A stretch of 61,521 nucleotides of DNA, from positions 1-61,521 of IMG/VR virus record IMGVR_UViG_3300034096_000310; one strand, 5' to 3'. This DNA comes from a virus. Both the position numbers and the translations under genes were made by a program. Numbering within the stretch: the stretch's first letter is position 1; every line of letters begins with the position of its first letter. Below, piece by piece: positions 1 to 61,521 of this stretch. The notes below the pieces were generated by a model. It saw only the letters and a list, made by a program, of their open reading frames with translations. It was not told where the DNA came from and made no database searches.

Positions 1-376
1 AAACTACGAGGGGGATATCGGAATACTTCCGAATAAGCCCACCATGTTTAACAGCATGAAGAGCAACCTGAAGGTGTTGGAATACGCGGCTCTAAAGATC
101 CCAGTAGTGGTGTCTATGAACGACCCGTATATGGGACTTCCTGTTGATTACTTCAATGGCGAAAACGAGTTCGTGTTTCAGATCAACAGACTAGTTGCAA
201 GTAAGGAGCTTAGAAAAAGAAGAGGGCAGGAGTTGTATGACTTCTGCTTTGAGAATTACAACATGAATACTTGGGCAGATAAAAGGTTAAAGGTTTATGA
301 AGAAATCATTTAATGTGGTAATAGCCACAGCGGGTAGAACTACCCTGCAAAGAATGGTGGACTCTATTGCGCCTCA
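1..376. repeat. Terminal overlap, left copy
   Basis: This segment is repeated at 61146-61521 in the same orientation. I see two mismatches: position 323 (A here, C in the other copy) and position 340 (C here, A in the other copy). The first is silent in the glycosyltransferase starting at 297 and the second changes Thr15 to Asn. The overlap means the genome unit is about 61,145 bp and is circular, or circularly permuted and terminally redundant. Confidence 0.95.
2..313 (+). CDS. Glycosyltransferase, C-terminal fragment cut by the window edge
   Basis: This is the last 103 codons of the glycosyltransferase whose full copy is at 60490-61458. It is open at the left edge, so it is the same gene seen twice because of the terminal overlap, not a truncated paralogue. 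It carries the Rossmann-like C-terminal part typical of GT-B enzymes (ILPNKPTMFNSMKSNLKVLE, then ALKIPVVVS). Its stop overlaps the start of the next glycosyltransferase at 297. Confidence 0.9.
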   Translation, partial: NYEGDIGILPNKPTMFNSMKSNLKVLEYAALKIPVVVSMNDPYMGLPVDYFNGENEFVFQINRLVASKELRKRRGQELYDFCFENYNMNTWADKRLKVYEEII

Positions 377-971
377 ACTAGAGGAGCAGGACTATTTGAC
401 TATTATCTGGGACTGTCAACCTATAGCTTTACAAATCGATAGTAATTGTCAAGTTATAACCTTACACAACCCCGAGCCGCTCGGCTTTTGGGGCCATGGT
501 TCTAGGAACCGCTGGATACCAGAACTGCCCGGTGATTACTTTATGAATGGGGATGATGATGACATATACACCGAAGGGTGTATGGATAAGATCAGATCCG
601 TTGTAAAAGATCACAAGCTGTACATGTTTCAGCTTGAGCATTCTGGTTTTATTATCCCAAAAGAAAAGGTTGTCAAGGTAGGTAACTGCGGTACACCCTG
701 TGGGGTTTATCCAAAGGTTAATCCGATGCCTAAGTGGGAGCATGTGTATGGTGGGGATGGGATGTTTTATGAAAAGCTATCTACCATTCTTGACGTTGAG
801 TTTGTGGGTCACATTATCTACAAGGTCTTCCCAAGAGACAGGGCCGAGGTAATCCCTGATAAGCCCGGCGCCATTTACTGCGACTGCGGGTTTACTTGCT
901 CAATAACATTCAATCAGTTTCTTAAAACATGGGAGGGCTACTGTAATAGATGCAGCAAGGTAATAAGATAA
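297..971 (+). CDS. Family 2-like glycosyltransferase with C-terminal Cys-rich tail
   Basis: The 224-residue protein starts with a beta-strand (SFNVVIATAGR) as in the nucleotide-sugar-binding fold of GT-A glycosyltransferases. It has an acidic NGDDDDIY segment near residue 85 that could bind the metal and sugar nucleotide. The last 35 residues contain CDCGFTC and CNRC, which looks like a zinc ribbon. It overlaps the upstream glycosyltransferase by 17 bases and the next gene by 22, so three sugar-transfer genes form one translationally coupled group just before the terminase. The substrate cannot be told from the sequence; virion glycosylation or remodelling of host surface glycans are both possible. 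Confidence 0.7.
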   Translation: MKKSFNVVIATAGRTTLQRMVDSIAPQLEEQDYLTIIWDCQPIALQIDSNCQVITLHNPEPLGFWGHGSRNRWIPELPGDYFMNGDDDDIYTEGCMDKIRSVVKDHKLYMFQLEHSGFIIPKEKVVKVGNCGTPCGVYPKVNPMPKWEHVYGGDGMFYEKLSTILDVEFVGHIIYKVFPRDRAEVIPDKPGAIYCDCGFTCSITFNQFLKTWEGYCNRCSKVIR

Positions 972-1594
972 TACACTATTTCCTAGATGGTAAACTGGAC
1001 TTCGACTACCGTGACAGCTGGGCTAAGCATGCCCCTGACTGGGAGCTAAAACACTGGAGCTGTTCAAACATGCCTGTAGATATCTACCCAGAACTACAGG
1101 ATTTGATAAACAGCAAAAGGTATTCTAACCTTTCAGACTTCACTAGATGGTGGGCGGTTTACGAACACGGTGGTGTATACCTAGACTTTGACGTCGAGCT
1201 TATCGCGCCAATTGACAGTCTACTAGATCTTGAATCATTTGTTTCTATAGAAGGTCGTCCTGTACACCCTAATGGTGCTGTTTCCGGCGGTCACAAAGGG
1301 AACCCGTACCACCTTGAAATACTAGGTAAATATTGGGATGTTATTCTAGGAAGAAAGGTTTACCCAGCTGCTATTGAGGTTGCTTGTAGTCCTTGGATGC
1401 TTAAGGATTATGTTGAAAGCAAGAAGGGTTCTGCCCTTGATGACTCAGATCTATACGAAGTAAAAAAGTATGGCGGACTTACCACCTTACCAAAGGAGTA
1501 CTTCTACCCATACAATTGGAATGAACAATACAGCCCATCTGTTATCACAGATAAAACGATGGGTATTCACTGGTGGAAACATAGTTGGAAATGA
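950..1594 (+). CDS. DXD glycosyltransferase (GT32/capsular-sugar-transferase type)
   Basis: The 214-residue protein has the hallmark of the GT32-type sugar transferases: SDFTRWWAVYEHGGVYLDFD at residues 62-81, with the D79-x-D81 metal and nucleotide-sugar motif. A typical helix-loop precedes it, and WWKHSW closes the protein as in this family. It is the third glycosyltransferase in a row. Its stop codon is shared with the next start (ATGA at 1591), which ties it to the packaging genes. What it glycosylates is not visible. Confidence 0.82.
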   Translation: MQQGNKIIHYFLDGKLDFDYRDSWAKHAPDWELKHWSCSNMPVDIYPELQDLINSKRYSNLSDFTRWWAVYEHGGVYLDFDVELIAPIDSLLDLESFVSIEGRPVHPNGAVSGGHKGNPYHLEILGKYWDVILGRKVYPAAIEVACSPWMLKDYVESKKGSALDDSDLYEVKKYGGLTTLPKEYFYPYNWNEQYSPSVITDKTMGIHWWKHSWK

Positions 1595-2193
1595 TATCAG
1601 AAAAAGACTTTAGTAGGATGGAGTTCAACCCCACGTCAAAGCGTGGTATGCTAACTGCCTATCCTAAACTAAAAACAATCACCGGAGATGCGGATGACAG
1701 AATGATCCGCTATGTTCTGTTAATGTATGACATGAACTCTCCGCTTCGCGAGTACTACCCAGAGTTAGAGAAAAGAAAGCAGTTCGCTGCGAGCACAGCT
1801 GGTTACGATCTAGACAAAGACGATGTGACTGGTCTATTTGATTTTAAGATCAAAGTAGAAGAAGAAGAGGTTGTATATGAGGAGCTGCTGAATCTAATTG
1901 TAAAATATTTGAAATACCAGAACAACTACGTCTGGTCTATGATAGTTGGTAACGAGCAAGCCTTCTATGAGTTTAACAAAAGAGTGATGATCCCTGTAGA
2001 TGGAACACGAGACAAAGATATTCTACAGGCGGTCGATATCAAGAACAAGCTCATGGATGCACAGGATAATATCGTGCAGCGTTTGCAGCGCTACCTGCGA
2101 GAGTTGACTGGCGAGGATGATAAACTAGAAGAATCAATAACAAAAAGAAAAAGGCTAAGACCTGAAAATATAAATGTACGCGCTAATATCTGA
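1591..2193 (+). CDS. Unknown protein in the small-terminase position
   Basis: About 200 residues, charged and helical, without a motif I recognise. I chose the ATG at 1591, which overlaps the upstream stop as ATGA, instead of an in-frame TTG at 1585. The gene overlaps the large terminase by 20 bases and sits where the small terminase subunit normally lies, so a DNA-recognition role in packaging is a reasonable guess. The basic C-terminal tail (ITKRKRLRPENINVR) could contact DNA. No helix-turn-helix is obvious. Confidence 0.6.
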   Translation: MISEKDFSRMEFNPTSKRGMLTAYPKLKTITGDADDRMIRYVLLMYDMNSPLREYYPELEKRKQFAASTAGYDLDKDDVTGLFDFKIKVEEEEVVYEELLNLIVKYLKYQNNYVWSMIVGNEQAFYEFNKRVMIPVDGTRDKDILQAVDIKNKLMDAQDNIVQRLQRYLRELTGEDDKLEESITKRKRLRPENINVRANI

Positions 2194-4195
2194 CGGATCT
2201 GTTGAGGACATTCACGGACTCAAGTGTCACCTGCCTCCGGTCGGTTATGTATTAAACGTACAGACCGGGGAGCTGGAGAAGAGGGGCGTGTACGCTAATT
2301 CACCAAAGAAGTCTGATCAGTGTTGGGAATACGTAAAGCCACCTACAGACTACAACAAACTACGAGAGAAAGAGATTCAGCGACAGCTGGAAGATAAAGA
2401 GTTCTTTGATCCAAAGCTTGAGATGTTCAGGCAGCAGGAATGGGATAGGAGATTAAACGGATTCTGGTTTTATAACAATGGTGCACCCACTTATATAACC
2501 GGACTTCACTACTTCTATCTCAACTACTGGACGCTCGATACGGGACTACCTAAGTACAGGGACACAGACAGAAAGTACTTCTACTTTTTGCAGTACTGTA
2601 TAGAGGACCCGGAGTGTTTTGGGATGGTAGAGATTACCAAGCGCCGCCAAGGTAAGACATTCCGTGGTGGTGTGTTTTTGTACGAGTACACGTCTAGGAC
2701 TAGAAATACTAGATCTGGTATTCAATCGAAGACAGGTAATGACGCCAAGGAGGTATTCCGTAAGGCGGTGGTGCAGCCATTTAAAAAGCTGCCACACTTC
2801 TTCCAACCCGTCTACGACCAGAGTAAGGGTTTGACTCCAACATCGGAGTTGCGCTTTTACAATACGGTAGTAAAGGGGCGGAAGGCTAGCCAGATCCTCG
2901 ATGAGGAAGAGCTGGAAAGTATGATCGACTGGAAGCCATCAGAGGCCATCTCTTATGACGGACAGAAGATCCACCGGATGCTGCACGATGAGGTGGGAAA
3001 GACGATGGAAGTGAATGTCTGGAACCGTTTCCTAGTAACTAGGTACTGTAATCTGGACGACGAGGGGCGCATCATCGGTAAGCACCTGTTGACCACTACG
3101 GTGGAAGATATGGAGCAGGGAGGGGCTGAGTTTCAGATGATCTGGAAAAGCTCTGACCACAACAACAAACAAGGGAAGAGAACCGCCTCTGGACTGTATA
3201 GATACTTCTGTCCTGCTGACGAGACGAGGTATTACGACAGGTACGGATACGCTGATAAGGATAAGGCTTTGAATGAGATCCTCGAAGAGAGGAGGCTCCT
3301 TGCAGGTGACGCCCGGGCTCTGAGTTCGGTCATCCGCAAAGAACCTTTAAGCTGGGAGGAGGCGTTCAGAATAGACGGAAGCAAGTGCTTGTACAACCCT
3401 GAGAAGTTAAACGAAAGGTTGGATAGGTTGAGCTGGAAGGAGAACCTGACTACGCGAGGAAACTTTGTATGGCAGGGAGGTGTGCAGGATTCGAGGGTAG
3501 AGTTTGAGCCGGCCAGTAATGGCAGGTGGCAGGTAGTGAAGCTCTTTGATAAAGATGAGGATAGTAACAAGGTCGCCAAGAGAGGTGACTCGTACTATCC
3601 AAACAACACGCTGCAGTTCGTGATGGGTGTCGACCCAGTGGACCACTCCGCCACAGAAGATGGTAGGAGGTCTAATGGTGCCGGCATCGTTCTTCAGAAG
3701 TATAACGCAGCTCGGGGGGATGATATGTACAACTACTCATTTGTAGCTAGGTACCTCTACAGACCAGAGAGCGTGCAGATCTTCTACGAAGACATGATCA
3801 AGATGGCGGTGTACTACGGATGTAGTGTGCTGTTCGAGAACAACAAAATCGGACTGATGCACTACTTCAACGACAGGGGTTACGGTAGCTTCCTAATGTG
3901 GCTTCCTGAAAGGAACCAGCCCGGGATAGCGGCCAGCCCTAAGACACACCAGCAGATCGCCGAGCTGACAGAGGACTATATCAACAATCATATTGAGCGA
4001 GTTTATTTCAAAGATCTCGTCCAAGACTGGTTGGAGTTTGATATGTCCAAGACAACAAGATTTGACATTGCCATGGCAGCTGGTTATGCGCTGATTGCTG
4101 ATCAGGCCAAGGTATTAAAAAAAGATACAAGTCAGGTGCGAGATGTATCTGATTACTTTAAACCCAATAAAATATGGACAAACTGGACGCGGTAG
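2174..4195 (+). CDS. terL: Terminase large subunit
   Basis: The 673-residue ATPase-nuclease cuts and pumps phage DNA into the prohead. The N-terminal ATPase shows an adenine-binding region around YNNGAPTYITGLHYFYLNYW, a Walker A variant TKRRQGKTFRGG near residue 157, and a Walker B MLHDE at 269-273. The C-terminal nuclease begins with FVMGVDPVDH (Asp487) and keeps acidic residues later (DMSKTTRFDIAMA). Length is typical for large terminases of this type. It overlaps the portal gene by 22 bases, the normal packaging order. Confidence 0.95.
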   Translation: MYALISDGSVEDIHGLKCHLPPVGYVLNVQTGELEKRGVYANSPKKSDQCWEYVKPPTDYNKLREKEIQRQLEDKEFFDPKLEMFRQQEWDRRLNGFWFYNNGAPTYITGLHYFYLNYWTLDTGLPKYRDTDRKYFYFLQYCIEDPECFGMVEITKRRQGKTFRGGVFLYEYTSRTRNTRSGIQSKTGNDAKEVFRKAVVQPFKKLPHFFQPVYDQSKGLTPTSELRFYNTVVKGRKASQILDEEELESMIDWKPSEAISYDGQKIHRMLHDEVGKTMEVNVWNRFLVTRYCNLDDEGRIIGKHLLTTTVEDMEQGGAEFQMIWKSSDHNNKQGKRTASGLYRYFCPADETRYYDRYGYADKDKALNEILEERRLLAGDARALSSVIRKEPLSWEEAFRIDGSKCLYNPEKLNERLDRLSWKENLTTRGNFVWQGGVQDSRVEFEPASNGRWQVVKLFDKDEDSNKVAKRGDSYYPNNTLQFVMGVDPVDHSATEDGRRSNGAGIVLQKYNAARGDDMYNYSFVARYLYRPESVQIFYEDMIKMAVYYGCSVLFENNKIGLMHYFNDRGYGSFLMWLPERNQPGIAASPKTHQQIAELTEDYINNHIERVYFKDLVQDWLEFDMSKTTRFDIAMAAGYALIADQAKVLKKDTSQVRDVSDYFKPNKIWTNWTR

Positions 4196-6642
4196 ACTTT
4201 CCAAGTCACCTTATCGATCCGAGGGAGAAAAACAGAGACTGGATTCTCCAATATTGTAAAGCGGCATGGAGTTCTTTCGAGAACGACAACCCCCGTGAAA
4301 TCTTCTATCATGCCAGATACAGGTATGAGGTTATCAAAGCTTACGCTATGGGTAACCAAAGCATCAACAAGTATAGACCACTGATGCAGGTCGATGAAGC
4401 CGCCAACGAGGACTGGCTGAATATCGACTGGTCTGTAATCCCTATTGTTCCGAAGTTTAGGCGCGTAGCCCTCGGTAAGTTAAACAAGGTGGACTATAAT
4501 ATTGTAGCCACACCTATTGACTCACTGGCGGCAGAGGAGACTATGGAGTACTTCTCTGATTTGCGTTCTAAGATTATGCTTCGTGAGGCGGCGGCTATGG
4601 TAGACCCCGAGCTGCTCAACTCTCCAGAGCTGCAGATCCAACCCGGTGAGGCAGCTGATATGGATGAGCTGGAGATGCAGATGAACTACACGTTCAAGCA
4701 CCAGATGGCTATCGAGGCTGAGCAAGGTATCAAGCTGGTCCTTGAGCAGAACAAGATCGAGCAGATGCGTGAGAAGATCAAGGAGGACCTGTTCGACTAC
4801 GGCGTTGCTGGTTATAAAGAATATATCGACAGTAACGGTGCCGTAAAGGTTCGTACTGTAAATCCAAGAAACATCCTGATCAATCAATGTAAGAAGAAAG
4901 ACTTCTCTGATGCAGCCTATATCGGCGAGATCATCGAGATGACTATTTCTGATTTGAAGCAGGCAGCCGGTAATCAGTTTAGTGAGGCCGAGTATGAGTC
5001 AATTGCTAAACAATATATTGGCTGGTTAGGTAATCCCAAGGAGTGGCCATCGTCTCTGTCTGTTTATAATAAGGGTTACGATAAGTTTAGAATCCGCCTG
5101 TTGGATCTAGAGTTCTTCTCCGTCAATGAGATGGTGTATGAGCAGCGGGTCGACAGACGTGGTAATAAAGTATTTGCCCGTGCAAAGTACGAAGACAAGA
5201 ATAAGAGAAAAGACAAATACGACCGCGTTGCATTTAAGGTAGTATATAAGGGCAAGTGGATTATCGGTACCAACTACATCTTTGACTATGGCTTGTGCAC
5301 AGACATGAAGCGTGCTAAGTCATCTCTCATGGACACTGAGCTGAGCTATCACTTGATCGCTCCTGAGTTCTATGATATGAAGGCTTATGGTATGATGGAG
5401 CAAATTATCCCCATCGCCGATGCTATCCAGATTGCATGGTATCGTTTACAGAACGCCATCAACCAGTCTAAGCCTAAGGGTATTATGATTGAGATGGGTG
5501 CTCTCGAAGATATCCCACTTGGTAAGGGCGGTAAGATGCTAAGCCCAATGAAGGTTATCGACCTGTTTAATAAGACCGGTACGCTGGTGTATCGTAAAAG
5601 CGATGCGCAGGGTAGGATGACCAATTACAAACCTATCGAAGAGTTAGAGAACGGATTAGGAAGAGACGTGATGAGCTACTGGCAGTTGATCCAAAATCAT
5701 ATCCAGACCATCCGTGATATCACCGGTATGAACGAGTTTACCGATGGTTCTACACCAGATCCACGCGCTCTTACTACGGTGGCTAAGTTGGCCTACGAGG
5801 GCACCAATAACGCACTTACACATATTGTGCATGGCGATAAGTTCTTGTTGGAGTCTTTGTCTAACGCTGTCATCTTGAGACTTCAAGACGTAGCTAAGTC
5901 AGGGAACGTGCAAGGATATGTCCGCGCCTTGGGATCTAACACCATGAAGTTTATTAAGGTGTCACCACATCTTGGGCTTTATGAGTTTGGAATCTTCTTG
6001 GAAGATAAGCCAACTGACGACCAAAGAGCTATGCTACAACAGCAAGTGATGGCTGGTCAGGCAAATGGTTTATTGGATATCGAGGATGCTATCATCATTC
6101 AGAATACAGACAATTTAAAAGTAGCCCAGCAGCTTCTTGCCTTTAAGATCAAGAGACGTAAGCAAGAGGAAGAGGACAAGGCTATGCGTGCACAGCAGAT
6201 GAACGCTCAGGTACAGCAGCAGTCGGCCATCGTATCAGAACAGGCCAAGCAGCAGACTATTCAAGTTGAGGGGCAGGTTAAGTCACAGCTCATTCAGGTT
6301 GAAAAAGAGTTCGATGCCAAGTTGCTGGAGATTAAATACCAGTATGAATTGCAACTCGAGCAGCTTCGTCAGGGCGGTAAGATCGAAACCAAGAAAGAGG
6401 AGAACAAGGGTAAGAAGAGTGTTACCAAGATCAGAATGGGTCAACCTGATGATACTGTTGAGGAGGTCCCAATGATCCCCATCGAAGCTATACGTGAAGA
6501 GCCGCCTGTAGAAAACGAGGAGATGGTAGAGCAAGAGGAGAATGAAGTAGAGGAGCAAGAGCAGGAGAATGAAATGGAAGAAGTAGAAATGGAGGAAGGC
6601 GAGGAGATGGAGCAAGAGAATGAGGAGAACGCTGGAATGTAA
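4174..6642 (+). CDS. Portal protein with long acidic tail
   Basis: The 822-residue protein directly follows the terminase and has the size and composition of podovirus portals: a helical body with a ring-forming central part and a glutamine-rich coiled-coil region (residues about 670-740, with QQQSAIVSEQAKQQTIQ). The portal forms the dodecameric DNA gate at one capsid vertex. The last 65 or so residues are extremely acidic, nearly all Glu with Met, Asn and Gln, in short repeats such as EEMEQENEENAGM. Such a tail is not needed for a portal core and may contact the basic terminase or be disordered inside the capsid. Confidence 0.88.
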   Translation: MDKLDAVDFPSHLIDPREKNRDWILQYCKAAWSSFENDNPREIFYHARYRYEVIKAYAMGNQSINKYRPLMQVDEAANEDWLNIDWSVIPIVPKFRRVALGKLNKVDYNIVATPIDSLAAEETMEYFSDLRSKIMLREAAAMVDPELLNSPELQIQPGEAADMDELEMQMNYTFKHQMAIEAEQGIKLVLEQNKIEQMREKIKEDLFDYGVAGYKEYIDSNGAVKVRTVNPRNILINQCKKKDFSDAAYIGEIIEMTISDLKQAAGNQFSEAEYESIAKQYIGWLGNPKEWPSSLSVYNKGYDKFRIRLLDLEFFSVNEMVYEQRVDRRGNKVFARAKYEDKNKRKDKYDRVAFKVVYKGKWIIGTNYIFDYGLCTDMKRAKSSLMDTELSYHLIAPEFYDMKAYGMMEQIIPIADAIQIAWYRLQNAINQSKPKGIMIEMGALEDIPLGKGGKMLSPMKVIDLFNKTGTLVYRKSDAQGRMTNYKPIEELENGLGRDVMSYWQLIQNHIQTIRDITGMNEFTDGSTPDPRALTTVAKLAYEGTNNALTHIVHGDKFLLESLSNAVILRLQDVAKSGNVQGYVRALGSNTMKFIKVSPHLGLYEFGIFLEDKPTDDQRAMLQQQVMAGQANGLLDIEDAIIIQNTDNLKVAQQLLAFKIKRRKQEEEDKAMRAQQMNAQVQQQSAIVSEQAKQQTIQVEGQVKSQLIQVEKEFDAKLLEIKYQYELQLEQLRQGGKIETKKEENKGKKSVTKIRMGQPDDTVEEVPMIPIEAIREEPPVENEEMVEQEENEVEEQEQENEMEEVEMEEGEEMEQENEENAGM

Positions 6643-6712
6643 TATTTCACCCCCTGATTTCTATTGCCATATCAACATATGTTAAAAACTTTGCAAACCC
6701 AAAAAACCAAAT
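6643..6712 (+). promoter_or_regulatory. Intergenic promoter module before the scaffold gene
   Basis: Right after the portal stop comes CACCCCCT (6648-6655), then a perfect 10-base palindrome AACATATGTT (6673-6682), then a good Bacteroidota-type promoter: ATTG at 6663-6666, 19 bases, AAACTTTG at 6686-6693 (consensus TTTG-N19-TAnnTTTG, one mismatch in each box). The scaffold start is 20 bases further. CACCCCCT after a stop codon recurs at 25707, 60437 and, on the minus strand, 51620. Confidence 0.6.
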
Positions 6713-7732
6713 ATGAGTGAAGACTTAAACTTCAGTAACATTAAAATGAGTGATGTTACTGTTGGCGGTAAACCTCTAGTAGAGGAAACGCCAGCGGCCG
6801 AATCAGGTACTGAAACTCCGACAAATGCGGAACCAGCGCCAGAGGTAGCCAAACAAGAGCCAGCTGTAGAGAACGCTCCAGAGCCAGTATCTGAGCCAGC
6901 TCAAACCCCAGAACCTGTTTCCCAAGAGGAGCCAGCTCGGGGGTATGAATGGAAAGACGACTTTATAAAAGGAGTTGTCGAGTTCTATGAAAAGACAGGT
7001 GACATTACACCATACCTGCAAGCCAAGCTTGTAGACTTCAACGGAATGAGCGACACGGAGGTTATGAGACGTAGTCTTCGTGAGCAGTATCCGGACGTTT
7101 CTGATAAAGCCTTTGATAGGTTATATCAGCAACAAGTAGTCGAAAAGTACAAACTGGATGCGGATCAGTGGGGCGAAGATGATGCAGAGTTGGGCAAAGA
7201 GTTGCTCAAGTCTGAAGCTACCAAGCTCCGCCAGAAGTATCTAGACTGGCAAAAAGGTTTCATGGCTCCCGAACCGGTCGTGAGTCAAGAGGCCGCACAG
7301 GAAGAGGCGCAACTACAAGAAACGCTTCGACAGTTTGAAAGTGATGTGAAGAGTAACAAACTCACAAACCAGATCTTAGGTGACAAGAGAATTGCCATCA
7401 AGATTGGAGATAGTGAGTTTAACTACGAGCTTCCCGATCCAAACTCTATGGTGGACATGACGCTTGACAATAACAAGTTCTTTCAACAATTCGGGTCCGG
7501 TGACGGCCAGTTGGACTATAGTAAATGGTATAAGACCGTTGCCTATAGTCAAAACCCAGAGCAATTTGAAAAGGCTCTGATTAACTACGGCAAGACACTC
7601 GGGCGCGAAGAAGTAACGAAGGAGATCAAAAACCCTTCTAGCAATGCAGTTGGAGATGTTCCAACAGAGGACAGCGGTGACTTTGTTACCGGGCTTTTGA
7701 ATGCGTTTGCTAACAGAGGGGTAAACAAATAA
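6713..7732 (+). CDS. Probable capsid scaffolding protein
   Basis: 339 residues lying between portal and major capsid protein, the usual scaffold position. The first 75 or so residues after the start are rich in Pro, Glu and Ala (EPAPEVAKQEPAVENAPEP), followed by helical, charged sequence. High charge, low complexity and lack of hydrophobic core match scaffolds, which guide capsid assembly and then leave. The assignment rests on position and composition, not on a recognised family. Confidence 0.65.
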   Translation: MSEDLNFSNIKMSDVTVGGKPLVEETPAAESGTETPTNAEPAPEVAKQEPAVENAPEPVSEPAQTPEPVSQEEPARGYEWKDDFIKGVVEFYEKTGDITPYLQAKLVDFNGMSDTEVMRRSLREQYPDVSDKAFDRLYQQQVVEKYKLDADQWGEDDAELGKELLKSEATKLRQKYLDWQKGFMAPEPVVSQEAAQEEAQLQETLRQFESDVKSNKLTNQILGDKRIAIKIGDSEFNYELPDPNSMVDMTLDNNKFFQQFGSGDGQLDYSKWYKTVAYSQNPEQFEKALINYGKTLGREEVTKEIKNPSSNAVGDVPTEDSGDFVTGLLNAFANRGVNK

Positions 7733-7760
7733 ATTTTAAACCCACTAAATTAATCCGACT

Positions 7761-9077
7761 ATGCCCGGAGCTATTGGAAACATAACTAAAAGTTACGTTT
7801 CGTCTATCAACTTTATGGATCAGAGGGAAATCCTCAACAAGATCCTCGACATCACAAACGAAGAGTCTTCTTTCTTGGATGTCATGGAACTCACTGGCCG
7901 TTCTAACCCCACTGCAGTTCCCCAGTACCATCACTTTGTAAACGAAGAGCTGTATGTTCTCGCTACTGTTAGCGCTGTAACTGGTTCTGGCGTTTCTGCT
8001 ACAACTGGTACTACTTTGACCGCCACCATCGATGCAGCTGCTGCTGCCTATGTAAACGTAGGTGAGTTGGTTCTTTTCCCTAACGGACGCGTAGGTTACG
8101 TGTCTTCTAAGAACAGTACTAACATTGTTATCAAGTCTGTAGATGCTACAACCTTGACGCTTGTTGCTACTGACAAGATCAGCTTCTTCTCTAACGCCGC
8201 TGGTGAAGGTTCACTTTCTCCTGATGCTAAGCGTTGGGGTGCTGAGAAGTACTACAACCAAGTGCAGATCTTCAAGGGTCAGTTCAAAATCACTGACATC
8301 CAGAAGGCTTCAAAGGTTGAAGTTGACTTCCAAGGTAAGCCCTTCTTCATGTACAAAGGTCAGCACGAGAGCTTGATGAAGTTCCGTGGTGATATCAGCG
8401 CCGCCCTGATGTTCGGTCGTATGAGCAGCACTCAGTTCTCTGATGCTTCTCCTGTTCTGACTGATGCTGAAGGTAAGCCTGTTCAAACTACTGCTGGTCT
8501 TGATCAGTATGTTACCACTTACGGTATCGATCAGTCTTTGTTGACTGCTGGTACTGTAACTCTGGCTGACATTCAGACTCTGACTCAGACTTTGAACAAA
8601 GCTCGTGCCGCTTCTGAGTACTTCCTGTTCGTTGGTACAACCATGAACATCGCGTTGGACAACTTGTTCAACAACTTGGGTAACAGCGCCCTGCTGTCTC
8701 AAGGTGCTCGCTTCCAGATCACCAGCAAGCTGGATCTCGGAATCGACAGCGTGAAGATCTACGGTCGTACTTTCCATAAGAAGTATCTGCCTTTGCTCGA
8801 TCACAAGAACATCGTGAACTTCACCGGTGGTCCAAACTTCAAGGACAGCGCCTATGGTGCTCCTGCCACGAAGATCAAGACCAACGACGGTCAGATGCTC
8901 GATCGTATCGGAGTACGCTACATGGCTGGCGACGGAACCGACCTGAAGTATCGTGAGATCCTTCTCGGTGGTCTGGCTCCTGTTCCAACCAACGAGCGTT
9001 CTGAACTCGCTATTCACTACGAAAGCGTTCAGGGCCTCGAGGTACTCGGTGCCAACACGTTTTTTAAACTCAAATAA
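7761..9077 (+). CDS. Major capsid protein
   Basis: 438 residues. Location after the scaffold, a length in the normal range, and the most strongly biased codon use in the window (repeated GCT, GGT, AAC, AAG) point to the most abundant structural protein. A variable inserted domain lies around residues 60-140 (rich in Thr, Ala and Val), followed by the more helical part starting KRWGAEKYYNQVQIFKGQF. The start is preceded by an A/T-rich leader without Shine-Dalgarno sequence, as expected for Bacteroidota. A strong hairpin follows the stop. Confidence 0.85.
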   Translation: MPGAIGNITKSYVSSINFMDQREILNKILDITNEESSFLDVMELTGRSNPTAVPQYHHFVNEELYVLATVSAVTGSGVSATTGTTLTATIDAAAAAYVNVGELVLFPNGRVGYVSSKNSTNIVIKSVDATTLTLVATDKISFFSNAAGEGSLSPDAKRWGAEKYYNQVQIFKGQFKITDIQKASKVEVDFQGKPFFMYKGQHESLMKFRGDISAALMFGRMSSTQFSDASPVLTDAEGKPVQTTAGLDQYVTTYGIDQSLLTAGTVTLADIQTLTQTLNKARAASEYFLFVGTTMNIALDNLFNNLGNSALLSQGARFQITSKLDLGIDSVKIYGRTFHKKYLPLLDHKNIVNFTGGPNFKDSAYGAPATKIKTNDGQMLDRIGVRYMAGDGTDLKYREILLGGLAPVPTNERSELAIHYESVQGLEVLGANTFFKLK

Positions 9078-9092
9078 TTGAGTATCAACAAG

Positions 9093-9120
9093 ATAGTGGG
9101 GATGAAATACTCCCCACTAT
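9093..9120 (+). terminator. Hairpin after the capsid gene
   Basis: A perfect 10-bp stem (ATAGTGGGGA at 9093-9102, TCCCCACTAT at 9111-9120) with an 8-base loop, followed by TCTT. It lacks a long T-tract, so it could be a weak terminator or a 3' mRNA-stabilising hairpin that sets capsid expression apart from the genes downstream. Confidence 0.7.
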
Positions 9121-9142
9121 TCTTACAACCAAACAGAGTCAG

Positions 9143-9841
9143 ATGTATTGCGTATACACGCACACGAGGAAAGACACCAACAAGATCTTTTACATAGGGG
9201 TAGGGAATATTAGAAGACCTTATTCTAAAGTTAATAGAAACAAGCACTGGTACCATATTGCTAATAAGCATGAGTATACTGTGAATATAACACACAGGGA
9301 TCTAATATGGGAAGAGGCTTGTGCTATTGAGAGATATCTAATAGCTTTTTATGGCCGACTAGATTTGAAGCAAGGGAATCTTGTTAATATGACGGATGGT
9401 GGAGATGGTGCTGTTGGATTGAAGCATAGTGATGATACAAAAAGGAGTTTTAGCGAAATTAAGAGAAAGCTATACTCCGATAAGACTAAACATCCTTTAT
9501 ATGGAAGGCGTGGGGAAAACAGTCCAAACTATGGAAAGAAGAAGAGTAAGGAAACTATTGAAAAGATTAGATCAAAACAGTCTGGGGTAAATTGTAGGCT
9601 ATTTGGTAAAACAGGAGCTGAATGTATTAACTCTAAGCCAGTTATTGATAATTTCACTGGGGTTGTTTATCCTTCAATAAAAGAAGCTGCTAATTCGATT
9701 GGGATTTGCTATTCTAATTTAAGGAAGATGCTTTGTGGCACTAAGATAAATAGCTCAGGAATCACATATTTGAATAACCAAAAACAAACATCAAATGCGC
9801 AAGACGAACCTTTACAACGGGGTATCAGAATCCCTCGTTAA
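9143..9841 (+). CDS. GIY-YIG homing endonuclease
   Basis: The 232-residue protein has the GIY-YIG nuclease core at the N terminus (CVYTHTR, then IFYIGVGN, residues about 3-22), a NUMOD3-like DNA-binding repeat (GRRGENSPNYGKKKSKETIE, about 119-138), and a C-terminal NUMOD1-like helix-turn-helix (VIDNFTGVVYPSIKEAANSI, about 171-190). This is the standard build of free-standing phage homing endonucleases, selfish genes that cut alleles lacking them. It is more A/T-rich than its neighbours and has different codon use. Its last 15 codons overlap the next gene in another frame, which suggests insertion next to that gene's start. Confidence 0.88.
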   Translation: MYCVYTHTRKDTNKIFYIGVGNIRRPYSKVNRNKHWYHIANKHEYTVNITHRDLIWEEACAIERYLIAFYGRLDLKQGNLVNMTDGGDGAVGLKHSDDTKRSFSEIKRKLYSDKTKHPLYGRRGENSPNYGKKKSKETIEKIRSKQSGVNCRLFGKTGAECINSKPVIDNFTGVVYPSIKEAANSIGICYSNLRKMLCGTKINSSGITYLNNQKQTSNAQDEPLQRGIRIPR

Positions 9842-10628
9842 AAAAACAATGTTGAAGCCCGGAGAGCAAGTAGTTTACCGGCTTTACAACATGCAGAAGA
9901 ATCCGATGAACCCAGAGAAAATCGCGATCCCTTCGGCAAAGAATGTACCACCGGTTGACACAATCTGGGATGAAGAGAAGAGTGAGTACGTTGACATCGC
10001 CTGTATCAAATCAGTAGATGCTCAAGGTAACCACAATTTCCAAGAGATCTTTTTCTACGGCAACATGGCCGGCCATTTAATCCTGCAAGGCGGTAGAGCC
10101 TTTGATCAGGAGATCCACACCTATCTGACTCTTTGTGACTACAACGCGTCCAAGCCAAACAGGGACACGACGAAGGAAATCATATTCGAGCGTGTAGACG
10201 AAGAGGTTAAGGCAGAGAAGGAAAGCCGCACCCGCAACATCCGCAGGGAGGCGTTAAATGCCGCAGCTGATCTGACGCCAGAAGAGGTGAAGGACTACGC
10301 CGCTGCCTTGGGTAAAGACGATAGCAAGCCTGTGAAGGTTCTTCGTAACGAGCTCGAGGAAATGGCTGATAGTCAACCAGAAGACTTTATGAGCCTGATT
10401 AATAACAAGCAGGCGGTAATGAAGGCTACTATCAACAGGGCGCTTAAGAAGAATGCCCTCGTTTTCAATGAGGAGCAGTCACGGTTCGAATGGCCCAATA
10501 AGGAGGCGATCCTTACTGTTGCCAGAACCACTGGAAGCGACGCTATTGAGGAGCTGATCAGTTTCTGTATCAGTTCTGCCAAGGGCGAGAAGGTCTTCCA
10601 AACTATTCAGAGTAAGGCCAAAAAGTGA
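9795..10628 (+). CDS. Unknown protein, probable head-associated
   Basis: 277 residues, no motif I recognise. The middle is charged and helical (residues about 125-200, with EEVKAEKESRTRNIRREAL). It follows the capsid gene, separated only by the inserted homing endonuclease, and a terminator follows it, so it belongs to the head-gene transcription unit. A decoration, head-completion or capsid-maturation protein is possible. Confidence 0.7.
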   Translation: MRKTNLYNGVSESLVKKTMLKPGEQVVYRLYNMQKNPMNPEKIAIPSAKNVPPVDTIWDEEKSEYVDIACIKSVDAQGNHNFQEIFFYGNMAGHLILQGGRAFDQEIHTYLTLCDYNASKPNRDTTKEIIFERVDEEVKAEKESRTRNIRREALNAAADLTPEEVKDYAAALGKDDSKPVKVLRNELEEMADSQPEDFMSLINNKQAVMKATINRALKKNALVFNEEQSRFEWPNKEAILTVARTTGSDAIEELISFCISSAKGEKVFQTIQSKAKK

Positions 10629-10683
10629 TAGCCTTAGTTCACAACTGAACTGAGGTTCATCTCGTGTTTGGTTGTTTGGTAAG

Positions 10684-10714
10684 TCCCGGGGGTTTCTACC
10701 TTCGGGATTTTTTT
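10684..10714 (+). terminator. Rho-independent terminator after the head genes
   Basis: Stem TCCCG (10684-10688) with CGGGA (10703-10707), an inner GGT/ACC helix, and seven T's at 10708-10714. It separates the head genes from the fibre genes. Confidence 0.88.
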
Positions 10715-10766
10715 ATGGGGTGTTTTTCAGGGTATTGACCTATGAGTATTGGAAATTTGCATCCAA

Positions 10767-11966
10767 ATGCCCACAATTCCCAATACATCGTTCAATGTCA
10801 AGTTTGATCTTGACGGAACCCCAACGCTGGTCTTAACAGACACCACCACAGCTCCGCCTGCCGGTCTCGTGGGTATCTTCGAGATCATCCAGCCTGATGG
10901 TTATGTAAGGACTGGAGATATTAATTCGCCAGACATTCCGTCTGCAGGCTCTAGCTTTTCGTTCGTCCTGACACTAGACGCCTCCGGGCAGGTGCAGAGG
11001 GGTTCTTATTCGATTAAGTATACGGCAGCGGCTCCGTCCTATTTGTCAACAGACTTTACTAGGACCTTCCAGTTTCAGTACGCGCCTGTGTCTTTGGTGA
11101 TGACCGAGCAGTTTGATGTCTTTACTCCTAAGTTAGAGTATATCGACTCAACTGCATATCAGGTTTCAAACTATAACAACACGGCGGTTACCAGAGCTTG
11201 GACGGCGGTATCTACTCCAACAGGAACTATTACAGGTAGCACAGCTACGTTTGATGTAAAGTATACTAATCAGTATTGGGACGCTAACTATACAATCACG
11301 CTTACCTCTAGTCTTGTCTATACCCACCAGACCTATGCTTGGTTGACCGTGGAGGAGACGATTACAAAGACGGTAAGTACATATGCTGAAACTCCAGCCA
11401 CCATCAGTCAGATTACCAGTCTGATTGTTTTGTTGAAAAACACATTAGAGAGTCAGGTAGATACTGTGAGTGAGTTCGCTCAAACAAGAGAGGACTTTAC
11501 ATATGCTCAGTCATTATTCGAACACATTATTTACAGGATTAGGCTTAATAACACTACAGGCATATATCGTGATTTAAAAGATCTGATTGCTGTATTGCGT
11601 AACTACCAGATCCCAACCTATGTTCCACTGAACGCCCCGATCGGCCCTTATGATTTAACGCCGCTATATCCGGGTGCTGCATGGGGAAATATTACTGGGA
11701 CAATCACAAATCAGACTGATCTTATAAACTACATAGCTAGTCAGATCAATGCTGGTAAGTATGTGGTAAACGTAGGGAACAACAGCGCTACGAGTTTTAC
11801 CGTAACACACAGCCTTAATACTCTTGACGTAGATGTTGAGTTGTTTGAAAATGCTACAGGAGAGACTGTGCTTGCAGACGTATCTAGAACTGGCGTGAAT
11901 ACTATATCAGTTTCTTTTGCTACTGCCCCAACAACAAATCAATACAGGGTTATTGTAAATAAATAA
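10767..11966 (+). CDS. Tail fibre or adsorption protein
   Basis: About 399 residues from the ATG at 10767; an in-frame TTG at 10749 gives six more and seems less likely. The protein is Thr/Ser-rich and beta-rich. The C-terminal 60 residues (NNSATSFTVTHSLNTLDVDV, then TNQYRVIV) are a module I associate with the ends of many phage tail-fibre proteins. A helical stretch around residues 215-280 may be a trimeric coil. It ends one base before the giant fibre gene, so the two are probably made together. Confidence 0.72.
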   Translation: MPTIPNTSFNVKFDLDGTPTLVLTDTTTAPPAGLVGIFEIIQPDGYVRTGDINSPDIPSAGSSFSFVLTLDASGQVQRGSYSIKYTAAAPSYLSTDFTRTFQFQYAPVSLVMTEQFDVFTPKLEYIDSTAYQVSNYNNTAVTRAWTAVSTPTGTITGSTATFDVKYTNQYWDANYTITLTSSLVYTHQTYAWLTVEETITKTVSTYAETPATISQITSLIVLLKNTLESQVDTVSEFAQTREDFTYAQSLFEHIIYRIRLNNTTGIYRDLKDLIAVLRNYQIPTYVPLNAPIGPYDLTPLYPGAAWGNITGTITNQTDLINYIASQINAGKYVVNVGNNSATSFTVTHSLNTLDVDVELFENATGETVLADVSRTGVNTISVSFATAPTTNQYRVIVNK

Positions 11967-11967
11967 T

Positions 11968-14900
11968 ATGAAATTCTTATCCAATATATTAGTTAAAGCA
12001 GGTTTAATCGTAGACGGTTCAACCACTTTAAATACAATTGCTAATGCCACCACCGATACAGATAAGTTCTTGGTTAGTGATGCTGGCGTGGTAAAATACC
12101 GTACCGGATCAGAAGTTCTTTCTGATATTGGCGCTCAAGGTTCTTTAACTTTAACCACTACTGGTAGTTCCGGTGCTGCCACATTGGTTGGAAATACTCT
12201 TAATATTCCGCAATACGCAGGCACCGTTACTTCTGTAGCGATGACTGTGCCAACAGGTTTGCAGGTCGGGGGAAGCCCAATTATATCATCTGGCACATTG
12301 GCGCTTACATTTCAATCAGGATACAGTATACCGACAAACGTAAAACAAGGCAATTGGGATGACGCCTATACGTGGGTGTCAAACTTCCCAACACAGACGG
12401 GGAATAACGGGAAATATTTAACTACAGACGGGAATACTCTTTCTTGGGGTACAATTAACATATCTGGTTATGTGCCTACCAGCCGATCACTGACTATCAA
12501 CGGCACTGCCTACGACCTATCGTTAGATCGCTCTTGGTCTGTTGGTACAATAACTTCAATAACAGGTGGTACTGGATTAACCGGTGGGACCATTACTTCG
12601 TCAGGCACTTTGGCATTTGATACGACTTGGGGTGATGCGAGATATCAACAGTTATTAACAAACCCAGTTACAGGCTCAGGCACAGCAGGTCAAGTAGCCT
12701 ATTTTAATGGCACTAACTCTATCACATCTTCCCCTACATTCGCCTTTACACCTACCTCACAACTATTAGTAAATAACTCTGTTACTGCTGCAAGTGCTAT
12801 TGCGAGGGGAATAAATGCCACTCCATCTTTAACTGCCGCTGCTAATAACGATGTCCTTGTTGGGTTGGATATTGCACCTACTTTTACCAATGGGGCATTT
12901 ACAGGAGTACAGAATTGGGGTATTCGTTCACAGGGAAGCATTTATGTACCTTCAAATATTAACGGTAGCGGTTTTGGAATTACAATACAAAATACCAATA
13001 GTGGCTCAAGTGCTTTGTCAGGTATGGGATTCCAAAATGACCAATCTCAAGGAACATCAATATTACAATATTCATCAACAAGAAACAATGTTGATAATAA
13101 TAATCAATACAACTGCGGACCTGCTACAATATTTGATTATCAAGGAGCTGGTTCGTTAGTATTTTCTTCATCTTTATCATCGGGTTCGAATAGAGGTATT
13201 AGATTTTTTACGGGTGCAAGTTCTTTGACTGCAACTGAAAAAGTTAGAATATTTGCAAATGGTAATGTTACAATTCAAAATGGCGGCACACATACCGATG
13301 CAGGCTTCCGTTTAGATGTGAACGGAACAGCAAGAGCCACTACAAGCGTAAACGCTGGTACAACAGTTTTAGCAGGATTTGGACAAGCGACAAGAAGTGA
13401 AGATGGTGTTACAAATAATAACTATTTTTCAACTGGTCAAGATATAATCTTTTCATCGAATAGGTTTAGAAGTAATTTTTTAAGTCCTTCAAATAGGTTA
13501 GTTTTATCAACTCAAAATATAGCCAATAGAACAGTGGCTTTATTATTTGGTATTGACGCTACACAATTAGACGCTGGAATTACTTTAGATAACAATACTA
13601 GAACTGTTTCTTTAATAAATAGTACAGGAAACTCAAATAGCTCAACTTATACACCTAGGCTAAATGTCTTTACAAGTGGCAACGTAGCTATAAACAGTTT
13701 AACAGACGCCGGTTTTCGTTTGGATATAAACGGCACAGCTAGAGTGCAGGGGAATACGACAATACAAACAACAAATCCTTTAATTAGATTAGTTAATAAT
13801 ACTGCTACAAATGATGACCCTATATTATATTATCAAGGGGGTTTATTAAGGCTTGTCGATTTTAGTAGTGCGAATAAAGGTTTATTTATCAATACTGCGG
13901 TAGGTAATGCTTCTTTGAGTATGAGTGGAAGTGCTAACGAAGCAACTACAATGTTCAGGGTTCACGGAAGTATAACCGCTGCCTCTGCTATTGCAAGAGG
14001 AGTAAACTTAACAACCACTTTAGTAGCAGCAGCCAATAACGATGTATTAGTAGGACTTGATATTAACCCTATCTTTACCAATGGGGCATTTACTGGTGTA
14101 ACTAATTTGGGATTGAGAGTTACAGGAAATTCAATTTTTTCAAGAAATCTAAATAGTAATACGTTTATAACTATAAGTAATACAACTGCAGGAAATTTAA
14201 GCCAAGCAACTTTAGGTCTTGTTAGTGATGCTTCAGCCGGTTCAGCAACATTTCGTAAAAATAGTTCAACAACAGGAGTATACAAAATTTTAACTGTAAG
14301 TTCTGCTCAAATTTACAATGAAACAGCGGGAGATATTGCAATCCTTAATGATGTTGCAACTGGTACAATTAAAATGGCTGCAGGGGCGAGTTCTACTTCT
14401 CAAATGCAAATTTTTGCAAATGGCAATGTAGGCATCAATCAAAATACCGATGCAGGCTTCCGTTTAGATGTGAACGGTACAGCAAGGGTACAGGGTACAA
14501 CTACTATTTCCGGAGATAATAATCTTATTTTTCAACGAGCAACAGATGGCAATTCATTATTAGGTGTTGAACTTAGAAATTCAGGTGGTAATGAAAGAGG
14601 AGCATTTAAAATAAATATGTCCACTGGAGAAGTTAGAATAGGAGCTACTAATGGTGGTGGTTTCTTCCCTACATTTTTTACTAATGGTGTAGAGGGTGGT
14701 AGATTTACTGGAGCTGGAACTTTCCAAACATCCGCATCCGTAACCGCTGCCTCAGCTATTGCCAGAGGGGTAAACTTTACCAACACTTTAGTAGCAGCAG
14801 CCAATAACGATTTTTTAGTAGGACTTGATATAAACCCTACTTTTACCAATGGTGCTTTTACAGGGGTAAATAATGTGGGTTTAAGAGTGAACTTCCCAAA

Positions 14901-17007
14901 TTCTGGTGCAAATAATGTAGCAACTTTTAGAACAGGCACAAACAATAATGCTAATCTAACTTCAATACAATTAGTAAACTCAGCATCAGGTTTAAGTTCA
15001 ATTGTTAATTTAGTTTCTGGTAACGTGGATAATGGAAATCCATATTTTGCTATTCAGAATAGAAATAATGCTGGAACAGTAAATGAAAACTTTAGAATTT
15101 TTCAATCAGGCAACGTAGTAATTCAAAACGGTGGCACATTCACAGACGCAGGCTTTAGATTAGATGTAAATGGTACTGCAAGGGTGCAGGGGACTGCAAC
15201 ATTTTTAGATGGGTTAAGAATTAATGGCGGATTTACTTCATTTAATGCATCTACTATATTTGGTTCACCAGCTCAATCAGGAAATACATTTAACTTTAAT
15301 ACACAATATGCAGGTGCAGCTACAGGTGCAACAAATTATTTTAATTTTACGGGAACATTAGCATCACAAACGGGTGGCTTATTTGTGTTCTTTAATATGG
15401 CGCAAACATTGAGCAATGCAAATAGTGCGCAAACATATAGAGGTTTTTATTATAACCCAACTGTAACAGGTTTAGTTGCAAATACATCGCATATCGCTTT
15501 TGAAAATACATCGGGTAATGTTCTATTAGGAACAACAAGTGGTAACGTAGCCATAGGTACATCTACCTTAGGTACTGCTACTGAACTAACTTTAGGTGGT
15601 AGTCAAACCGCATCATCTTCCATAGCAAGAGGTCAGTTATTAAATACAACCTTAGTAGCAGCCGCCAATAACGATGTCTTAGTAGGATTAGATATTAACC
15701 CTACGTTTACGAATGGGGCATTCACGGGGGTAACGAATTTGGCAATTAGAACATTAAGCGGAAGGTTGAGTTTTACGGGAGCTGCTGGAGGTGGTACTTT
15801 GAATTTATTTACTACTAATAGCACCTTTTTAAGTAATGCAAGTAACGGTGTTTTGACATTTAATCGAAATTCAAGTTCAGGATGGCAAGGAATTGAGCAT
15901 CAGGTTTCTGGTGCTTTAATGGCTTATGACGCAATTACTACCAGTGGAGAATTTAGAAGATTTGCAAATAGTGGTGGTTATTTTCAAACATTCTATTCTA
16001 ATGGTGTTGAAGCAATAAGGTTGAGTACTTCTCAAAATCTACTTATTGGCACCACAACAGACGCAGGCTTTAGATTAGATGTAAATGGTACTGCAAGAGT
16101 GCAAAGTTTCACAACAATAAATGCTGCACCTGCAGTAAATGCCGATGCTGCTTTAGCAGTTAATGCTACTACGAATAATAGCACAGGTGGTCAAATGAAT
16201 GGCATAAATAGCACTGCAACTGTTGTCACAAATACAGGTAATTTTTCAGGTATCAATTCAACTATAAATAATTCATCTACTGCCGTTTCAATGCTTGGTT
16301 TTAACGCTGCAGTAAATATTAGCGCAAACACAACAACACAAGCGAGAGGGTTTGCAGTAGGTGGAGCAGTAACAGGTTCAGGAGCCGTTACTACTTATGT
16401 AGGCTACGATTACGTTGATGTATTCAAATCAGGTAGCGGAGCAGTAACAAGGCAAAATGCTATAAGAATTGCTAATTTAACGGCAGGCAGTACTGCAAAT
16501 ATTGGCATACTATTTAACAATTCAGCAGGTACAGCAGTTAATGGAACTTGGGATATTTACTCTCAATCTGGTAATGCATCTTATTTAGCAGGTAACTTAA
16601 TGATAGGCACTACTACTGCTGGGGGAAGATTTACCATACAACCAACAAATGACCAAGTGGGAATGGCGATAAGCGGGTCTTCCCTCACAGGCTCAAATGC
16701 TCAAAGTTTAGTATCTCTCTCTCAAACTTGGAACACCACAGGCAATCCTACTGCTATAAAATTAGATGTAACAAATACTGCTTCGGGTGCAAATTCTTAC
16801 TTATTAGACCTACAAGTAGGCGGCATCCCACAGTTTACTGTATTTAAGGGTGGGGAAATTAAAACATCAAGTCCTGCTGGTGGTGTAGCACAAACTTGGA
16901 AACTCGGCTCAGTACAAGCGGTTACCCCTACATCACCGAACAGAACTATTGAAGTAGAAGTAAACGGAACAACATATTATCTTCACGCAAAAACAACAAA
17001 CGATTAA
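11968..17007 (+). CDS. Giant repetitive tail fibre
   Basis: 1679 residues of beta-rich, Asn/Thr/Gly-rich sequence with no transmembrane segment. It contains four copies of a module with AASAIARG and VAAANNDVLVGLDINPTFTN, and five copies of one with DAGFRLDVNGTARVQG, separated by unlike sequence. This is the build of long trimeric fibres whose variable segments are swapped between phages. The N terminus has a collar-like part (TTLNTIANATTDTDKFLVS). The 12.7-16.9 kb part is visibly richer in A and T than the head genes, suggesting module exchange with other phages. It probably binds a host surface receptor. Confidence 0.85.
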   Translation: MKFLSNILVKAGLIVDGSTTLNTIANATTDTDKFLVSDAGVVKYRTGSEVLSDIGAQGSLTLTTTGSSGAATLVGNTLNIPQYAGTVTSVAMTVPTGLQVGGSPIISSGTLALTFQSGYSIPTNVKQGNWDDAYTWVSNFPTQTGNNGKYLTTDGNTLSWGTINISGYVPTSRSLTINGTAYDLSLDRSWSVGTITSITGGTGLTGGTITSSGTLAFDTTWGDARYQQLLTNPVTGSGTAGQVAYFNGTNSITSSPTFAFTPTSQLLVNNSVTAASAIARGINATPSLTAAANNDVLVGLDIAPTFTNGAFTGVQNWGIRSQGSIYVPSNINGSGFGITIQNTNSGSSALSGMGFQNDQSQGTSILQYSSTRNNVDNNNQYNCGPATIFDYQGAGSLVFSSSLSSGSNRGIRFFTGASSLTATEKVRIFANGNVTIQNGGTHTDAGFRLDVNGTARATTSVNAGTTVLAGFGQATRSEDGVTNNNYFSTGQDIIFSSNRFRSNFLSPSNRLVLSTQNIANRTVALLFGIDATQLDAGITLDNNTRTVSLINSTGNSNSSTYTPRLNVFTSGNVAINSLTDAGFRLDINGTARVQGNTTIQTTNPLIRLVNNTATNDDPILYYQGGLLRLVDFSSANKGLFINTAVGNASLSMSGSANEATTMFRVHGSITAASAIARGVNLTTTLVAAANNDVLVGLDINPIFTNGAFTGVTNLGLRVTGNSIFSRNLNSNTFITISNTTAGNLSQATLGLVSDASAGSATFRKNSSTTGVYKILTVSSAQIYNETAGDIAILNDVATGTIKMAAGASSTSQMQIFANGNVGINQNTDAGFRLDVNGTARVQGTTTISGDNNLIFQRATDGNSLLGVELRNSGGNERGAFKINMSTGEVRIGATNGGGFFPTFFTNGVEGGRFTGAGTFQTSASVTAASAIARGVNFTNTLVAAANNDFLVGLDINPTFTNGAFTGVNNVGLRVNFPNSGANNVATFRTGTNNNANLTSIQLVNSASGLSSIVNLVSGNVDNGNPYFAIQNRNNAGTVNENFRIFQSGNVVIQNGGTFTDAGFRLDVNGTARVQGTATFLDGLRINGGFTSFNASTIFGSPAQSGNTFNFNTQYAGAATGATNYFNFTGTLASQTGGLFVFFNMAQTLSNANSAQTYRGFYYNPTVTGLVANTSHIAFENTSGNVLLGTTSGNVAIGTSTLGTATELTLGGSQTASSSIARGQLLNTTLVAAANNDVLVGLDINPTFTNGAFTGVTNLAIRTLSGRLSFTGAAGGGTLNLFTTNSTFLSNASNGVLTFNRNSSSGWQGIEHQVSGALMAYDAITTSGEFRRFANSGGYFQTFYSNGVEAIRLSTSQNLLIGTTTDAGFRLDVNGTARVQSFTTINAAPAVNADAALAVNATTNNSTGGQMNGINSTATVVTNTGNFSGINSTINNSSTAVSMLGFNAAVNISANTTTQARGFAVGGAVTGSGAVTTYVGYDYVDVFKSGSGAVTRQNAIRIANLTAGSTANIGILFNNSAGTAVNGTWDIYSQSGNASYLAGNLMIGTTTAGGRFTIQPTNDQVGMAISGSSLTGSNAQSLVSLSQTWNTTGNPTAIKLDVTNTASGANSYLLDLQVGGIPQFTVFKGGEIKTSSPAGGVAQTWKLGSVQAVTPTSPNRTIEVEVNGTTYYLHAKTTND
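12778..16110 (+). repeat. Two interleaved repeat families inside the fibre gene
   Basis: Family A (about 51 codons) begins near 12778, 13969, 14737 and 15601 and encodes AASAIARG through LDINPTFTNGAFTGV. Family B (about 26-30 codons) lies near 13258, 13675, 14419, 15106 and 16033 and encodes GNV...DAGFRLDVNGTARVQG. The order B-spacer-A alternates, so the fibre looks assembled from cassettes in which the framework is conserved and the segment between is replaced. DNA identity is high enough to allow recombination between copies. Confidence 0.85.
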
Positions 17008-17009
17008 TA

Positions 17010-17288
17010 ATGAAAAAAATCAGTCCTCTTTCGATTTGGGTAAATGGCGAAACAAAGTCAGCCGAGTACCTTAACGCAGTGTGTATCAACCTTCAATTGG
17101 GTTCATCGGCTACCTTTTGCTATCAGCTCTTTACAGGTGTAGAAGTTGATGGTGTAATGCAACCCGGGGAGAATCTAACCTCTGGAAACCTGACAATGGA
17201 CGGCGAAGCCTACCAGTCTTGGACTACAGACGACGTGGCTTGGGATTGGATCGCAGCTCAGCTGAACCTGCAGATCATCGAAGCCTAA
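17010..17288 (+). CDS. Small hypothetical protein after the fibre
   Basis: 92 residues, two bases after the fibre stop. Tryptophan- and acid-rich C-terminal half (SWTTDDVAWDWIAAQLNLQ). No family recognised. The tight spacing and position suggest a fibre-associated or fibre-assembly factor. Confidence 0.65.
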   Translation: MKKISPLSIWVNGETKSAEYLNAVCINLQLGSSATFCYQLFTGVEVDGVMQPGENLTSGNLTMDGEAYQSWTTDDVAWDWIAAQLNLQIIEA

Positions 17289-17299
17289 CGGGTGTGGGA

Positions 17300-17365
17300 A
17301 ATTTAGGGGGTAAAACTATCTGAAATAGATAGTTATCCCCTTAACTTTGTCCAAAATATATATCT
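17300..17365 (+). promoter_or_regulatory. Promoter with palindromic operator before the lysis group
   Basis: A perfect inverted repeat AACTATCT-N5-AGATAGTT (17314-17334) is followed by TAACTTTG (17342-17349), an exact match to the -7 box TAnnTTTG. TCTG at 17319-17322 gives a three-of-four -33 box at the right 19-base spacing, inside the palindrome. GGGG/CCCC flanks extend the palindrome in RNA. The same palindrome occurs at 58013-58033 and, changed, at 47861-47877 and 60454-60472. Confidence 0.65.
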
Positions 17366-17641
17366 ATGTTAGATTTTAACCAAGCAATGAAGGGACTTGA
17401 CGGCAAAGAAGTTCAGGACATGGACGGAAATTCCATTACCCTAGGTAAGCTTTTAGCCAGCCAATTGGCCTCTTCAAACAAAGGAGATGCACTCAAAATG
17501 TTTACATGGGCCCAGAAGGTCTACAATGGGGAAACCCTTGACCTAGACCCCAGTGATGAGGGTACGTTGAAGGACTTCATTAAGTCCAACGACAGCCTGA
17601 CCGTACTGGCTAAGGCCCAGCTTTTAAGTGTATTCAAGTAA
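17366..17641 (+). CDS. Small acidic hypothetical protein
   Basis: 91 residues, helical and acidic. It contains FNQAMKGLDGKEVQDMDG and ends with AKAQLLSVFK. No family is recognised. It is the first gene after the 17342 promoter and is followed within six bases by the membrane proteins of the lysis group. Confidence 0.7.
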   Translation: MLDFNQAMKGLDGKEVQDMDGNSITLGKLLASQLASSNKGDALKMFTWAQKVYNGETLDLDPSDEGTLKDFIKSNDSLTVLAKAQLLSVFK

Positions 17642-17647
17642 TTAGTC

Positions 17648-17905
17648 ATGGCGAACAGTTTGGAAAAGGTGAGGAGTTGGATCGGGCCGATGGTTATCTC
17701 TGGATTTAGCATGGTCCTATGGAGCCTGCTGCAAGAGATTCGGTCAGATGTCAAAACACTCCTTCAGGCGGAAGCGGCTACCAATATCAGGATTGAGAAT
17801 CTGGATAGAAGGATGTCCGAGGCTGAAAGAGCAATCACCCAGAACAGGCTGTTCGCCATTAAACCAGAAGAAGTTGAAATACCTAAGCCTCGCAAACGTA
17901 ACTAA
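17648..17905 (+). CDS. Membrane-anchored coiled-coil protein, holin-like
   Basis: 85 residues: a short N terminus, one transmembrane helix (about residues 11-29, GPMVISGFSMVLWSLL), then a coiled coil (LLQAEAATNIRIENLDRRM) and a basic tail. One-helix proteins with a coiled coil often occur in phage lysis groups as holins, antiholins or holin partners. The 3' end overlaps the next gene by 32 bases. Confidence 0.65.
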   Translation: MANSLEKVRSWIGPMVISGFSMVLWSLLQEIRSDVKTLLQAEAATNIRIENLDRRMSEAERAITQNRLFAIKPEEVEIPKPRKRN

Positions 17906-18065
17906 GGGATGGAGGACATCCATCATTGGGGCGGTAATGATTATCGCCGCCATTGCCAGTGTGTTTGTGAAGGAAGCAACTTGGGTTGATGCTACAGTGG
18001 CTATCTCTATTGGCATCGGGCTGCTGTTTGCTCCTGATGATGCCATTAAGAAGGCCAATCAATGA
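17874..18065 (+). CDS. Probable holin, two transmembrane helices
   Basis: About 63 residues if it starts at the TTG at 17874. The only upstream ATG in this frame (17748) would add 42 residues of unlikely arginine-rich sequence overlapping the neighbour, so I prefer the TTG. Two hydrophobic helices (SIIGAVMIIAAIASVFV and VAISIGIGLLFA) joined by a short charged turn match small holins, which open the inner membrane at lysis. It overlaps the next gene by 4 bases (ATGA). Confidence 0.65.
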   Translation: MKYLSLANVTKGWRTSIIGAVMIIAAIASVFVKEATWVDATVAISIGIGLLFAPDDAIKKANQ

Positions 18066-18598
18066 AGTACTTGATAATCATACTGTTACTGGTTTCTTGT
18101 AACCCCGTTAAGCGGGTGTTGAAGGACCCAGTCAAGTTGGATCAGGTAGCTCAGGAGGTTGTCAGGATGGGGTATTGCGTAAACGATACCACCGTTATAA
18201 CCGAGGTTAAGGACACGGTAATCTACCGCGACTCAATTGTCGAGAAGGTGGAGCAAATACCCTGCAAGGATTTTGATACTACTATTGGACGGGCCCGGAT
18301 CTGGGTCAGATCGGGGGTGCTAACATACAGCGCCAAGGATTCTGTAGTCTACAGAACCAAGACAATTACAAATACGGTTAGGGACAGGGAGTATGAGAGG
18401 GTTCTTCTCAGCGATCTGCGCATGTTAAAAGATACGCTATCTACTGAACGTAGTGAGGCTAAACTCCTCAAGTCTGAGTTTAAGTCTTATAAGATGGATG
18501 CAAGAATTGATAGGGCAAAATTGTGGCTAATCATAATAGCTCTGGTGATCTTTGCATTCAGAAAACAAATCACTTCAGTATGGCGCTTTTTCGTGTAA
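18062..18598 (+). CDS. Probable unimolecular spanin (u-spanin)
   Basis: 178 residues with a lipoprotein signal at the N terminus (LIIILLLVSC, lipidation at Cys13) and a single transmembrane helix near the C terminus (LWLIIIALVIFAF, about 155-167). The region between is charged and partly coiled coil (DTLSTERSEAKLLKSEFKSY). A protein anchored in the outer membrane by lipid at one end and in the inner membrane at the other is the definition of a u-spanin such as T1 gp11, which fuses the two membranes in the last step of lysis. Position right after the holin-like genes agrees. Confidence 0.78.
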   Translation: MKYLIIILLLVSCNPVKRVLKDPVKLDQVAQEVVRMGYCVNDTTVITEVKDTVIYRDSIVEKVEQIPCKDFDTTIGRARIWVRSGVLTYSAKDSVVYRTKTITNTVRDREYERVLLSDLRMLKDTLSTERSEAKLLKSEFKSYKMDARIDRAKLWLIIIALVIFAFRKQITSVWRFFV

Positions 18599-18858
18599 AG
18601 GCAGCAAGAGACGGAAAGCATGCTTGGCAGGCGACCGGCACCAACCCAAAGACGGGTCGGGATATCACCCTTAAAGGTGGTGAGGCTAAGCATCGTGGCA
18701 AGTGGGGAACTCAAGGTGGGAAGAGCGAGGGGCGCGTAAAGAGCTTCTTTGCACGTCACGCCAAGAACGATAGCCCTGTTGCCTTCATCAATGCCTTGAA
18801 CTGGAAGCGTGGTTCGCAGATCGGGAAAACAGTGAACATCCCCAATAGTAAGTTCTAA
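18580..18858 (+). CDS. Small basic hypothetical protein
   Basis: 92 residues from the ATG at 18580, overlapping the spanin gene by 19 bases; an earlier in-frame ATG at 18523 would overlap much more. Basic and glycine-rich (GKHAWQATGTNPKTGRDITL). No family recognised. It is followed without a gap by the connector genes, so a minor virion role is possible. Confidence 0.65.
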   Translation: MALFRVKAARDGKHAWQATGTNPKTGRDITLKGGEAKHRGKWGTQGGKSEGRVKSFFARHAKNDSPVAFINALNWKRGSQIGKTVNIPNSKF

Positions 18859-19550
18859 TGAATATAAACGACGTACATAAAACAGTTTTGTATTTCCTGA
18901 ATAAGGAGCAAAATGGTTTCGTCACCCCAGAGGAGATCGACCTTGTTTTGGATAAGGCGCAGATGGTTTTATTTAACCAGTACCACACCAATCCTAAGGC
19001 GCCCTTTAACCCAGATGCTAGAAGCTTTGGTGACTCACAGCGTCTTGATGATGCACTCAGTGCCTTTAAGTCTAAGTACACGTTCACCACTAACTTAACA
19101 CCGTCTGGCGTTATAACACTCCCTAGCGATTACATCCACCTGATATCTCTTTTTACCACTCAGTATAACAACACGCTACAGCGTAATGTTTATTCGGCGG
19201 TTAAGGTATTGAATGAGGAGGAGCTGATTGATCGCCTTGAGTCTCAGGTTCTGCCTGTTACTCCAGATGAGCCTATCGCTATCATGAATAGCCAGAACAG
19301 GATTCAGCTATTCCCGGAGAGTCCGGCTACTGGTGGTGTTTATTATTTCAAGCGCCCAGCTGTTCCCGTGTTTGGTTACACACAGTCTGGCCGTACCATC
19401 ACTTATAATGCCGGTACTTCAACGCAGCTTGAGTGGAGAGATACTGATATCATGAATATTATCGTGATTGCCCTATCATACTATGGTTTGAATATGACCA
19501 ATGCAGATATTGTGCAGTTCGCTAACGTAAAGGAAATACAAGGACAGTAA
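18858..19550 (+). CDS. Head-tail connector candidate 1
   Basis: 230 residues. The first of three adjacent proteins of 207-253 residues lying before the large stabilisation protein, the place of the stacked ring (connector) proteins in podoviruses. The protein is mixed alpha/beta, with a sequence around PSGVITLPSDYIHLISLFTT that recurs in similar form in the next two proteins (RATLPSIPISLPRNMGVLHV; AATLPIDYVDYIRVGNEL). This shared LP-x-D/N-Y/M-x-x-x pattern suggests the three descend from one connector fold. Confidence 0.68.
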   Translation: MNINDVHKTVLYFLNKEQNGFVTPEEIDLVLDKAQMVLFNQYHTNPKAPFNPDARSFGDSQRLDDALSAFKSKYTFTTNLTPSGVITLPSDYIHLISLFTTQYNNTLQRNVYSAVKVLNEEELIDRLESQVLPVTPDEPIAIMNSQNRIQLFPESPATGGVYYFKRPAVPVFGYTQSGRTITYNAGTSTQLEWRDTDIMNIIVIALSYYGLNMTNADIVQFANVKEIQGQ

Positions 19551-19551
19551 A

Positions 19552-20175
19552 ATGGCTACCACAAAATATAAAATATCTGAGCAAGTTCAACGCCTACTGA
19601 TGAGCAATCCATCTATCAGTGGTCGCTTTGAATTAAACGAGATTAAGATCTTGGTGGGTCAGGTAGCCAACCAGATTTTGAAGGCGGATTACTTTGGTGT
19701 AAACCTTCCTGAAGGAGACACCATCCCACAGAACTGTATGGTCTACACCTACGATAATGTGGCGGTAACTACTTATAAGACTAGCCTCAGTAGGGCTACG
19801 CTTCCTTCTATACCTATCAGCCTCCCTAGAAATATGGGTGTGCTGCACGTATCTAAGACGAATGCTATCGATGAGCCTTTCATCCCCATCCCTACTTCTA
19901 TGTATGGGATCGTAAAGCCGCAGGACCTTCTTGGTGATCTGTCTGGCTTGATCTCTTACGAGGTGGTGGGCAAGGATATCATCTTTAACACTAACCTTCC
20001 GGGCCAGAGTGTGAACTCGGTTTACATCCGGCTCGTGGGCGTAGATATCAATGCTGTAACAGACTATGAGATCCTGCCATTGACTGCCGATATGGAGGCG
20101 CAGGTGATTACTCAAGTATTCAACATATTAGTTCAAACACCTAAGGATACTAAACCCTTTGACGAAAGAGAATAA
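19552..20175 (+). CDS. Head-tail connector candidate 2
   Basis: 207 residues, one base after the preceding gene. It has the same helical N terminus (SNPSISGRFELNEIKILVGQ) and central LPRNMGVLHV segment as its neighbours. Probably one ring of the neck below the portal. The assignment rests on position and the shared pattern. Confidence 0.65.
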   Translation: MATTKYKISEQVQRLLMSNPSISGRFELNEIKILVGQVANQILKADYFGVNLPEGDTIPQNCMVYTYDNVAVTTYKTSLSRATLPSIPISLPRNMGVLHVSKTNAIDEPFIPIPTSMYGIVKPQDLLGDLSGLISYEVVGKDIIFNTNLPGQSVNSVYIRLVGVDINAVTDYEILPLTADMEAQVITQVFNILVQTPKDTKPFDERE

Positions 20176-20177
20176 CA

Positions 20178-20939
20178 ATGCAAGTAACAACACTCGATAA
20201 GATTGTAAGAGGGGCGCTGGCTGACAGGGGGTATACCATGCATTGGTACCTTCAGTTCCTGACATACGGGGTCAGCTGTCTTCGTGAGTTAAACTTTGAC
20301 GTTCTTCAAAACATCAAGAGTGTTCGTCTTCCTATTAACTCTTACAAGGCCGCTACGCTTCCTATAGACTATGTGGATTATATACGTGTAGGGAATGAGC
20401 TGGGTCAGTATCTATATCCTTGGGGAGAGAAGAGAGACTCCTTTAATCGCTTAAACAAGTTTGATTCACAAGGAAACAAAACCCCCTATGGAGACATCGA
20501 AGCAACAAATGGAATACTTCCTAATAACTGGGAAGGATTCTGGTACACTAATTATATTAACGACAAAGGAGAACATCTGGGACGCATATTCAATAACATC
20601 CCGGGCTTTAGAGAATCCTTTGTTATCCTCAGAGAACGCAACGAAATACAATTAGACGTAAGCTATACCGGCCAGTTTATTGTGATGGATTATATCACAG
20701 ATGGCATGACGCTTACTGCTGCAAATAATGTTCACCCCTATGCTATCGAGACGATCAAGGCTTATATCTTCTGGAAGATGAAGGAGCACGGACGTCAGTA
20801 TAATATGGGTGAGCGCCAGATGGCCAAGGAGGAGTTCTACAATCAGTTGAGAATCCTTAAGGGTCGAATGAATTCAATAGATGTACTCGATATCCGTCGT
20901 AGCCTACAGGCTTCTTACGGACCAGTGATAAAGAACTAA
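20178..20939 (+). CDS. Head-tail connector candidate 3
   Basis: 253 residues beginning TTLDKIVRGALADRGYTMHW, with the central LPIDYVDYIRVG segment shared with the two genes upstream. This N terminus resembles P22 gp4-like and crAss-like ring proteins as I remember them. Located between the other connector genes and the stabilisation protein, it likely forms a ring joining portal and tail. Confidence 0.7.
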   Translation: MQVTTLDKIVRGALADRGYTMHWYLQFLTYGVSCLRELNFDVLQNIKSVRLPINSYKAATLPIDYVDYIRVGNELGQYLYPWGEKRDSFNRLNKFDSQGNKTPYGDIEATNGILPNNWEGFWYTNYINDKGEHLGRIFNNIPGFRESFVILRERNEIQLDVSYTGQFIVMDYITDGMTLTAANNVHPYAIETIKAYIFWKMKEHGRQYNMGERQMAKEEFYNQLRILKGRMNSIDVLDIRRSLQASYGPVIKN

Positions 20940-20940
20940 T

Positions 20941-23900
20941 ATGCCCGTAACTAAGAAAACCTTTGTTGGCGGCGTAAATCAGGATGACGCCGACTTCTTG
21001 TTGCAGCCTACCGAATACCTCGGTGCGCTGAACATCCGCTTTGTAACATCTGAAAGTGGGGAGGTCGGGAGAATAACTAACATCGAAGGTAACGTAGAAA
21101 AGAACCAGACGATCAACTCGGCTGGTAATACAGTTTCATGGTCTCTTCCTGCTGGCACCAATAGAACAATCGGCGCCTATGAAGATACGGAGAAGCGCAG
21201 GCTGATCTGGTTCAATTGGAACTCTACAGGCAAGCACGGTATCTATGCATATAGTGCGGACGCTGATAGGATTTATACAGTCCTTAGGTCTGATGTTTTG
21301 GATTTTCAGTCTGATAAGTTTGTTCATAGTGTGGCTATGGTCGATGACCTGCTGTACTGGACGGACAACCACAACGAACCAAGGAGAATAAATGTTGATG
21401 CGGCGATCAAGATGAACCACCCCACTTATGTGGCGTCTTCTGCTTTGATACCATTCTCTGTAAGGATTACCACTGCTGGTTCTGGATATGTCAATGGTAC
21501 TTATAATAACGTACCTCTGACTGGCGGCTCTGGTGTTCAGGCTACTGCTACAATCGTCGTTTCAGGTGGTACTGTCACTTCTGCCGTAATTGTTTATGGT
21601 GGTATAAACTACGCCCTCAATGATACGCTCAGTGCTTCTAATACGAACCTCGGTGGATCTGGGTCTGGTTTGGTTTTAACTATCAATCGGATCTTGGATA
21701 AGAGCAATATCACCCTGATCCGTAACCAGCCTTGGGCTCCTCTTACGGTAAATAAGTCACAGACTGTAGCGCTGACGAATAACTTTATTTCTGACGATGC
21801 GTTTCAGTTCTGCTATCGTTTTGTCTATAGGGATAACGAGGTGAGTACTTTCTCGCCTCTGTCTAAGTTGATTGATTATAATACTGAAGCTGAGAATACC
21901 TCTGGGTTTAACACTGTCGATGTCACACTTCCTCTATCTCAGGCCATTGAGCTTGATGTAAAGAAGGTTGAGTTTGCGGTCAAGTATATGACTGGCGGGG
22001 CTGTGGTGGTCTTCAAAACAATCGAGGATGTGGCTACGTTCCGTGCTCATAACAACGGGACAGCGATTACGTTTAAGTTTTTTAATGATACTATTGGGGT
22101 TTCTGTAGACAATGCTGCTGCAGTAAAGCCTTTTGATTCTGTACCACTGAAGGTCAAGACACTTGATCTGGCTAAGAGTAGGTTGTTTTTGGGTAACGTA
22201 ACAGATGGTTATGACACCCCACGAACCACCTCCCTTTCCATTGGTAGTGCGATTGCCGATACTACGGCTATTAAGGGACAGTGGCATATTGTTGTTTACA
22301 GAGATGGAGGTATTACCTATACTAGGTACATGCTTCTGATTAATAACATTACAGCTCCGGGGTATTACGATACAACTCCAATACCTACAACAACTACACC
22401 TCTTCCAACAACTGTTGTGTTCTCTGGTCTTACGTTCGCTGGGGGTGGGCTTTCTACTATTGCTATCTACCTAGGCGTTAATGACACGGACATTCTTCAG
22501 CTGGCCTATCAGAATGTTGATGCGACTATTACACCTGCGGGTGGACAGCCAGTTAGTACAACCCTGACCGGACTTTCTATATTCAAGAGTGATTCATTCT
22601 ACAGAGCTGGTGTTGTATTCTATGATGCTGCTGGAAGAAAGAGTGGTGTGGTTACGGCAGATACACTGCGTGTTAATATCCCAGACAGAGATTATACCGG
22701 TACGTCTTTTTACACAGGCGTAAACTGGAGTTTGAATAACATCTCCGCCGTTAGTGAGATCCCTTCTTGGGCCACACATTATTCTGTGGTGAGAACGAAG
22801 TGCTTGACAGTATCCTCGTTTCTTCAGATGCGGGCTGATTCTGTTCACTATATGCCTAAGAAAAAAGATGATGGTACATATGACACGTTGAAGCACACAT
22901 ATGCTGCAGATGACTTCGGTCTTGCCATCAATGTGAAGAGCTTGTTTAGCTATGGTCTTGGTTATTCTTTTAACCCCGGTGATATATTAAAACTATATGT
23001 CTCTGGCGGTAGCATATACAGACTTAAAATAAAGGATACTTTTTCTAACTATGTCATCACCGACTTGGTGAATCTCGGTAACACATCTTCTACACAGGCG
23101 CTATACGAAATCTATACGCCATATGTGCAAAGTACTTCCGAGTTCTTTTACGAGGTTGGGCAAACATATAAGGTTAACTCTCCCGGTACGGCCTCTCGTC
23201 AGTATAGTACAATCTCTGGTGTGTTCACCGGAGATGTTACGCTGATCCAAAGAACGCTTAACTCAAATAACTTCTTGGCTGAGGCGATGAGCCCCATTGA
23301 CAAGTACTGGCAAAACTGGTACACCGATATTGGGCGTGTGAATATTGTGGTTGAGGATGGTCAAACAGACAAGCCTGTTTCTATATACTATTCAAACGTC
23401 ATTATCCCCGGGACTAGATCTAATGGGTTGAGCACATTCGATGCGCTTGACAATACGCTGGTTCCAGAGGAGCTCGGGGGTATCAGTAGGCTTATCTTAA
23501 CATCCAAGTCACAGTCAGATGGTACAACACTTCTTTGTATCGGAGAGTCTGAGACGGCTAGTATTTATATTGGCGAGACACAAGTGTTTGACAACACGGG
23601 TTCGTCCTTCCTAGCAAAGAGCTCTGGTGTAATCGGGAATATGAATGTCCTTCGTGGGTCATTTGGTACTATAAACCCAGAGAGTGCTTTTGAGTGGGGC
23701 GGTGCTGTGGTGTTCTTTGACGCCAACCGTGGTTGCTGGATTCAGTACAACGTGAACGGACTGTTTGCTATTTCGGATAACAAGATGTTCCGCTACTTTA
23801 AGAGGGTGGGACAGGATATAATAAATTATTACAAGAACCCCAATGAGTATAACTTGGTTAATCCAAGTCTACCTATGCGGGTATTGGGAGGTGTAGATCC

Positions 23901-24945
23901 GTTCCATGAGGAGTACATCATGAATGTTCCTAGGATGTTTTTAAATCCTAAGAATGCGGTTCTTACAGACATGGAGATCACAACCCTGTCTGCAAACTTT
24001 ACAACTGTTGCTCCTAATCTAGTGGCGGCGCCTAGTACTCTATCCGGGTTTACTTATATTTTAAATAACGGCCCATCTACATCTCAGTCGTTTGTGGTTA
24101 CAGGTACAAACTTGAGCCCCAACGGTACACTGAGTGTGGCCTGTTCTTCTTCGTTTGAGGTTTCTGCTGATAACATCACCTTCTCCTGCTTGGCGACTGC
24201 TGCCTATACTGGCACTTCTGCTTCTGCTACATTCTATGTAAGGATGAAGGCTGGTAAGTCTACAGCCTCTTATAGTGAGAGTATCACAGTAACCGGTGGA
24301 GGTGGAAGTGTAAACGTATCGCTCAGCGGTTCTGTTACCAATCCTGTTACTCCGTCTATTGTAATCTTCCCAAGCACGGTTGGAGGAATGAACTATGTGG
24401 TAGGTAGCGGTCCTTCTGCTTCTGCACTGTTTACAGTTGAGGCGTTTAACTTATCTCCAGCGAGTGGAAACATTACCATACCAGCCTCTACAGACTTTGT
24501 GTTTTCTTTAAACAACTCTACGTTCACCTCTAGTTTGACAATTGCTTACACAGGTGGAGGATTGACTGCTACTACGGTTTATGCCAGACTGAAAGCTGGT
24601 CTTGCAATTGGGAGCTATTCAGAGTCTTTGAGTGTAACCGGTGGTACTGCCACGGCTAGTCTTACTGTTTCTGGTAATGTAACTAGCGCCACTCCTACAA
24701 CATATTCTTATACATCTGGCCTTGGTAACAGTGTTTCTCAGGCTTGTAATAATTACATCGGATACCCAGTCACATTATATGCATTAGATGATTCCACTCA
24801 GATTGGTGCTGGTACGCAATTATTCTACGATAGTGCAGCCACTACGCCTGTTACTGGATTCACGCACGTCTTTATCAACGGTGCCAACTGGGATCTTGAT
24901 CCTGTGACCGGGGTGATTATTTCTTACTCTTCAATTCAGTGCTAA
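20941..24945 (+). CDS. Tail stabilisation protein, large N-terminal part with Ig-like domains
   Basis: 1334 residues. The start (KKTFVGGVNQDDADFLLQPT) and the segments IWFNWNSTGKHGIYAY and LLYWTDNHNEPRRINVDAAI follow the pattern of tail stabilisation proteins of P22-gp10 type in crAss-like phages. From about residue 1025 two tandem Ig-like domains follow (APSTLSGFTYILNNGPSTS and FPSTVGGMNYVVGSGPSAS), each ending in a GTYSES-like strand, a type common in Bacteroidota secreted proteins. A C-terminal small domain (QLFYDSAATTPVTGFTHVFI) ends at Cys. The expected C-terminal part of the family is encoded by the next gene. Confidence 0.75.
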   Translation: MPVTKKTFVGGVNQDDADFLLQPTEYLGALNIRFVTSESGEVGRITNIEGNVEKNQTINSAGNTVSWSLPAGTNRTIGAYEDTEKRRLIWFNWNSTGKHGIYAYSADADRIYTVLRSDVLDFQSDKFVHSVAMVDDLLYWTDNHNEPRRINVDAAIKMNHPTYVASSALIPFSVRITTAGSGYVNGTYNNVPLTGGSGVQATATIVVSGGTVTSAVIVYGGINYALNDTLSASNTNLGGSGSGLVLTINRILDKSNITLIRNQPWAPLTVNKSQTVALTNNFISDDAFQFCYRFVYRDNEVSTFSPLSKLIDYNTEAENTSGFNTVDVTLPLSQAIELDVKKVEFAVKYMTGGAVVVFKTIEDVATFRAHNNGTAITFKFFNDTIGVSVDNAAAVKPFDSVPLKVKTLDLAKSRLFLGNVTDGYDTPRTTSLSIGSAIADTTAIKGQWHIVVYRDGGITYTRYMLLINNITAPGYYDTTPIPTTTTPLPTTVVFSGLTFAGGGLSTIAIYLGVNDTDILQLAYQNVDATITPAGGQPVSTTLTGLSIFKSDSFYRAGVVFYDAAGRKSGVVTADTLRVNIPDRDYTGTSFYTGVNWSLNNISAVSEIPSWATHYSVVRTKCLTVSSFLQMRADSVHYMPKKKDDGTYDTLKHTYAADDFGLAINVKSLFSYGLGYSFNPGDILKLYVSGGSIYRLKIKDTFSNYVITDLVNLGNTSSTQALYEIYTPYVQSTSEFFYEVGQTYKVNSPGTASRQYSTISGVFTGDVTLIQRTLNSNNFLAEAMSPIDKYWQNWYTDIGRVNIVVEDGQTDKPVSIYYSNVIIPGTRSNGLSTFDALDNTLVPEELGGISRLILTSKSQSDGTTLLCIGESETASIYIGETQVFDNTGSSFLAKSSGVIGNMNVLRGSFGTINPESAFEWGGAVVFFDANRGCWIQYNVNGLFAISDNKMFRYFKRVGQDIINYYKNPNEYNLVNPSLPMRVLGGVDPFHEEYIMNVPRMFLNPKNAVLTDMEITTLSANFTTVAPNLVAAPSTLSGFTYILNNGPSTSQSFVVTGTNLSPNGTLSVACSSSFEVSADNITFSCLATAAYTGTSASATFYVRMKAGKSTASYSESITVTGGGGSVNVSLSGSVTNPVTPSIVIFPSTVGGMNYVVGSGPSASALFTVEAFNLSPASGNITIPASTDFVFSLNNSTFTSSLTIAYTGGGLTATTVYARLKAGLAIGSYSESLSVTGGTATASLTVSGNVTSATPTTYSYTSGLGNSVSQACNNYIGYPVTLYALDDSTQIGAGTQLFYDSAATTPVTGFTHVFINGANWDLDPVTGVIISYSSIQC

Positions 24946-25703
24946 TGCCTTTCTATTCTACCATAACCATCAATGTAATACCGGACAAGACCTATAAGGT
25001 TTCTGCTCCTGCAGGGGTGGATGTGTATTATTCTGGTATTAAGATCTTTGGTGCTGGCGCAAATACTGTGTTTATCGCCAATGAGACCACTAGTTTTGTG
25101 GTGGAGTCTGTCTCTGCCACGAGTGGAGCTGTGACTGTAACCGAGCTGTTTACCAACCTTTATGAGGCTTACGACGGGGTCGGGGGTACTTGGGTTTACC
25201 ATACGGACATGGACAAATGGGTGGGTAAGTACAGCTTCCGCCCTGAGTGGATGAGCATGGTAGCCAACAGACTGGTGACCTTTAAGAACGGTAAGCCTTA
25301 TATCCACAACGGTACCTTTAATACCTTCTATGGTCAAGCTTATGACAGTGCTATTGCTGGCGTTCACAATGATGCCGGGAATACGGTTAAGGTTTATACT
25401 AACGTAGCGGTTGAGGGTGAGATCCCGGGCCGCATGCATTTCAGAACAGAGATCCCCAACGTACAAAGCTCTGACTTGGTGGCTAACGAATTCTCAGTTC
25501 GGGAGGGCGTCAACTACTCTGATATCCTGAGGGACCGCCTAAGTCCTAATGCATCAGGAACTTACGAACAGAAGCTCATGAAGGGCGACAAGATCCGTGG
25601 TGAGGTGTGCAAGTTTACCTACTTCCTCAGCCAGCCTACCACCAGAAAGAACCTTAAGTTTCTCTCTATCACATTCTCCGGTTCCAGCGGGCAGACAGTG
25701 TAA
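24945..25703 (+). CDS. Tail stabilisation protein, C-terminal part
   Basis: 252 residues from the ATG at 24945, which overlaps the upstream stop as TAATG; a GTG two codons earlier is less likely. It contains KWVGKYSFRPEWMSMVANRL and FKNGKPYIHNGTFNTFYG, a pattern I associate with the C-terminal third of stabilisation proteins in crAss-like phages. The overlap suggests stop-start coupling, keeping the two parts at fixed ratio. Confidence 0.7.
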   Translation: MPFYSTITINVIPDKTYKVSAPAGVDVYYSGIKIFGAGANTVFIANETTSFVVESVSATSGAVTVTELFTNLYEAYDGVGGTWVYHTDMDKWVGKYSFRPEWMSMVANRLVTFKNGKPYIHNGTFNTFYGQAYDSAIAGVHNDAGNTVKVYTNVAVEGEIPGRMHFRTEIPNVQSSDLVANEFSVREGVNYSDILRDRLSPNASGTYEQKLMKGDKIRGEVCKFTYFLSQPTTRKNLKFLSITFSGSSGQTV

Positions 25704-25773
25704 TATCACCCCCTGTTTATCAGAGGGTTTACTATACCATAGTCGAATTTTGCAATACTAAAAAATTTAGTTA
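25704..25773 (+). promoter_or_regulatory. Transcription-unit boundary with hairpin and dyad
   Basis: After the stop lies CACCCCCT (25707-25714), whose last bases form a small hairpin (CCCCTG, loop TTTAT, CAGAGGG) followed by TTT. Then comes ACTAT-ACC-ATAGT (25731-25743) and GAATTTTG (25745-25752), one mismatch from the -7 box TAnnTTTG. No clear -33 box. It matches the modules at 6643 and 60435 in layout and likely ends the tail unit and starts the ejection-protein unit. Confidence 0.5.
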
Positions 25774-26520
25774 ATGGGACCATTGGCCGCTGCCGGTTTA
25801 GTAGCTCAAGGACTTGGTAGCATTTTCGGTGCTGTTCAGGGCGCCAAGATGCTCAAGGAAGCTAAGAAAATTAATCCTCAATATAAGCCTTACGAGACTA
25901 GCAAAGCTGCTAGTGAAATGCTCGGTCTGGCTCAGACGCGTTTAAATGCCATCAACCCTATGCGGGCCGCTGCTCAGCGTAACGTCGGAACTAGTCAGGC
26001 AAACACAATGGCTGGTATCAGCCGTAACGTAACCGATCCTAGTCAAGCTTTGGCTATGGCGGCTGGTATTCAGGGGCAAGCTGATCAGGCGTTTTTTAAC
26101 ATAGGCGCTCAAGATCAGGCTATGCAACAGCAGAACTTGGCCAATCTGATGCAGGCGCAGAACGTGATGATCGGTGAGGACCGCATGAAGTATCAAGACA
26201 TGCTGACAAAGTTCCAGCTTGATCAAGCGCAGAAGAATGCATTGAGAAGCGCTGGTCAGCAGAACATCCTTGGGTCTGCACAGAACATCTCCGGATCATT
26301 GTTTGGCGCACAGCAAATGATGAATCAAGCTGCTCAAGCAATGATGGGCGGAATGGGAGGCGGTGGTGCTGCTGCAGGATTCGGTTCAATGTTCGGAGGC
26401 GGTGGAGGTGTTACTCAGGCTGGACTTGGTAGTATGCAAAGAACTCCTGTTGGTATTGAAGGAGCACAGCCTGTATCAGGTCCATTTATATCTTCTACAC
26501 CAACTGGTATTAGACGATAA
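25774..26520 (+). CDS. Internal virion (ejection) protein 1
   Basis: 248 residues, Ala/Gln/Met/Gly-rich and without Cys. The N terminus is hydrophobic and Gly/Ala-rich (MGPLAAAGLVAQGLGSIFGA), the middle helical, the C terminus glycine-rich (MGGMGGGGAAAGFGSMFGGG). This composition and place match the first of three ejection proteins of podoviruses (compare T7 gp14 and P22 gp7), which leave the capsid with the DNA and help form a channel. Confidence 0.7.
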   Translation: MGPLAAAGLVAQGLGSIFGAVQGAKMLKEAKKINPQYKPYETSKAASEMLGLAQTRLNAINPMRAAAQRNVGTSQANTMAGISRNVTDPSQALAMAAGIQGQADQAFFNIGAQDQAMQQQNLANLMQAQNVMIGEDRMKYQDMLTKFQLDQAQKNALRSAGQQNILGSAQNISGSLFGAQQMMNQAAQAMMGGMGGGGAAAGFGSMFGGGGGVTQAGLGSMQRTPVGIEGAQPVSGPFISSTPTGIRR

Positions 26521-26547
26521 CAACGGTATTGTAAACACTTAATAAAA

Positions 26548-27975
26548 ATGAACGGGATTACCCCACTACAATATAGCAACGCTCCAATTCAGATGATGTC
26601 TGCTCTTGCAAGTGATATACAGCAGCAGAATATTCTTAACCAGAAGAGATACCAAGAAGAGTTCAATCAAGGTTTAGAACTTGCTAAGATGATCAGTCCA
26701 CAAGTCCTCAACAAAGATTTTGATGCGCAGGTTGTCAATGAGGGAATCGGTGCTGTTAGAAACAATCTTCGTGAATTTATTAAGAAGAACCCTAATGCAG
26801 CTTTTGGTCAAATCCAATCCGAGGTTCAAAAACAGCTCGGGACTATTTCCGATTGGAGTACGAAAGTTAAGACTATTAAGTCCTCTATAGAAGAAGCATT
26901 CAAGAAAATGCCTCAGGACAAGAACATAAACAAAGATCGCTGGATGAACGCTGCCTTAACTAGGGCACTATACAAAACAAATCCAGACGGTACTAGGACA
27001 TTTAGAAATTCTATGGAGCTTGAACCAACCAAGGATGGAGGTATTGGTTTTGATTATGTAACAGATGTGTGGAATATGGGCGGTGAAAATTTTATTGATA
27101 TCGCTGAAATAACAAATGATTTACAAGATAAAATTAAGAACTCTGCCAAGAATAAGCAGAACATAACTGTGACTGTAGGCGCTACAAAGAACAAACCCGG
27201 CTTCACAAGAACTGACAATATCGAGATGCCTGTATGGGCAGAGTGGGATGCAACCAACAATAAAGTGACCGTCAAAAAGAAAAACGGTGTTATTGATGAG
27301 GATATCTACAATTCATTTGTTGGTGGTCAGGGAAGTGAGTATGACAAGTTCTTGAATTTAAAAGTAAAGTCGGCTCTTTCTGCTGGAGATGTCGGAGGAA
27401 TAAAAGCCGAAGACGTATACAATGATGATGGCTCTGTTAAAGACCCTTCAAAGCTTGAGATGGTAAAACGCACTTGGCTGTCTGACTACATGGAGAAATT
27501 CGCTCCAAGAACACAGACTGAAAGAGATGTAACCCAGCCGGCGAGAACGCAGGTTGTTATCACTAGGGATCAGCCTAAGGATGAAACATTCATTGATGTG
27601 GTTTCCGAGGTTAAAGATTATATGACAGCTAACCCTCGCAAGAAGGGTACTAATTGGTATCCAGTAACAGCCTTTGGCGACGTCGCTCAAGATGCTATCA
27701 TAGGCAAAGCGAGAAAGGTTACCGGGATAAATAGTATAGGGTTAAAAGATATTCAGATTGAAGATAGGGGTGGTAAGCCAAGCATAATTATCGCGCAAGA
27801 TATTCTTGATGACAGAGGGGAAGTCGCCTACAAGAAGGGGCAGTATCTAAGTTCGCTTGGGACACAGGCAAATATATCCGCCAACCAGCCACTGGGAGCT
27901 AAGGCTAAAGGGGCTGCTGTACAGGCTGCTCAGACAAAGAAGAAATACAATCCTCAAACAGGTAAATACGAATAA
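26548..27975 (+). CDS. Internal virion (ejection) protein 2
   Basis: 475 residues, Gln- and Lys-rich helical N terminus (QYSNAPIQMMSALASDIQQQ) and a mixed C-terminal half. It overlaps the giant gene downstream by one base (TAATG). In size and place it corresponds to the second ejection protein of podoviruses (T7 gp15 analogue). No enzymatic motif seen. Confidence 0.65.
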   Translation: MNGITPLQYSNAPIQMMSALASDIQQQNILNQKRYQEEFNQGLELAKMISPQVLNKDFDAQVVNEGIGAVRNNLREFIKKNPNAAFGQIQSEVQKQLGTISDWSTKVKTIKSSIEEAFKKMPQDKNINKDRWMNAALTRALYKTNPDGTRTFRNSMELEPTKDGGIGFDYVTDVWNMGGENFIDIAEITNDLQDKIKNSAKNKQNITVTVGATKNKPGFTRTDNIEMPVWAEWDATNNKVTVKKKNGVIDEDIYNSFVGGQGSEYDKFLNLKVKSALSAGDVGGIKAEDVYNDDGSVKDPSKLEMVKRTWLSDYMEKFAPRTQTERDVTQPARTQVVITRDQPKDETFIDVVSEVKDYMTANPRKKGTNWYPVTAFGDVAQDAIIGKARKVTGINSIGLKDIQIEDRGGKPSIIIAQDILDDRGEVAYKKGQYLSSLGTQANISANQPLGAKAKGAAVQAAQTKKKYNPQTGKYE

Positions 27976-30900
27976 TGGACGAGAAACAATTACAGGCGCT
28001 ATTCAATGAAATGAAATCAAAGCTTGAACTTGGCGACTTCGCCACGTTTAAGAACCAGATAGGTAGTGATGAAAAGTTTAGAAAAGCTTTTTATACAGAG
28101 GCGTCTAATAATTTAGAGCTCGGGGACTTTAATGCCTTCGAAGAATCTTTTAAAAAAAAAGTCTCTACTACACCATCTGCAAAGCCTGCTCCAGTTTCTG
28201 GTCCCGCGCCCGCGCCTGCTTCCCCATCAAAATCACCATCACCTTCGGGGCTAACCTATAATGACATTGAGTTAGTCATTGAGGATACTAGAAAGAAGGC
28301 AAGACGTTTACAGGATTTAAAGGAATCCCCCGGCTCATCCGCCGGTATTGGTGCTCCCGGTATTATAATACCGAAACCTACACTAGATCTCGCTGCGCAA
28401 GAGTTGCAGTTAGCAGAAAAAAAGAAGAAAGAAGTTCTAACACGGTACCAAAATGAGCTGTCTCGTCCAGTTGAAAGACTGATTGAGACTGGTGAGTACA
28501 AAGGTTTTTTTACACAGGATGGTGTGTTTGATGAGGCTAAGGCCCGTAATTATTTTAAGAAAGTTACACAGAAGTTTGGTGGCGGTAGCCATCTTCAGGA
28601 CCAGTGGCTGGTAAATCTTAAGACCAGAGGTCAGCAGGAAATAGACAAGCCAAGGTTTAACCAGATACTTGGCGAGGAGATGAAGAATCAAAATCTTGAT
28701 CTCACACAATATAGTACACAAGTATTTAATCAACTAACACAACAGCAAAGAGCTACCGCAGATTCTCTTAAAAAAGAAAGAGACACTGAGGCTTTGAAGT
28801 TGCTTAATAGCGCTGAGGCTAAGGCTAAGCAATACGCAGAAGAATTAAATAAAGCTGTTAATAGTCTTAACGATCAGATTAAAGCGGGCTTGATTACTAA
28901 CGAAGCCGCTGCTGCTGCATATGATCAGCTAGTTAAACAATACGAGACCACTATCAAGGGTATTGATAATGGTTATAAGGACGCCATCCGTAGGATGAAT
29001 GTACGGATCAATGGTAAGTTTGATAGAATCGAGCAAGAGGTTAAGGCCATCAATGCTTCTATCGACGGCGACAAGGTTATGCAGTCCCTACCTCCTGATG
29101 TGCGTAAGCGTTTAGAGACGGCGTATCAAAATGCTGGACAAAGACTGTCTACTGAGAAGAATGAGGCTAGAAAGAAACTAGATATTGTAACGGGTATTGG
29201 GACAACCGATGCTGTTTCTAGAACAGTTAATCTTGCTTTAAAGGGTCTTACATCTGGATTCAACAGAGGTCTGGCTGAAGTTGGGGAATACCTTAATATG
29301 AAAGGTTTGAGCGGAAGTTTCGTCGATGCGCTCCGCAACAGACGTACAGCTGCTGAGACATTCGCACCTGCTCAATACGAATGGAATAAAGACGAATGGC
29401 TTAAAAGAGCTGTATCATCTACCGCTACTTCTCTTGGCGCCTCTGTCCCAATCCTACTTCCAACCATAGGAGCTGTTGCTCTTACAGGTGGTGGAGCTGC
29501 TGGGGCTCTTGCAGCTGGTGCTTTGTCATTTGCAGGTGAGAGTGCACAGATTGGTGGTGGACAGTTCAGAGAAGGTCTTGAAGAGACTGGTGATGTTGGA
29601 GCTGCTACACAGAGAGCAGAGGAGGTGATGAGACAGAACATGATTACCGCTCCGCTTTCCTTTATTGGTGGTCTTGGTGATGTAATGATCACAACCGGGA
29701 AGGGCCTGTCAAAGGTTGCAACCGGTATTGCTTTAGAGCAAGTAGAAGAAATCCCTACAGAATATATACAAAGCTTCAATGAGGCTAAGGCTAGGGGTTA
29801 TAAGAAAGGCATTGGTGATTTTATCAAAGAGAACCCGGAGATCGCGGCAGATACATTCATATCAACCGTTGGTCAGTCTGGTGCCATGAAGGGTATTACT
29901 AGTGCGTTTAGTGTTTTCCAAAAGAACGTGCCTGCTTCTACAACACAGATGCTAACAGATGCTGTAAGCAAGAATGGTATTGAGTTTACTAATGGGCTTA
30001 TTGATAAATGGTTTGAGGCTGGGAAAATCAACGAGAAAACTGTAGCAAAATTAAAGGCTGAAGTTACTAAGATCCAGTCGCAGTTGCCAAAGCTGCAAGA
30101 GGCTGGTGTTGATGGAGATAAGGCTAAGCTTATGTCTTCTTTGTCTTCTCAGTCACAAGAGTTACAGAATAAGATTAATGCAGAGAAGGACCCAGCTGTA
30201 AAGGCTTTGTACCAGAACCAGCTTAATGTTATCAACCAAGATATCTCACAGCTAGTAAAAGGGGAGACGCCATACGTGGTGTTCACTCTTCCCGGTGGCG
30301 GAGAGATGACTCGTGTGATGACGGTTCGGGAGTTTAATGCACTTCCTGCTGAGTCTTCAAATGATATGGTAAAGAACTCTGACGGCATACAGGTCGTCGG
30401 AGATGATGCACTGAATACGCAGCTCACACAAAAAAAGCAAGAGCTTGGTGTTCCAGAAGCTGCACCGGGTGTATTTACGCAAGCACCCGCTGGTCAAGAA
30501 CTCTCTATAACAGAGACAAAGCCTGCAGAACAGATAGAAAAGAAGGAGGCAATAAAGCAGAAGAACGAATTCATCACTGATACAGATTTCGTACAAGAGG
30601 CTTTCACCCCTGAGGAAGATGCGGCAGATCGTGAGGCGTTACCAGAGTCGCAGTTCCAGACCGAAGAGGAGCTGTCCAACTTCTTGGAAACAGGCGAGTA
30701 TGCTATGCTTACCGGCCAGAACCCAGAAGCTATTCCTCTTTCTAAAGAAGCTAACAGAAGACTAAACGAGAAGGCTCAGCAATGGTTGAGCTCTCGTGGC
30801 CTGACAGCTGTACCAATTTTTGGTAAGTATGGTAACTCGGAGAGATCATTCATGGTCCCCGGGATGACCAAGCAGCAGGCTATAGATTTTGCTAAAGAGT

Positions 30901-33900
30901 TCCAACAGGATTCGGTGGCGCATAGTTCTGGTCTTGTATATCAGGACGGGTCATTCAACCCAAGAACAGAGGGTGTGGACCTCAGCCAAAGGTTTGATCA
31001 AGGTGGCGACTTCTTCTCTACAATTAATGTCGGCGGAAAGAAAGTTGACTTCTCAATCAATTATGATTTTGACACGAAGGTTCAGCCGATGAAACCAATA
31101 GCCGATAGGCTGCGTACAGAGATCTTTGGCGATACAAAGCAGAAGGTAGACAGTGCGCAGAAGGCGTTGGAGAAGACCGGTGTGGTGATAAATATGGTTG
31201 CTGACCCAGCGGAGTTTGACAGTAGAGTTGCACAGCTCGGGGGACAGCGGGGTATGGAGGGTGTGTTCTTGTCTGATACTGGGGAGATCTTGATCAATCA
31301 GCAGAAGCTGGATCAGGGTATTGCAGATGGCCGTGTTATATGGCATGAAGCTTCTCACCCTGTAGTGAATATTGTAAGGAACACGAACCCCCAACTTTTT
31401 GGTCAGGTGGTTGCTGGTCTTAGACAGGCAGCTGCAGATAACAAAGGTGTGGCTGGTGCGCTTGCATGGGCTGAGAGTCAGTATGCTCAAGACGGGCAGG
31501 GTACTATAGACGACGAGGCGGTGGTAGAAACTATCGCTGGAATTGCTGAGGGGATGATCGACATCACTAAGCTTCCTACTGGTCTTAAACAATCTATTAT
31601 AGATTTAATTAATCGAATAGCGAGAGCGCTTGGTTTTGATCAGGTGCTGGATGATACAGATATCGCGGCGTTTAAAAATCTCGCCAGTGATATAGCCAAT
31701 GCCCTTACTACTGGTCAGGATATATCTGAGTTGGTAGGCGCCGAGAACGTAAAAGAATATCTGAATACTGTTGAAACACCCGGGCTTGTAACCGGTGGAG
31801 AACTTGCCACAGCAGCACAAGCGAGGATAACTACCGAGCCGGCTGTAAGTGTGTATGACTCTAAGGAGGTTTCAGCGCTACCTCAGAAATCACTCGAGGA
31901 GGTTTATAACCAGTTCGATGGTAAAGCAGTTGTTATTAACTCAGACCCTACACGTGTTGGTGAGTTGACCCTGCCTTCTGGTAAAAAGATATTTATGTAT
32001 GGCGGGCCAGCCTACTTATCTATAAAGGATAACGTAGATGCAAATGTAGGATTCGCCACTACACAAACTAGCAAGGTTAACACGTGGATTAAGTACGTGA
32101 AGGAAGTGTTTGGTGATAATCCGGGTGTAACACTTGTCGCATCTCAGGCCCCAACATCAATCCTTAGCAACTCATACGCGCTTCGCTATGTAATGGATGC
32201 TATATCCATGTTACCAAAGTCTGTTCTTAGATCTTCTGATTTTAAGAATGAATTCTTCGGAAAGGATCTGGTGTTATTAAAGGATGCGTTTGGTGAGAAG
32301 GCGTATAACGAATTTGTAAACAAGTATAAGAAAGCTGACCTGTCTGATCCCAAAGTAATCGATGATATGATTGCTGAGATGGGATATAAGGTTGGGGATG
32401 ATAATAAGCCTGCAAGCTTCAAGGCTCGCGGTGCTTTTGTAAGTAACCTAGTTGGTGGTATTGCTGATAAGGCTTCTCTAAAAGGAGTTGAAGGCGATAA
32501 GGGGTATGTTTCTAAGAAGCCCAATAAGTATATCGCCAAGCAGTTGATGGATAGGCTTGGTGTTAATGCTGAGAAGATCATGAGAGAGATTGGCGAGCCA
32601 TCGCTTGTTGATCTGTACATGAACGAAGGCAACTGGGGATTTGCTGTGGCAGGGTTTGAGACAGATCCTAACATGACTGTTGAGGCTGTTCAGCAAGGTG
32701 GTGTTAAGCACCCATTGTTCAATGCCAAGTTTCCCGGTAAGAATGCATTCATTCTAGATGGCGCCTATGAGTTGAATAAGATGTTCACTCCTGTTGAAAT
32801 TATAGGCCCTTCTGGTATGCCATATACTAAGACGGCGGCACAGATGCTTGCTGGTAGTATGTATGTAAAGGGTCAGCCTTTAGCGGAGGGTGGTTCATTT
32901 GAGTATGTACGTACATCTCCTGCTGGCCGTAGGATACAAGAGATAAGAGGGAACCTAGTCGCCGATGCTGGTCTAGATAATAAGATGGCTAGCGATGATC
33001 AGGGTAATTATATCTTCTACCACTACTCAGATCGTAAACTGAAATCAATAAGCCCTAGCAAGTTTGGCAAGAACCTCGCCACTGGTAGAGACGAGCGTCC
33101 CGGTATTGGTATTTCTATGTACTATACCAGACCAGATGTTTTAGAGGTTGGTGTTCCTTCTGACTATGGTTATGCTGTCAGGGTTCCAGAACAGAGTGTG
33201 TATCCGTTTAACGAAGACCCACTTGATCTGTTGCCAGCAGCTGAGCAGGAGTTCAATAAGAAGTTCCCCGGTCAGGCATTTGATCTTAATAAGCAGGTGG
33301 CTTTTGTAACACAAGAGGCTGCCAAGCGTGGGTATCCAATGACTGTTGCTGAGTGGAATATCAAAGGCACTAAGGCTTTAAGAGCACAGACTACAGAAGA
33401 GTTTAAGCCGGAAGTTTATAGAGAGCTGGTCCCCGGAACAACGAACCAGTACAAGTTTAATCCAGAGCTTGATAAATTCAAACCTAATAGAAAGGGAAGA
33501 ATACAAGCTTCTCGTGGTAACCGAATGGAATCTAGTAAGGACTTTAAGCTGGCTGCCTTTGTAATGAGAGAGAAGGCGGATGGTGCGTCAATATCAGAGA
33601 TTGTTTCTGGTATTGCTTCTGTGTTTCCTAACATGAGTCCTCAAGAGATTAAAGATCTCGTGGATGATCCGGAGACTTGGCTCAGAAATAAATATGCAAA
33701 CCTGAGTAAGGCGATGCAGGATAACCTGATTGCCCGGGCTCGTGTGAAAAATATATACGCCACCCGAACCGGCGCCATTGCCCCTGCCTTCCAAGGTCTA
33801 GAGGTACCGATGTCAAAGATCGAGGAGGCCACTCAAGCTCCTACATTTAAGGAGCGTGTAGATAAGGTATTTACAAACTTCAAGAATAAGTTCATCGATC

Positions 33901-36509
33901 CTGCTAAGGGTCTACCTGATTGGGTTATATCACTGAAAGATTTTGCAGGTGGTACAAAGCAGATTGAGATAAGCAGAGCAGAGCTTACAATCCGCCAGTT
34001 AAAAGAGGTGGCCAAGAAGATTGGCTTCACAGACTGGGATATGTTTGCTGCTGCACTGAAGTCTATACCTCAGCCTATCCAGAAGCCTGTTGGTTCTGGT
34101 ACCGGTATGGTTGCCTTCAACCCTAGTGTCGCTGCTGCTGGCGCTCCTTATACTATACCTAATAGTCTTCTCCCACAAACCACACCTCCTGCTGTACAGG
34201 CGCTGCCGCTAGAGATCATTCCTTTTGTCTACAAGATGAGAGGGCAGATCGATGGTCTTACAAAGGATCTTATTGCTAGTGGTTATGTAACCCCCGAGCA
34301 GGCCGCCAAGTTAGAGTCTAACATTGGCCAGTATGTGAACAGGGCTTACCGTTTGTATAACGAGAAGGGGTGGAGACCTGATCAAGATCAGATCAGAGAG
34401 GCTACTAAATTCTTGGCTGATCAATACATCAAGCAACTGGCTACAGATAATGCTGGCGTACTGACTTACGAGCAGGTAGAAAAGCAGGCTATTGAGAAGG
34501 CTAAGCGTGATGTGAATGAGATTCTCGACAAGAAGACCAACCCATACTTCGCAGCCAAAAGCGAGTCGCGCAATATGGGAATTCTTAAAGAGAGAAAAGA
34601 TATACCAGAGCCTATCAGAAAACTGATGGGTGAGTATACCGATCCGGGTACCGTGTTTATCATGACTGTTGCTAAGCAGGCTGCACTGAAAGCCTCTAGC
34701 GAATACCTGACTAAGGTTAGAAACATGGGAATGGGTACACTCTTCTTTGAAGAGAGCGATCCTAATAGGCCCGCTTCTGCTAGTGTGCAGATTGCTGCTA
34801 AAGGTAGCGATACTAAGTCGCCGCTGAATGGATTGTATACAACGCCTGAAGTTGCTGAGGCGATGGAAACAGTTAACCCTACTTACAACGAAGTGGTTAA
34901 CCTGTGGATGAAGGCGGTTGGTGCGGTACGTTGGGGTAAGACAGTGGGATCTGTGAAGACACAGCTTCTGAACTTCGAATCTAACCTTGGGTTTGCTGTC
35001 ATGAACGGGCTGCTGATGACAGGCGCTACTGGTAAAGCTTTTAATGAATCTAGAAAATACATAGGTGGCCAGTATTCCAACAAAGAGCTGAGCGATGTTA
35101 CGCAGAAGGTAATTCAGTTGGGTCTGGTTGGTCAGGGTGTAAACGCTACTGAGCTGGCAAAGATGCTGGGCTCGGGGGATATACACGACATTGCTTTGGA
35201 TCTTGCTGTTAATCCTGACTCTAAATATAGAATGGCTAAGAAGGCGCCGGGTAAAGCTCTTGGTGTACTGAATAAGCTATACCGTATGGGTGATGACTTC
35301 TGGAAAGTCTACGCTTATATGAATGAGAGAGAGCTGATGGCTGGTACTATGTTCGATAAGAAGTATGCAGACCTGACTGATCAAGAGCAGGCTGATGTGG
35401 ACATTGAGTCTAGTGAGAGAGTGAAGAGTACATGGCCAACCTATGACAGGGTATTCCCTGCTGTTAAGGGCATCTCTCAGAACGCCCCCATCTTCGGTAA
35501 CTTCATCAGCTTCCGTGCTGAGTCTATCCGTGTGCTGGCAAATACAATTGCCATGGCTATTAAGGATCTGAAGACTCCGGGATTCGAGGGTATTGGTGCA
35601 CGCCGTATGGCAGGTATTCTTTCTTACATCGCTATTAGAACTGGCGTTACGTATGCCTTTGCACAAGCTGTAGGTATGGCTGCATCTGGTCTTACTGGAC
35701 TTATGTTCGGGGGAGACGATGAGGAGGAGCGTAAGAAAAGAGCTTTCAAGCAGGCGGCTCCATCGTTTATGGCAACGCAAGACTTGGCTGTTCTTCCAAC
35801 AAAGGATAAGCACAAGTTTGTTGTGTATAGTCTTTCTGGTATCGACCCTTATAATACTACGTTCAATACCCTTAATGCGCTTACTGATGGTACGGCCACT
35901 ATGAAGCCGGGACCTGCAGCTGCGTTTTCTGAATTCTTCGGTGGGTTCCTCAGCCCTGAGATGACCTTTAATACAGCTTGGTCTGTTCTTACTAATACGA
36001 ATCCAAAGAACGGGGACAGAATTGTTGGGGATACCGACGAGGGTGCTGATTCCTATGCTAAGATCGGGGCTTATCTGTTTGATGAGTTAAAGCCTTCTAC
36101 GATTGGGATGGTGCAGCGTCTTGCCGGAGATAACCCAGCTGCCGAGCTTTCGTCTTTGGTGGGCGCCAGACCTTACGAGGTTGACCTGCACAAGTCCTTC
36201 TCCTTTGCCATGAGCGATATGGCTAAGCAGATTGAGGAGATTAATAGGGCTTACAACAGGGTGAAGTATAACGAGAAGTCTACAAACGATGACAAGGTAA
36301 TTGCCCAGAAAGAGGCAGAACAGAAGAAGGCTTTGCTGATCGAGCGCATGAACCAGCGGTTTAATGACTACATCCTGATCGGGGCTGACCCTAATGAGCT
36401 GAAGAAGATTGTACTTGAGCGGTCACAGATTAAGACCACCGGCTTTGACAAGGGGACTAAGTTCGGGATTATCACAGGTAAAGTAAACCCAGAGTCACTT
36501 TATAAATAA
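27975..36509 (+). CDS. Giant internal virion protein with metalloprotease motif
   Basis: 2844 residues, 14% of the genome. Visible parts in order: two N-terminal repeats (LELGDFATFKNQIGSDEKFR and LELGDFNAFEESF), long coiled coils to about residue 400, a Gly/Ala hydrophobic stretch at about 478-525 that could insert in a membrane, a helical region, a zincin motif WHEASHPVV (His1124, Glu1125, His1128) with acidic DDEAVVETIAG following, a segment around residue 1680 (FYHYSDRKLKSISPSKFGK, later PGIGISMYYTRPD) that slightly resembles ADP-ribosyltransferases of polyvalent proteins, and near the C terminus a hydrophobic segment (AGILSYIAIRTGVTYAFAQA). It fits the polyvalent proteins that phages inject with their DNA. 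Individual domain names beyond the zincin are tentative. Confidence 0.75.
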   Translation: MDEKQLQALFNEMKSKLELGDFATFKNQIGSDEKFRKAFYTEASNNLELGDFNAFEESFKKKVSTTPSAKPAPVSGPAPAPASPSKSPSPSGLTYNDIELVIEDTRKKARRLQDLKESPGSSAGIGAPGIIIPKPTLDLAAQELQLAEKKKKEVLTRYQNELSRPVERLIETGEYKGFFTQDGVFDEAKARNYFKKVTQKFGGGSHLQDQWLVNLKTRGQQEIDKPRFNQILGEEMKNQNLDLTQYSTQVFNQLTQQQRATADSLKKERDTEALKLLNSAEAKAKQYAEELNKAVNSLNDQIKAGLITNEAAAAAYDQLVKQYETTIKGIDNGYKDAIRRMNVRINGKFDRIEQEVKAINASIDGDKVMQSLPPDVRKRLETAYQNAGQRLSTEKNEARKKLDIVTGIGTTDAVSRTVNLALKGLTSGFNRGLAEVGEYLNMKGLSGSFVDALRNRRTAAETFAPAQYEWNKDEWLKRAVSSTATSLGASVPILLPTIGAVALTGGGAAGALAAGALSFAGESAQIGGGQFREGLEETGDVGAATQRAEEVMRQNMITAPLSFIGGLGDVMITTGKGLSKVATGIALEQVEEIPTEYIQSFNEAKARGYKKGIGDFIKENPEIAADTFISTVGQSGAMKGITSAFSVFQKNVPASTTQMLTDAVSKNGIEFTNGLIDKWFEAGKINEKTVAKLKAEVTKIQSQLPKLQEAGVDGDKAKLMSSLSSQSQELQNKINAEKDPAVKALYQNQLNVINQDISQLVKGETPYVVFTLPGGGEMTRVMTVREFNALPAESSNDMVKNSDGIQVVGDDALNTQLTQKKQELGVPEAAPGVFTQAPAGQELSITETKPAEQIEKKEAIKQKNEFITDTDFVQEAFTPEEDAADREALPESQFQTEEELSNFLETGEYAMLTGQNPEAIPLSKEANRRLNEKAQQWLSSRGLTAVPIFGKYGNSERSFMVPGMTKQQAIDFAKEFQQDSVAHSSGLVYQDGSFNPRTEGVDLSQRFDQGGDFFSTINVGGKKVDFSINYDFDTKVQPMKPIADRLRTEIFGDTKQKVDSAQKALEKTGVVINMVADPAEFDSRVAQLGGQRGMEGVFLSDTGEILINQQKLDQGIADGRVIWHEASHPVVNIVRNTNPQLFGQVVAGLRQAAADNKGVAGALAWAESQYAQDGQGTIDDEAVVETIAGIAEGMIDITKLPTGLKQSIIDLINRIARALGFDQVLDDTDIAAFKNLASDIANALTTGQDISELVGAENVKEYLNTVETPGLVTGGELATAAQARITTEPAVSVYDSKEVSALPQKSLEEVYNQFDGKAVVINSDPTRVGELTLPSGKKIFMYGGPAYLSIKDNVDANVGFATTQTSKVNTWIKYVKEVFGDNPGVTLVASQAPTSILSNSYALRYVMDAISMLPKSVLRSSDFKNEFFGKDLVLLKDAFGEKAYNEFVNKYKKADLSDPKVIDDMIAEMGYKVGDDNKPASFKARGAFVSNLVGGIADKASLKGVEGDKGYVSKKPNKYIAKQLMDRLGVNAEKIMREIGEPSLVDLYMNEGNWGFAVAGFETDPNMTVEAVQQGGVKHPLFNAKFPGKNAFILDGAYELNKMFTPVEIIGPSGMPYTKTAAQMLAGSMYVKGQPLAEGGSFEYVRTSPAGRRIQEIRGNLVADAGLDNKMASDDQGNYIFYHYSDRKLKSISPSKFGKNLATGRDERPGIGISMYYTRPDVLEVGVPSDYGYAVRVPEQSVYPFNEDPLDLLPAAEQEFNKKFPGQAFDLNKQVAFVTQEAAKRGYPMTVAEWNIKGTKALRAQTTEEFKPEVYRELVPGTTNQYKFNPELDKFKPNRKGRIQASRGNRMESSKDFKLAAFVMREKADGASISEIVSGIASVFPNMSPQEIKDLVDDPETWLRNKYANLSKAMQDNLIARARVKNIYATRTGAIAPAFQGLEVPMSKIEEATQAPTFKERVDKVFTNFKNKFIDPAKGLPDWVISLKDFAGGTKQIEISRAELTIRQLKEVAKKIGFTDWDMFAAALKSIPQPIQKPVGSGTGMVAFNPSVAAAGAPYTIPNSLLPQTTPPAVQALPLEIIPFVYKMRGQIDGLTKDLIASGYVTPEQAAKLESNIGQYVNRAYRLYNEKGWRPDQDQIREATKFLADQYIKQLATDNAGVLTYEQVEKQAIEKAKRDVNEILDKKTNPYFAAKSESRNMGILKERKDIPEPIRKLMGEYTDPGTVFIMTVAKQAALKASSEYLTKVRNMGMGTLFFEESDPNRPASASVQIAAKGSDTKSPLNGLYTTPEVAEAMETVNPTYNEVVNLWMKAVGAVRWGKTVGSVKTQLLNFESNLGFAVMNGLLMTGATGKAFNESRKYIGGQYSNKELSDVTQKVIQLGLVGQGVNATELAKMLGSGDIHDIALDLAVNPDSKYRMAKKAPGKALGVLNKLYRMGDDFWKVYAYMNERELMAGTMFDKKYADLTDQEQADVDIESSERVKSTWPTYDRVFPAVKGISQNAPIFGNFISFRAESIRVLANTIAMAIKDLKTPGFEGIGARRMAGILSYIAIRTGVTYAFAQAVGMAASGLTGLMFGGDDEEERKKRAFKQAAPSFMATQDLAVLPTKDKHKFVVYSLSGIDPYNTTFNTLNALTDGTATMKPGPAAAFSEFFGGFLSPEMTFNTAWSVLTNTNPKNGDRIVGDTDEGADSYAKIGAYLFDELKPSTIGMVQRLAGDNPAAELSSLVGARPYEVDLHKSFSFAMSDMAKQIEEINRAYNRVKYNEKSTNDDKVIAQKEAEQKKALLIERMNQRFNDYILIGADPNELKKIVLERSQIKTTGFDKGTKFGIITGKVNPESLYK

Positions 36510-36516
36510 GTACCAT

Positions 36517-36981
36517 ATGTTAACAGATGCACAGATCAGGACCAAGTATGGAGAGCCCGGGGACTACGATAACTTCGTTTCGTTTCAGACCCCCTTCCCG
36601 ATGCGTATAGCGTGGGATCTCAAACAGACGGTCACTAAGATAACATGCCATAAAGAGGTCAAGGATAGGCTTGAAAATGCGTTTAAAGAGATTCTAGCCC
36701 ACTACGGTTTACAGAAGGTAAAGGAACTGGGGATTGACCTGTTCGGTGGTTGCGTGAATGTGCGCACCATGAGGGGCTCAAAAACCAAGTGGTCCCGCCA
36801 CGCATGGGGTATAGCTATTGACCTAGATCCAGCACGTAACACATTGAAAATGAAGTGGTCACAATCTAACTTCTCTAAACCTGAGTACGCCAAGATGCAC
36901 GAGATCTTTGAGGCCAACGGCTTTATCAATTACGGCAAGGTTCGGGGGTTCGATTCTATGCACTTTGAAACCGCCATATAA
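36517..36981 (+). CDS. M15-type peptidase, endolysin
   Basis: 154 residues of the D-Ala-D-Ala carboxypeptidase / L-Ala-D-Glu endopeptidase fold. SRHAWGIAIDLD supplies zinc ligands His95 and Asp102, and DSMHFE near the C terminus supplies His149. Such enzymes cut peptide bonds of peptidoglycan and act as phage endolysins. No signal peptide, so export through the holin is expected although the holin-like genes are 18 kb upstream. It could also be a virion enzyme, since it lies with the ejection proteins. Confidence 0.88.
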   Translation: MLTDAQIRTKYGEPGDYDNFVSFQTPFPMRIAWDLKQTVTKITCHKEVKDRLENAFKEILAHYGLQKVKELGIDLFGGCVNVRTMRGSKTKWSRHAWGIAIDLDPARNTLKMKWSQSNFSKPEYAKMHEIFEANGFINYGKVRGFDSMHFETAI

Positions 36982-36993
36982 TAAATTTGCAGC

Positions 36994-37893
36994 ATGTCTT
37001 TATTCAACGTCTTCAATAACAACAAGCCCAAGGAGGACCCCGAGCGCCCCCTAGTTCGTAAGTACGCAACCGCTAAGCTACCCGGATCTGACAAAAGACT
37101 GGTGGATGTTTCTAGGGACGTGGCCAAGAAGTTAAAGATGGACCCCAATATGCTAGCCTCTAGCTTTTTGGTGGAGGGCGGAAATGAAATCTTCAGAGAG
37201 GACGGGTTCCCTATATCTACAGCCTATGACGTAGCATCCAGACGCGGTGACTTTGATCAGGGTGAGTATATGGCTGACGCTTTCTATGTGGCCGGACTTG
37301 ACAACTGGGGAGACATAGCGCCTAGACTTAAGAAGAAAGGATACATACCAGAGAATCTAGACTACCAGCTTTACCCAGCTTGGAATGAGGCGGTGGAAAA
37401 GAACATCGTGAAAAGAGATTCTAAGGGGAATATAACACAGTACGTAATGCCAGAGAAGTTGGTACGTACAGCCTACGAAGGGCAGGGGGATGAGCAGATT
37501 GCTGCTATTGAAGAAATAAATAAATCACTATCCAAGAAGGGCATCAAGCCCAACCAGACTGCGGCCTTTAGAAACTACGAGGATATGATCCTAGCTAAGG
37601 GGGCCTTTCTCCGAGAGTTCCAAGATCAGGTCGAAGACTACGCCAACAAGAAGGGTGTGAAGATGTCTGATGAGGAGAAGAACTACCTGACTATGTCTGC
37701 CTATAACGGCGGTATGGGTACTGCTATGGACCTTATCGATATGATGAAGTCTGGTAGTAAGGTGGTGCAGACCGGTGGCAAGAACGTAGCCGCACACAAA
37801 AATGTAGGCAAGCGCCTAAAGTATATGGGCTTTATGGGTGATCTGTTTACCCCAATGCCAGCTACTGGGTCTATCCAATCAGCTACTAGGTAA
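36994..37893 (+). CDS. Lytic transglycosylase-like virion protein
   Basis: 299 residues. MLASSFLVEGGNE (about residues 53-65) puts a Glu where the catalytic acid of soluble lytic transglycosylases lies, and NYLTMSAYNGGMGTAMD (about 229-245) matches the AYN-G motif of the same fold. The family cleaves glycan strands of peptidoglycan. As the last gene of the virion block it probably makes the local hole during DNA entry. The spacing between the two motifs is longer than usual, so activity should be seen as likely, not certain. Confidence 0.7.
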   Translation: MSLFNVFNNNKPKEDPERPLVRKYATAKLPGSDKRLVDVSRDVAKKLKMDPNMLASSFLVEGGNEIFREDGFPISTAYDVASRRGDFDQGEYMADAFYVAGLDNWGDIAPRLKKKGYIPENLDYQLYPAWNEAVEKNIVKRDSKGNITQYVMPEKLVRTAYEGQGDEQIAAIEEINKSLSKKGIKPNQTAAFRNYEDMILAKGAFLREFQDQVEDYANKKGVKMSDEEKNYLTMSAYNGGMGTAMDLIDMMKSGSKVVQTGGKNVAAHKNVGKRLKYMGFMGDLFTPMPATGSIQSATR

Positions 37894-37983
37894 TTCATCT
37901 TACGTGAGATCTAAAAACAAGGCGGCAAAGTTTACAGTGAGAAGGATAGGAGATACGGCGATAAGGGTGTGGAGAATAAAATA

Positions 37984-38007
37984 AGAGAGGGCTAGAAAGC
38001 CCCCTCT
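37984..38007 (-). terminator. Terminator between the converging gene blocks
   Basis: Stem of ten pairs with one mismatch (AGAGAGGGCT, 37984-37993, and AGCCCCCTCT, 37998-38007) around a 4-base loop. On the minus strand it is followed by TTATTTTATT, so it best terminates leftward transcripts. It may serve both directions. Confidence 0.75.
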
Positions 38008-38053
38008 GGTTCATGTTGGTTTGGTTGTACTATCATGAGCAAGATCCGTGCCA

Positions 38054-38551
38054 CTACTCTTGGGCGAACCATACATTGGCTATCCCCTTGTAGATACTGA
38101 CACCCATCCTGACAAACGGTCGGTCCCATCCCTTTTCTAGAATGACATTTCTGTGGGGCGTGGATGCTATCCATCCGTCAAAGGCGTCCTTTGGCGTTAT
38201 CTTAAAGTCTTTGGGCTGTAGCATATATGATATCTCATACCCCCGAGCTTTCATCCCAAGCAGCTCTTTGGGTTTGTTGTACATGATGTGCCACTGGTCG
38301 TTCTTACCTTCCGGTATACAACCCCCAGTCCAGAACTTGGAGAATGACCAAGTATGCAGGCTGCAGGGGTTGTCTATATCGAAGTGAAAGTACATATCTA
38401 TGCTGTGCGTCTCCGCCACATATGATAGAGAGTCGCAGTAGCTAAGGGCCGTCTTCCCGTTTTTAATCCTGTACTCATTAATCTTATTAAAAAGCCTGAT
38501 CTCTTCCGGCTCGGGAGTGTGGAGAAGTAATAGTATTAATGATAGTATCAT
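38054..38551 (-). CDS. CAP/SCP-domain protein with signal sequence
   Basis: 165 residues. A hydrophobic N terminus (MILSLILLLLHT) precedes a CAP (cysteine-rich secretory, PR-1) domain: EIRLFNKINEYRIKNGKTAL, the His of YVAETHSIDM, then DAFDGWIASTPHRNVILEKG and the final MGVSIYKGIANVWFAQE strand. CAP proteins are secreted and bind sterols, lipids or metals; their role in bacteria and phages is not known. The start overlaps the upstream stop as ATGA. It is the last gene of the leftward block. Confidence 0.8.
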   Translation of the reverse strand: MILSLILLLLHTPEPEEIRLFNKINEYRIKNGKTALSYCDSLSYVAETHSIDMYFHFDIDNPCSLHTWSFSKFWTGGCIPEGKNDQWHIMYNKPKELLGMKARGYEISYMLQPKDFKITPKDAFDGWIASTPHRNVILEKGWDRPFVRMGVSIYKGIANVWFAQE

Positions 38552-38676
38552 AGTTCGTTGATTAGGTTTTCTAATTCTTTTAGTGTCTGGCCAAGGACGA
38601 TCCCGATCTTCAGGTTATCGCCCTCCTCTATAGCCTTTGCTAGGGCTATGTAGATTTGCTTAAGATTTTCTTTCAT
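38548..38676 (-). CDS. 42-residue helical protein
   Basis: MKENLKQIYIALAKAIEEGD followed by a second helix ending ELENLINEL. It overlaps the neighbours on both sides by ATGA, which supports real translation. Function unknown; the two-helix pattern looks like a small dimerising or binding protein. Confidence 0.65.
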   Translation of the reverse strand: MKENLKQIYIALAKAIEEGDNLKIGIVLGQTLKELENLINEL

Positions 38677-38867
38677 CTGTTTTTTGTTGGTGTGCGAATA
38701 GCTGTTACTGATGCTGTCTTTTCTATCTTGATATCCTTAAAGCAAAGTTCCCCCGAGCATGCAGGGCAATTGAACTTCTGCTTGTGGACATCACTGTCCC
38801 ACACATACTCTTTTAATTTTGCGCCACACTTACATCGGTATACCCGAGGGAATAGTTTGTTTGCCAT
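38673..38867 (-). CDS. Small zinc-ribbon protein
   Basis: 64 residues with CKCG (residues 12-15) and CPAC (about 34-37), spaced as in a rubredoxin-type zinc ribbon. No other domain. It may bind nucleic acid or act as an adaptor to host proteins. Stop overlaps the next start. Confidence 0.75.
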   Translation of the reverse strand: MANKLFPRVYRCKCGAKLKEYVWDSDVHKQKFNCPACSGELCFKDIKIEKTASVTAIRTPTKNR

Positions 38868-38869
38868 GT

Positions 38870-39502
38870 TTATTTTATTAAGTTCATTACTACAGCTACG
38901 GTTTGCTTTAAAGCTACCAGATCAGATACGTTGGCGATCTTTATGTCAAAGTCCCATCCATCTAGAGCCGTCTCAGATGGGTGGTTGTTAACCGGCCTTA
39001 CCCCAGATCTGTCTATGCGGATTACATATCCACCACTATCCTTGATAGCTTGAGCCTCGTTAGGGAACCTACAGTCTGTGAAGATCCAATTAGGGTAGTC
39101 TTCTATCGGGCTACCATTGGCATCTCTTCCTATGAACTCTTTCTTGTACCCAGACATAGCGGCGTTAACCCAAGCATTTTGGTGTAGACCTTGACGTACT
39201 GCATCTGTGCCTAGCTTTTGTAGGAACTCCCGAACCGACATCATCTTCATAAACCTTACGTCATCGAATACTACATCTAGTGGAGTGCCAATCTCCGTGT
39301 GCCATTCTTTACCAAGAAATGATTCCTTGAATTTTTGGTCCTCGAACTTGTGCTCTGGTATACCGGTCAGGATACTGGCGATCTTTTTCAATGGCCCTGA
39401 GAACTTCACTATCCTCCAGTTCTTCTCTGGTTGCAGTTCTTGTATGAGTCTTGCCACAGTATCTTTCCCCCCGGTGGCATAGGAGCTGAGCCCTAGTATC
39501 AT
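38870..39502 (-). CDS. Deoxynucleoside monophosphate kinase
   Basis: 210 residues. The P-loop is GLSSYATGGKDTVA (Gly-Gly-Lys-Asp-Thr, residues 11-15), the variant seen in phage dNMP kinases of T4 gp1 type. EFLQKLGTDAVRQGLHQNAW and DYPNWIFTDCRFPNEAQAI are further family-like segments. The enzyme phosphorylates dNMPs to dNDPs to feed phage DNA synthesis. It overlaps the upstream gene by ATGA. Confidence 0.85.
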   Translation of the reverse strand: MILGLSSYATGGKDTVARLIQELQPEKNWRIVKFSGPLKKIASILTGIPEHKFEDQKFKESFLGKEWHTEIGTPLDVVFDDVRFMKMMSVREFLQKLGTDAVRQGLHQNAWVNAAMSGYKKEFIGRDANGSPIEDYPNWIFTDCRFPNEAQAIKDSGGYVIRIDRSGVRPVNNHPSETALDGWDFDIKIANVSDLVALKQTVAVVMNLIK

Positions 39503-39795
39503 ATTGATTTGATTAAATTGTTTTGCCTTAACTGAAGTTTGTCTTTGTAGTTGTAGAGAAGTAGCGCCAGTATTTGTACTTGCTCATCATACCCAAACGC
39601 TATTTTCTTACTGCCGAAATTTATTGTCACCCCGTTCCCATCATCTACCATCGTGGCCACCCTTTCTCCGGGCTTAGTCCATGACGGGTTGTTCGACCTG
39701 CTTAGATAAACTTCGCCAAGCAGATCCACTAAATCATATTCGTAATTGTTTACCTTACCATCGTTGTTTTCGTTGGTCCATACTTGATACTCCAT
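39499..39795 (-). CDS. Hypothetical protein
   Basis: 98 residues from the ATG at 39795 (MEYQVWTNENND). A longer frame upstream runs through the hairpin at 39814-39894 and is probably not translated. The C-terminal half (YDEQVQILALLLYNYKDKLQ) is helical. No family recognised. Confidence 0.7.
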   Translation of the reverse strand: MEYQVWTNENNDGKVNNYEYDLVDLLGEVYLSRSNNPSWTKPGERVATMVDDGNGVTINFGSKKIAFGYDEQVQILALLLYNYKDKLQLRQNNLIKSI

Positions 39796-39813
39796 GTTGT
39801 GTAGTTTTAAATT

Positions 39814-39894
39814 AAAAAAGAGGGGAGGCATACAGGTGCATAACGCGATGCAGCATTTACCGTCACGTGCCGGATTTCTCTGGCTCACCTCCCC
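39814..39894 (-). terminator. Terminator-like structure with a folded insert
   Basis: On the minus strand GGGGAGG (39894-39888) pairs with CCTCCCC (39828-39822) over a 73-nt unit and is followed by six T's (39819-39814). The insert folds further: GCC/GGC, and TGCAT-N6-ATGCA (39852-39837). An ordinary terminator has a short loop, so this is a terminator, an attenuator or a decayed tRNA serving as one. Confidence 0.6.
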
Positions 39895-39901
39895 GGGTTA
39901 A

Positions 39902-40123
39902 TTAAAAGGGCAACTTCTCTTCTGCTTGCGCAGGGGCAGGCGTGTATACCTGCAGATACGGTTTGCCTTCCTTGCTTTTACGCAGGGTTACATTAACCCA
40001 ACCCTTCTCGTTTAGGTTGTCTGTCAGCTTCTGAATGTCATCAGCTGTGAATCCGATACGGGTTTCTAACTCACCGAATTTGTTCGTCGCTTCGGTAGTG
40101 CGACCTACATAGATTTTCTCCAT
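39902..40123 (-). CDS. Small protein with SSB-like C-terminal tip
   Basis: 73 residues. It ends EEKLPF, like the DDDIPF tip by which single-strand-binding proteins recruit partners. The body (EKGWVNVTLRKSKEGKPYLQ) is beta-rich. It is too short for a full OB fold. Lies in the replication block. Confidence 0.65.
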   Translation of the reverse strand: MEKIYVGRTTEATNKFGELETRIGFTADDIQKLTDNLNEKGWVNVTLRKSKEGKPYLQVYTPAPAQAEEKLPF

Positions 40124-40125
40124 GG

Positions 40126-40266
40126 TTACTTGATTTTAATTGTGAACGTATATTTGATTAATCCGAACTCTAGTGTAAACTCTTTGTGACTTTGACAGTA
40201 GACGATGACTATAACCGGGAACAGGATATAGTCTTTGTGTTTTTCAAGGCTGGTGGTGATGGTCAT
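40126..40266 (-). CDS. 46-residue hypothetical protein
   Basis: Starts MTITTSLEKHKDYILFPVIV, with a hydrophobic central strand and a basic end. The start overlaps the stop of the resolvase-like gene by 4 bases and the stop is two bases before the next start, which supports translation. Function unknown. Confidence 0.55.
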   Translation of the reverse strand: MTITTSLEKHKDYILFPVIVIVYCQSHKEFTLEFGLIKYTFTIKIK

Positions 40267-40607
40267 ATTATTTTGTTTTGGGTTAGCATTTCGATGATCT
40301 CTTTGAAGTCCTCTATACTCATGGCCACAATAGTGCCCTGACGGTTGCGCTTATGGAATACGACATTGTAGTTCTGGTCTACTGGCATTTCACCCAGCAC
40401 CTTTTGCATGCTGCCGAGATTCTCTACCGCCTTACACTGCACATTGAATGGATCGGTAAAGCACAGGTCGATACCTTGGTCGTCTTTGTTTTTAGACTCA
40501 GATCGGGAGGATACACACTTATCCCATCCTAGCTCTTTGAACCAGTCTCGGATCTGTAGTTCAAACCCGTGTCCTTTTTTCCTTGCTGATCTACCCCTTG
40601 TTGCCAT
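40263..40607 (-). CDS. PD-(D/E)XK nuclease, Holliday-resolvase type
   Basis: 114 residues with the small-nuclease pattern: basic N terminus, Glu in GHGFELQIRDWFKELG, then GIDLCFTDPFNVQCKA, where Asp and the Gln-Cys-Lys triad correspond to D...QxK of archaeal-type Holliday junction resolvases and related enzymes. It follows the primase-helicase and lies with exonuclease and annealing protein, so branch resolution before packaging is likely. Confidence 0.75.
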   Translation of the reverse strand: MATRGRSARKKGHGFELQIRDWFKELGWDKCVSSRSESKNKDDQGIDLCFTDPFNVQCKAVENLGSMQKVLGEMPVDQNYNVVFHKRNRQGTIVAMSIEDFKEIIEMLTQNKII

Positions 40608-40911
40608 ACTTTTTGTATATCATTTTAGCTTTTACCAATTCCACTATCGTGTCCCATTCAACCTTATGATGGAAGGCGGTCTTGTAAAACTTGTTAGACT
40701 TCCACCTGTCCTGCATATAAAAGATCTCTTGGTCAGGTACTATATCCTCTTCTTTCGCCAGCTCTACCAAGTTCTCCCCGTCCTCTTCCAGACTCCAGAC
40801 CTTCAGATAGCCCCCACGGTTTGGCACATAGTGACCACTATACAGTTCCTGCTTGGATGAACTTGTTATAGTCGACCGGCTGGTGGATGAACTTCGTTTT
40901 GTCCTTGCCAT
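40591..40911 (-). CDS. Hypothetical protein, start uncertain
   Basis: 106 residues if it starts at the ATG at 40911, overlapping the helicase gene by 74 bases; the first 20 residues are then Ser/Thr/Arg-rich low complexity. A CTG or GTG just after the helicase stop (GTG before PNRGGYLKVWSLEEDG) would give about 78 residues of better quality. The body contains DRWKSNKFYKTAFHHKVEWD. No family recognised. Confidence 0.55.
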   Translation of the reverse strand: MARTKRSSSTSRSTITSSSKQELYSGHYVPNRGGYLKVWSLEEDGENLVELAKEEDIVPDQEIFYMQDRWKSNKFYKTAFHHKVEWDTIVELVKAKMIYKKYGNKG

Positions 40912-42553
40912 CGTTTATTGGTTGAGTAGGTATGTATCTTGAATTAGAGATGTCGTAGGTGAAATAGTCTATTGCTTCCTGACCAGAGAAGCGGAACCTG
41001 ATCTTCCAAAAGTGTATCTCCGTCTGCTTGGTCTCCCTGTTTCTATACACCGTGATGCCTACATCGGGGGCGTTATAGTAGTGGGAGCTGTCGCCTACGT
41101 CATACCCAGTCGGCACTTCGTATACAGCCTGCTTGACCTTGGTTAACTTCTTGGGGTGGGCTACTAGCCAGATGTGGATGCCCTGTTCACGGGCAAATGC
41201 TCTGAGATCTCGCATCATGTTGCCTATCTGGTTGTGCCTGTTGTCCCCCGAGCCGGCGATCTGTCGCTCAACTGTACTCATGTTATCGATCACAAGACCC
41301 CTGATCCCATAGCGGCGCACCATCTCTTCTGCCTTCTTCATGATCGCCTCGATAGTACCATCCTCGCTGAGCTTGTAGTACTTGAAGTGCTCGTTCAGAA
41401 ATGGCGTGCCAGACGCAACCTCTTCTTTGGATATGCGTACTGTATTGGGCGCATTGAAGAATGACTTTCCGGTTCTAATTGATATTAGGTCGGTCATAGC
41501 GAAGGTGGCATTGGCTTCCTCAGCAGAGTACAACAGGTACGACCATCCGTGTCTGTCCGCCAGCCTGACCAGCAGATTCTTTAGCCACGTTGTTTTACCG
41601 TGTCCGGGGATGCCGGTGATGAGTGTGACCATACCGGGGTGCCAGACAAAGTGCTCATCCATATTGTCCCAGCCTGTGTCGAATCCCTCTGGGTATCCCT
41701 GTTCCCACAGTCCGATGATGTCGCTCTCGCTGACCACGTCGATCCCATCCACAGGGAATGGCTCTGCGTTGTTGTAACATTCCACAAGCCTTTCCTTTCC
41801 GTGTTTGAGAAGCGTGTCGTTGGCGTCCTTCTCCGGCATGTTAACAATCCAGCAGTTCGACTTACCCAGTCTGCGGGCCAGCTCGTTGCGAAGACCGATG
41901 CCAGCCTCGTCTGTATCCGTTGCCAGATAGATCTTGCGGCCTTCAAGGAATGGCAGCATCTCCTCCAACCACTCAAGCTTTTGGTTACCCTTGCTCGCCC
42001 CGTTCGGTACACTGACAGCAGTCTTGATGCCAGCCTCATAAAACGATAGCGTATCAATCTCGCCTTCTGTAATGATGAGTTCAGTATCAGAGTTATCGCT
42101 TGAAACGTCAATCCCATACAGGCTAAGCATAGCGCCAGAGACAAGCTTAAACCTCTTCTGGCTATCTCTATACTTGATGTTAACCAGTTCGCCATTTAGG
42201 TAGTAATTAAAGTTGATGCATCTTGATTCACCATCACCCATGTATTGAACAGACTCGGTTACCTTATAGCGCAGCAGGGTTTGATTTGTAATCCCCCGAC
42301 CTGCAAACCAGTCTATCACTGGCTGTGATAAAACCTTGTGTTCTTCAACAGGCTTGGTGTATTCTTTCTTAACCTTGACAGTTCCGGACCAACCGCAGTT
42401 GTGGCAATTCCATACTCCTTCCTCGACATTCACGGACAGGCATGGGTCCTGCTTGTGCTTGCGGGAGTCAGAACACTTGGGGCATTTTGTCTTCACGTCC
42501 CCACGCGATCCGGGCCTGATGTTAATGCCATAGCGTTGGAGTTTTTCAAACAT
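40838..42553 (-). CDS. Primase-helicase (T7 gp4 type)
   Basis: 571 residues. An N-terminal zinc-binding domain (Cys24, Cys27, Cys50, Cys53) recognises template, a TOPRIM domain follows (LIITEGEIDTLSF at about 160-172 and YLATDTDEAG further on) for primer synthesis, and a RecA-like DnaB helicase domain closes the protein (Walker A ITGIPGHGKTTWL, about 312; Walker B LVIDNMS; AFAREQGIHIWLVAHPKK). One polypeptide thus unwinds DNA and makes primers at the phage fork. No DNA polymerase gene is visible in the window, so the phage must use the host polymerase. Confidence 0.92.
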   Translation of the reverse strand: MFEKLQRYGINIRPGSRGDVKTKCPKCSDSRKHKQDPCLSVNVEEGVWNCHNCGWSGTVKVKKEYTKPVEEHKVLSQPVIDWFAGRGITNQTLLRYKVTESVQYMGDGESRCINFNYYLNGELVNIKYRDSQKRFKLVSGAMLSLYGIDVSSDNSDTELIITEGEIDTLSFYEAGIKTAVSVPNGASKGNQKLEWLEEMLPFLEGRKIYLATDTDEAGIGLRNELARRLGKSNCWIVNMPEKDANDTLLKHGKERLVECYNNAEPFPVDGIDVVSESDIIGLWEQGYPEGFDTGWDNMDEHFVWHPGMVTLITGIPGHGKTTWLKNLLVRLADRHGWSYLLYSAEEANATFAMTDLISIRTGKSFFNAPNTVRISKEEVASGTPFLNEHFKYYKLSEDGTIEAIMKKAEEMVRRYGIRGLVIDNMSTVERQIAGSGDNRHNQIGNMMRDLRAFAREQGIHIWLVAHPKKLTKVKQAVYEVPTGYDVGDSSHYYNAPDVGITVYRNRETKQTEIHFWKIRFRFSGQEAIDYFTYDISNSRYIPTQPINDGKDKTKFIHQPVDYNKFIQAGTV

Positions 42554-42719
42554 TTTTTATTTCTTTTGCTACTGACTTAATCTTTAGTTCTATCTCGTAA
42601 ATCTTTTTCTTGGTGACGTCTGCTCGATCGTAGTAGCGTTGCAGCTGCTGGATCAATTCTTCTCTCTTGTCTTCTAGTTGATCGTACTTTAGGTGGAGTT
42701 CTTTTCTTTTTTCGGTCAT
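42546..42719 (-). CDS. 57-residue coiled-coil protein
   Basis: Almost wholly helical and charged (MTEKRKELHLKYDQLEDKRE and on), with heptad-like Leu/Ile spacing. It overlaps the upstream gene by 4 bases and the primase-helicase start by 8. It may bind one of these replication proteins. Function unknown. Confidence 0.65.
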   Translation of the reverse strand: MTEKRKELHLKYDQLEDKREELIQQLQRYYDRADVTKKKIYEIELKIKSVAKEIKNV

Positions 42720-43123
42720 TGTCTTTTTTGTTTTTGTATCCAGAAATCAGTTGCGTCTTCTAAATATGTTATGAACTTTTGCTTGCTGCCAAAGAGTGTC
42801 GCCGGCCTGAGGTAGGGCTTCATCTTATCGTCCTTACCCCACGTCTCCTGCTTGTGCAAGATGATAGACTGGAACTGCTCGAAGCTGACCTTTGGGATTT
42901 GGCGGATGATAGACTGTATCTTCTCTGTGTTTTGATAGTTCTTGCCATACACCTCGTTGAAGTAGTCCATGACTCGCTGTGCTAGGTCCTCATCCTCGTG
43001 CTGCTCGATCTGTTCTTTTATTGATTCGAACTTCTCATCGTAGCTGACCAGCAGACTCAGTGCAGTAAGCGCATCCTTCTTGGTGCTAAACCTCTTCAGG
43101 AAATTCTGAGCGTCCGTATTCAT
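42716..43123 (-). CDS. Replication-module protein with phage C-terminal (Phg_2220_C-like) domain
   Basis: 135 residues from the ATG at 43123; an upstream ATG at 43165 overlaps the neighbour more. The last 85 residues (YFNEVYGKNYQ, then FQSIILHKQETWGKDDK and YLRPATLFGSKQKFITYLED) match the conserved phage domain found at the C terminus of replication initiators and helicase-loader-like proteins. Its place just before the primase-helicase fits helicase loading or origin work. Confidence 0.72.
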   Translation of the reverse strand: MNTDAQNFLKRFSTKKDALTALSLLVSYDEKFESIKEQIEQHEDEDLAQRVMDYFNEVYGKNYQNTEKIQSIIRQIPKVSFEQFQSIILHKQETWGKDDKMKPYLRPATLFGSKQKFITYLEDATDFWIQKQKRQ

Positions 43124-43304
43124 ACATGCATTCTTTAATAGTGTTAACTGACCATCCAGCGGCAACTAGTAGCGCGGCAAATACATCTATTGCATCTTGT
43201 AGGTTAGTCTCGTCAAGCCTACCAATGGATGTCTTCTGCCCATGTTTCCCGTACTCGTTGCCCCATGTCAGCCTCTTGCTGTAGTAGTCGATTGTAATTC
43301 TCAT
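43086..43304 (-). CDS. Hypothetical protein in the replication operon
   Basis: 72 residues (MRITIDYYSKRLTWGNEYGK at the start). It overlaps the upstream OB-fold gene by 86 bases in another frame and the downstream gene by 38. The sequence reads like a real protein and ends in an acidic EFPEEV. Function unknown. Confidence 0.55.
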   Translation of the reverse strand: MRITIDYYSKRLTWGNEYGKHGQKTSIGRLDETNLQDAIDVFAALLVAAGWSVNTIKECMYEYGRSEFPEEV

Positions 43305-43545
43305 AGTGCTTTAGTTTTATCTTATGAAAGAATAGTGATGGGTCTTTTCTGTTTCTCTCTGAGGTTACTTCGATGTTGAACAGTACCACGCTCCCGAGCT
43401 CTGGAGGGGTTACGTTACCCCATAGGGTTACATATAGCATCTTGTTGTCGCCGATATCAAACAGGATATTTCTGTAGGAGTAATCCTTATCACCATTACT
43501 GAACGACTTCTTTTCTGTCACCTCGAGAACCTTACCTTTAATCAT
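43219..43545 (-). CDS. OB-fold protein, SSB-like
   Basis: 108 residues. The first 80 form alternating strands with a Gly-rich turn (KGKVLEVTEKKSF, then ILFDIGDNKMLYVTLWG and GSVVLFNIEVTSERN), the pattern of an OB fold as in small single-strand-binding proteins. The helical tail overlaps the next gene out of frame. Found with annealing protein and exonuclease, so ssDNA binding is likely. Confidence 0.6.
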   Translation of the reverse strand: MIKGKVLEVTEKKSFSNGDKDYSYRNILFDIGDNKMLYVTLWGNVTPPELGSVVLFNIEVTSERNRKDPSLFFHKIKLKHYENYNRLLQQEADMGQRVRETWAEDIHW

Positions 43546-43921
43546 ACTGGGTGAGCTTTAAATAAGAATTTTGTCGGTAAGTAAATTTGATTGCGTTGAG
43601 TGTGAGACACAGCTTCATGTAGAACTTCTTAACCGGATCGTCTATCATGTAGACAGTACCTTCTTTTACCCTGCGATTCGCCTCCCTAAGGTTAGCACGG
43701 AACTGCTGGATCTTGTTTCGGTGCGAGTCATAGGACATGTCTAGGTAGTCTTGCACAGAGGATTGATCGAAGCCGTGCATGTCTGCGATGCCGACGAAGA
43801 TCATACGCCCTAGGTCCTTGGCGCCTTCATAAGTCTCAGATGTCTGTAGGATTTTTGCAGAAGACCGGTCCCAAATAAATTGTGGTTTCATACAGCCTTC
43901 TAATTGATTTAGTCTTACCAT
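43538..43921 (-). CDS. Hypothetical protein with possible helix-turn-helix
   Basis: 127 residues from the ATG at 43921, which overlaps the exonuclease stop as TAATG. The centre (MIFVGIADMHGFDQSSVQDY then SHRNKIQQF) looks like a DNA-binding helix pair. Located between YqaJ exonuclease and the OB-fold protein, it is probably part of recombination or replication start. Confidence 0.6.
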   Translation of the reverse strand: MVRLNQLEGCMKPQFIWDRSSAKILQTSETYEGAKDLGRMIFVGIADMHGFDQSSVQDYLDMSYDSHRNKIQQFRANLREANRRVKEGTVYMIDDPVKKFYMKLCLTLNAIKFTYRQNSYLKLTQYD

Positions 43922-44922
43922 TATTGATTGTTTAGTTTTACTAGAAAATTTTTTCTCCAAGTGATTTTGCCATCGGGCAGCTCCATTACCTGAGCACCGC
44001 CGTGCTGCTCCATATACTGCTTGAGCTTGTTGCCGTAGAGAAGCTTTTCACTCTCCGCCAGCTTGATTGTATTATTGTATAATACATACTGGGCGGCCCA
44101 TTCGGATTGTTCGCTACCGCCGTGGATAGTGATATCGTTCTCCCGGTCTTTATGCTTGACAGAGATGAAGGCGTTGAAGTCTTCTGAGTTATCAGCGTCT
44201 GGTTCGAACTGTGCGGCAATACCGTAGATCTCTTCTTTTTCTGAGGCGCCTGCTTCCATGATGGCCTCCCGAGCCGACAGCACACGCATCTGATGCTCTG
44301 TTGCTTTTTGTAGTATCGCCTGTTGAATATCAGAGTCTGCTTCAAATGTTTTGACTAGCATGTCCTGCCCATCTATCTGCATACAGATCTCTGCGTACTT
44401 GTGGCCAGTGACCAGCATGTAGTGATTCATCTGAGCGATATAGTTCGGGGGAACGCCATCGATATAAGAGTCGACGGTCATCTTGCCTACGTTCTTAATC
44501 TCTAGGATTCCTTTCTTCTTACCGAACACAGGGTGGTGCGTGATCTCACCATCTAAGTTGGCGAACAGCATAGCGTAGTCTGGGTTCTCGATGATGGCTT
44601 TAACCTTTCTGAACTTGCGCACCTTTGTTTTAGTGGCAATGTTTTTGATAAAGTTTTGCTCGCCATCCCAATACTGCCACATGTTTGCAATGGTGTCTTC
44701 AAGCATCTTGCCGAACGCCATCTGCCTGTTCATCTTTGTAGGGAGTAGGTCAACACCGATAGACTGATAGAATAGATTAAGTGGTGACTTCCACTTGTTC
44801 CATCCAAGCAATGTGCCTGCATCTGAACCACCAACCATTCCCCGAGAAACAAACGACTGGCGTAATTTTTGCCAGTCGCTTTCTGATAGCTTATCGGTTT
44901 TGGTTTTAATTAGCTTTTGCAT
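43921..44922 (-). CDS. YqaJ-type recombination exonuclease
   Basis: 333 residues. SRGMVGGSDAGTLLGWNKWK and QMAFGKMLEDTIANMW are the conserved N-terminal motifs of the YqaJ/lambda-exonuclease family; GILEIKNVGKMTVD carries the Glu-x-Lys of the active site and ANLDGEI the Asp. The enzyme degrades one strand from a DNA end to expose single strand for the annealing protein encoded just upstream. The two genes overlap by 17 bases, the usual two-gene recombination pair. Confidence 0.9.
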   Translation of the reverse strand: MQKLIKTKTDKLSESDWQKLRQSFVSRGMVGGSDAGTLLGWNKWKSPLNLFYQSIGVDLLPTKMNRQMAFGKMLEDTIANMWQYWDGEQNFIKNIATKTKVRKFRKVKAIIENPDYAMLFANLDGEITHHPVFGKKKGILEIKNVGKMTVDSYIDGVPPNYIAQMNHYMLVTGHKYAEICMQIDGQDMLVKTFEADSDIQQAILQKATEHQMRVLSAREAIMEAGASEKEEIYGIAAQFEPDADNSEDFNAFISVKHKDRENDITIHGGSEQSEWAAQYVLYNNTIKLAESEKLLYGNKLKQYMEQHGGAQVMELPDGKITWRKNFLVKLNNQ

Positions 44923-45598
44923 CTTTCAATAGTTTTGTTAGGGTAGTTTTTTGAGCTAGGTTGAGTTTGTACTTTGGAAGGGCTGCTTCTACTTCTGCTA
45001 TCTTGCCTTCACTGATAGCCTTCACCATCGCATCGAATTGCTTTGGCTGCAATGCTTGCGGCTCGGGGGATTCAGGGACCTCAGGACTGGGATTCGCCTT
45101 TACAGGCTCCTGAGGCGCCTTAGCTTGTGGCTTCCCCTTTGTGTTTATGTGTTTGGTTAAATCCCATATGCGCTCTCCTCTGTCGTCAACAGGATTGCCG
45201 TACTGATCGCATTTAACGGTGACCATCTCTAGGTCGTAGAGGAATCTCCCGATCCCCCACTGAACGGCGGCACGCTTGAAGGCATCAGAGGCTGCAGATT
45301 TACCGGCCTGCTCATACATCTGGTCCTTCTCATCGTTCTCTACACGAGCACCACAGTCCCAACGCCAATGCGTTTGTCCATTGTCGTCAGTGATACCGAT
45401 GCCGGCGAATATGAAACCATCGATCTCTTTAAAGTCTGATTGCCATTGGCAGTGTGTGTCTAGCACATCCATCACTTGTCGTGCATCGATGTAGGCTGAA
45501 CAGAATGCTTTGGTCTTGTCTTTGTTTCGGCTTTGAACCCGCCATTGGTAGGGTATTGGTTGCCGTAGTTTCTGGGATAGGGTGTGGATAAAACTCAT
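44906..45598 (-). CDS. Rad52-like single-strand annealing protein
   Basis: 230 residues. The N-terminal 150 (IDARQVMDVLDTHCQWQSDF, then AGIGITDDNGQTHWRWDCGA and GKSAASDAFKRAAVQWGIGR) match the Rad52/Rad22 fold of phage annealing proteins. The C-terminal part has a Pro/Glu/Ala linker and a small helical end (ALPKYKLNLAQKTTLTKLLK). It anneals complementary strands during phage recombination, working with the exonuclease downstream. Confidence 0.88.
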   Translation of the reverse strand: MSFIHTLSQKLRQPIPYQWRVQSRNKDKTKAFCSAYIDARQVMDVLDTHCQWQSDFKEIDGFIFAGIGITDDNGQTHWRWDCGARVENDEKDQMYEQAGKSAASDAFKRAAVQWGIGRFLYDLEMVTVKCDQYGNPVDDRGERIWDLTKHINTKGKPQAKAPQEPVKANPSPEVPESPEPQALQPKQFDAMVKAISEGKIAEVEAALPKYKLNLAQKTTLTKLLKDAKAN

Positions 45599-45822
45599 TG
45601 TATAGTATTTAAATAGTCTTTAACAAATTCGTATTCAGCGGATAGAAAGTAGATAGCCTGCCAGTCGTAGTAGAACTTTGTCTTGCCGCCTATGGTCAGA
45701 GCCTTAATGAAATGACTAGTGACCAGCCGCTCGTGGTTTTGCATGAGCCAGTGTCTGTATGGCTTTAGCGGGTACTCGTTCCCGTCTATCACCATGACGT
45801 CTTTGGAAAAATCATACTTCAT
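45595..45822 (-). CDS. Hypothetical protein, first gene of the recombination operon
   Basis: 75 residues (DVMVIDGNEYPLKPYRHWLM). Overlaps the annealing-protein start by 4 bases and lies 22 bases after a good promoter. Aromatic-rich; no family recognised. Confidence 0.7.
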   Translation of the reverse strand: MKYDFSKDVMVIDGNEYPLKPYRHWLMQNHERLVTSHFIKALTIGGKTKFYYDWQAIYFLSAEYEFVKDYLNTIQ

Positions 45823-45844
45823 ATCTGTCTAAGATAGAAACACT

Positions 45845-45875
45845 CTATTATAGATAATCAATAGTTTTCAACAAA
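45845..45875 (-). promoter_or_regulatory. Bacteroidota-type promoter of the recombination/replication operon
   Basis: On the minus strand: TTTG (45875-45872), exactly 19 bases, then TATAATAG (45852-45845). The -33 box is exact; the -7 box keeps TA and the final G of TAnnTTTG and also resembles TATAAT. The start codon at 45822 leaves a leader of about 15 bases. Confidence 0.65.
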
Positions 45876-45899
45876 GATTTGCACATTAGTTGTAATAAA

Positions 45900-46127
45900 T
45901 CAATAATTACTATTGTAATATGATAGATGATAATTGTGCCCGGCTAGTGCTTGTTCTAGATCAATCCGCCTGACGTCAAATACATTCAGATCAGGGTTGC
46001 GCTCCAGCCTCCGGAAAGATCGGGGGGAAAGAACCTTTAAGCAGAACGTCTCATAGCTTACCGATCCTAGCATCTCGTCGTCTTGGTATATGATGACCGG
46101 GTCTTGCAGCGCTACTCTTATCTTCAT
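45900..46127 (-). CDS. Hypothetical protein
   Basis: 75 residues (MKIRVALQDPVIIYQDDEML at the start). Mixed alpha/beta, Arg-rich middle. It overlaps the upstream gene by 4 bases (ATGA). No family recognised. Confidence 0.68.
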   Translation of the reverse strand: MKIRVALQDPVIIYQDDEMLGSVSYETFCLKVLSPRSFRRLERNPDLNVFDVRRIDLEQALAGHNYHLSYYNSNY

Positions 46128-46357
46128 AGTGCTTTGTTTATGATGGCGAATTCCTCGTACACGGGACCGGATAGTGTCGAACCTGCGACTCGTTTGTCTA
46201 GATCAAAGTCTACCCAGTCTCCGTCTTTAAAATTGTAGACTTCACTTTTGATAGGCACCCAAGCAGTGCGGCTGACAATCATGCCGCCGCCATAGGGTAC
46301 GTCCTTGGGGAAACGCACCCACCATTTGTTCTCTAGTCTGAATGTTTGTCCTTGCAT
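46124..46357 (-). CDS. Hypothetical protein
   Basis: 77 residues with a Trp- and Gly-rich beta-type start (FRLENKWWVRFPKDVPYGGG). It lies downstream of a terminator at 46370-46395, so it probably has its own promoter or depends on readthrough. Confidence 0.68.
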   Translation of the reverse strand: MQGQTFRLENKWWVRFPKDVPYGGGMIVSRTAWVPIKSEVYNFKDGDWVDFDLDKRVAGSTLSGPVYEEFAIINKAL

Positions 46358-46369
46358 ATTATTGGATTT

Positions 46370-46395
46370 AAAAAAAGCCCCACCGAAGCAGGGCT
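46370..46395 (-). terminator. Rho-independent terminator after the integrase unit
   Basis: On the minus strand AGCCC (46395-46391) pairs with GGGCT (46380-46376), closing a small loop with CTTCGG, and seven T's follow (46376-46370). Confidence 0.88.
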
Positions 46396-46400
46396 ATTGT

Positions 46401-46487
46401 TTACAATATGGAGTCGATCAGTGCAGCTACCATCCAGCTAAAGATTAGTAGCAGTAGTGTGATGTCACGCTTTCGTAGTGTCTTCAT
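46401..46487 (-). CDS. 28-residue membrane peptide
   Basis: Basic start MKTLRKRDIT followed by LLLLIFSWMVAALI, one transmembrane helix. It overlaps the integrase end by 23 bases and ends six bases before the terminator, so it is the last gene of that transcript. Function unknown. Confidence 0.5.
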   Translation of the reverse strand: MKTLRKRDITLLLLIFSWMVAALIDSIL

Positions 46488-47778
46488 TGTAGACTTTATT
46501 ATAGTATTGCTTAACCTCTGTCTTGTAGGTCTTGTCAACCCATCCTATGTATCTGTTGATGGCGTCTGACTTATGTCCGGTGATAAACCTTACGTGGTCT
46601 ATCGATACGCCGTTAGAGATTAGCATAGTGACCGCCGTCTTACGAAGCATGTGGGGGTGGACGATCTCGTAGTACTTCTGTGTGACCGCTACCTTGCGAC
46701 CGATGATATCAGCCCGCTTGTACGTAACCAGCTCGTGCATCTCAGGATACTGGGCGAAAAATGACTTGAACCCTTTCCTTATGCACTGCATGGGGTGGTA
46801 TGGTAGCGGCGTGTAGATGTTGCCGTGGTGGTTGATGTTGTAGGCGTAACGCTCAGACAGTACACGAGGCAAGGGTGTGGTCGTCTCCGTGCCGGTCTTG
46901 AGATTCTCCTTTGTTAAGAACGCCTCCCCATCCACAAAAACAATATCATCCTTTGAAAGAGTCAGCGCATCCGATATCCTCAGAGACGTCACCAGCATCG
47001 TTGCAGAGATCTCCCACAGAAACCTCATCTCCTGATCCATCTTGTCGTACTTCTTATGGCTGTCCATAACAAGCGCCTTGGCAAACTCTGTTGGCAGGGT
47101 GATGATGGGTGTCTCGTAACCCGCTACCCTGTTGGGTTTGGGCAGGGTGAGGAACATATCCCGCTCCCAGTAGGCGAGTATAACCATGATGATCGTCATC
47201 ACATCGGCCCGGGTGTTAATCTTAAAGTCATTGTCTATCATGTAAGCAACGAACTTGTCGAAGTGCTTGGACATGTTGTCTGCGATCTCTCTTTTTTGTC
47301 CCAGCTCTTTGCCGGATAGATCGTAGTCCCTGAGGTCGATGTCTTTGTTCTTTGCCACGAACCGCCAGTAGGTGGTGGTAGCAAACTGATAGGTCCTAAT
47401 CGAGGAGATGCGGAACTTGTTCTTCGCTTTGGTAGTGATGTCACCATCCGTAATGCCATCGATATACCTGTCACATAGCTGGGCGAACTTGAACGTAGGT
47501 TCGTCATCCGGTACTTGGAACATCGGTTGGGAATAATATTTCTTTACGATCTCTAGCGATCCGTGCTTGGCGAACAGGTCGCTGATGATTGCCCGCTGGC
47601 GGTCCAGATCCGCGTTCATCTCTGGTACGTCAGGGGTGTCTCCCTTGAATCGTTCCCGGGTCGGGAGGAACTTAACGTGCTTCGGTACACGGATGCCGGT
47701 AGTAATACGGATCATCTCGCTCTTGTGGCAAACCCTCGAATAGATGGTGTTATCCCGCTGATAAAAAGTAATCTTCAT
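46465..47778 (-). CDS. int: Tyrosine recombinase (integrase)
   Basis: 437 residues. N-terminal arm-binding and SAM-like core-binding regions (to about 220) precede a catalytic domain with Arg in LVTSLRISDALTLSKDDIVF (about 267), Lys in FLTKENLKTG, HPHMLRKTA (HxxR, about 379), TGHKSD and the nucleophile Tyr in NRYIGW (about 409). All catalytic residues are present. The build matches integrases of Bacteroidota phages and mobile elements, so the phage is potentially temperate, although a repressor is not obvious. The 307-bp gene-free stretch upstream is a likely attP. Confidence 0.92.
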   Translation of the reverse strand: MKITFYQRDNTIYSRVCHKSEMIRITTGIRVPKHVKFLPTRERFKGDTPDVPEMNADLDRQRAIISDLFAKHGSLEIVKKYYSQPMFQVPDDEPTFKFAQLCDRYIDGITDGDITTKAKNKFRISSIRTYQFATTTYWRFVAKNKDIDLRDYDLSGKELGQKREIADNMSKHFDKFVAYMIDNDFKINTRADVMTIIMVILAYWERDMFLTLPKPNRVAGYETPIITLPTEFAKALVMDSHKKYDKMDQEMRFLWEISATMLVTSLRISDALTLSKDDIVFVDGEAFLTKENLKTGTETTTPLPRVLSERYAYNINHHGNIYTPLPYHPMQCIRKGFKSFFAQYPEMHELVTYKRADIIGRKVAVTQKYYEIVHPHMLRKTAVTMLISNGVSIDHVRFITGHKSDAINRYIGWVDKTYKTEVKQYYNKVYNEDTTKA

Positions 47779-48085
47779 TGTAATAGTTTTTGTAAAAGTA
47801 TTTCCACTAGTCTGTTTTCTCTTGCACTTCCCAACACGCGTGGAATAGTTGAGGTGCAGAAACTATCTAAAATAGTTGGCTGGACTGGTGGTTCGGGGGA
47901 GGAAGAGCCACTAAAAACTTGCACAATTTGAGCCAAAAAAGTTGCACACTGCCGTGTAACTCATTGATTTTGTGTGTGTAGATAACTAACAATACCATAA
48001 CAGAGATCGGAATTTATTGTATGAATATACACAATACCAATCAAATAGCTAGTACCTAACAATTTTTTCAACATTTTTCAGCACG
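47779..48085. other. Gene-free region upstream of the integrase, candidate attP
   Basis: 307 bases without a credible gene. It holds three direct TTGCAC repeats (47822, 47919, 47942) that could be integrase arm sites, a dyad AACTAT-N5-ATAGTT (47861-47877), a second inverted repeat ATTGT...ACAAT near 48016-48036, and a copy of the GGTTCGGGGGAGG sequence seen beside the tRNA-like elements. The integrase promoter must lie here but I see no exact match. Confidence 0.5.
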
Positions 48086-48361
48086 TTATTTCTGCACACC
48101 GTATGTTTCGTTGTAGTATTGATTACCGTATTCAATATCAATATGTTGATATCCATCTTTTCTCCCATCAATCCAAGCTTTACTTATCTGCTCCTTCTCC
48201 ATTTGTTTGGCTTTTTCTTTCCATTCACTAGGTGCTGCATATCCTGCAAAAAGAAATCTTTCATACAACCATTCTACTGCTGTTTGTTGTGCCATAATTT
48301 TTAATTTATATCCGTTATCAATAGGTCCTAAAGCAAATGGGTATGGTGTTCCATCTTTCAT
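48086..48361 (-). CDS. Small protein of the MAQQTAVEW type, copy 1
   Basis: 91 residues from the ATG at 48361, or 68 from the internal ATG at 48292, where similarity to the neighbour begins: MAQQTAVEWL, then AKQMEKEQ and QYYNETYG. Proteins of this pattern are common in Bacteroidota phages and elements, with no known function. The first 23 residues (KDGTPYPFALGPIDNGYKLK) look coding and may be a fused fragment. Confidence 0.7.
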   Translation of the reverse strand: MKDGTPYPFALGPIDNGYKLKIMAQQTAVEWLYERFLFAGYAAPSEWKEKAKQMEKEQISKAWIDGRKDGYQHIDIEYGNQYYNETYGVQK

Positions 48362-48394
48362 AGTTTATTTGTTCGGGAAAGTGGTATAGGTTAA

Positions 48395-48463
48395 ATAATG
48401 GTTGGACTTATTATTAGGCTTTAACCACGTACAATCATTAATGATTGGTAGCCGTTCCATTAT
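48395..48463 (-). other. Hairpin with 7-bp closing stem between paralogues
   Basis: On the minus strand ATAATGG (48463-48457) pairs with CCATTAT (48401-48395). Inside lie GGCT/AGCC and a perfect 16-base palindrome CAATCATTAATGATTG. Its 69-nt size and 7-bp closing stem recall the tRNA-like elements, but no T-arm is visible. Confidence 0.4.
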
Positions 48464-48481
48464 TTAATAATTTATTTTGTT

Positions 48482-48724
48482 TTAGTTGTTGGGGGAAGTA
48501 GTGTCATTACTTCCCTGACTTCCGTATGTTTCGTTGTAGTATTGTTCTGGAGTTTTATATCCTTTTATAGATAAATAATTCTTAAGACATTCATTTGCAA
48601 ATTTTATCATTTGTTCTTTCTCCATTGCTTTGGCTTGTTCTATCACCCTCTTCCATTGATTATGTGTTTTGGAATTATCTGCAATTTCATTTAACAACCA
48701 TTCTACTGCTGTTTGTTGTGCCAT
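48482..48724 (-). CDS. Small protein of the MAQQTAVEW type, copy 2
   Basis: 80 residues, paralogue of the gene at 48086: MAQQTAVEWLL, AKAMEKEQ and QYYNETYG are shared, the rest has diverged, and it has a polar tail (SQGSNDTTSPNN). Tandem duplication followed by drift. Function unknown. Confidence 0.75.
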   Translation of the reverse strand: MAQQTAVEWLLNEIADNSKTHNQWKRVIEQAKAMEKEQMIKFANECLKNYLSIKGYKTPEQYYNETYGSQGSNDTTSPNN

Positions 48725-48725
48725 A

Positions 48726-49370
48726 TTATTTGTTTAGTATTTCTTCTATATCGTAGTAGTAACAATCTCCGTTAGCGCTCACCCACCTGTCACTCTCCGA
48801 CTCCACGCACTCAAGCGATGTGTCTACCTTGAACTCTTTGGGATCAACTGGGAACTTGTTCGTTATGAAGTTAGAGTCCTTCCAATATATCCGATTGTTG
48901 GGTTGGCAAAGTAGGTACCCATCATCCGCCAGTAGAACGTGACCGCACTTATAATCCGTCGGCTCGTCTGAGTACGAATTGTTAAACCAATCCACGGTGA
49001 ATAGATAGGTGGCCCAAACAGAAGTCTTGTCCTTGAGGATAACCTTGCACCTCTTCTCCGCTAGATACATGTACTCAATGGCGCTTACGTTCTCACTAAA
49101 GCAATCCCATAGTTGCTTGAAGTCACTGGGGATGTCGGCGGTCGGTTCGTGGTAGAATAGTTCCGAGATAGGGACCCTACTTCTGAGCATCCCGTAGTCC
49201 GTCATAATGTGGAACGTCAGGATCTTACCACTGATGCTTTGAATAGCGAAGGCATAGCAGTTGTCATACACTTCTTTATCTGCCTCGTTCTTTGTCAGCC
49301 AGCTCCGCCTAACCTTTAGCTTTAGGTTAGGGATGTTTACGTTCAGTACGTTTGACTCGTGTGTTATCAT
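48726..49370 (-). CDS. Hypothetical protein
   Basis: 214 residues, beta-rich and aromatic, acidic, soluble. Contains GKILTFHIMTDYGMLRSRVP and YKCGHVLLADDGYLLCQPNN. No family recognised. Its leader, 49371-49514, holds two tRNA-like folds. Confidence 0.72.
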   Translation of the reverse strand: MITHESNVLNVNIPNLKLKVRRSWLTKNEADKEVYDNCYAFAIQSISGKILTFHIMTDYGMLRSRVPISELFYHEPTADIPSDFKQLWDCFSENVSAIEYMYLAEKRCKVILKDKTSVWATYLFTVDWFNNSYSDEPTDYKCGHVLLADDGYLLCQPNNRIYWKDSNFITNKFPVDPKEFKVDTSLECVESESDRWVSANGDCYYYDIEEILNK

Positions 49371-49384
49371 GTGTTAATATTTTG

Positions 49385-49452
49385 CACTCAGGGCGGGTCC
49401 TGCCCCCGCATCTCTCACCTTGGTGAGCGCTTTACTTTAAGCTACCTGAGTG
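49385..49452 (-). ncRNA. tRNA-shaped cloverleaf without anticodon
   Basis: Read on the minus strand from 49452: CACTCAGG (acceptor), TA, D-stem GCTT/AAGC (49442-49439, 49432-49429), one base, anticodon-type stem CTCAC/GTGAG (49427-49423, 49418-49414) with a 4-base loop CAAG, four variable bases, T-stem GCGGG/CCCGC (49409-49405, 49397-49393) with a 7-base loop, then CCTGAGTG (49392-49385). All stems pair perfectly in tRNA order and nearly tRNA spacing. A 4-base loop cannot hold an anticodon and the T-loop is GGCAGGA, not TTCRANY, so it should not decode. It lies in the leader of the gene starting at 49370. Confidence 0.65.
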
Positions 49453-49454
49453 AT

Positions 49455-49508
49455 CCCGGGTGTTTCGAACTAAGACCAAAACCCCTTTTAATAATAGCTC
49501 TACCCGGG
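49455..49508 (-). ncRNA. Second tRNA-like fold, 54 nt
   Basis: On the minus strand CCCGGGT (49508-49502) pairs with ACCCGGG (49461-49455). Between them lie AAAA-GGGG-TTTT and, next to the 3' strand of the closing stem, GTTCGAAAC, similar to a T-loop. It directly precedes the cloverleaf at 49385-49452. Confidence 0.45.
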
Positions 49509-49514
49509 AATGTT

Positions 49515-49847
49515 TTACTGGCCAATTATTTTTATGACCGAGATAATCTCATCCATCTCCTGAGGTTTGATCCTATCTAGCTTTGAGACGATCATGTCGT
49601 AGGTGCGCTCGTACTCTTCGTCTGACTTGTACCTTCCGCGGTGTAGCTTGCGGTAGTATACGATCGTGGAGTGGTCCTTGTTCATCGCCTTCCCTACCTG
49701 AACTGTGTTCAGACCGAACCTAGTGAGCAGGATGTGGGCATAGGCATAGCGAAGGTTTACTATATCAGAGTCCCGATGCTTGGTCTTTCTGAGGTCGATC
49801 TTGAATAGTTCGACACCGATGTCGCAGAGTTCATTATAGATTTGCAT
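49515..49847 (-). CDS. DnaA domain-IV-like DNA-binding protein
   Basis: 110 residues. NLRYAYAHILLTRFGLNTVQ followed by VGKAMNKDHSTIVYYRKLH closely follows the C-terminal DNA-binding domain of DnaA, where the KDHSTI/RDHSTV helix reads the DnaA box. There is no AAA+ domain. It may mark the phage origin or compete with host DnaA at its boxes. It overlaps the upstream gene by 88 bases if that gene extends to 49760. Confidence 0.72.
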   Translation of the reverse strand: MQIYNELCDIGVELFKIDLRKTKHRDSDIVNLRYAYAHILLTRFGLNTVQVGKAMNKDHSTIVYYRKLHRGRYKSDEEYERTYDMIVSKLDRIKPQEMDEIISVIKIIGQ

Positions 49848-49996
49848 TCGTATTTGTTTATAAGTTCAAGAACGGCTTCACAGAGCTCTTCGTTTAATAG
49901 CTTGAGTCTTTTCACTCTTAAGTTGTTGTCTTCGATCTTGCTCAATTCTTCGTTTATGTGCAAGAAGACACGCGTTGCTGCCTGTTTTTTTGTCAT
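49760..49996 (-). CDS. Small helical protein
   Basis: 78 residues. The first 50 (EELSKIEDNNLRVKRLKLLN and on) are clearly helical and protein-like; the last 28, overlapping the DnaA-like gene, are Ser-rich and less convincing. Function unknown. Confidence 0.55.
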   Translation of the reverse strand: MTKKQAATRVFLHINEELSKIEDNNLRVKRLKLLNEELCEAVLELINKYECKSIMNSATSVSNYSRSTSERPSIGTLI

Positions 49997-50075
49997 AGGG
50001 TGTGATTAAAAGTTTGTAGATGTGCTTAAACCAGTCGTTCATCTCGAGTGGCTCCGGCGGATAGGTTGTTTTCAT
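49878..50075 (-). CDS. Doubtful overlapping frame
   Basis: 65 residues, overlapping the gene upstream by 50 bases and the gene downstream by 119. The first 30 residues (MNDWFKHIYKLLITPYDKK) look coding, the rest is Lys/Arg/Gln-rich as expected from a shadow. It may be a short real gene or the N-terminal part of the next frame after a sequencing error near the run of seven A's around 49990. Confidence 0.3.
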   Translation of the reverse strand: MKTTYPPEPLEMNDWFKHIYKLLITPYDKKTGSNACLLAHKRRIEQDRRQQLKSEKTQAIKRRAL

Positions 50076-50310
50076 AAATGATTTCTATTCCTTTAGGTGT
50101 AGGGTTAAATGAAATAGTTTTGTTACCATAGATCGCTAGCTTCGCCCACCATTGCAGGATATAGCCTAGCTGACCGACGTCGGATTCATCGATGGTGTGT
50201 ACCACCTGACCCTTGGGTTGGTAGTTCCCGATAAAGAACGGATACAACGTGAAGGGTGCTCTTCGTCTGATCATCTCGAGTACTTGATCAAATAGGCTTA
50301 TCTGAAGCAT
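50026..50310 (-). CDS. Hypothetical protein
   Basis: 94 residues. FDQVLEMIRRRAPFTLYPFF and a later LGYILQWWAKLAIYGNKTIS suggest a compact aromatic fold. It overlaps the upstream gene by 13 bases. No family recognised. Confidence 0.65.
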   Translation of the reverse strand: MLQISLFDQVLEMIRRRAPFTLYPFFIGNYQPKGQVVHTIDESDVGQLGYILQWWAKLAIYGNKTISFNPTPKGIEIIYENNLSAGATRDERLV

Positions 50311-50510
50311 AGTATGCGGTTTAACTTATTGTTTGTCGATCTTGATTTTCGTCTTACGTGGCCAGTGATGGTGCTGACAGAGACCCCAGTAAAGCGAGAA
50401 GCATCCGCCCGAGATTCGAATACCCCGAGCAGTTGCTTCTTCTCTACGTCGTATACCTTGGTCCTGATTCTACTACCATCGGTGTTCAGCCCAATCTTTT
50501 CTATCCTCAT
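50298..50510 (-). CDS. Free-standing NUMOD1-like DNA-binding protein
   Basis: 70 residues. VYDVEKKQLLGVFESRADAS followed by RFTGVSVSTITGHVRR is the NUMOD1 pattern: a beta-strand, then a helix-turn-helix, normally found in homing endonucleases. Here no nuclease is attached. It could be the remnant of a homing endonuclease or a small regulator. Confidence 0.6.
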   Translation of the reverse strand: MRIEKIGLNTDGSRIRTKVYDVEKKQLLGVFESRADASRFTGVSVSTITGHVRRKSRSTNNKLNRILCFR

Positions 50511-50707
50511 GAGACTATTTTTGTGATGATGATTCCATTCTTAGTGCGCTCTACATTGTAGCCATTCCTGACCATGTCGGCCAGTTGCTCATCGAGAGGC
50601 ATGATAGGGCCATCGGTTCGGGAGAATCCAACTGAGTCGTGGAGTGGGCCAGTCATAGTTTTTCTAACTTTGATACTGGACTTCTTGCTGAAGGCATTTT
50701 CATTCAT
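50507..50707 (-). CDS. Hypothetical protein
   Basis: 66 residues with a basic N terminus (MNENAFSKKSSIKVRKTMTG) and a C-terminal strand (GYNVERTKNGIIITKIV). Overlaps the next gene by 4 bases. Function unknown. Confidence 0.6.
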   Translation of the reverse strand: MNENAFSKKSSIKVRKTMTGPLHDSVGFSRTDGPIMPLDEQLADMVRNGYNVERTKNGIIITKIVS

Positions 50708-50710
50708 AGG

Positions 50711-50878
50711 TTATTGTTTGTGTCTGTTAATAATTTCGCTCCTTAAAATATCCAAGTACCCGAGCAGTGATGGTAGTTGGTGTTTCTTGATCTCGTCGGT
50801 GAGGGCTTTGTCAGTCTCAAGTCCCTCTTCGTAGCGGCGGTGGTCGTCGCTCATTCGGTAGTAAAAGTCATGTTCCAT
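50711..50878 (-). CDS. Hypothetical protein
   Basis: 55 residues from the ATG at 50878, overlapping the upstream gene by 11 bases; an ATG at 50902 would overlap by 35. Charged, helical (MSDDHRRYEEGLETDKALTD). Function unknown. Confidence 0.58.
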   Translation of the reverse strand: MEHDFYYRMSDDHRRYEEGLETDKALTDEIKKHQLPSLLGYLDILRSEIINRHKQ

Positions 50879-51164
50879 GATTCGCTTTAGCAGTTCTCTC
50901 ATACATTAGTGTTTTAAAGCCTTTATAAATTCCCCTTTTATAGGCATCGGTCTCGTGGTTGAATGCGCCGGCCAGTATAAGGGAGGTTACGGATACGTAC
51001 CTTGTCTCGATGTAGTTCAGAAGGGTGGAGAAGGTCTTACCTTCCTTTAGCTTCTGCTTCAGTTCGTCGGGCGACTTGACTGGGATGTCATCGAAAGAGC
51101 CATCCCGCCTTGCTCTGATGTGGGCATCGGCAATGCTCTTTACTTGAGGGGTGATTCGTTTCAT
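50868..51164 (-). CDS. Hypothetical protein
   Basis: 98 residues, helical. Contains SPDELKQKLKEGKTFSTLLN and TSLILAGAFNHETDAYKRG. Cytoplasmic; no family recognised. Confidence 0.65.
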   Translation of the reverse strand: MKRITPQVKSIADAHIRARRDGSFDDIPVKSPDELKQKLKEGKTFSTLLNYIETRYVSVTSLILAGAFNHETDAYKRGIYKGFKTLMYERTAKANHGT

Positions 51165-51169
51165 AATAT

Positions 51170-51268
51170 TTAATGTTTGGTGAATACAAGGTCTATATCC
51201 CTGAGACTGGGATAGTCCGCTACTTTGTTATCAGTTCGTAGCATCAGTGCTCTAATACGCATCCCCAT
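51170..51268 (-). CDS. 32-residue peptide
   Basis: Starts MGMRIRALMLRTDNKVADYP and ends DLVFTKH, five bases before the next gene. It is the first frame after the attenuator and the folded element at 51279-51351. The reading is plausible but short. Confidence 0.4.
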   Translation of the reverse strand: MGMRIRALMLRTDNKVADYPSLRDIDLVFTKH

Positions 51269-51278
51269 ATCCAAGGGA

Positions 51279-51351
51279 TGGCGGTCTTCTTACGAAGTCT
51301 CAGGTCTCGGGTTGTCACCTTGAAGACATTGCCCGAACTTTTGAACCGCCA
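51279..51351 (-). ncRNA. 73-nt folded element with 7-bp closing stem
   Basis: On the minus strand TGGCGGT (51351-51345) pairs with ACCGCCA (51285-51279). One arm is TCGGG/CCCGA with inner GTC/GAC, the other is CTTC-GTAA-GAAG, a GNRA-type tetraloop, directly next to the closing stem. Three-way junction of tRNA size; no tRNA loops. Confidence 0.5.
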
Positions 51352-51458
51352 CTATCATCTCCCGACTGGCGACTAACCCAATCGGTTAAGCGTAAAGAAC
51401 AATTAACTTTCATTTGATAAGCCACTGAACTTACCTCGGACGAAACCTGTTAAGACCG

Positions 51459-51590
51459 AAAAGCCCCCGATCCGAAGACCGAGGGCTATGAAAAAACCCC
51501 CAATTAGTCGCATTAAAAGGGGGAGCAGGTAAATAAAAGTAAGCATCCCCGACTTCGTATGCGACACGTCATCGGAAGGTGCAAAGATTA
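51459..51590 (-). promoter_or_regulatory. Promoter plus attenuator-like leader with tandem terminators
   Basis: After the -7 box at 51589-51582 the leader can form terminator 1 (CCCCC 51523-51519 with GGGGG 51501-51497, then six T's 51496-51491) and terminator 2 (51487-51462, then TTTT). Upstream, GTCGCAT (51565-51559) is complementary to ATGCGAC (51513-51507) in the loop of terminator 1, and GGGG (51550-51547) to its CCCCC. These two helices nest and would form an antiterminator excluding terminator 1. The tandem terminators also end the accessory operon coming from upstream. Confidence 0.55.
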
Positions 51591-51640
51591 ACACTCTAAT
51601 TTAGATAGTGCTGAAAAAGAGGGGGTGAAAGTTCGGGGGA

Positions 51641-51925
51641 TTAATACTCCCAAGCAGGTCTCAATATATACTCGTATTCGCCTTCAGAATCATTTAGATT
51701 TGCCATTGCTTTAATTGAATTAACCTCTCTAATATTGTCCCCTATCCCGCTAAAAGATATAGATGTTACTTCTGCGCCAGTTTCATCCTCTATGGCTCTT
51801 ATTATTCTATCATCCCAATTTTCTTTTCTTATAACTGCGACTACGTTGTTGTCCTCGTTGAATAGCAAATAGTGTGTGTTGTTCATGGCTTCCCTTAGGT
51901 CGCCGATAGTCCAAATTTTCTGCAT
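51641..51925 (-). CDS. Hypothetical protein, last gene of the element-spaced operon
   Basis: 94 residues from the ATG at 51925; upstream in-frame sequence runs through the tRNA-like element and is not counted. Mixed alpha/beta (MQKIWTIGDLREAMNNTHYL, then DRIIRAIEDETGAEVTSISF). No family recognised. Confidence 0.7.
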   Translation of the reverse strand: MQKIWTIGDLREAMNNTHYLLFNEDNNVVAVIRKENWDDRIIRAIEDETGAEVTSISFSGIGDNIREVNSIKAMANLNDSEGEYEYILRPAWEY

Positions 51926-51992
51926 GGTATTAGGGTTTTGATGAGGAACTATTTGCCATCGAAGGCCACGGCTATACCGATAGTTCGGGGGA
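51926..51992 (-). ncRNA. tRNA-like intergenic element E1
   Basis: On the minus strand: TCCCCC, then GAACTAT (51986-51980) pairing with ATAGTTC (51952-51946), a T-arm-like hairpin with loop TTCGAT and one stem mismatch, then CTCATCAAAACCC before the next ATG. It fills the space from stop to start exactly. Confidence 0.6.
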
Positions 51993-52322
51993 TTAATGTT
52001 CGTATCTCCAAGACTCCTTAGATTCACTCCTTTCGGATGCAACGTCACTTGCGTAGTCATTCGCCAATATCTTTAACTCCTCCACCTCCTCGCCACCAGT
52101 AATACCCCAGTCCATTTTCGCCACTCTTTCGGATAAGGAAGGTAGCTTTAGGTCAGCCAAGAACTGGTTCAGTAGTTCAAATGATTCCTTAAAAGATTTG
52201 GTCGTAGACTTATTGCTCACATTGATATTTTCAATGAACTCAAGCAGTTCATCGTTGACAATAAAGTCACTGCCATCATAGGACTTCAGTGCCTCAAGCA
52301 CTTGGGTGATAATAGTATCCAT
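51993..52322 (-). CDS. Hypothetical acidic protein
   Basis: 109 residues, acidic and helical (MDTIITQVLEALKSYDGSDF). Flanked on both sides by tRNA-like elements E1 and E2. No family recognised. Confidence 0.7.
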   Translation of the reverse strand: MDTIITQVLEALKSYDGSDFIVNDELLEFIENINVSNKSTTKSFKESFELLNQFLADLKLPSLSERVAKMDWGITGGEEVEELKILANDYASDVASERSESKESWRYEH

Positions 52323-52393
52323 GATTCGGGGTTTTGATGAGGAACTGGTGACTGGAGCGACCAGTCTTCGGACATTCCTACCAGTTCGGGGGA
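52323..52393 (-). ncRNA. tRNA-like intergenic element E2
   Basis: On the minus strand: TCCCCC, GAACTGG (52387-52381) with CCAGTTC (52348-52342), inner hairpin GACTGG/CCAGTC (52366-52361, 52355-52350) with loop TCGCT, then CTCATCAAAACCCC. Fills the stop-to-start space exactly. Confidence 0.65.
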
Positions 52394-52555
52394 TTACTTT
52401 GTAACCAATCCATTCTCATAGGCGGTCTTAGCATCCTCTTCGTTAGCAAAGAGAATCTCAGCAGGATACTCACCTTCTGCGGATAGGATTTCAAAGTCAA
52501 GGTCTTCGCCTAGCATCTCTCGAATGTCAGACGGATTGTGTGCGTAGTATTTCAT
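52394..52555 (-). CDS. Small acidic protein
   Basis: 53 residues (MKYYAHNPSDIREMLGEDLD at the start), acidic, alpha/beta. The stop is followed at once by element E2. It overlaps the upstream gene by 29 bases. Function unknown. Confidence 0.6.
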   Translation of the reverse strand: MKYYAHNPSDIREMLGEDLDFEILSAEGEYPAEILFANEEDAKTAYENGLVTK

Positions 52556-52721
52556 AGTTGTATCGTTTAAAGCCCGATTGCTTTGTGTCCTCCTCCACGA
52601 GTCGCTTGTAGCGATTCCGCAGTTCGGCTCTTAGCTTTCGGTCTTTGGTTTGGTGGTAGGCTTCCCACACCTTGTCAATCTCTGATGGGGTTGTTATTGC
52701 CTGATATACTATTGATTTCAT
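52527..52721 (-). CDS. Small basic protein
   Basis: 64 residues, helical and basic (YHQTKDRKLRAELRNRYKRL). May bind nucleic acid. Function unknown. Confidence 0.6.
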   Translation of the reverse strand: MKSIVYQAITTPSEIDKVWEAYHQTKDRKLRAELRNRYKRLVEEDTKQSGFKRYNYEILRTQSV

Positions 52722-52767
52722 CGGCTAATTTTAATAGTTCTTGAATTGCTTCTTCTATCTCTTTCAT
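52675..52767 (-). CDS. 30-residue helical peptide
   Basis: MKEIEEAIQELLKLADEINS and a polar tail. The start overlaps the upstream stop as TAATG, which supports it, but it overlaps the next gene by 47 bases. Confidence 0.4.
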   Translation of the reverse strand: MKEIEEAIQELLKLADEINSISGNNNPIRD

Positions 52768-53033
52768 TACCACTGGTTTTCGGTGAAGAATTTGATTGCA
52801 TTCTGAAGACTGCCAGTAGTGCCTTTCTTGACCTCATCACGACTGGGGATTCGGTTTCCGTAGTAGTCGCGGTGGGATTCTTTGGGGAGGAAGCACGCGC
52901 CAGTCTTCAGCATATCCATAGCTGATCGACCGATTGCACCTTCCATCTTCCAAGCAGTGCCTGATTCAATGAGTGACTGCATCTCGGCATAGCCTTGCTC
53001 CCGCTGATGCTTGCGGATGGTTTGGATGTTCAT
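52767..53033 (-). CDS. Hypothetical protein
   Basis: 88 residues (TIRKHQREQGYAEMQSLIES, later MDMLKTGACFLPKESHRDYY). Helical N terminus. No family recognised. Element E3 lies just upstream. Confidence 0.7.
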   Translation of the reverse strand: MNIQTIRKHQREQGYAEMQSLIESGTAWKMEGAIGRSAMDMLKTGACFLPKESHRDYYGNRIPSRDEVKKGTTGSLQNAIKFFTENQW

Positions 53034-53105
53034 AAAATTGGAGTTTTAGTTAGCACCGCCTCCAGTCGCGAACTGGATGCCATCAGGATGGGGCGGTTCG
53101 GGGGA
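53034..53105 (-). ncRNA. tRNA-like intergenic element E3
   Basis: On the minus strand: TCCCCCGA, ACCGCC (53097-53092) with GGCGGT (53060-53055), a perfect T-arm TCCAG-TTCGCGA-CTGGA (53077-53061) stacked directly on the closing stem, and a linker that itself can fold (CCAT/ATGG). Closing stem differs wholly from E2 and E4 yet pairs. Confidence 0.7.
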
Positions 53106-53282
53106 TTATTGAGGGAGAATGGTGTAGTCCTCGCCATCGACATTCATCTGCTCCAATTCTTGCTCGTACGCGACTCCTTCATCGAGCAGTTCAAGGTACT
53201 TCTTCTCTGCTTCGGCTTCGTTATTGGCTTCAATTGTAAGGTACGTGGTGTAGGTGCGCTGTTGTTTGATTGTGTATTTCAT
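53106..53282 (-). CDS. Small acidic protein
   Basis: 58 residues from the ATG at 53282 (MKYTIKQQRTYTTYLTIEAN). The start is fixed by element E4 directly upstream; a longer frame would run through it. A strand followed by a Glu-rich helix. Function unknown. Confidence 0.7.
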   Translation of the reverse strand: MKYTIKQQRTYTTYLTIEANNEAEAEKKYLELLDEGVAYEQELEQMNVDGEDYTILPQ

Positions 53283-53350
53283 GGGGTTTTGATTTGATGA
53301 GGAACTGCCGAAGGAGTCGAACCTTCGTAAGACCATCGCAGTTCGGGGGA
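53283..53350 (-). ncRNA. tRNA-like intergenic element E4 with canonical T-arm
   Basis: On the minus strand: TCCCCC, GAACTGC (53344-53338) with GCAGTTC (53308-53302), linker GATGGTCTTA, T-arm CGAAGG-TTCGACT-CCTTCG (53327-53309), then CTCATC. The T-arm contains GGTTCGACTCC, identical to the tRNA consensus, and lies directly beside the closing stem as in tRNA. Confidence 0.75.
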
Positions 53351-53599
53351 TTATTCAATCTCTACTAACTGACCATCCTTTACTACATACTGATGGTCAT
53401 CATCCTCCTCCCATTCAGTCCAGTAGTATGCCTCATCTTCGTATGCCTCTTCCAAAGTATCGTACCCAAGGGACTGAGCGTACTTGAGGGCATCAGGTTC
53501 ATACTTGGCATAGTAGCATCCATCACCGAAGCAGAATCCTTCGTTCATTCCTTCGTTGGTCGCATCGCATTTGCGAGCGTAGGTTTGATTTTCTTGCAT
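53351..53599 (-). CDS. Small Cys- and acid-rich protein
   Basis: 82 residues: CDATNEGMNEGFCFGDGCYY, then a very acidic end with WTEWEEDDDHQY. I recall similar small proteins in other phages and plasmids; no function known. The upstream gene ends four bases before its start, with no element between. Confidence 0.7.
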   Translation of the reverse strand: MQENQTYARKCDATNEGMNEGFCFGDGCYYAKYEPDALKYAQSLGYDTLEEAYEDEAYYWTEWEEDDDHQYVVKDGQLVEIE

Positions 53600-53603
53600 A
53601 GGG

Positions 53604-53756
53604 TTAGTCGTTTAATGAATTAAGATGTTCAATCTCGGCATCATCGAGGTAGATACGGAGTCCATTGTCGATGGTGATGTAATTGTCCTTGACTTCGATT
53701 ATCTTCTTACCTACGAGGTATTCAGATGATTCGGGGGTGAATACTTGTGTGTTCAT
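53604..53756 (-). CDS. Small acidic protein
   Basis: 50 residues from the ATG at 53756 (MNTQVFTPESSEYLVGKKII), beta-rich with an acidic C terminus. Element E5 precedes it. Function unknown. Confidence 0.62.
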   Translation of the reverse strand: MNTQVFTPESSEYLVGKKIIEVKDNYITIDNGLRIYLDDAEIEHLNSLND

Positions 53757-53825
53757 ATCAGGGGTTTTGTTGAGGAACTGAGGGCGGTATCGCTCCGCCT
53801 TAGCCACTTTCTCAGTTCGGGAGAT
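53757..53825 (-). ncRNA. tRNA-like intergenic element E5
   Basis: On the minus strand: CTCCC, GAACTGAG (53818-53811) with CTCAGTTC (53782-53775), linker AAAGTGGCTAA, T-arm GGCGG-AGCGATA-CCGCC (53799-53783), then CTCAACAAAACCCC. 8-bp plus 5-bp coaxial helix. Confidence 0.7.
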
Positions 53826-54317
53826 TTAGAATTCCCAGTCATAGTGATACTCTGCTCTACCAAAGAGGATATTCACCTTCGGGTATCTCCTTTTCACCTT
53901 GGTGAATCCTTTAACGAATCTGAGGTCGTTATTGTCATCGTAGAGTCCCAGTTCACTACAACGAATCCATAGGTCGGTCATATGCTTGAACTGATTCGAG
54001 AATTCGGGCTCAAACACGATGTCCTCAATCACCTCTCTCCATGCGCCGTTGCGGTATAGGAGAGTGCGCTTGTATCCATCGGGATTCGGAGTCAGTTCCC
54101 AGTCTTGGTGGCCCATACCTTCTGCATTGGGCTTGGCCTTGTGGTTCATCTCACGAATAACACACTGCTTACCATCGGCGGATACCTCCAACACCTCAGC
54201 AGGGTGGCGGTCTGAATACGATAGGAGAGTAGCACCTTTGCCTACCTCTGGGGTAGACGAATTGTTGCCCATAAGGTAGTTGGTGAAGCTACCTTCGAGT
54301 CTTCTAGTTTGTCTCAT
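53826..54317 (-). CDS. Hypothetical protein
   Basis: 163 residues. MGNNSSTPEVGKGATLLSYS and DRHPAEVLEVSADGKQCVIR suggest a beta-rich fold; similar proteins of unknown function occur in other Bacteroidota phages as I recall. Elements E5 and E6 flank it. Confidence 0.72.
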   Translation of the reverse strand: MRQTRRLEGSFTNYLMGNNSSTPEVGKGATLLSYSDRHPAEVLEVSADGKQCVIREMNHKAKPNAEGMGHQDWELTPNPDGYKRTLLYRNGAWREVIEDIVFEPEFSNQFKHMTDLWIRCSELGLYDDNNDLRFVKGFTKVKRRYPKVNILFGRAEYHYDWEF

Positions 54318-54379
54318 GGTATAGGGGTTTGATTCGTAACTGGGAGGGGAGTCGAACCCCTCCTGAGACCATCCAGTTA
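54318..54379 (-). ncRNA. tRNA-like intergenic element E6 with canonical T-arm and embedded stop codon
   Basis: On the minus strand: TAACTGG (54379-54373) with CCAGTTA (54343-54337), linker ATGGTCTCAG or similar, T-arm GAGGGG-TTCGACT-CCCCTC (54362-54344). The TAA of the closing stem is the stop codon of the reductase gene, and the partner strand has changed to TTA to match. The T-arm again holds the consensus GTTCGACTC. Confidence 0.75.
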
Positions 54380-55138
54380 TCCGCAGACGAACTCTGCGAC
54401 TGAGAACTTGGCATCACCCTCAACGATATCCTTCAGCCAGTTCTTCTCCTTGCCACTCATGAGGAGGGTAAACCCAAGCCGCTCCTCAGTTTCTACGTAC
54501 CGCTTGTACAACTGGGGGTTGTGCTTTGCGGCCACCTTGATATCGCTCTTATTGCTCATGATGCAGAACACGCAAGAGAGGCGGCTCATGCCGAGGTCGT
54601 AGGCATAGTGCCTCTTCTGACCTACTGACTCAATCTCAGCCCACACCTCCTTTACACTCCAGTCGAAGATGGGTAGCCAGTCGTACCACTCCCGACCCGC
54701 CTTGCTATTGCGCTCGTTGATGCGGAAGGGGATTTGCTTGGCGCGAGCGGATGACTCTTCGGAGCGGATACCCATGCAGTTCACGATGAGGGTCTTGCCT
54801 CTCTCCTTGCACCAGTTGCGGATAAACTTCTCAATCGGTTGGCGCTTGAGGTCACTGGTGCACTGGCGGTAACTGGGGGAGGGGAACATGCCGCGGTGCT
54901 CCACCATCTCGAAGAAGGTCTTGCCCGCACGAACGAGGTGCGCCTCTATGCCCAGTGAATTCTCTTGTACGTGCTCCCAACATCCCTCCCAGTCAACTTC
55001 GGGGAGGTCTGCATGGACGATGACCAGTTGGTCGTGGGGTACTACTTTGCTGAGGAATATCTTCATGGCTTGGCTATCCTTTCCACCTGAGTCGTTGATA
55101 AAAAAGATTGCGCCTCTGTCGATTAGTTGCTGAATCAT
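54377..55138 (-). CDS. PAPS-reductase family protein (adenine-nucleotide alpha-hydrolase fold)
   Basis: 253 residues. SGGKDS at 17-22 is the PP-loop that binds the nucleotide; VHADLPEVDW, CTSDLKRQPIEKFIRN and GIRSEESSARA are family segments, and SRLSCVFCIM adds a C-x-x-C that could hold a cluster or metal. Relatives include sulfate-assimilation CysH and DndC of DNA phosphorothioation. No dnd partner genes are visible, so phosphorothioation by the phage alone is unlikely. The function in phages is unsettled; sulfur transfer to a nucleotide or tRNA base is possible. Confidence 0.82.
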   Translation of the reverse strand: MIQQLIDRGAIFFINDSGGKDSQAMKIFLSKVVPHDQLVIVHADLPEVDWEGCWEHVQENSLGIEAHLVRAGKTFFEMVEHRGMFPSPSYRQCTSDLKRQPIEKFIRNWCKERGKTLIVNCMGIRSEESSARAKQIPFRINERNSKAGREWYDWLPIFDWSVKEVWAEIESVGQKRHYAYDLGMSRLSCVFCIMSNKSDIKVAAKHNPQLYKRYVETEERLGFTLLMSGKEKNWLKDIVEGDAKFSVAEFVCG

Positions 55139-55209
55139 GGTATTGGGGTTTGGATGAGGAACTGGGTGTCATTCGATGACTTGCCTAAAGCGGCCCAGTT
55201 CGGGGGAAA
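55139..55209 (-). ncRNA. tRNA-like intergenic element E7
   Basis: On the minus strand: TTTCCCCC, GAACTGGG (55201-55194) with CCCAGTTC (55166-55159), inner hairpin GTCAT/ATGAC (55180-55176, 55172-55168) containing TCGAA, then CTCATCCAAACCCC. Fills the stop-to-start space. Confidence 0.6.
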
Positions 55210-55293
55210 TTATCTACAAATTTGGTCTTGTATCTGACCCACCACATACCCTATCACCAATAGGGCAAGCAGTAACTGGATAACCTTTCTCAT
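55210..55293 (-). CDS. 27-residue membrane peptide
   Basis: MRKVIQLLLALLVIGYVVGQ followed by a polar end: one transmembrane helix or signal peptide. Start overlaps the upstream stop (ATGA) and the stop abuts element E7, both supporting translation. Confidence 0.58.
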   Translation of the reverse strand: MRKVIQLLLALLVIGYVVGQIQDQICR

Positions 55294-55484
55294 AGGGGTA
55301 GTAGGTTTGCTTGTTTACAAAGGCGCTCCCACTTAAGGTCACGCAAGATTTGCTTTGAATCTCCGCCCAGTTCCACGAGGATTTGCTTTACTCGGGTATG
55401 GGTAGAGATTGTTTTTTCGGTACGACGGATAACTTGTCCATCTGCCTTGGCAGTAAAGAGTGGGGATTTGATTCGCTTACGCAT
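55290..55484 (-). CDS. Small basic protein
   Basis: 64 residues from the ATG at 55484, which overlaps the upstream gene by 8 bases. Basic, helical C terminus (RVKQILVELGGDSKQILRDL). May bind DNA or RNA. Function unknown. Confidence 0.6.
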   Translation of the reverse strand: MRKRIKSPLFTAKADGQVIRRTEKTISTHTRVKQILVELGGDSKQILRDLKWERLCKQANLLPL

Positions 55485-55602
55485 AAGAAGGATTTTGAAG
55501 GGTGATAGAAAGGGTGTCAAATGTCACGATTTCCCATCCCATGGATAGGAGGTCAGCGGCAATCTGCTGACCCTTTAGGGTGAGGAGGTTTACGTTTATC
55601 AT
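55477..55602 (-). CDS. 41-residue hypothetical protein
   Basis: MINVNLLTLKGQQIAADLLS and an ending strand. It overlaps the neighbours by ATGA on the upstream side and 8 bases downstream. Function unknown. Confidence 0.55.
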   Translation of the reverse strand: MINVNLLTLKGQQIAADLLSMGWEIVTFDTLSITLQNPSYA

Positions 55603-55667
55603 GGTGTTTGGGTTTCGGAGGTTACTGCCCCCATCGTCAGTAGTGCGAATATTAGCACTAGACCCAT
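55599..55667 (-). CDS. 22-residue hydrophobic peptide
   Basis: MGLVLIFALLTMGAVTSETQ: signal-peptide-like or membrane helix. Linked to the next gene by ATGA. First frame after the large gene-free region. Confidence 0.4.
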   Translation of the reverse strand: MGLVLIFALLTMGAVTSETQTP

Positions 55668-56346
55668 TTACTTATCGGGTAGTCGGGGGTGATAAATCGA
55701 CCCTTAACATCTGCCCATGCAAGTCAGTCCTTTCGGTTTGCTGACTCCAACACCCTGACTCGGAACTACCGAGGTTTGGCGCGACCTTGCGAGAACACTG
55801 GGAGCAGGTACGATACCGCCAGTGTGCCTGATGTTTATGTGCCGAGGAAGGCATCCTCGAGTCTCATCCCACTCTTCGTGGTGGCCACAACGTCTTACGA
55901 CGGAAGGCTCATATCGAGACCATCGCTATGCATTAATCGTGGTTTGGTGTCCGTCCGTCCATCGTACTCACCTAGTCGGGTGGATGGGTGGGAGGTGCGT
56001 TGCCCTAACACGAAACCTGAAAAGAACTATAGTGCTTTGCGGAATCGCTTACTCTCTACACCTCTTCCGACATTACCTTTCGGGATTGTTTATCAGTTCC
56101 ATTTAGCCTATTGCACTAGGGCAGGCGCACCATTACTTCAGAGCGGTAGTAAGCAAAACCTCAAAGAACTTCGTCCCGAAAGACAAGGCAAAACTAACGG
56201 ATAGGGATAACCGAATCCAAATATTTTTGAAACTTTTTTTAAAAAATACGTATGTATACTTAGGCCGAGTGGCCAAAATCAATGAGTTATGAAAAATGTT
56301 AAATATTGTTAAGGGTTAACCATTAGTGGCCCAGTTCGGGGGCATC
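55668..56346 (-). ncRNA. Large gene-free region, candidate structured RNA
   Basis: About 680 bases between leftward genes. Open frames on the plus strand here have poor protein composition. On the minus strand many hairpins are visible: CGTC-GTAA-GACG and CCAC-GAAGA-GTGG inside GTCTC/GAGAC (55861-55920), CTCGG-TAGTT-CCGAG, GAGGA-TGCCT-TCCTC, ACACTGG/CCAGTGT (55795-55826), AGTCAG/CTGACT (55732-55746 region), and two CCGAAAGG stems with GAAA loops. GNRA-type loops appear only on the minus strand. The last 110 bases (56215-56330) are very A/T-rich. Confidence 0.5.
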
Positions 56347-56670
56347 CTATAGCCGCTTATTGACATAGTAATTCCGTAAGTAAGAGAGATACTCCCTTCC
56401 TCTAGGAGATAGAGAGTAACGAATACCCTCTCGGACAAGCAATCCCAGTTGACAAAGATGCTTAAGGTTATTCCACGCATTGTTAGGCTTAACCCGACCA
56501 ATAGAATACTTAGCCAAATACTCACACACCCCTGCACACGTACACACACCCAAGACACGAACACCAACGAGTAAGCGCAAATCCAAGGGAGCAAGACGAG
56601 GGATACCCATCCGCTTCGCGATGCGATACTCCGCACCATCAGACATCAAATAGAATTTCTCAAGTTTCAT
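56347..56670 (-). CDS. Winged-helix-like protein, possible regulator
   Basis: 107 residues. The C-terminal half (NNAWNNLKHLCQLGLLVREG then IRYSLSPRGREYL) has the helix-strand pattern of a winged helix: recognition helix, hairpin wing and closing helix. It is the first gene of the leftward block, facing the intergenic region with operator-like palindromes, the usual place for an early regulator or lysogeny repressor. The stop is followed by a CCCCCGAACTGGG half-element. Confidence 0.62.
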   Translation of the reverse strand: MKLEKFYLMSDGAEYRIAKRMGIPRLAPLDLRLLVGVRVLGVCTCAGVCEYLAKYSIGRVKPNNAWNNLKHLCQLGLLVREGIRYSLSPRGREYLSYLRNYYVNKRL

Positions 56671-57101
56671 TGCTGGTCGACGGAGGGGAAAGGGGAGGGG
56701 GGATTATTTCGCTTTTCAGTACACACACCCACATTTTCCCACCTGACCTCCATCCGCTTTTTGTTTTATCGTTTATCGTTTCGCTTTTTCTCCCCACATC
56801 TGCACGATTTGCACACGTGTGCGTGTTGAGTGTCAGCATATTGCGTACTCCAGATGCTAATCGGTACTTAGCTACGAGGGGGCAAAATCGATTTCGGAAG
56901 GCCGAAAAACGCACCCACCCAGTCGCGGATTCGCGGTTCGCGCACGCATGCCCACCCACCCATTTATATATATAACCCCCACCCTTCACCCACATATTCC
57001 ACCCAAATATTCCCACTGGTGATACTCACGGCTTTCTACAAATGTAAACTGAGCAACTATCTATTTTATTGTGTTACTCACAGATGTTGGTAACTGGCTC
57101 T

Positions 57102-57132
57102 TTGAATTAGGTTATGGGGTCTTTATTTTTGG
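57102..57132 (+). promoter_or_regulatory. Exact Bacteroidota consensus promoter
   Basis: TTTG, exactly 19 bases, then TATTTTTG (TAnnTTTG), a full match to the vegetative promoter of Bacteroidota. The first start codon downstream is 325 bases away, at 57458, so the transcript has a very long leader or a separate RNA. Confidence 0.75.
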
Positions 57133-57138
57133 CGCTAT

Positions 57139-57420
57139 CCACCTTTCAGGAATCCGGCTCGGGTGGATCTAGAACGCGCAAGAGTGGGACAGCAGACGAT
57201 GGCGCAGCCCCGATGCAAAGGGAGGAGGGGTATGTCTGCAGGCTGGCACTTCAGTCTTAAAGTAGCTCCCAGACCGATCGGCGGTGTGTCCAGATCGGGA
57301 CGATAGATGCGGGCGTCCGAAGGGGCTCAGGCAAGTATCGGTTGCAGATCGGGGGACATAGTCATGCTCTCGATTCTGCAAGCATCCTCAAAGGCTAGGC
57401 AAGTATGTATACCTGTTTTT
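57139..57420 (+). ncRNA. Candidate structured noncoding RNA
   Basis: Begins where transcription from the 57102 promoter should start. Visible helices: ATCCACC/GGTGGAT (57137-57168 region), CCGATC/GATCGG (57284-57298), GGACG/CGTCC (57298-57318), GCAA/TTGC, ATGCT/AGCAT (57364-57385), and long-range AGCCCC/GGGGCT. The 12-base AGATCGGG-type segment occurs twice. It ends near CCTGTTTTTAG at 57412, a weak terminator. Confidence 0.5.
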
Positions 57421-57457
57421 AGAGTATTAGTACAGGGTGGAGTCTAATTTGCAGATT

Positions 57458-57613
57458 ATGGAAATGATAAAAAGAAAGGACGGGTCTTATTCTCGCAGGG
57501 GTCTGTGGGATAATATCCGGGCCAATGCCGGTTCGGGGAAGAAGCCCACGAAGGCTATGTTAAAGCAAGAAGCTAAAATCAAAAGGAATGCCACTAAAAA
57601 AAGCAAAGGGTAA
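57458..57613 (+). CDS. Small basic phage protein
   Basis: 51 residues, very basic: KDGSYSRRGLWDNIRANAGS and KKPTKAMLKQEAKIKRN. I know this RRGLWDNIR pattern from other Bacteroidota phages, always without function. It overlaps the next gene by 26 bases. Could bind DNA or RNA, perhaps in the virion. Confidence 0.68.
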   Translation: MEMIKRKDGSYSRRGLWDNIRANAGSGKKPTKAMLKQEAKIKRNATKKSKG

Positions 57614-57761
57614 GTCTGACTACAACAAGGTAGTCTCTGCCAACATCCGTGAACTCATGGCGGATAACAAGAAGAAGGGTAAGGAGAAGGGTGCTGGTGG
57701 TAAGGCTAGGTCTAGGAAGCAGATACTGGCAATTGCGATCAGCTCGGCAAAGGGCAAATGA
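57588..57761 (+). CDS. Small basic phage protein
   Basis: 57 residues, Lys-rich: MPLKKAKGKSDYNKVVSANI and a tail SRKQILAIAISSAKG. Histone-like composition; occurs next to the preceding gene in related phages as I recall. Stop overlaps the HNH start (ATGA). Confidence 0.68.
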   Translation: MPLKKAKGKSDYNKVVSANIRELMADNKKKGKEKGAGGKARSRKQILAIAISSAKGK

Positions 57762-58024
57762 GAAAGCACACCAAGGTATACGTAGATTATTTCGGTTGGG
57801 CGGACTTCTATCCCTGTGAGGTCTGTGGGGCTAAGGCGGTGGACATCCATCACATCGAAGCTCGGGGGATGGGTGGTAGTAAAAAGTCTGACCACATCGA
57901 GAACCTAATGGCTCTTTGCAGATCCTGCCATCTGGAGTACGGCGACAAGCGCCAGCACATAGAATTCCTTAAAACACGGCACCAGCATAATGTTGATAAT
58001 CATGTTGGTAAAAACTATCTATAA
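57758..58024 (+). CDS. HNH endonuclease
   Basis: 88 residues. Cys20 and Cys23 with Cys54 and Cys57 hold the structural zinc; His31-His32-Ile, Asn49 and His58 form the HNH active site (VDIHHIEARGMGG, ENLMALCRSCHLEYG). Short phage HNH proteins often assist terminase in packaging cleavage, or are homing nucleases. The stop TAA lies within the palindrome at 58013-58033. Confidence 0.85.
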   Translation: MRKHTKVYVDYFGWADFYPCEVCGAKAVDIHHIEARGMGGSKKSDHIENLMALCRSCHLEYGDKRQHIEFLKTRHQHNVDNHVGKNYL

Positions 58025-58033
58025 TAGATAGTT
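58013..58033. promoter_or_regulatory. Palindrome AACTATCT-N5-AGATAGTT
   Basis: Perfect 8-bp arms, the same as at 17314-17334, here overlapping the end of the HNH gene and 18 bases before the next start. No TAnnTTTG follows, so the palindrome is likely an element of its own: an operator or an RNA hairpin. Confidence 0.6.
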
Positions 58034-58051
58034 CTTATCTAAATTAGTAGT

Positions 58052-58633
58052 ATGCAGCCGATCTATAAGATTTTCGTAAGCATAGAAAAGCGTTTCCAAG
58101 ACGAGATCGTTACCGACGGTGGGTTGAAGTTGTACTATGATCACACTTACAAACCGGAGGATAACTCAACGATTGTCGGTGTGGTGGAGGCCATCCCAGC
58201 CAAGCATGACCTAGCCAACTTCCCTGATGATTTTATATTCAATGTTCAGGTAGGAGACAGGCTTTATTTCCATTTCAATATCGTCCATGACATGTCTAAT
58301 ATGATTGAGGTGGATGGGAAGCAGTATTGGATGGTGGATTATTTTGACGCGATCGCGCTGGTGCGCGATTCTCAGATACACCCTGTCGGATCATACGTGT
58401 TGATTGAGCCACTAGAAGAAAAGATTGAAAGCTCCCTAATTATTCCCGAGATCGTTGAGCGTGAGGGTTGTCGTGGTAGAGTGGTGGCCAGCAACGAGCT
58501 GCCAGTGGGGGCAGAGGTGGAGTATGAGGAGGTGGGTAAGTTCTGGAATGTGATCGAGGGGCGAAGGCTGTACTGTATGTTTAACAGTAACATATTGTTT
58601 ACTTATGACCAAGAAAGAAATAAAGAGCATTAG
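58052..58633 (+). CDS. GroES-like co-chaperonin, possible tandem fold
   Basis: 193 residues. The C-terminal half (PVGSYVLIEPLEEKIESSLI, then CRGRVVASNE, VGAEVEYEEVGKFW and LYCMFNSNILF) follows the GroES fold, with the mobile-loop region at EEKIESSLIIPE. The N-terminal half (YKIFVSIEKRFQDEIVTDGG, then IVGVVEAIPA and VQVGDRLYFHFNIV) shows the same strand order. A phage GroES such as T4 gp31 lets host GroEL fold the large capsid protein. Two fused copies would be unusual. Confidence 0.65.
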   Translation: MQPIYKIFVSIEKRFQDEIVTDGGLKLYYDHTYKPEDNSTIVGVVEAIPAKHDLANFPDDFIFNVQVGDRLYFHFNIVHDMSNMIEVDGKQYWMVDYFDAIALVRDSQIHPVGSYVLIEPLEEKIESSLIIPEIVEREGCRGRVVASNELPVGAEVEYEEVGKFWNVIEGRRLYCMFNSNILFTYDQERNKEH

Positions 58634-58991
58634 AGAAATCGCGAACCGTTTGCCAGTCGTATATGAGCAGACGGTTTCTGGTTTTTATATGGAGGAAGGC
58701 AAGTACTTGCCCAACATCGTCAACCATCCTGTCAATCATGAGCGCCGTCTTAGGAAAGCTTACGAGAGACTGGGGATGGATGGAGTGAGGGGTTATCTAG
58801 ACATGATCATTAAACTTCAAAAACAAAGACATGAGAATTTCGTCAACGACGGAAGTGGGAATAGTGGAGGGCAGACTAATGAAGCTGAAGCTGTGGATAC
58901 TGCGGTTTCAGATCAAGAGGAAGATATACTCAGTATCGATAGCGTTCAGCCGGGAAAAGAAGATTCAGGAATTGGAGGGGGAGATAAATAA
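58605..58991 (+). CDS. Hypothetical protein
   Basis: 128 residues: helical N terminus (ERRLRKAYERLGMDGVRGYL) and an acidic, Gly/Ser-rich disordered tail. Overlaps the GroES-like gene by 29 bases. No family recognised. Confidence 0.65.
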   Translation: MTKKEIKSIREIANRLPVVYEQTVSGFYMEEGKYLPNIVNHPVNHERRLRKAYERLGMDGVRGYLDMIIKLQKQRHENFVNDGSGNSGGQTNEAEAVDTAVSDQEEDILSIDSVQPGKEDSGIGGGDK

Positions 58992-59003
58992 GAATTATGA
59001 AGA

Positions 59004-59501
59004 GTGCTAGACTGTGAAACACCACTAGGCCGCTTCTTTATCGAGGAGCAGTACCGAGTCCAGAATGTATTAACTGGGAGGGGTTACACCGTCATCAACA
59101 CTAGTGGAGCTGATAATAACACAGACGTTATTCTAGCAAAGGAGATTGAAGGTAGGTTGACTATTACTGGGCTGGCGGAGATCAAGTGTAGGAAGAGTGC
59201 GGGTGGTGTTCCGCTGACAAGAGAGTATTTAAAAGAGAACGGTGGGTATTTGATCACCTACTCTAAGTTGAAGTTCGGCGCACACGCAAGTTCTTTATAT
59301 AGTGTTCCATTCTTTGTGATTGTGTCTTTGATGGATGAGGGTGTGATACTGGTTTGGCAAATAACGGACACTAGAGGTAATTACGTGGAAAAGATTGACG
59401 TGAGGGAGACAGCGACCCGCAAGACAGTGAACGGTGGGGAGATAGTGAGAAAGAATGCTTTTCTGTCTATGGAGTCAAAATTCTTAACAGTCATTGAATA
59501 A
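59004..59501 (+). CDS. PD-(D/E)XK nuclease-like protein 1
   Basis: 165 residues from a GTG at 59004. Asp in GADNNTDVILAKEIEG and LAEIKCRKS (Glu-x-Lys) give the D...ExK active site of the restriction-nuclease fold. Adjacent to a second protein of the same fold. Roles could be DNA processing or host DNA breakdown. Confidence 0.65.
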   Translation: MLDCETPLGRFFIEEQYRVQNVLTGRGYTVINTSGADNNTDVILAKEIEGRLTITGLAEIKCRKSAGGVPLTREYLKENGGYLITYSKLKFGAHASSLYSVPFFVIVSLMDEGVILVWQITDTRGNYVEKIDVRETATRKTVNGGEIVRKNAFLSMESKFLTVIE

Positions 59502-59958
59502 AGGAGCAGCAGCTGAGGTTTTGTTTGACTACCACATCATCGAGCGTGGTATGATGACGGCCCGACCGATATACGATTCTGGGTACGATAGGATTGTGGA
59601 TAGTAAGGGTAAGCTCACCCGGGTCCAGATCAAGATGACGACGTGTAAACAGTATGGGTCGTGGATAGTTTCGACTAGCGGTTCAGGGGGTAGGAGGTAT
59701 AAAGATGAGTTCGATGTGTTGGCGGTGTATCTCAAACAGGCTTGCGTGTGGATGTTGATCCCATTTGAGAAGATCACCTCTTCTAGAATGAAGATTAGCT
59801 TAGAGGGTAAGGCAAAAAAGTATATAAACAACTGGAGCATATTTTATGAAAAAGAAGATCGATCTGAAACTATACCAGTGCCGAGTGCACCTGATTGCAA
59901 CGGACGATCTAAGAAAAGAGTATGCTCGCCTGCACAAAAGGTACCGAGAGGAACCTGA
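59494..59958 (+). CDS. PD-(D/E)XK nuclease-like protein 2
   Basis: 154 residues from a TTG at 59494, overlapping its neighbour by 8 bases. GAAAEVLFDYHIIERGMMTA, GYDRIVD and LTRVQIKMTT are the E, D and QxK parts of a small PD-(D/E)XK nuclease resembling intron-associated and resolvase-like enzymes. The C terminus overlaps the zincin gene by 113 bases, so the last 38 residues may be of little importance. Confidence 0.65.
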   Translation: MNKGAAAEVLFDYHIIERGMMTARPIYDSGYDRIVDSKGKLTRVQIKMTTCKQYGSWIVSTSGSGGRRYKDEFDVLAVYLKQACVWMLIPFEKITSSRMKISLEGKAKKYINNWSIFYEKEDRSETIPVPSAPDCNGRSKKRVCSPAQKVPRGT

Positions 59959-60286
59959 TGAGGATGGCGGAATAGCAGAGGCGTGGTGTGTGCACTTTGA
60001 TATGATTGACTATTATGTGCTGGTTGACGTGAAGCACTTGACGGTAAACACGATCGCCCACGAGATCTATCACACGGTGTCTAGTTTACTAGGAAGTAGG
60101 GATATAAAGGACGAGGAATCCGGGGCTTGGCTCTGCGGAATGTTGATGGAGGAGGCCCTTAAGTTTTATAATAAATTCAAAGACAATGGCATTCACAGAC
60201 CGGTTCGTAAAGTTAAAGGTAATGCTGGAGGGCCCGGAGCGGACAGCACTGATAACTCACGTTTACATCAACCCGATGACAATTGA
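59846..60286 (+). CDS. Zincin-type metallopeptidase-like protein
   Basis: 146 residues. TVNTIAHEIYHTVSSLLGSR carries HExxH (His72, Glu73, His76), and DEESGAWLCG follows with a possible third acidic ligand. Small HExxH proteins are common in phages and their targets are unknown. It overlaps both neighbours (113 and 101 bases), so the ends are uncertain. Confidence 0.7.
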   Translation: MKKKIDLKLYQCRVHLIATDDLRKEYARLHKRYREEPDEDGGIAEAWCVHFDMIDYYVLVDVKHLTVNTIAHEIYHTVSSLLGSRDIKDEESGAWLCGMLMEEALKFYNKFKDNGIHRPVRKVKGNAGGPGADSTDNSRLHQPDDN

Positions 60287-60434
60287 CGCCTTCACCGACG
60301 AGATGGTGACCTATGACCTTGACTATGAGAAAGGTGTGGAGCAGAGTGCCGTCAGGGTATGGACCAAGCATGATATCCATCTAGTGATGATGGGCATCGG
60401 GGACTTTATGGATCTTCTCAATTCCCACTACTAA
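60186..60434 (+). CDS. Hypothetical protein
   Basis: 82 residues: beta-rich start (MAFTDRFVKLKVMLEGPERT), then VYINPMTIDAFTDEM and a helical end. The middle reminds of small phage proteins with a flagellar FlbD-like strand pattern, but I would not name it. Last gene before the 60435 promoter module. Confidence 0.62.
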   Translation: MAFTDRFVKLKVMLEGPERTALITHVYINPMTIDAFTDEMVTYDLDYEKGVEQSAVRVWTKHDIHLVMMGIGDFMDLLNSHY

Positions 60435-60489
60435 TTCACCCCCTAAAATTAAGACTCTCTATTTTAGAGAGTTATAGCTTTGCCACGGC
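60435..60489 (+). promoter_or_regulatory. Promoter module before the glycosyltransferases
   Basis: After the stop: CACCCCCT (60437-60444), dyad ACTCTCT-N5-AGAGAGT (60454-60472), exact -7 box TAGCTTTG (60475-60482), start at 60490. Same layout as at 6643, 17300 and 25704. The -33 box is not conserved, so an activator at the dyad may take its place. Confidence 0.6.
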
Positions 60490-61458
60490 ATGAAAGTGTT
60501 ATCCTACGTAAAGGGTATGGACGGATGTTCGTACCACCGGATATACCTGCCGAACCAGACAATCACCGAGAACAGGGTAGTATCACAGCTTTCCAAAGAG
60601 GATCTGCAGTGGTGCGATATCCTGCACTATTCTAGACATGTGTTCGAGGCGCCTGAGTTTTTGAGAGCTAAGGCTAAAGAGTACGGGTTTAAGATAGTGG
60701 TTGATACGGATGACTGGTGGGAGGTAGGAAAGGACCACCCGAAGTATCCAGTGTGGTCCAAGAGTGATGTGTCCCTACAGATCAGGAAGCACCTGATGGA
60801 GGCTGATGCGGTCACCACCACTCATGATAGGCTGGCGCAGATTGTGCCCAACGACAATGTATACGTCCTGCCCAACACCATTGCATATGGCGAAGGGCAG
60901 TTTAAGTATAAGGAGCAGAAGGACAGTGAGAGGGTTAGGCTTTTATATGCAAGCTCTTTGATGAACTACGCTAACACGGCGATCATCGCTGGGGCTATGA
61001 AAAAGCTAAAGCACCTACCCATCGAGGTTGTTCTGGTTGGCTACTCTGAGTCGACGCCGTTCTTTGACATTGTGGTTAAAAATCTTACAGCTAATGAGAT
61101 CCCCTACCGTACTGTGCCATGGACCTCTGTTGAGGACTACATGTCAAACTACGAGGGGGATATCGGAATACTTCCGAATAAGCCCACCATGTTTAACAGC
61201 ATGAAGAGCAACCTGAAGGTGTTGGAATACGCGGCTCTAAAGATCCCAGTAGTGGTGTCTATGAACGACCCGTATATGGGACTTCCTGTTGATTACTTCA
61301 ATGGCGAAAACGAGTTCGTGTTTCAGATCAACAGACTAGTTGCAAGTAAGGAGCTTAGAAAAAGAAGAGGGCAGGAGTTGTATGACTTCTGCTTTGAGAA
61401 TTACAACATGAATACTTGGGCAGATAAAAGGTTAAAGGTTTATGAAGAAATCATTTAA
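60490..61458 (+). CDS. GT-B glycosyltransferase
   Basis: 322 residues, full copy. The N-terminal half binds the acceptor (LSYVKGMDGCSYHRIYLPNQ, later IVVDTDDWWEV); the C-terminal half (RLLYASSLMNYANTAIIAGA, EVVLVGYS, GDIGILPN, LEYAALKIPVVVS) follows the nucleotide-sugar-binding domain of GT4-type enzymes. First of three glycosyltransferases leading across the circle junction into the terminase. The substrate is not visible. Confidence 0.82.
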   Translation: MKVLSYVKGMDGCSYHRIYLPNQTITENRVVSQLSKEDLQWCDILHYSRHVFEAPEFLRAKAKEYGFKIVVDTDDWWEVGKDHPKYPVWSKSDVSLQIRKHLMEADAVTTTHDRLAQIVPNDNVYVLPNTIAYGEGQFKYKEQKDSERVRLLYASSLMNYANTAIIAGAMKKLKHLPIEVVLVGYSESTPFFDIVVKNLTANEIPYRTVPWTSVEDYMSNYEGDIGILPNKPTMFNSMKSNLKVLEYAALKIPVVVSMNDPYMGLPVDYFNGENEFVFQINRLVASKELRKRRGQELYDFCFENYNMNTWADKRLKVYEEII

Positions 61459-61521
61459 TGTGGTAATCGCCACAGCGGGTAGAAATACCCTGCAAAGAAT
61501 GGTGGACTCTATTGCGCCTCA
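61146..61521. repeat. Terminal overlap, right copy
   Basis: Matches 1-376 except at 61468 and 61485. It marks where the circular genome map closes. Confidence 0.95.
61442..61521 (+). CDS. Start of the family 2-like glycosyltransferase, cut by the window edge
   Basis: The first 26 codons of the gene fully present at 297-971, with Asn instead of Thr at residue 15. Seen twice because of the terminal overlap. Confidence 0.9.
   Translation, partial: MKKSFNVVIATAGRNTLQRMVDSIAP

What the first reader, a model, noticed from the sequence alone, without database searches (positions are those of the whole stretch)
49385..49452. Cloverleaf with all tRNA stems but no anticodon
Acceptor (8 bp), D, anticodon-type and T stems all pair perfectly and in tRNA order, yet the anticodon loop has only four bases (CAAG) and the T-loop is GGCAGGA. 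A decaying tRNA would lose stems first or at random; here the stems are kept and the decoding parts are gone. It may be a decoy for tRNA enzymes or anticodon nucleases, or a processing signal in the leader of the gene at 49370.
Basis: partly seen in the sequence, partly recalled or inferred. Interest (0 to 1): 0.85.

Follow-up and report, generated by a model that had tools for sequence, protein, structure and literature searches.

The report
Phage tRNA look-alike without an anticodon
The element is a real, evolutionarily conserved RNA gene of a virus of Bacteroidota-type bacteria: it keeps the tRNA shape and the tRNA ends but has a tiny cap where the anticodon should be, and it belongs to a large, apparently undescribed family of such non-decoding tRNA look-alikes in environmental phages.

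Summary
It is not chance and not a decaying tRNA. Three related phages carry homologues at non-homologous sites, with 4-, 4- and 6-nt anticodon loops and the same odd T-loop. 83 of 84 stem cells pair, with both-sided changes in all four stems. They keep N73, C74 and U-1 like genuine tRNAs in the same contigs, but anticodon regions are missing, capped or replaced. In the GGCAG subfamily the T-loop change is coupled to loss of GG in the D-loop, so the tRNA elbow is under selection. Homologues of the gene at 49370 lack the element, so it is not that gene's leader. Rfam's weak "skipping-rope" match is not supported. Most likely it is a tRNA mimic cut out by RNase P and RNase Z that acts as a stable RNA; the target is unknown. 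Expression was not testable.

The parts
49385..49452 (-). Whole tRNA-like element, C-1 to G73 (68 nt)
   Evidence: Fold; homologues in G050, G054, G064
49445..49451 (-). Acceptor stem 5' strand ACTCAGG (pairs with 49386-49392)
   Evidence: 7/7 pairs; pair 2 is C-G here and G-C in the homologues
49429..49442 (-). D arm GCTT-AAAGTA-AAGC; loop lacks the G18G19 pair of normal tRNAs but keeps A14 and one G
   Evidence: Compensatory pairs T-A/C-G and T-A/G-C in homologues; coupling with T-loop type
49414..49427 (-). Anticodon-position hairpin CTCAC-CAAG-GTGAG with a 4-nt loop at 49419-49422, no anticodon
   Evidence: Homologues CACAC-TGAG-GTGTG, CTTAC-TAAT-GTAAG, TCATC-ATTGTA-GGTGA
49393..49409 (-). 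T arm GCGGG-GGCAGGA-CCCGC; non-canonical T-loop at 49398-49404
   Evidence: GGCAG T-loop found in 15 elements, each with tRNA-like acceptor and T stem
49386..49392 (-). Acceptor stem 3' strand CCTGAGT
49384..49385 (-). G73 and C74: the tRNA-type 3' processing signature; no CCA is encoded
   Evidence: In the wider family N73 is A in 144/161 and G in 12/161, C74 in 159/161; genuine tRNAs in the same contigs look the same
49454..49509 (-). Separate hairpin H1 directly upstream (CCCGGGT ... AUUAAAAGGGGUUUUGGU ... ACCCGGG)
   Evidence: Fold; the same apical sequence in related phages G054, G001, G055. It occurs with and without the tRNA-like element, so it is a neighbour rather than a part
48726..49370 (-). 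Downstream gene (PHROG 3704); its ATG is 14 nt after G73
   Evidence: homologues lack the element
49515..49847 (-). Upstream gene, weakly similar to the DnaA C-terminal helix-turn-helix domain
   Evidence: Pfam Bac_DnaA_C E 0.0003, below cut-off

Best explanation
It is a non-decoding tRNA mimic encoded by the phage. It is transcribed in the direction of the neighbouring genes, folds into a tRNA-like L with an alternative D-loop/T-loop elbow, and is cut out by the host's tRNA-maturation enzymes (RNase P at the 5' end, RNase Z after N73, CCA added afterwards). The result is a stable RNA of about 70 nt that acts in trans by being handled as a tRNA by proteins that read the acceptor end and elbow. 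It cannot decode because the anticodon arm is only a capped hairpin. Shown by sequence: the structure, its conservation and covariation, the elbow coupling, the tRNA-type ends, and membership in a large phage-borne family. Inferred: transcription, processing, stability and the trans-acting role. The exact target (for example a tRNA-attacking host enzyme that it titrates) is not known.
For: Homologues in three related phages at other genomic sites. 83/84 stem cells paired in the four, both-sided changes in every stem. Tool count on three: 98.4% paired, 5 pairs changed on both sides, 2/500 shuffles as high, slid controls 0-1. 51 family members: 96.6% paired, 152 both-sided cells against 45 in shuffles (that alignment leans to the model). 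161 phage elements against 4 hits in 84,980 cellular species genomes. N73/C74/U-1 as in genuine tRNAs of the same contigs. D-loop GG in 147/157 elements with TTC T-loop but 2/15 with GGCAG, Fisher 9e-12. Middles conserved between contigs in 21 clusters holding 54 of 176 elements, which argues that the RNA itself matters.
Against: No transcript data. The plus strand of the element also folds. RNase P and RNase Z use is inferred from flanking bases only. The acceptor sequence AGUCAGG was the search term, so its constancy is partly by choice of search. The Fisher test does not correct for relatedness, and 7 GGCAG members look like one lineage. In one homologue (G054) a terminator-like hairpin lies just upstream, so the RNA may need its own promoter there.
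Confidence: 0.5

Rival explanations
1. tRNA punctuation: the cloverleaf matters only as a cutting site. RNase P and RNase Z cut it out of polycistronic phage mRNA, leaving downstream genes with a short clean 5' end; the excised RNA is waste.
For: Elements avoid ORFs (42 of 168 overlap against 80% for random positions) and lie mostly between codirectional genes; 46 of 110 end within 40 nt before a codirectional ATG against 20 of 169 genuine tRNAs; the window copy ends 14 nt before an ATG. The determinants of RNase P and Z (acceptor, T arm, N73, C74) are what is kept.
Against: With the proper null (uniform placement in the gap) the start-codon excess is small: 42 of 101 against 33.9 expected, p 0.012; solitary genuine tRNAs do not differ clearly (8 of 28); the GGCAG subfamily shows no excess (3 of 11 against 2.9). 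Conserved middles are not needed for a mere cutting site. Homologues of the downstream gene do without it.
Confidence: 0.25
2. A decaying tRNA pseudogene or leftover of an insertion event, with no present function.
For: The family clearly derives from tRNA; several relatives still score as tRNA in Rfam and some keep a 7-nt anticodon loop such as Lys UUU. Presence and absence vary between related phages.
Against: Compensatory changes in all stems, the same odd T-loop in homologues at unrelated sites, and coupled D-loop/T-loop change are not what drift gives.
Confidence: 0.05
3. A divergent member of the Rfam skipping-rope family (RF02924).
For: Full-length alignment to the model, 24 bits, E 0.0017 on 301 nt, sharing GAGAUG and the flanking stem.
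Against: Below the gathering score of 36.7; the three true homologues give no RF02924 match at E up to 1 or up to 5; GAGAUG is not conserved among them (GAGGTG, GAGATA); a similar 23-bit match arose by chance inside a coding region. The resemblance is that of two cloverleaves.
Confidence: 0.03
4. A DNA-level element (inverted repeats used as recombination, mobility or replication site) that only looks like a tRNA.
For: Acceptor and T stems are inverted repeats; elements occur at non-homologous sites and are present or absent at the same site; the window phage has a tyrosine recombinase 1.6 kb away.
Against: D-loop/T-loop coupling, N73/C74/U-1, T-loop consensus TTCRANT in most of the family, and varied cloverleaf middles are RNA features.
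Confidence: 0.1

Closest known systems
Canonical tRNA (Rfam RF00005), including phage-encoded tRNAs
   Same: Cloverleaf order, stem lengths, U8/A14, a G in the D-loop facing C56, R73, C74; sister elements with TTC T-loops pass the RF00005 cut-off (31-57 bits).
   Different: No anticodon (4-nt loop); T-loop GGCAGGA so no U54/U55; D-loop without GG; neither the window element nor its three closest homologues are matched by RF00005 even at permissive thresholds.
tRNA-like domains of tmRNA and of bacterial Y RNA (YrlA); mammalian mascRNA (own knowledge)
   Same: tRNA top half handled by tRNA enzymes, no decoding anticodon.
   Different: No attached mRNA or Y-RNA domain, no Rfam match to those families; a stand-alone 68-nt phage element with a swapped elbow.
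Stable non-tRNA RNAs of the phage T4 tRNA region (species 1 and 2, or RNA C and D; own knowledge)
   Same: Small stable phage RNAs made by tRNA-processing enzymes, role unknown.
   Different: Not compared by sequence here; other hosts and other phages.
tRNA-Undet annotations, e.g. Tenacibaculum phage pT24 BPT24_228 and BPT24_230
   Same: Isolated Bacteroidota phage with tRNA-like genes to which no amino acid was assigned; one copy is duplicated nearly unchanged.
   Different: Different acceptor; canonical D- and T-loops; not shown to be the same family.
skipping-rope RNA (RF02924)
   Same: Cloverleaf layout and a GAGAUG stretch.
   Different: Below cut-off; not matched by homologues.

Membership tests
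tRNA (RF00005) | Cloverleaf with 7/4/5/5 bp stems in tRNA order | tested here: met
tRNA (RF00005) | 7-nt anticodon loop with an anticodon | tested here: not met
   CAAG, 4 nt; homologues 4, 4, 6 nt
tRNA (RF00005) | Covariance-model score at or above gathering | tested here: not met
   No RF00005 match for the window or the three homologues
tRNA (RF00005) | T-loop TTCRANY facing D-loop G18G19 | tested here: not met
   GGCAGGA and AAAGTA; the two changes are coupled across the family
Non-decoding phage tRNA-like family (AGUCAGG type, described here) | Acceptor AGUCAGG/CCUGACU or a compensated version of it, R73, C74, no CCA | tested here: met
   ACUCAGG/CCUGAGU, G73, C74; R1 model joins it to the family
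Non-decoding phage tRNA-like family (AGUCAGG type, described here) | Processed to a stable RNA | not testable with these tools
   Needs RNA data
skipping-rope (RF02924) | Score at or above gathering (36.7 bits) | tested here: not met
   24.0 bits
skipping-rope (RF02924) | Family match in homologues of the element | tested here: not met
   None in G050, G054, G064 at E up to 1 or in their loci at E up to 5
skipping-rope (RF02924) | Pseudoknot supported by covariation (PMC7779021, Fig. 3 legend) | tested here: inconclusive
   No clear complementarity seen between the short D-loop and T-loop, but the exact pairing positions of the family were not available
Cis leader of the PHROG 3704 gene | Element present upstream of homologues of the gene | tested here: not met
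   Absent in the six homologues whose upstream sequence was read

The most novel reading that the evidence does not exclude
Phages of Bacteroidota carry a whole class of small RNAs built on a tRNA chassis: the tRNA ends and elbow are kept so that host tRNA enzymes mature and protect the RNA, while the anticodon end is replaced by a cap or by exchangeable conserved RNA modules. In the window's subfamily even the elbow has been rebuilt (GGCAG T-loop with a matched D-loop), possibly to avoid T-loop modification or a tRNA-targeting host defence.
Probability: 0.4. Interest if true: 0.9.

Novelty: new variant of a known kind. Interest (0 to 1): 0.74.

Why it matters
Phage tRNA genes are usually explained by codon supply or by resisting anticodon nucleases. 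A large set of phage tRNA-like genes that cannot decode fits neither. It offers a directly testable case of viral tRNA mimicry in bacteria. The coupled T-loop/D-loop swap would be a natural experiment on how the tRNA elbow is built and which enzymes need it. These genes are also misread by current tools: tRNA finders miss them or give meaningless anticodons, so phage tRNA counts and predicted isotypes may be wrong in these groups.

Tried and rejected
Skipping-rope RNA: the first lead, from a weak Rfam match; dropped because homologues do not match and a similar score arose in a coding region. Two pattern scans built on that idea gave chance matches and ordinary tRNAs. Leader of the 49370 gene: dropped. 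Search by the upstream DnaA-like protein in viral contigs found nothing, and by the downstream protein in cellular genomes found nothing. A strong-looking positional result (elements just before start codons, p 2e-8 against genuine tRNAs) shrank to p 0.012 with a within-gap null and was not used as main evidence. Named phages: no record holds an AGUCAGG element over 80% of its length; the nearest is an unannotated relative in MW202828 with another acceptor. Literature searches found no description of such a family in the held papers; subscription papers are not held. MAFFT misaligned the longer homologue G064, so pair counts including it were done on hand-parsed stems.

Full report
WHAT IS THERE. 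The finding is on the minus strand. Read 49452 to 49385, the sequence is CACTCAGGTAGCTTAAAGTAAAGCGCTCACCAAGGTGAGAGATGCGGGGGCAGGACCCGCCCTGAGTG, and its predicted fold is exactly a tRNA cloverleaf with an 8-bp acceptor (7 bp plus C-1:G73), a 4-bp D stem, a 5-bp anticodon-type stem closed by CAAG, a 4-nt variable region and a 5-bp T stem with loop GGCAGGA (-31.0 kcal/mol, z -4.35, 0 of 200 shuffles as good). No tRNA is called by ARAGORN and no Rfam family reaches its cut-off in the window. The element fills most of an intergenic gap between two minus-strand ORFs, behind another hairpin, H1, at 49454-49509. The window is a 61.5-kb virus record. Its terminase is related at 28-32% to Flavobacterium and other Bacteroidota phages and to one spring-water podovirus genome, MW202828.

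FIRST LEAD, REJECTED. A permissive Rfam scan gave skipping-rope RNA at 24 bits. Related phages with true homologues do not match that family, and a 23-bit match turned up inside an open reading frame of another phage. The likeness is that of two cloverleaves.

HOMOLOGUES. Searching the genomes of phages with a related terminase with the intergenic DNA found the element in G050 (84% identity), G054 (87%) and G064 (74%), in different gene contexts: before an 87-aa ORF in G050; between a 331-aa ORF (YqaJ-exonuclease-like by eye, not tested) and a 128-aa ORF in G054; and with no start codon close behind it in G064. Anticodon-position loops are TGAG, TAAT and ATTGTA. At the G054 site, relatives G001 and G055 have the same H1 hairpin and terminator-like hairpin but no tRNA-like element, so it is gained or lost as a unit. 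Parsed by stem, the four copies pair in 83 of 84 cells, with changes on both sides in the acceptor, D, anticodon-type and T stems. The tool count on the three equal-length copies gives 98.4% paired, 5 pairs changed on both sides, reached by 2 of 500 shuffles, and 0-1 in slid controls. This is selection on structure, not decay.

A LARGER FAMILY. A covariance model from three copies found further elements in related phages with the same acceptor but other middles. Scanning 2.9 million viral contigs for AGTCAGGT-N37-67-T arm-CCTGACT saturated at 120 stretches. The same scan of 84,980 cellular species genomes gave 4 stretches, three from Bacteroidota and one from a Rickettsiaceae assembly, all metagenome-assembled. 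161 distinct elements were extracted. T-loops follow TTCRANT in nearly all; N73 is A in 144, C74 is C in 159, -1 is T in 129. Genuine tRNAs in the same contigs usually also lack CCA and carry C74, so the elements carry tRNA-type processing ends. A crude parse finds a hairpin at the anticodon position in 82 of 161: 22 with 4-nt loops, 12 with 7-nt loops. ARAGORN misses many or assigns scattered 'anticodons' of 2-4 nt. Several otherwise canonical members lack only the anticodon, e.g. L529 (CCCATA-TTGG-TATGGG, 56.8 bits as tRNA). A few keep a real anticodon, such as Lys UUU, which shows the tRNA origin. On 51 aligned members 96.6% of cells pair, with 152 both-sided changes against 45 in shuffles (this alignment is fitted to the model). 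Caution: the acceptor was the search term, so its constancy cannot be judged from this scan. Elements with other acceptors exist, e.g. AGTGCAG in MW202828 and AGTTAGG in L586, which share a conserved middle.

THE SWAPPED ELBOW. A dedicated scan for GGCAG T-loops found 15 contigs. In these the D-loop is typically AAAAGTA, AAAGTA or AATGTA, without the GG that contacts the T-loop in normal tRNA. GG is present in 147 of 157 elements with TTC loops and 2 of 15 with GGCAG loops (Fisher 9e-12, not corrected for relatedness). In the window copy U8, A14, A15-U48 and a G opposite C56 are retained, so a tRNA-like L with an altered elbow is the natural reading (inference). U54 and U55 are absent, so the usual T-loop modifications could not be made (inference from known TrmA and TruB targets).

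WHAT IT MAY DO. The element does not belong to the gene at 49370: that gene is widespread (411 relatives), and in the six homologues read it follows other sequence with no such element. Family members avoid ORFs (42 of 168 overlap against 80% of random positions), are solitary (26 of 172 have a genuine tRNA within 200 nt, against 208 of 295 tRNAs) and mostly lie between codirectional genes. An apparent strong preference for the spot just before start codons becomes modest against a within-gap null (42 observed, 33.9 expected, p 0.012), so pure tRNA punctuation is possible but weakly supported. Against a pure cutting site, the middles are conserved between contigs in 21 clusters holding 54 of 176 elements, some with covarying stems around fixed loops. 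I therefore favour a matured, stable, trans-acting tRNA mimic, with punctuation as main rival. A decoy for anticodon nucleases is unlikely because the loop they cut is absent; enzymes that read the acceptor end or elbow are better candidates. One recent report describes Cas12a3 cutting tRNA tails as phage defence (PMC12851939, title and abstract only); that is a lead, not evidence.

LIMITS. No expression data; metagenome contigs; the family scan was truncated and acceptor-biased; host identity is inferred; pair counts on four or three sequences are few, though the homologues sit at independent sites. The literature held here is open-access only, so an existing description in a subscription journal cannot be excluded.

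Noticed in passing
window 49454-49509 (-); L370 about 1575-1630; L372 and L373 about 1490-1535: Hairpin H1 with fixed apical sequence TTATTAA(C)AAAAGGGGTTTTGG and a fully different lower stem in four related phages; with or without the tRNA-like element beside it.
   Followed up: partly
L535, L598, L599, L600, L605, L608 (GGCAG subfamily): Cluster of elements with a conserved middle GGGTGA-GC-loop-GCAAAAGACC that looks like a kink-turn (by eye) mounted on the tRNA chassis.
   Followed up: partly
L482, L511, L515 and other clusters: Middles such as CTATACTTAAGCAG-N5-AGCTGGGTAA-N5 keep their loops while the stem changes by compensation (TTGAA/TTCAA to AGCAA/TTGCT).
   Followed up: partly
L609 (MW202828.1) 522-630; L586: Unannotated tRNA-like element in the nearest named relative of the window phage, sharing its middle with an element of another phage that has a different acceptor.
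   Followed up: partly
L611 (LC168164.1, Tenacibaculum phage pT24) 90-168 and 457-535: Two almost identical tRNA-Undet genes in an isolated phage, with canonical D- and T-loops and an odd anticodon arm; a culturable system for testing non-decoding phage tRNAs.
   Followed up: no
L480 7609-8193 (-): Phage contig with a group I intron model match directly abutting a tmRNA match.
   Followed up: no
L370 1566-1645: In G054 a strong terminator-like hairpin with a T run (AGACCAGTTTCGGCTGGTCTTTTTT) lies directly before the tRNA-like element, so the element may have its own promoter there.
   Followed up: no
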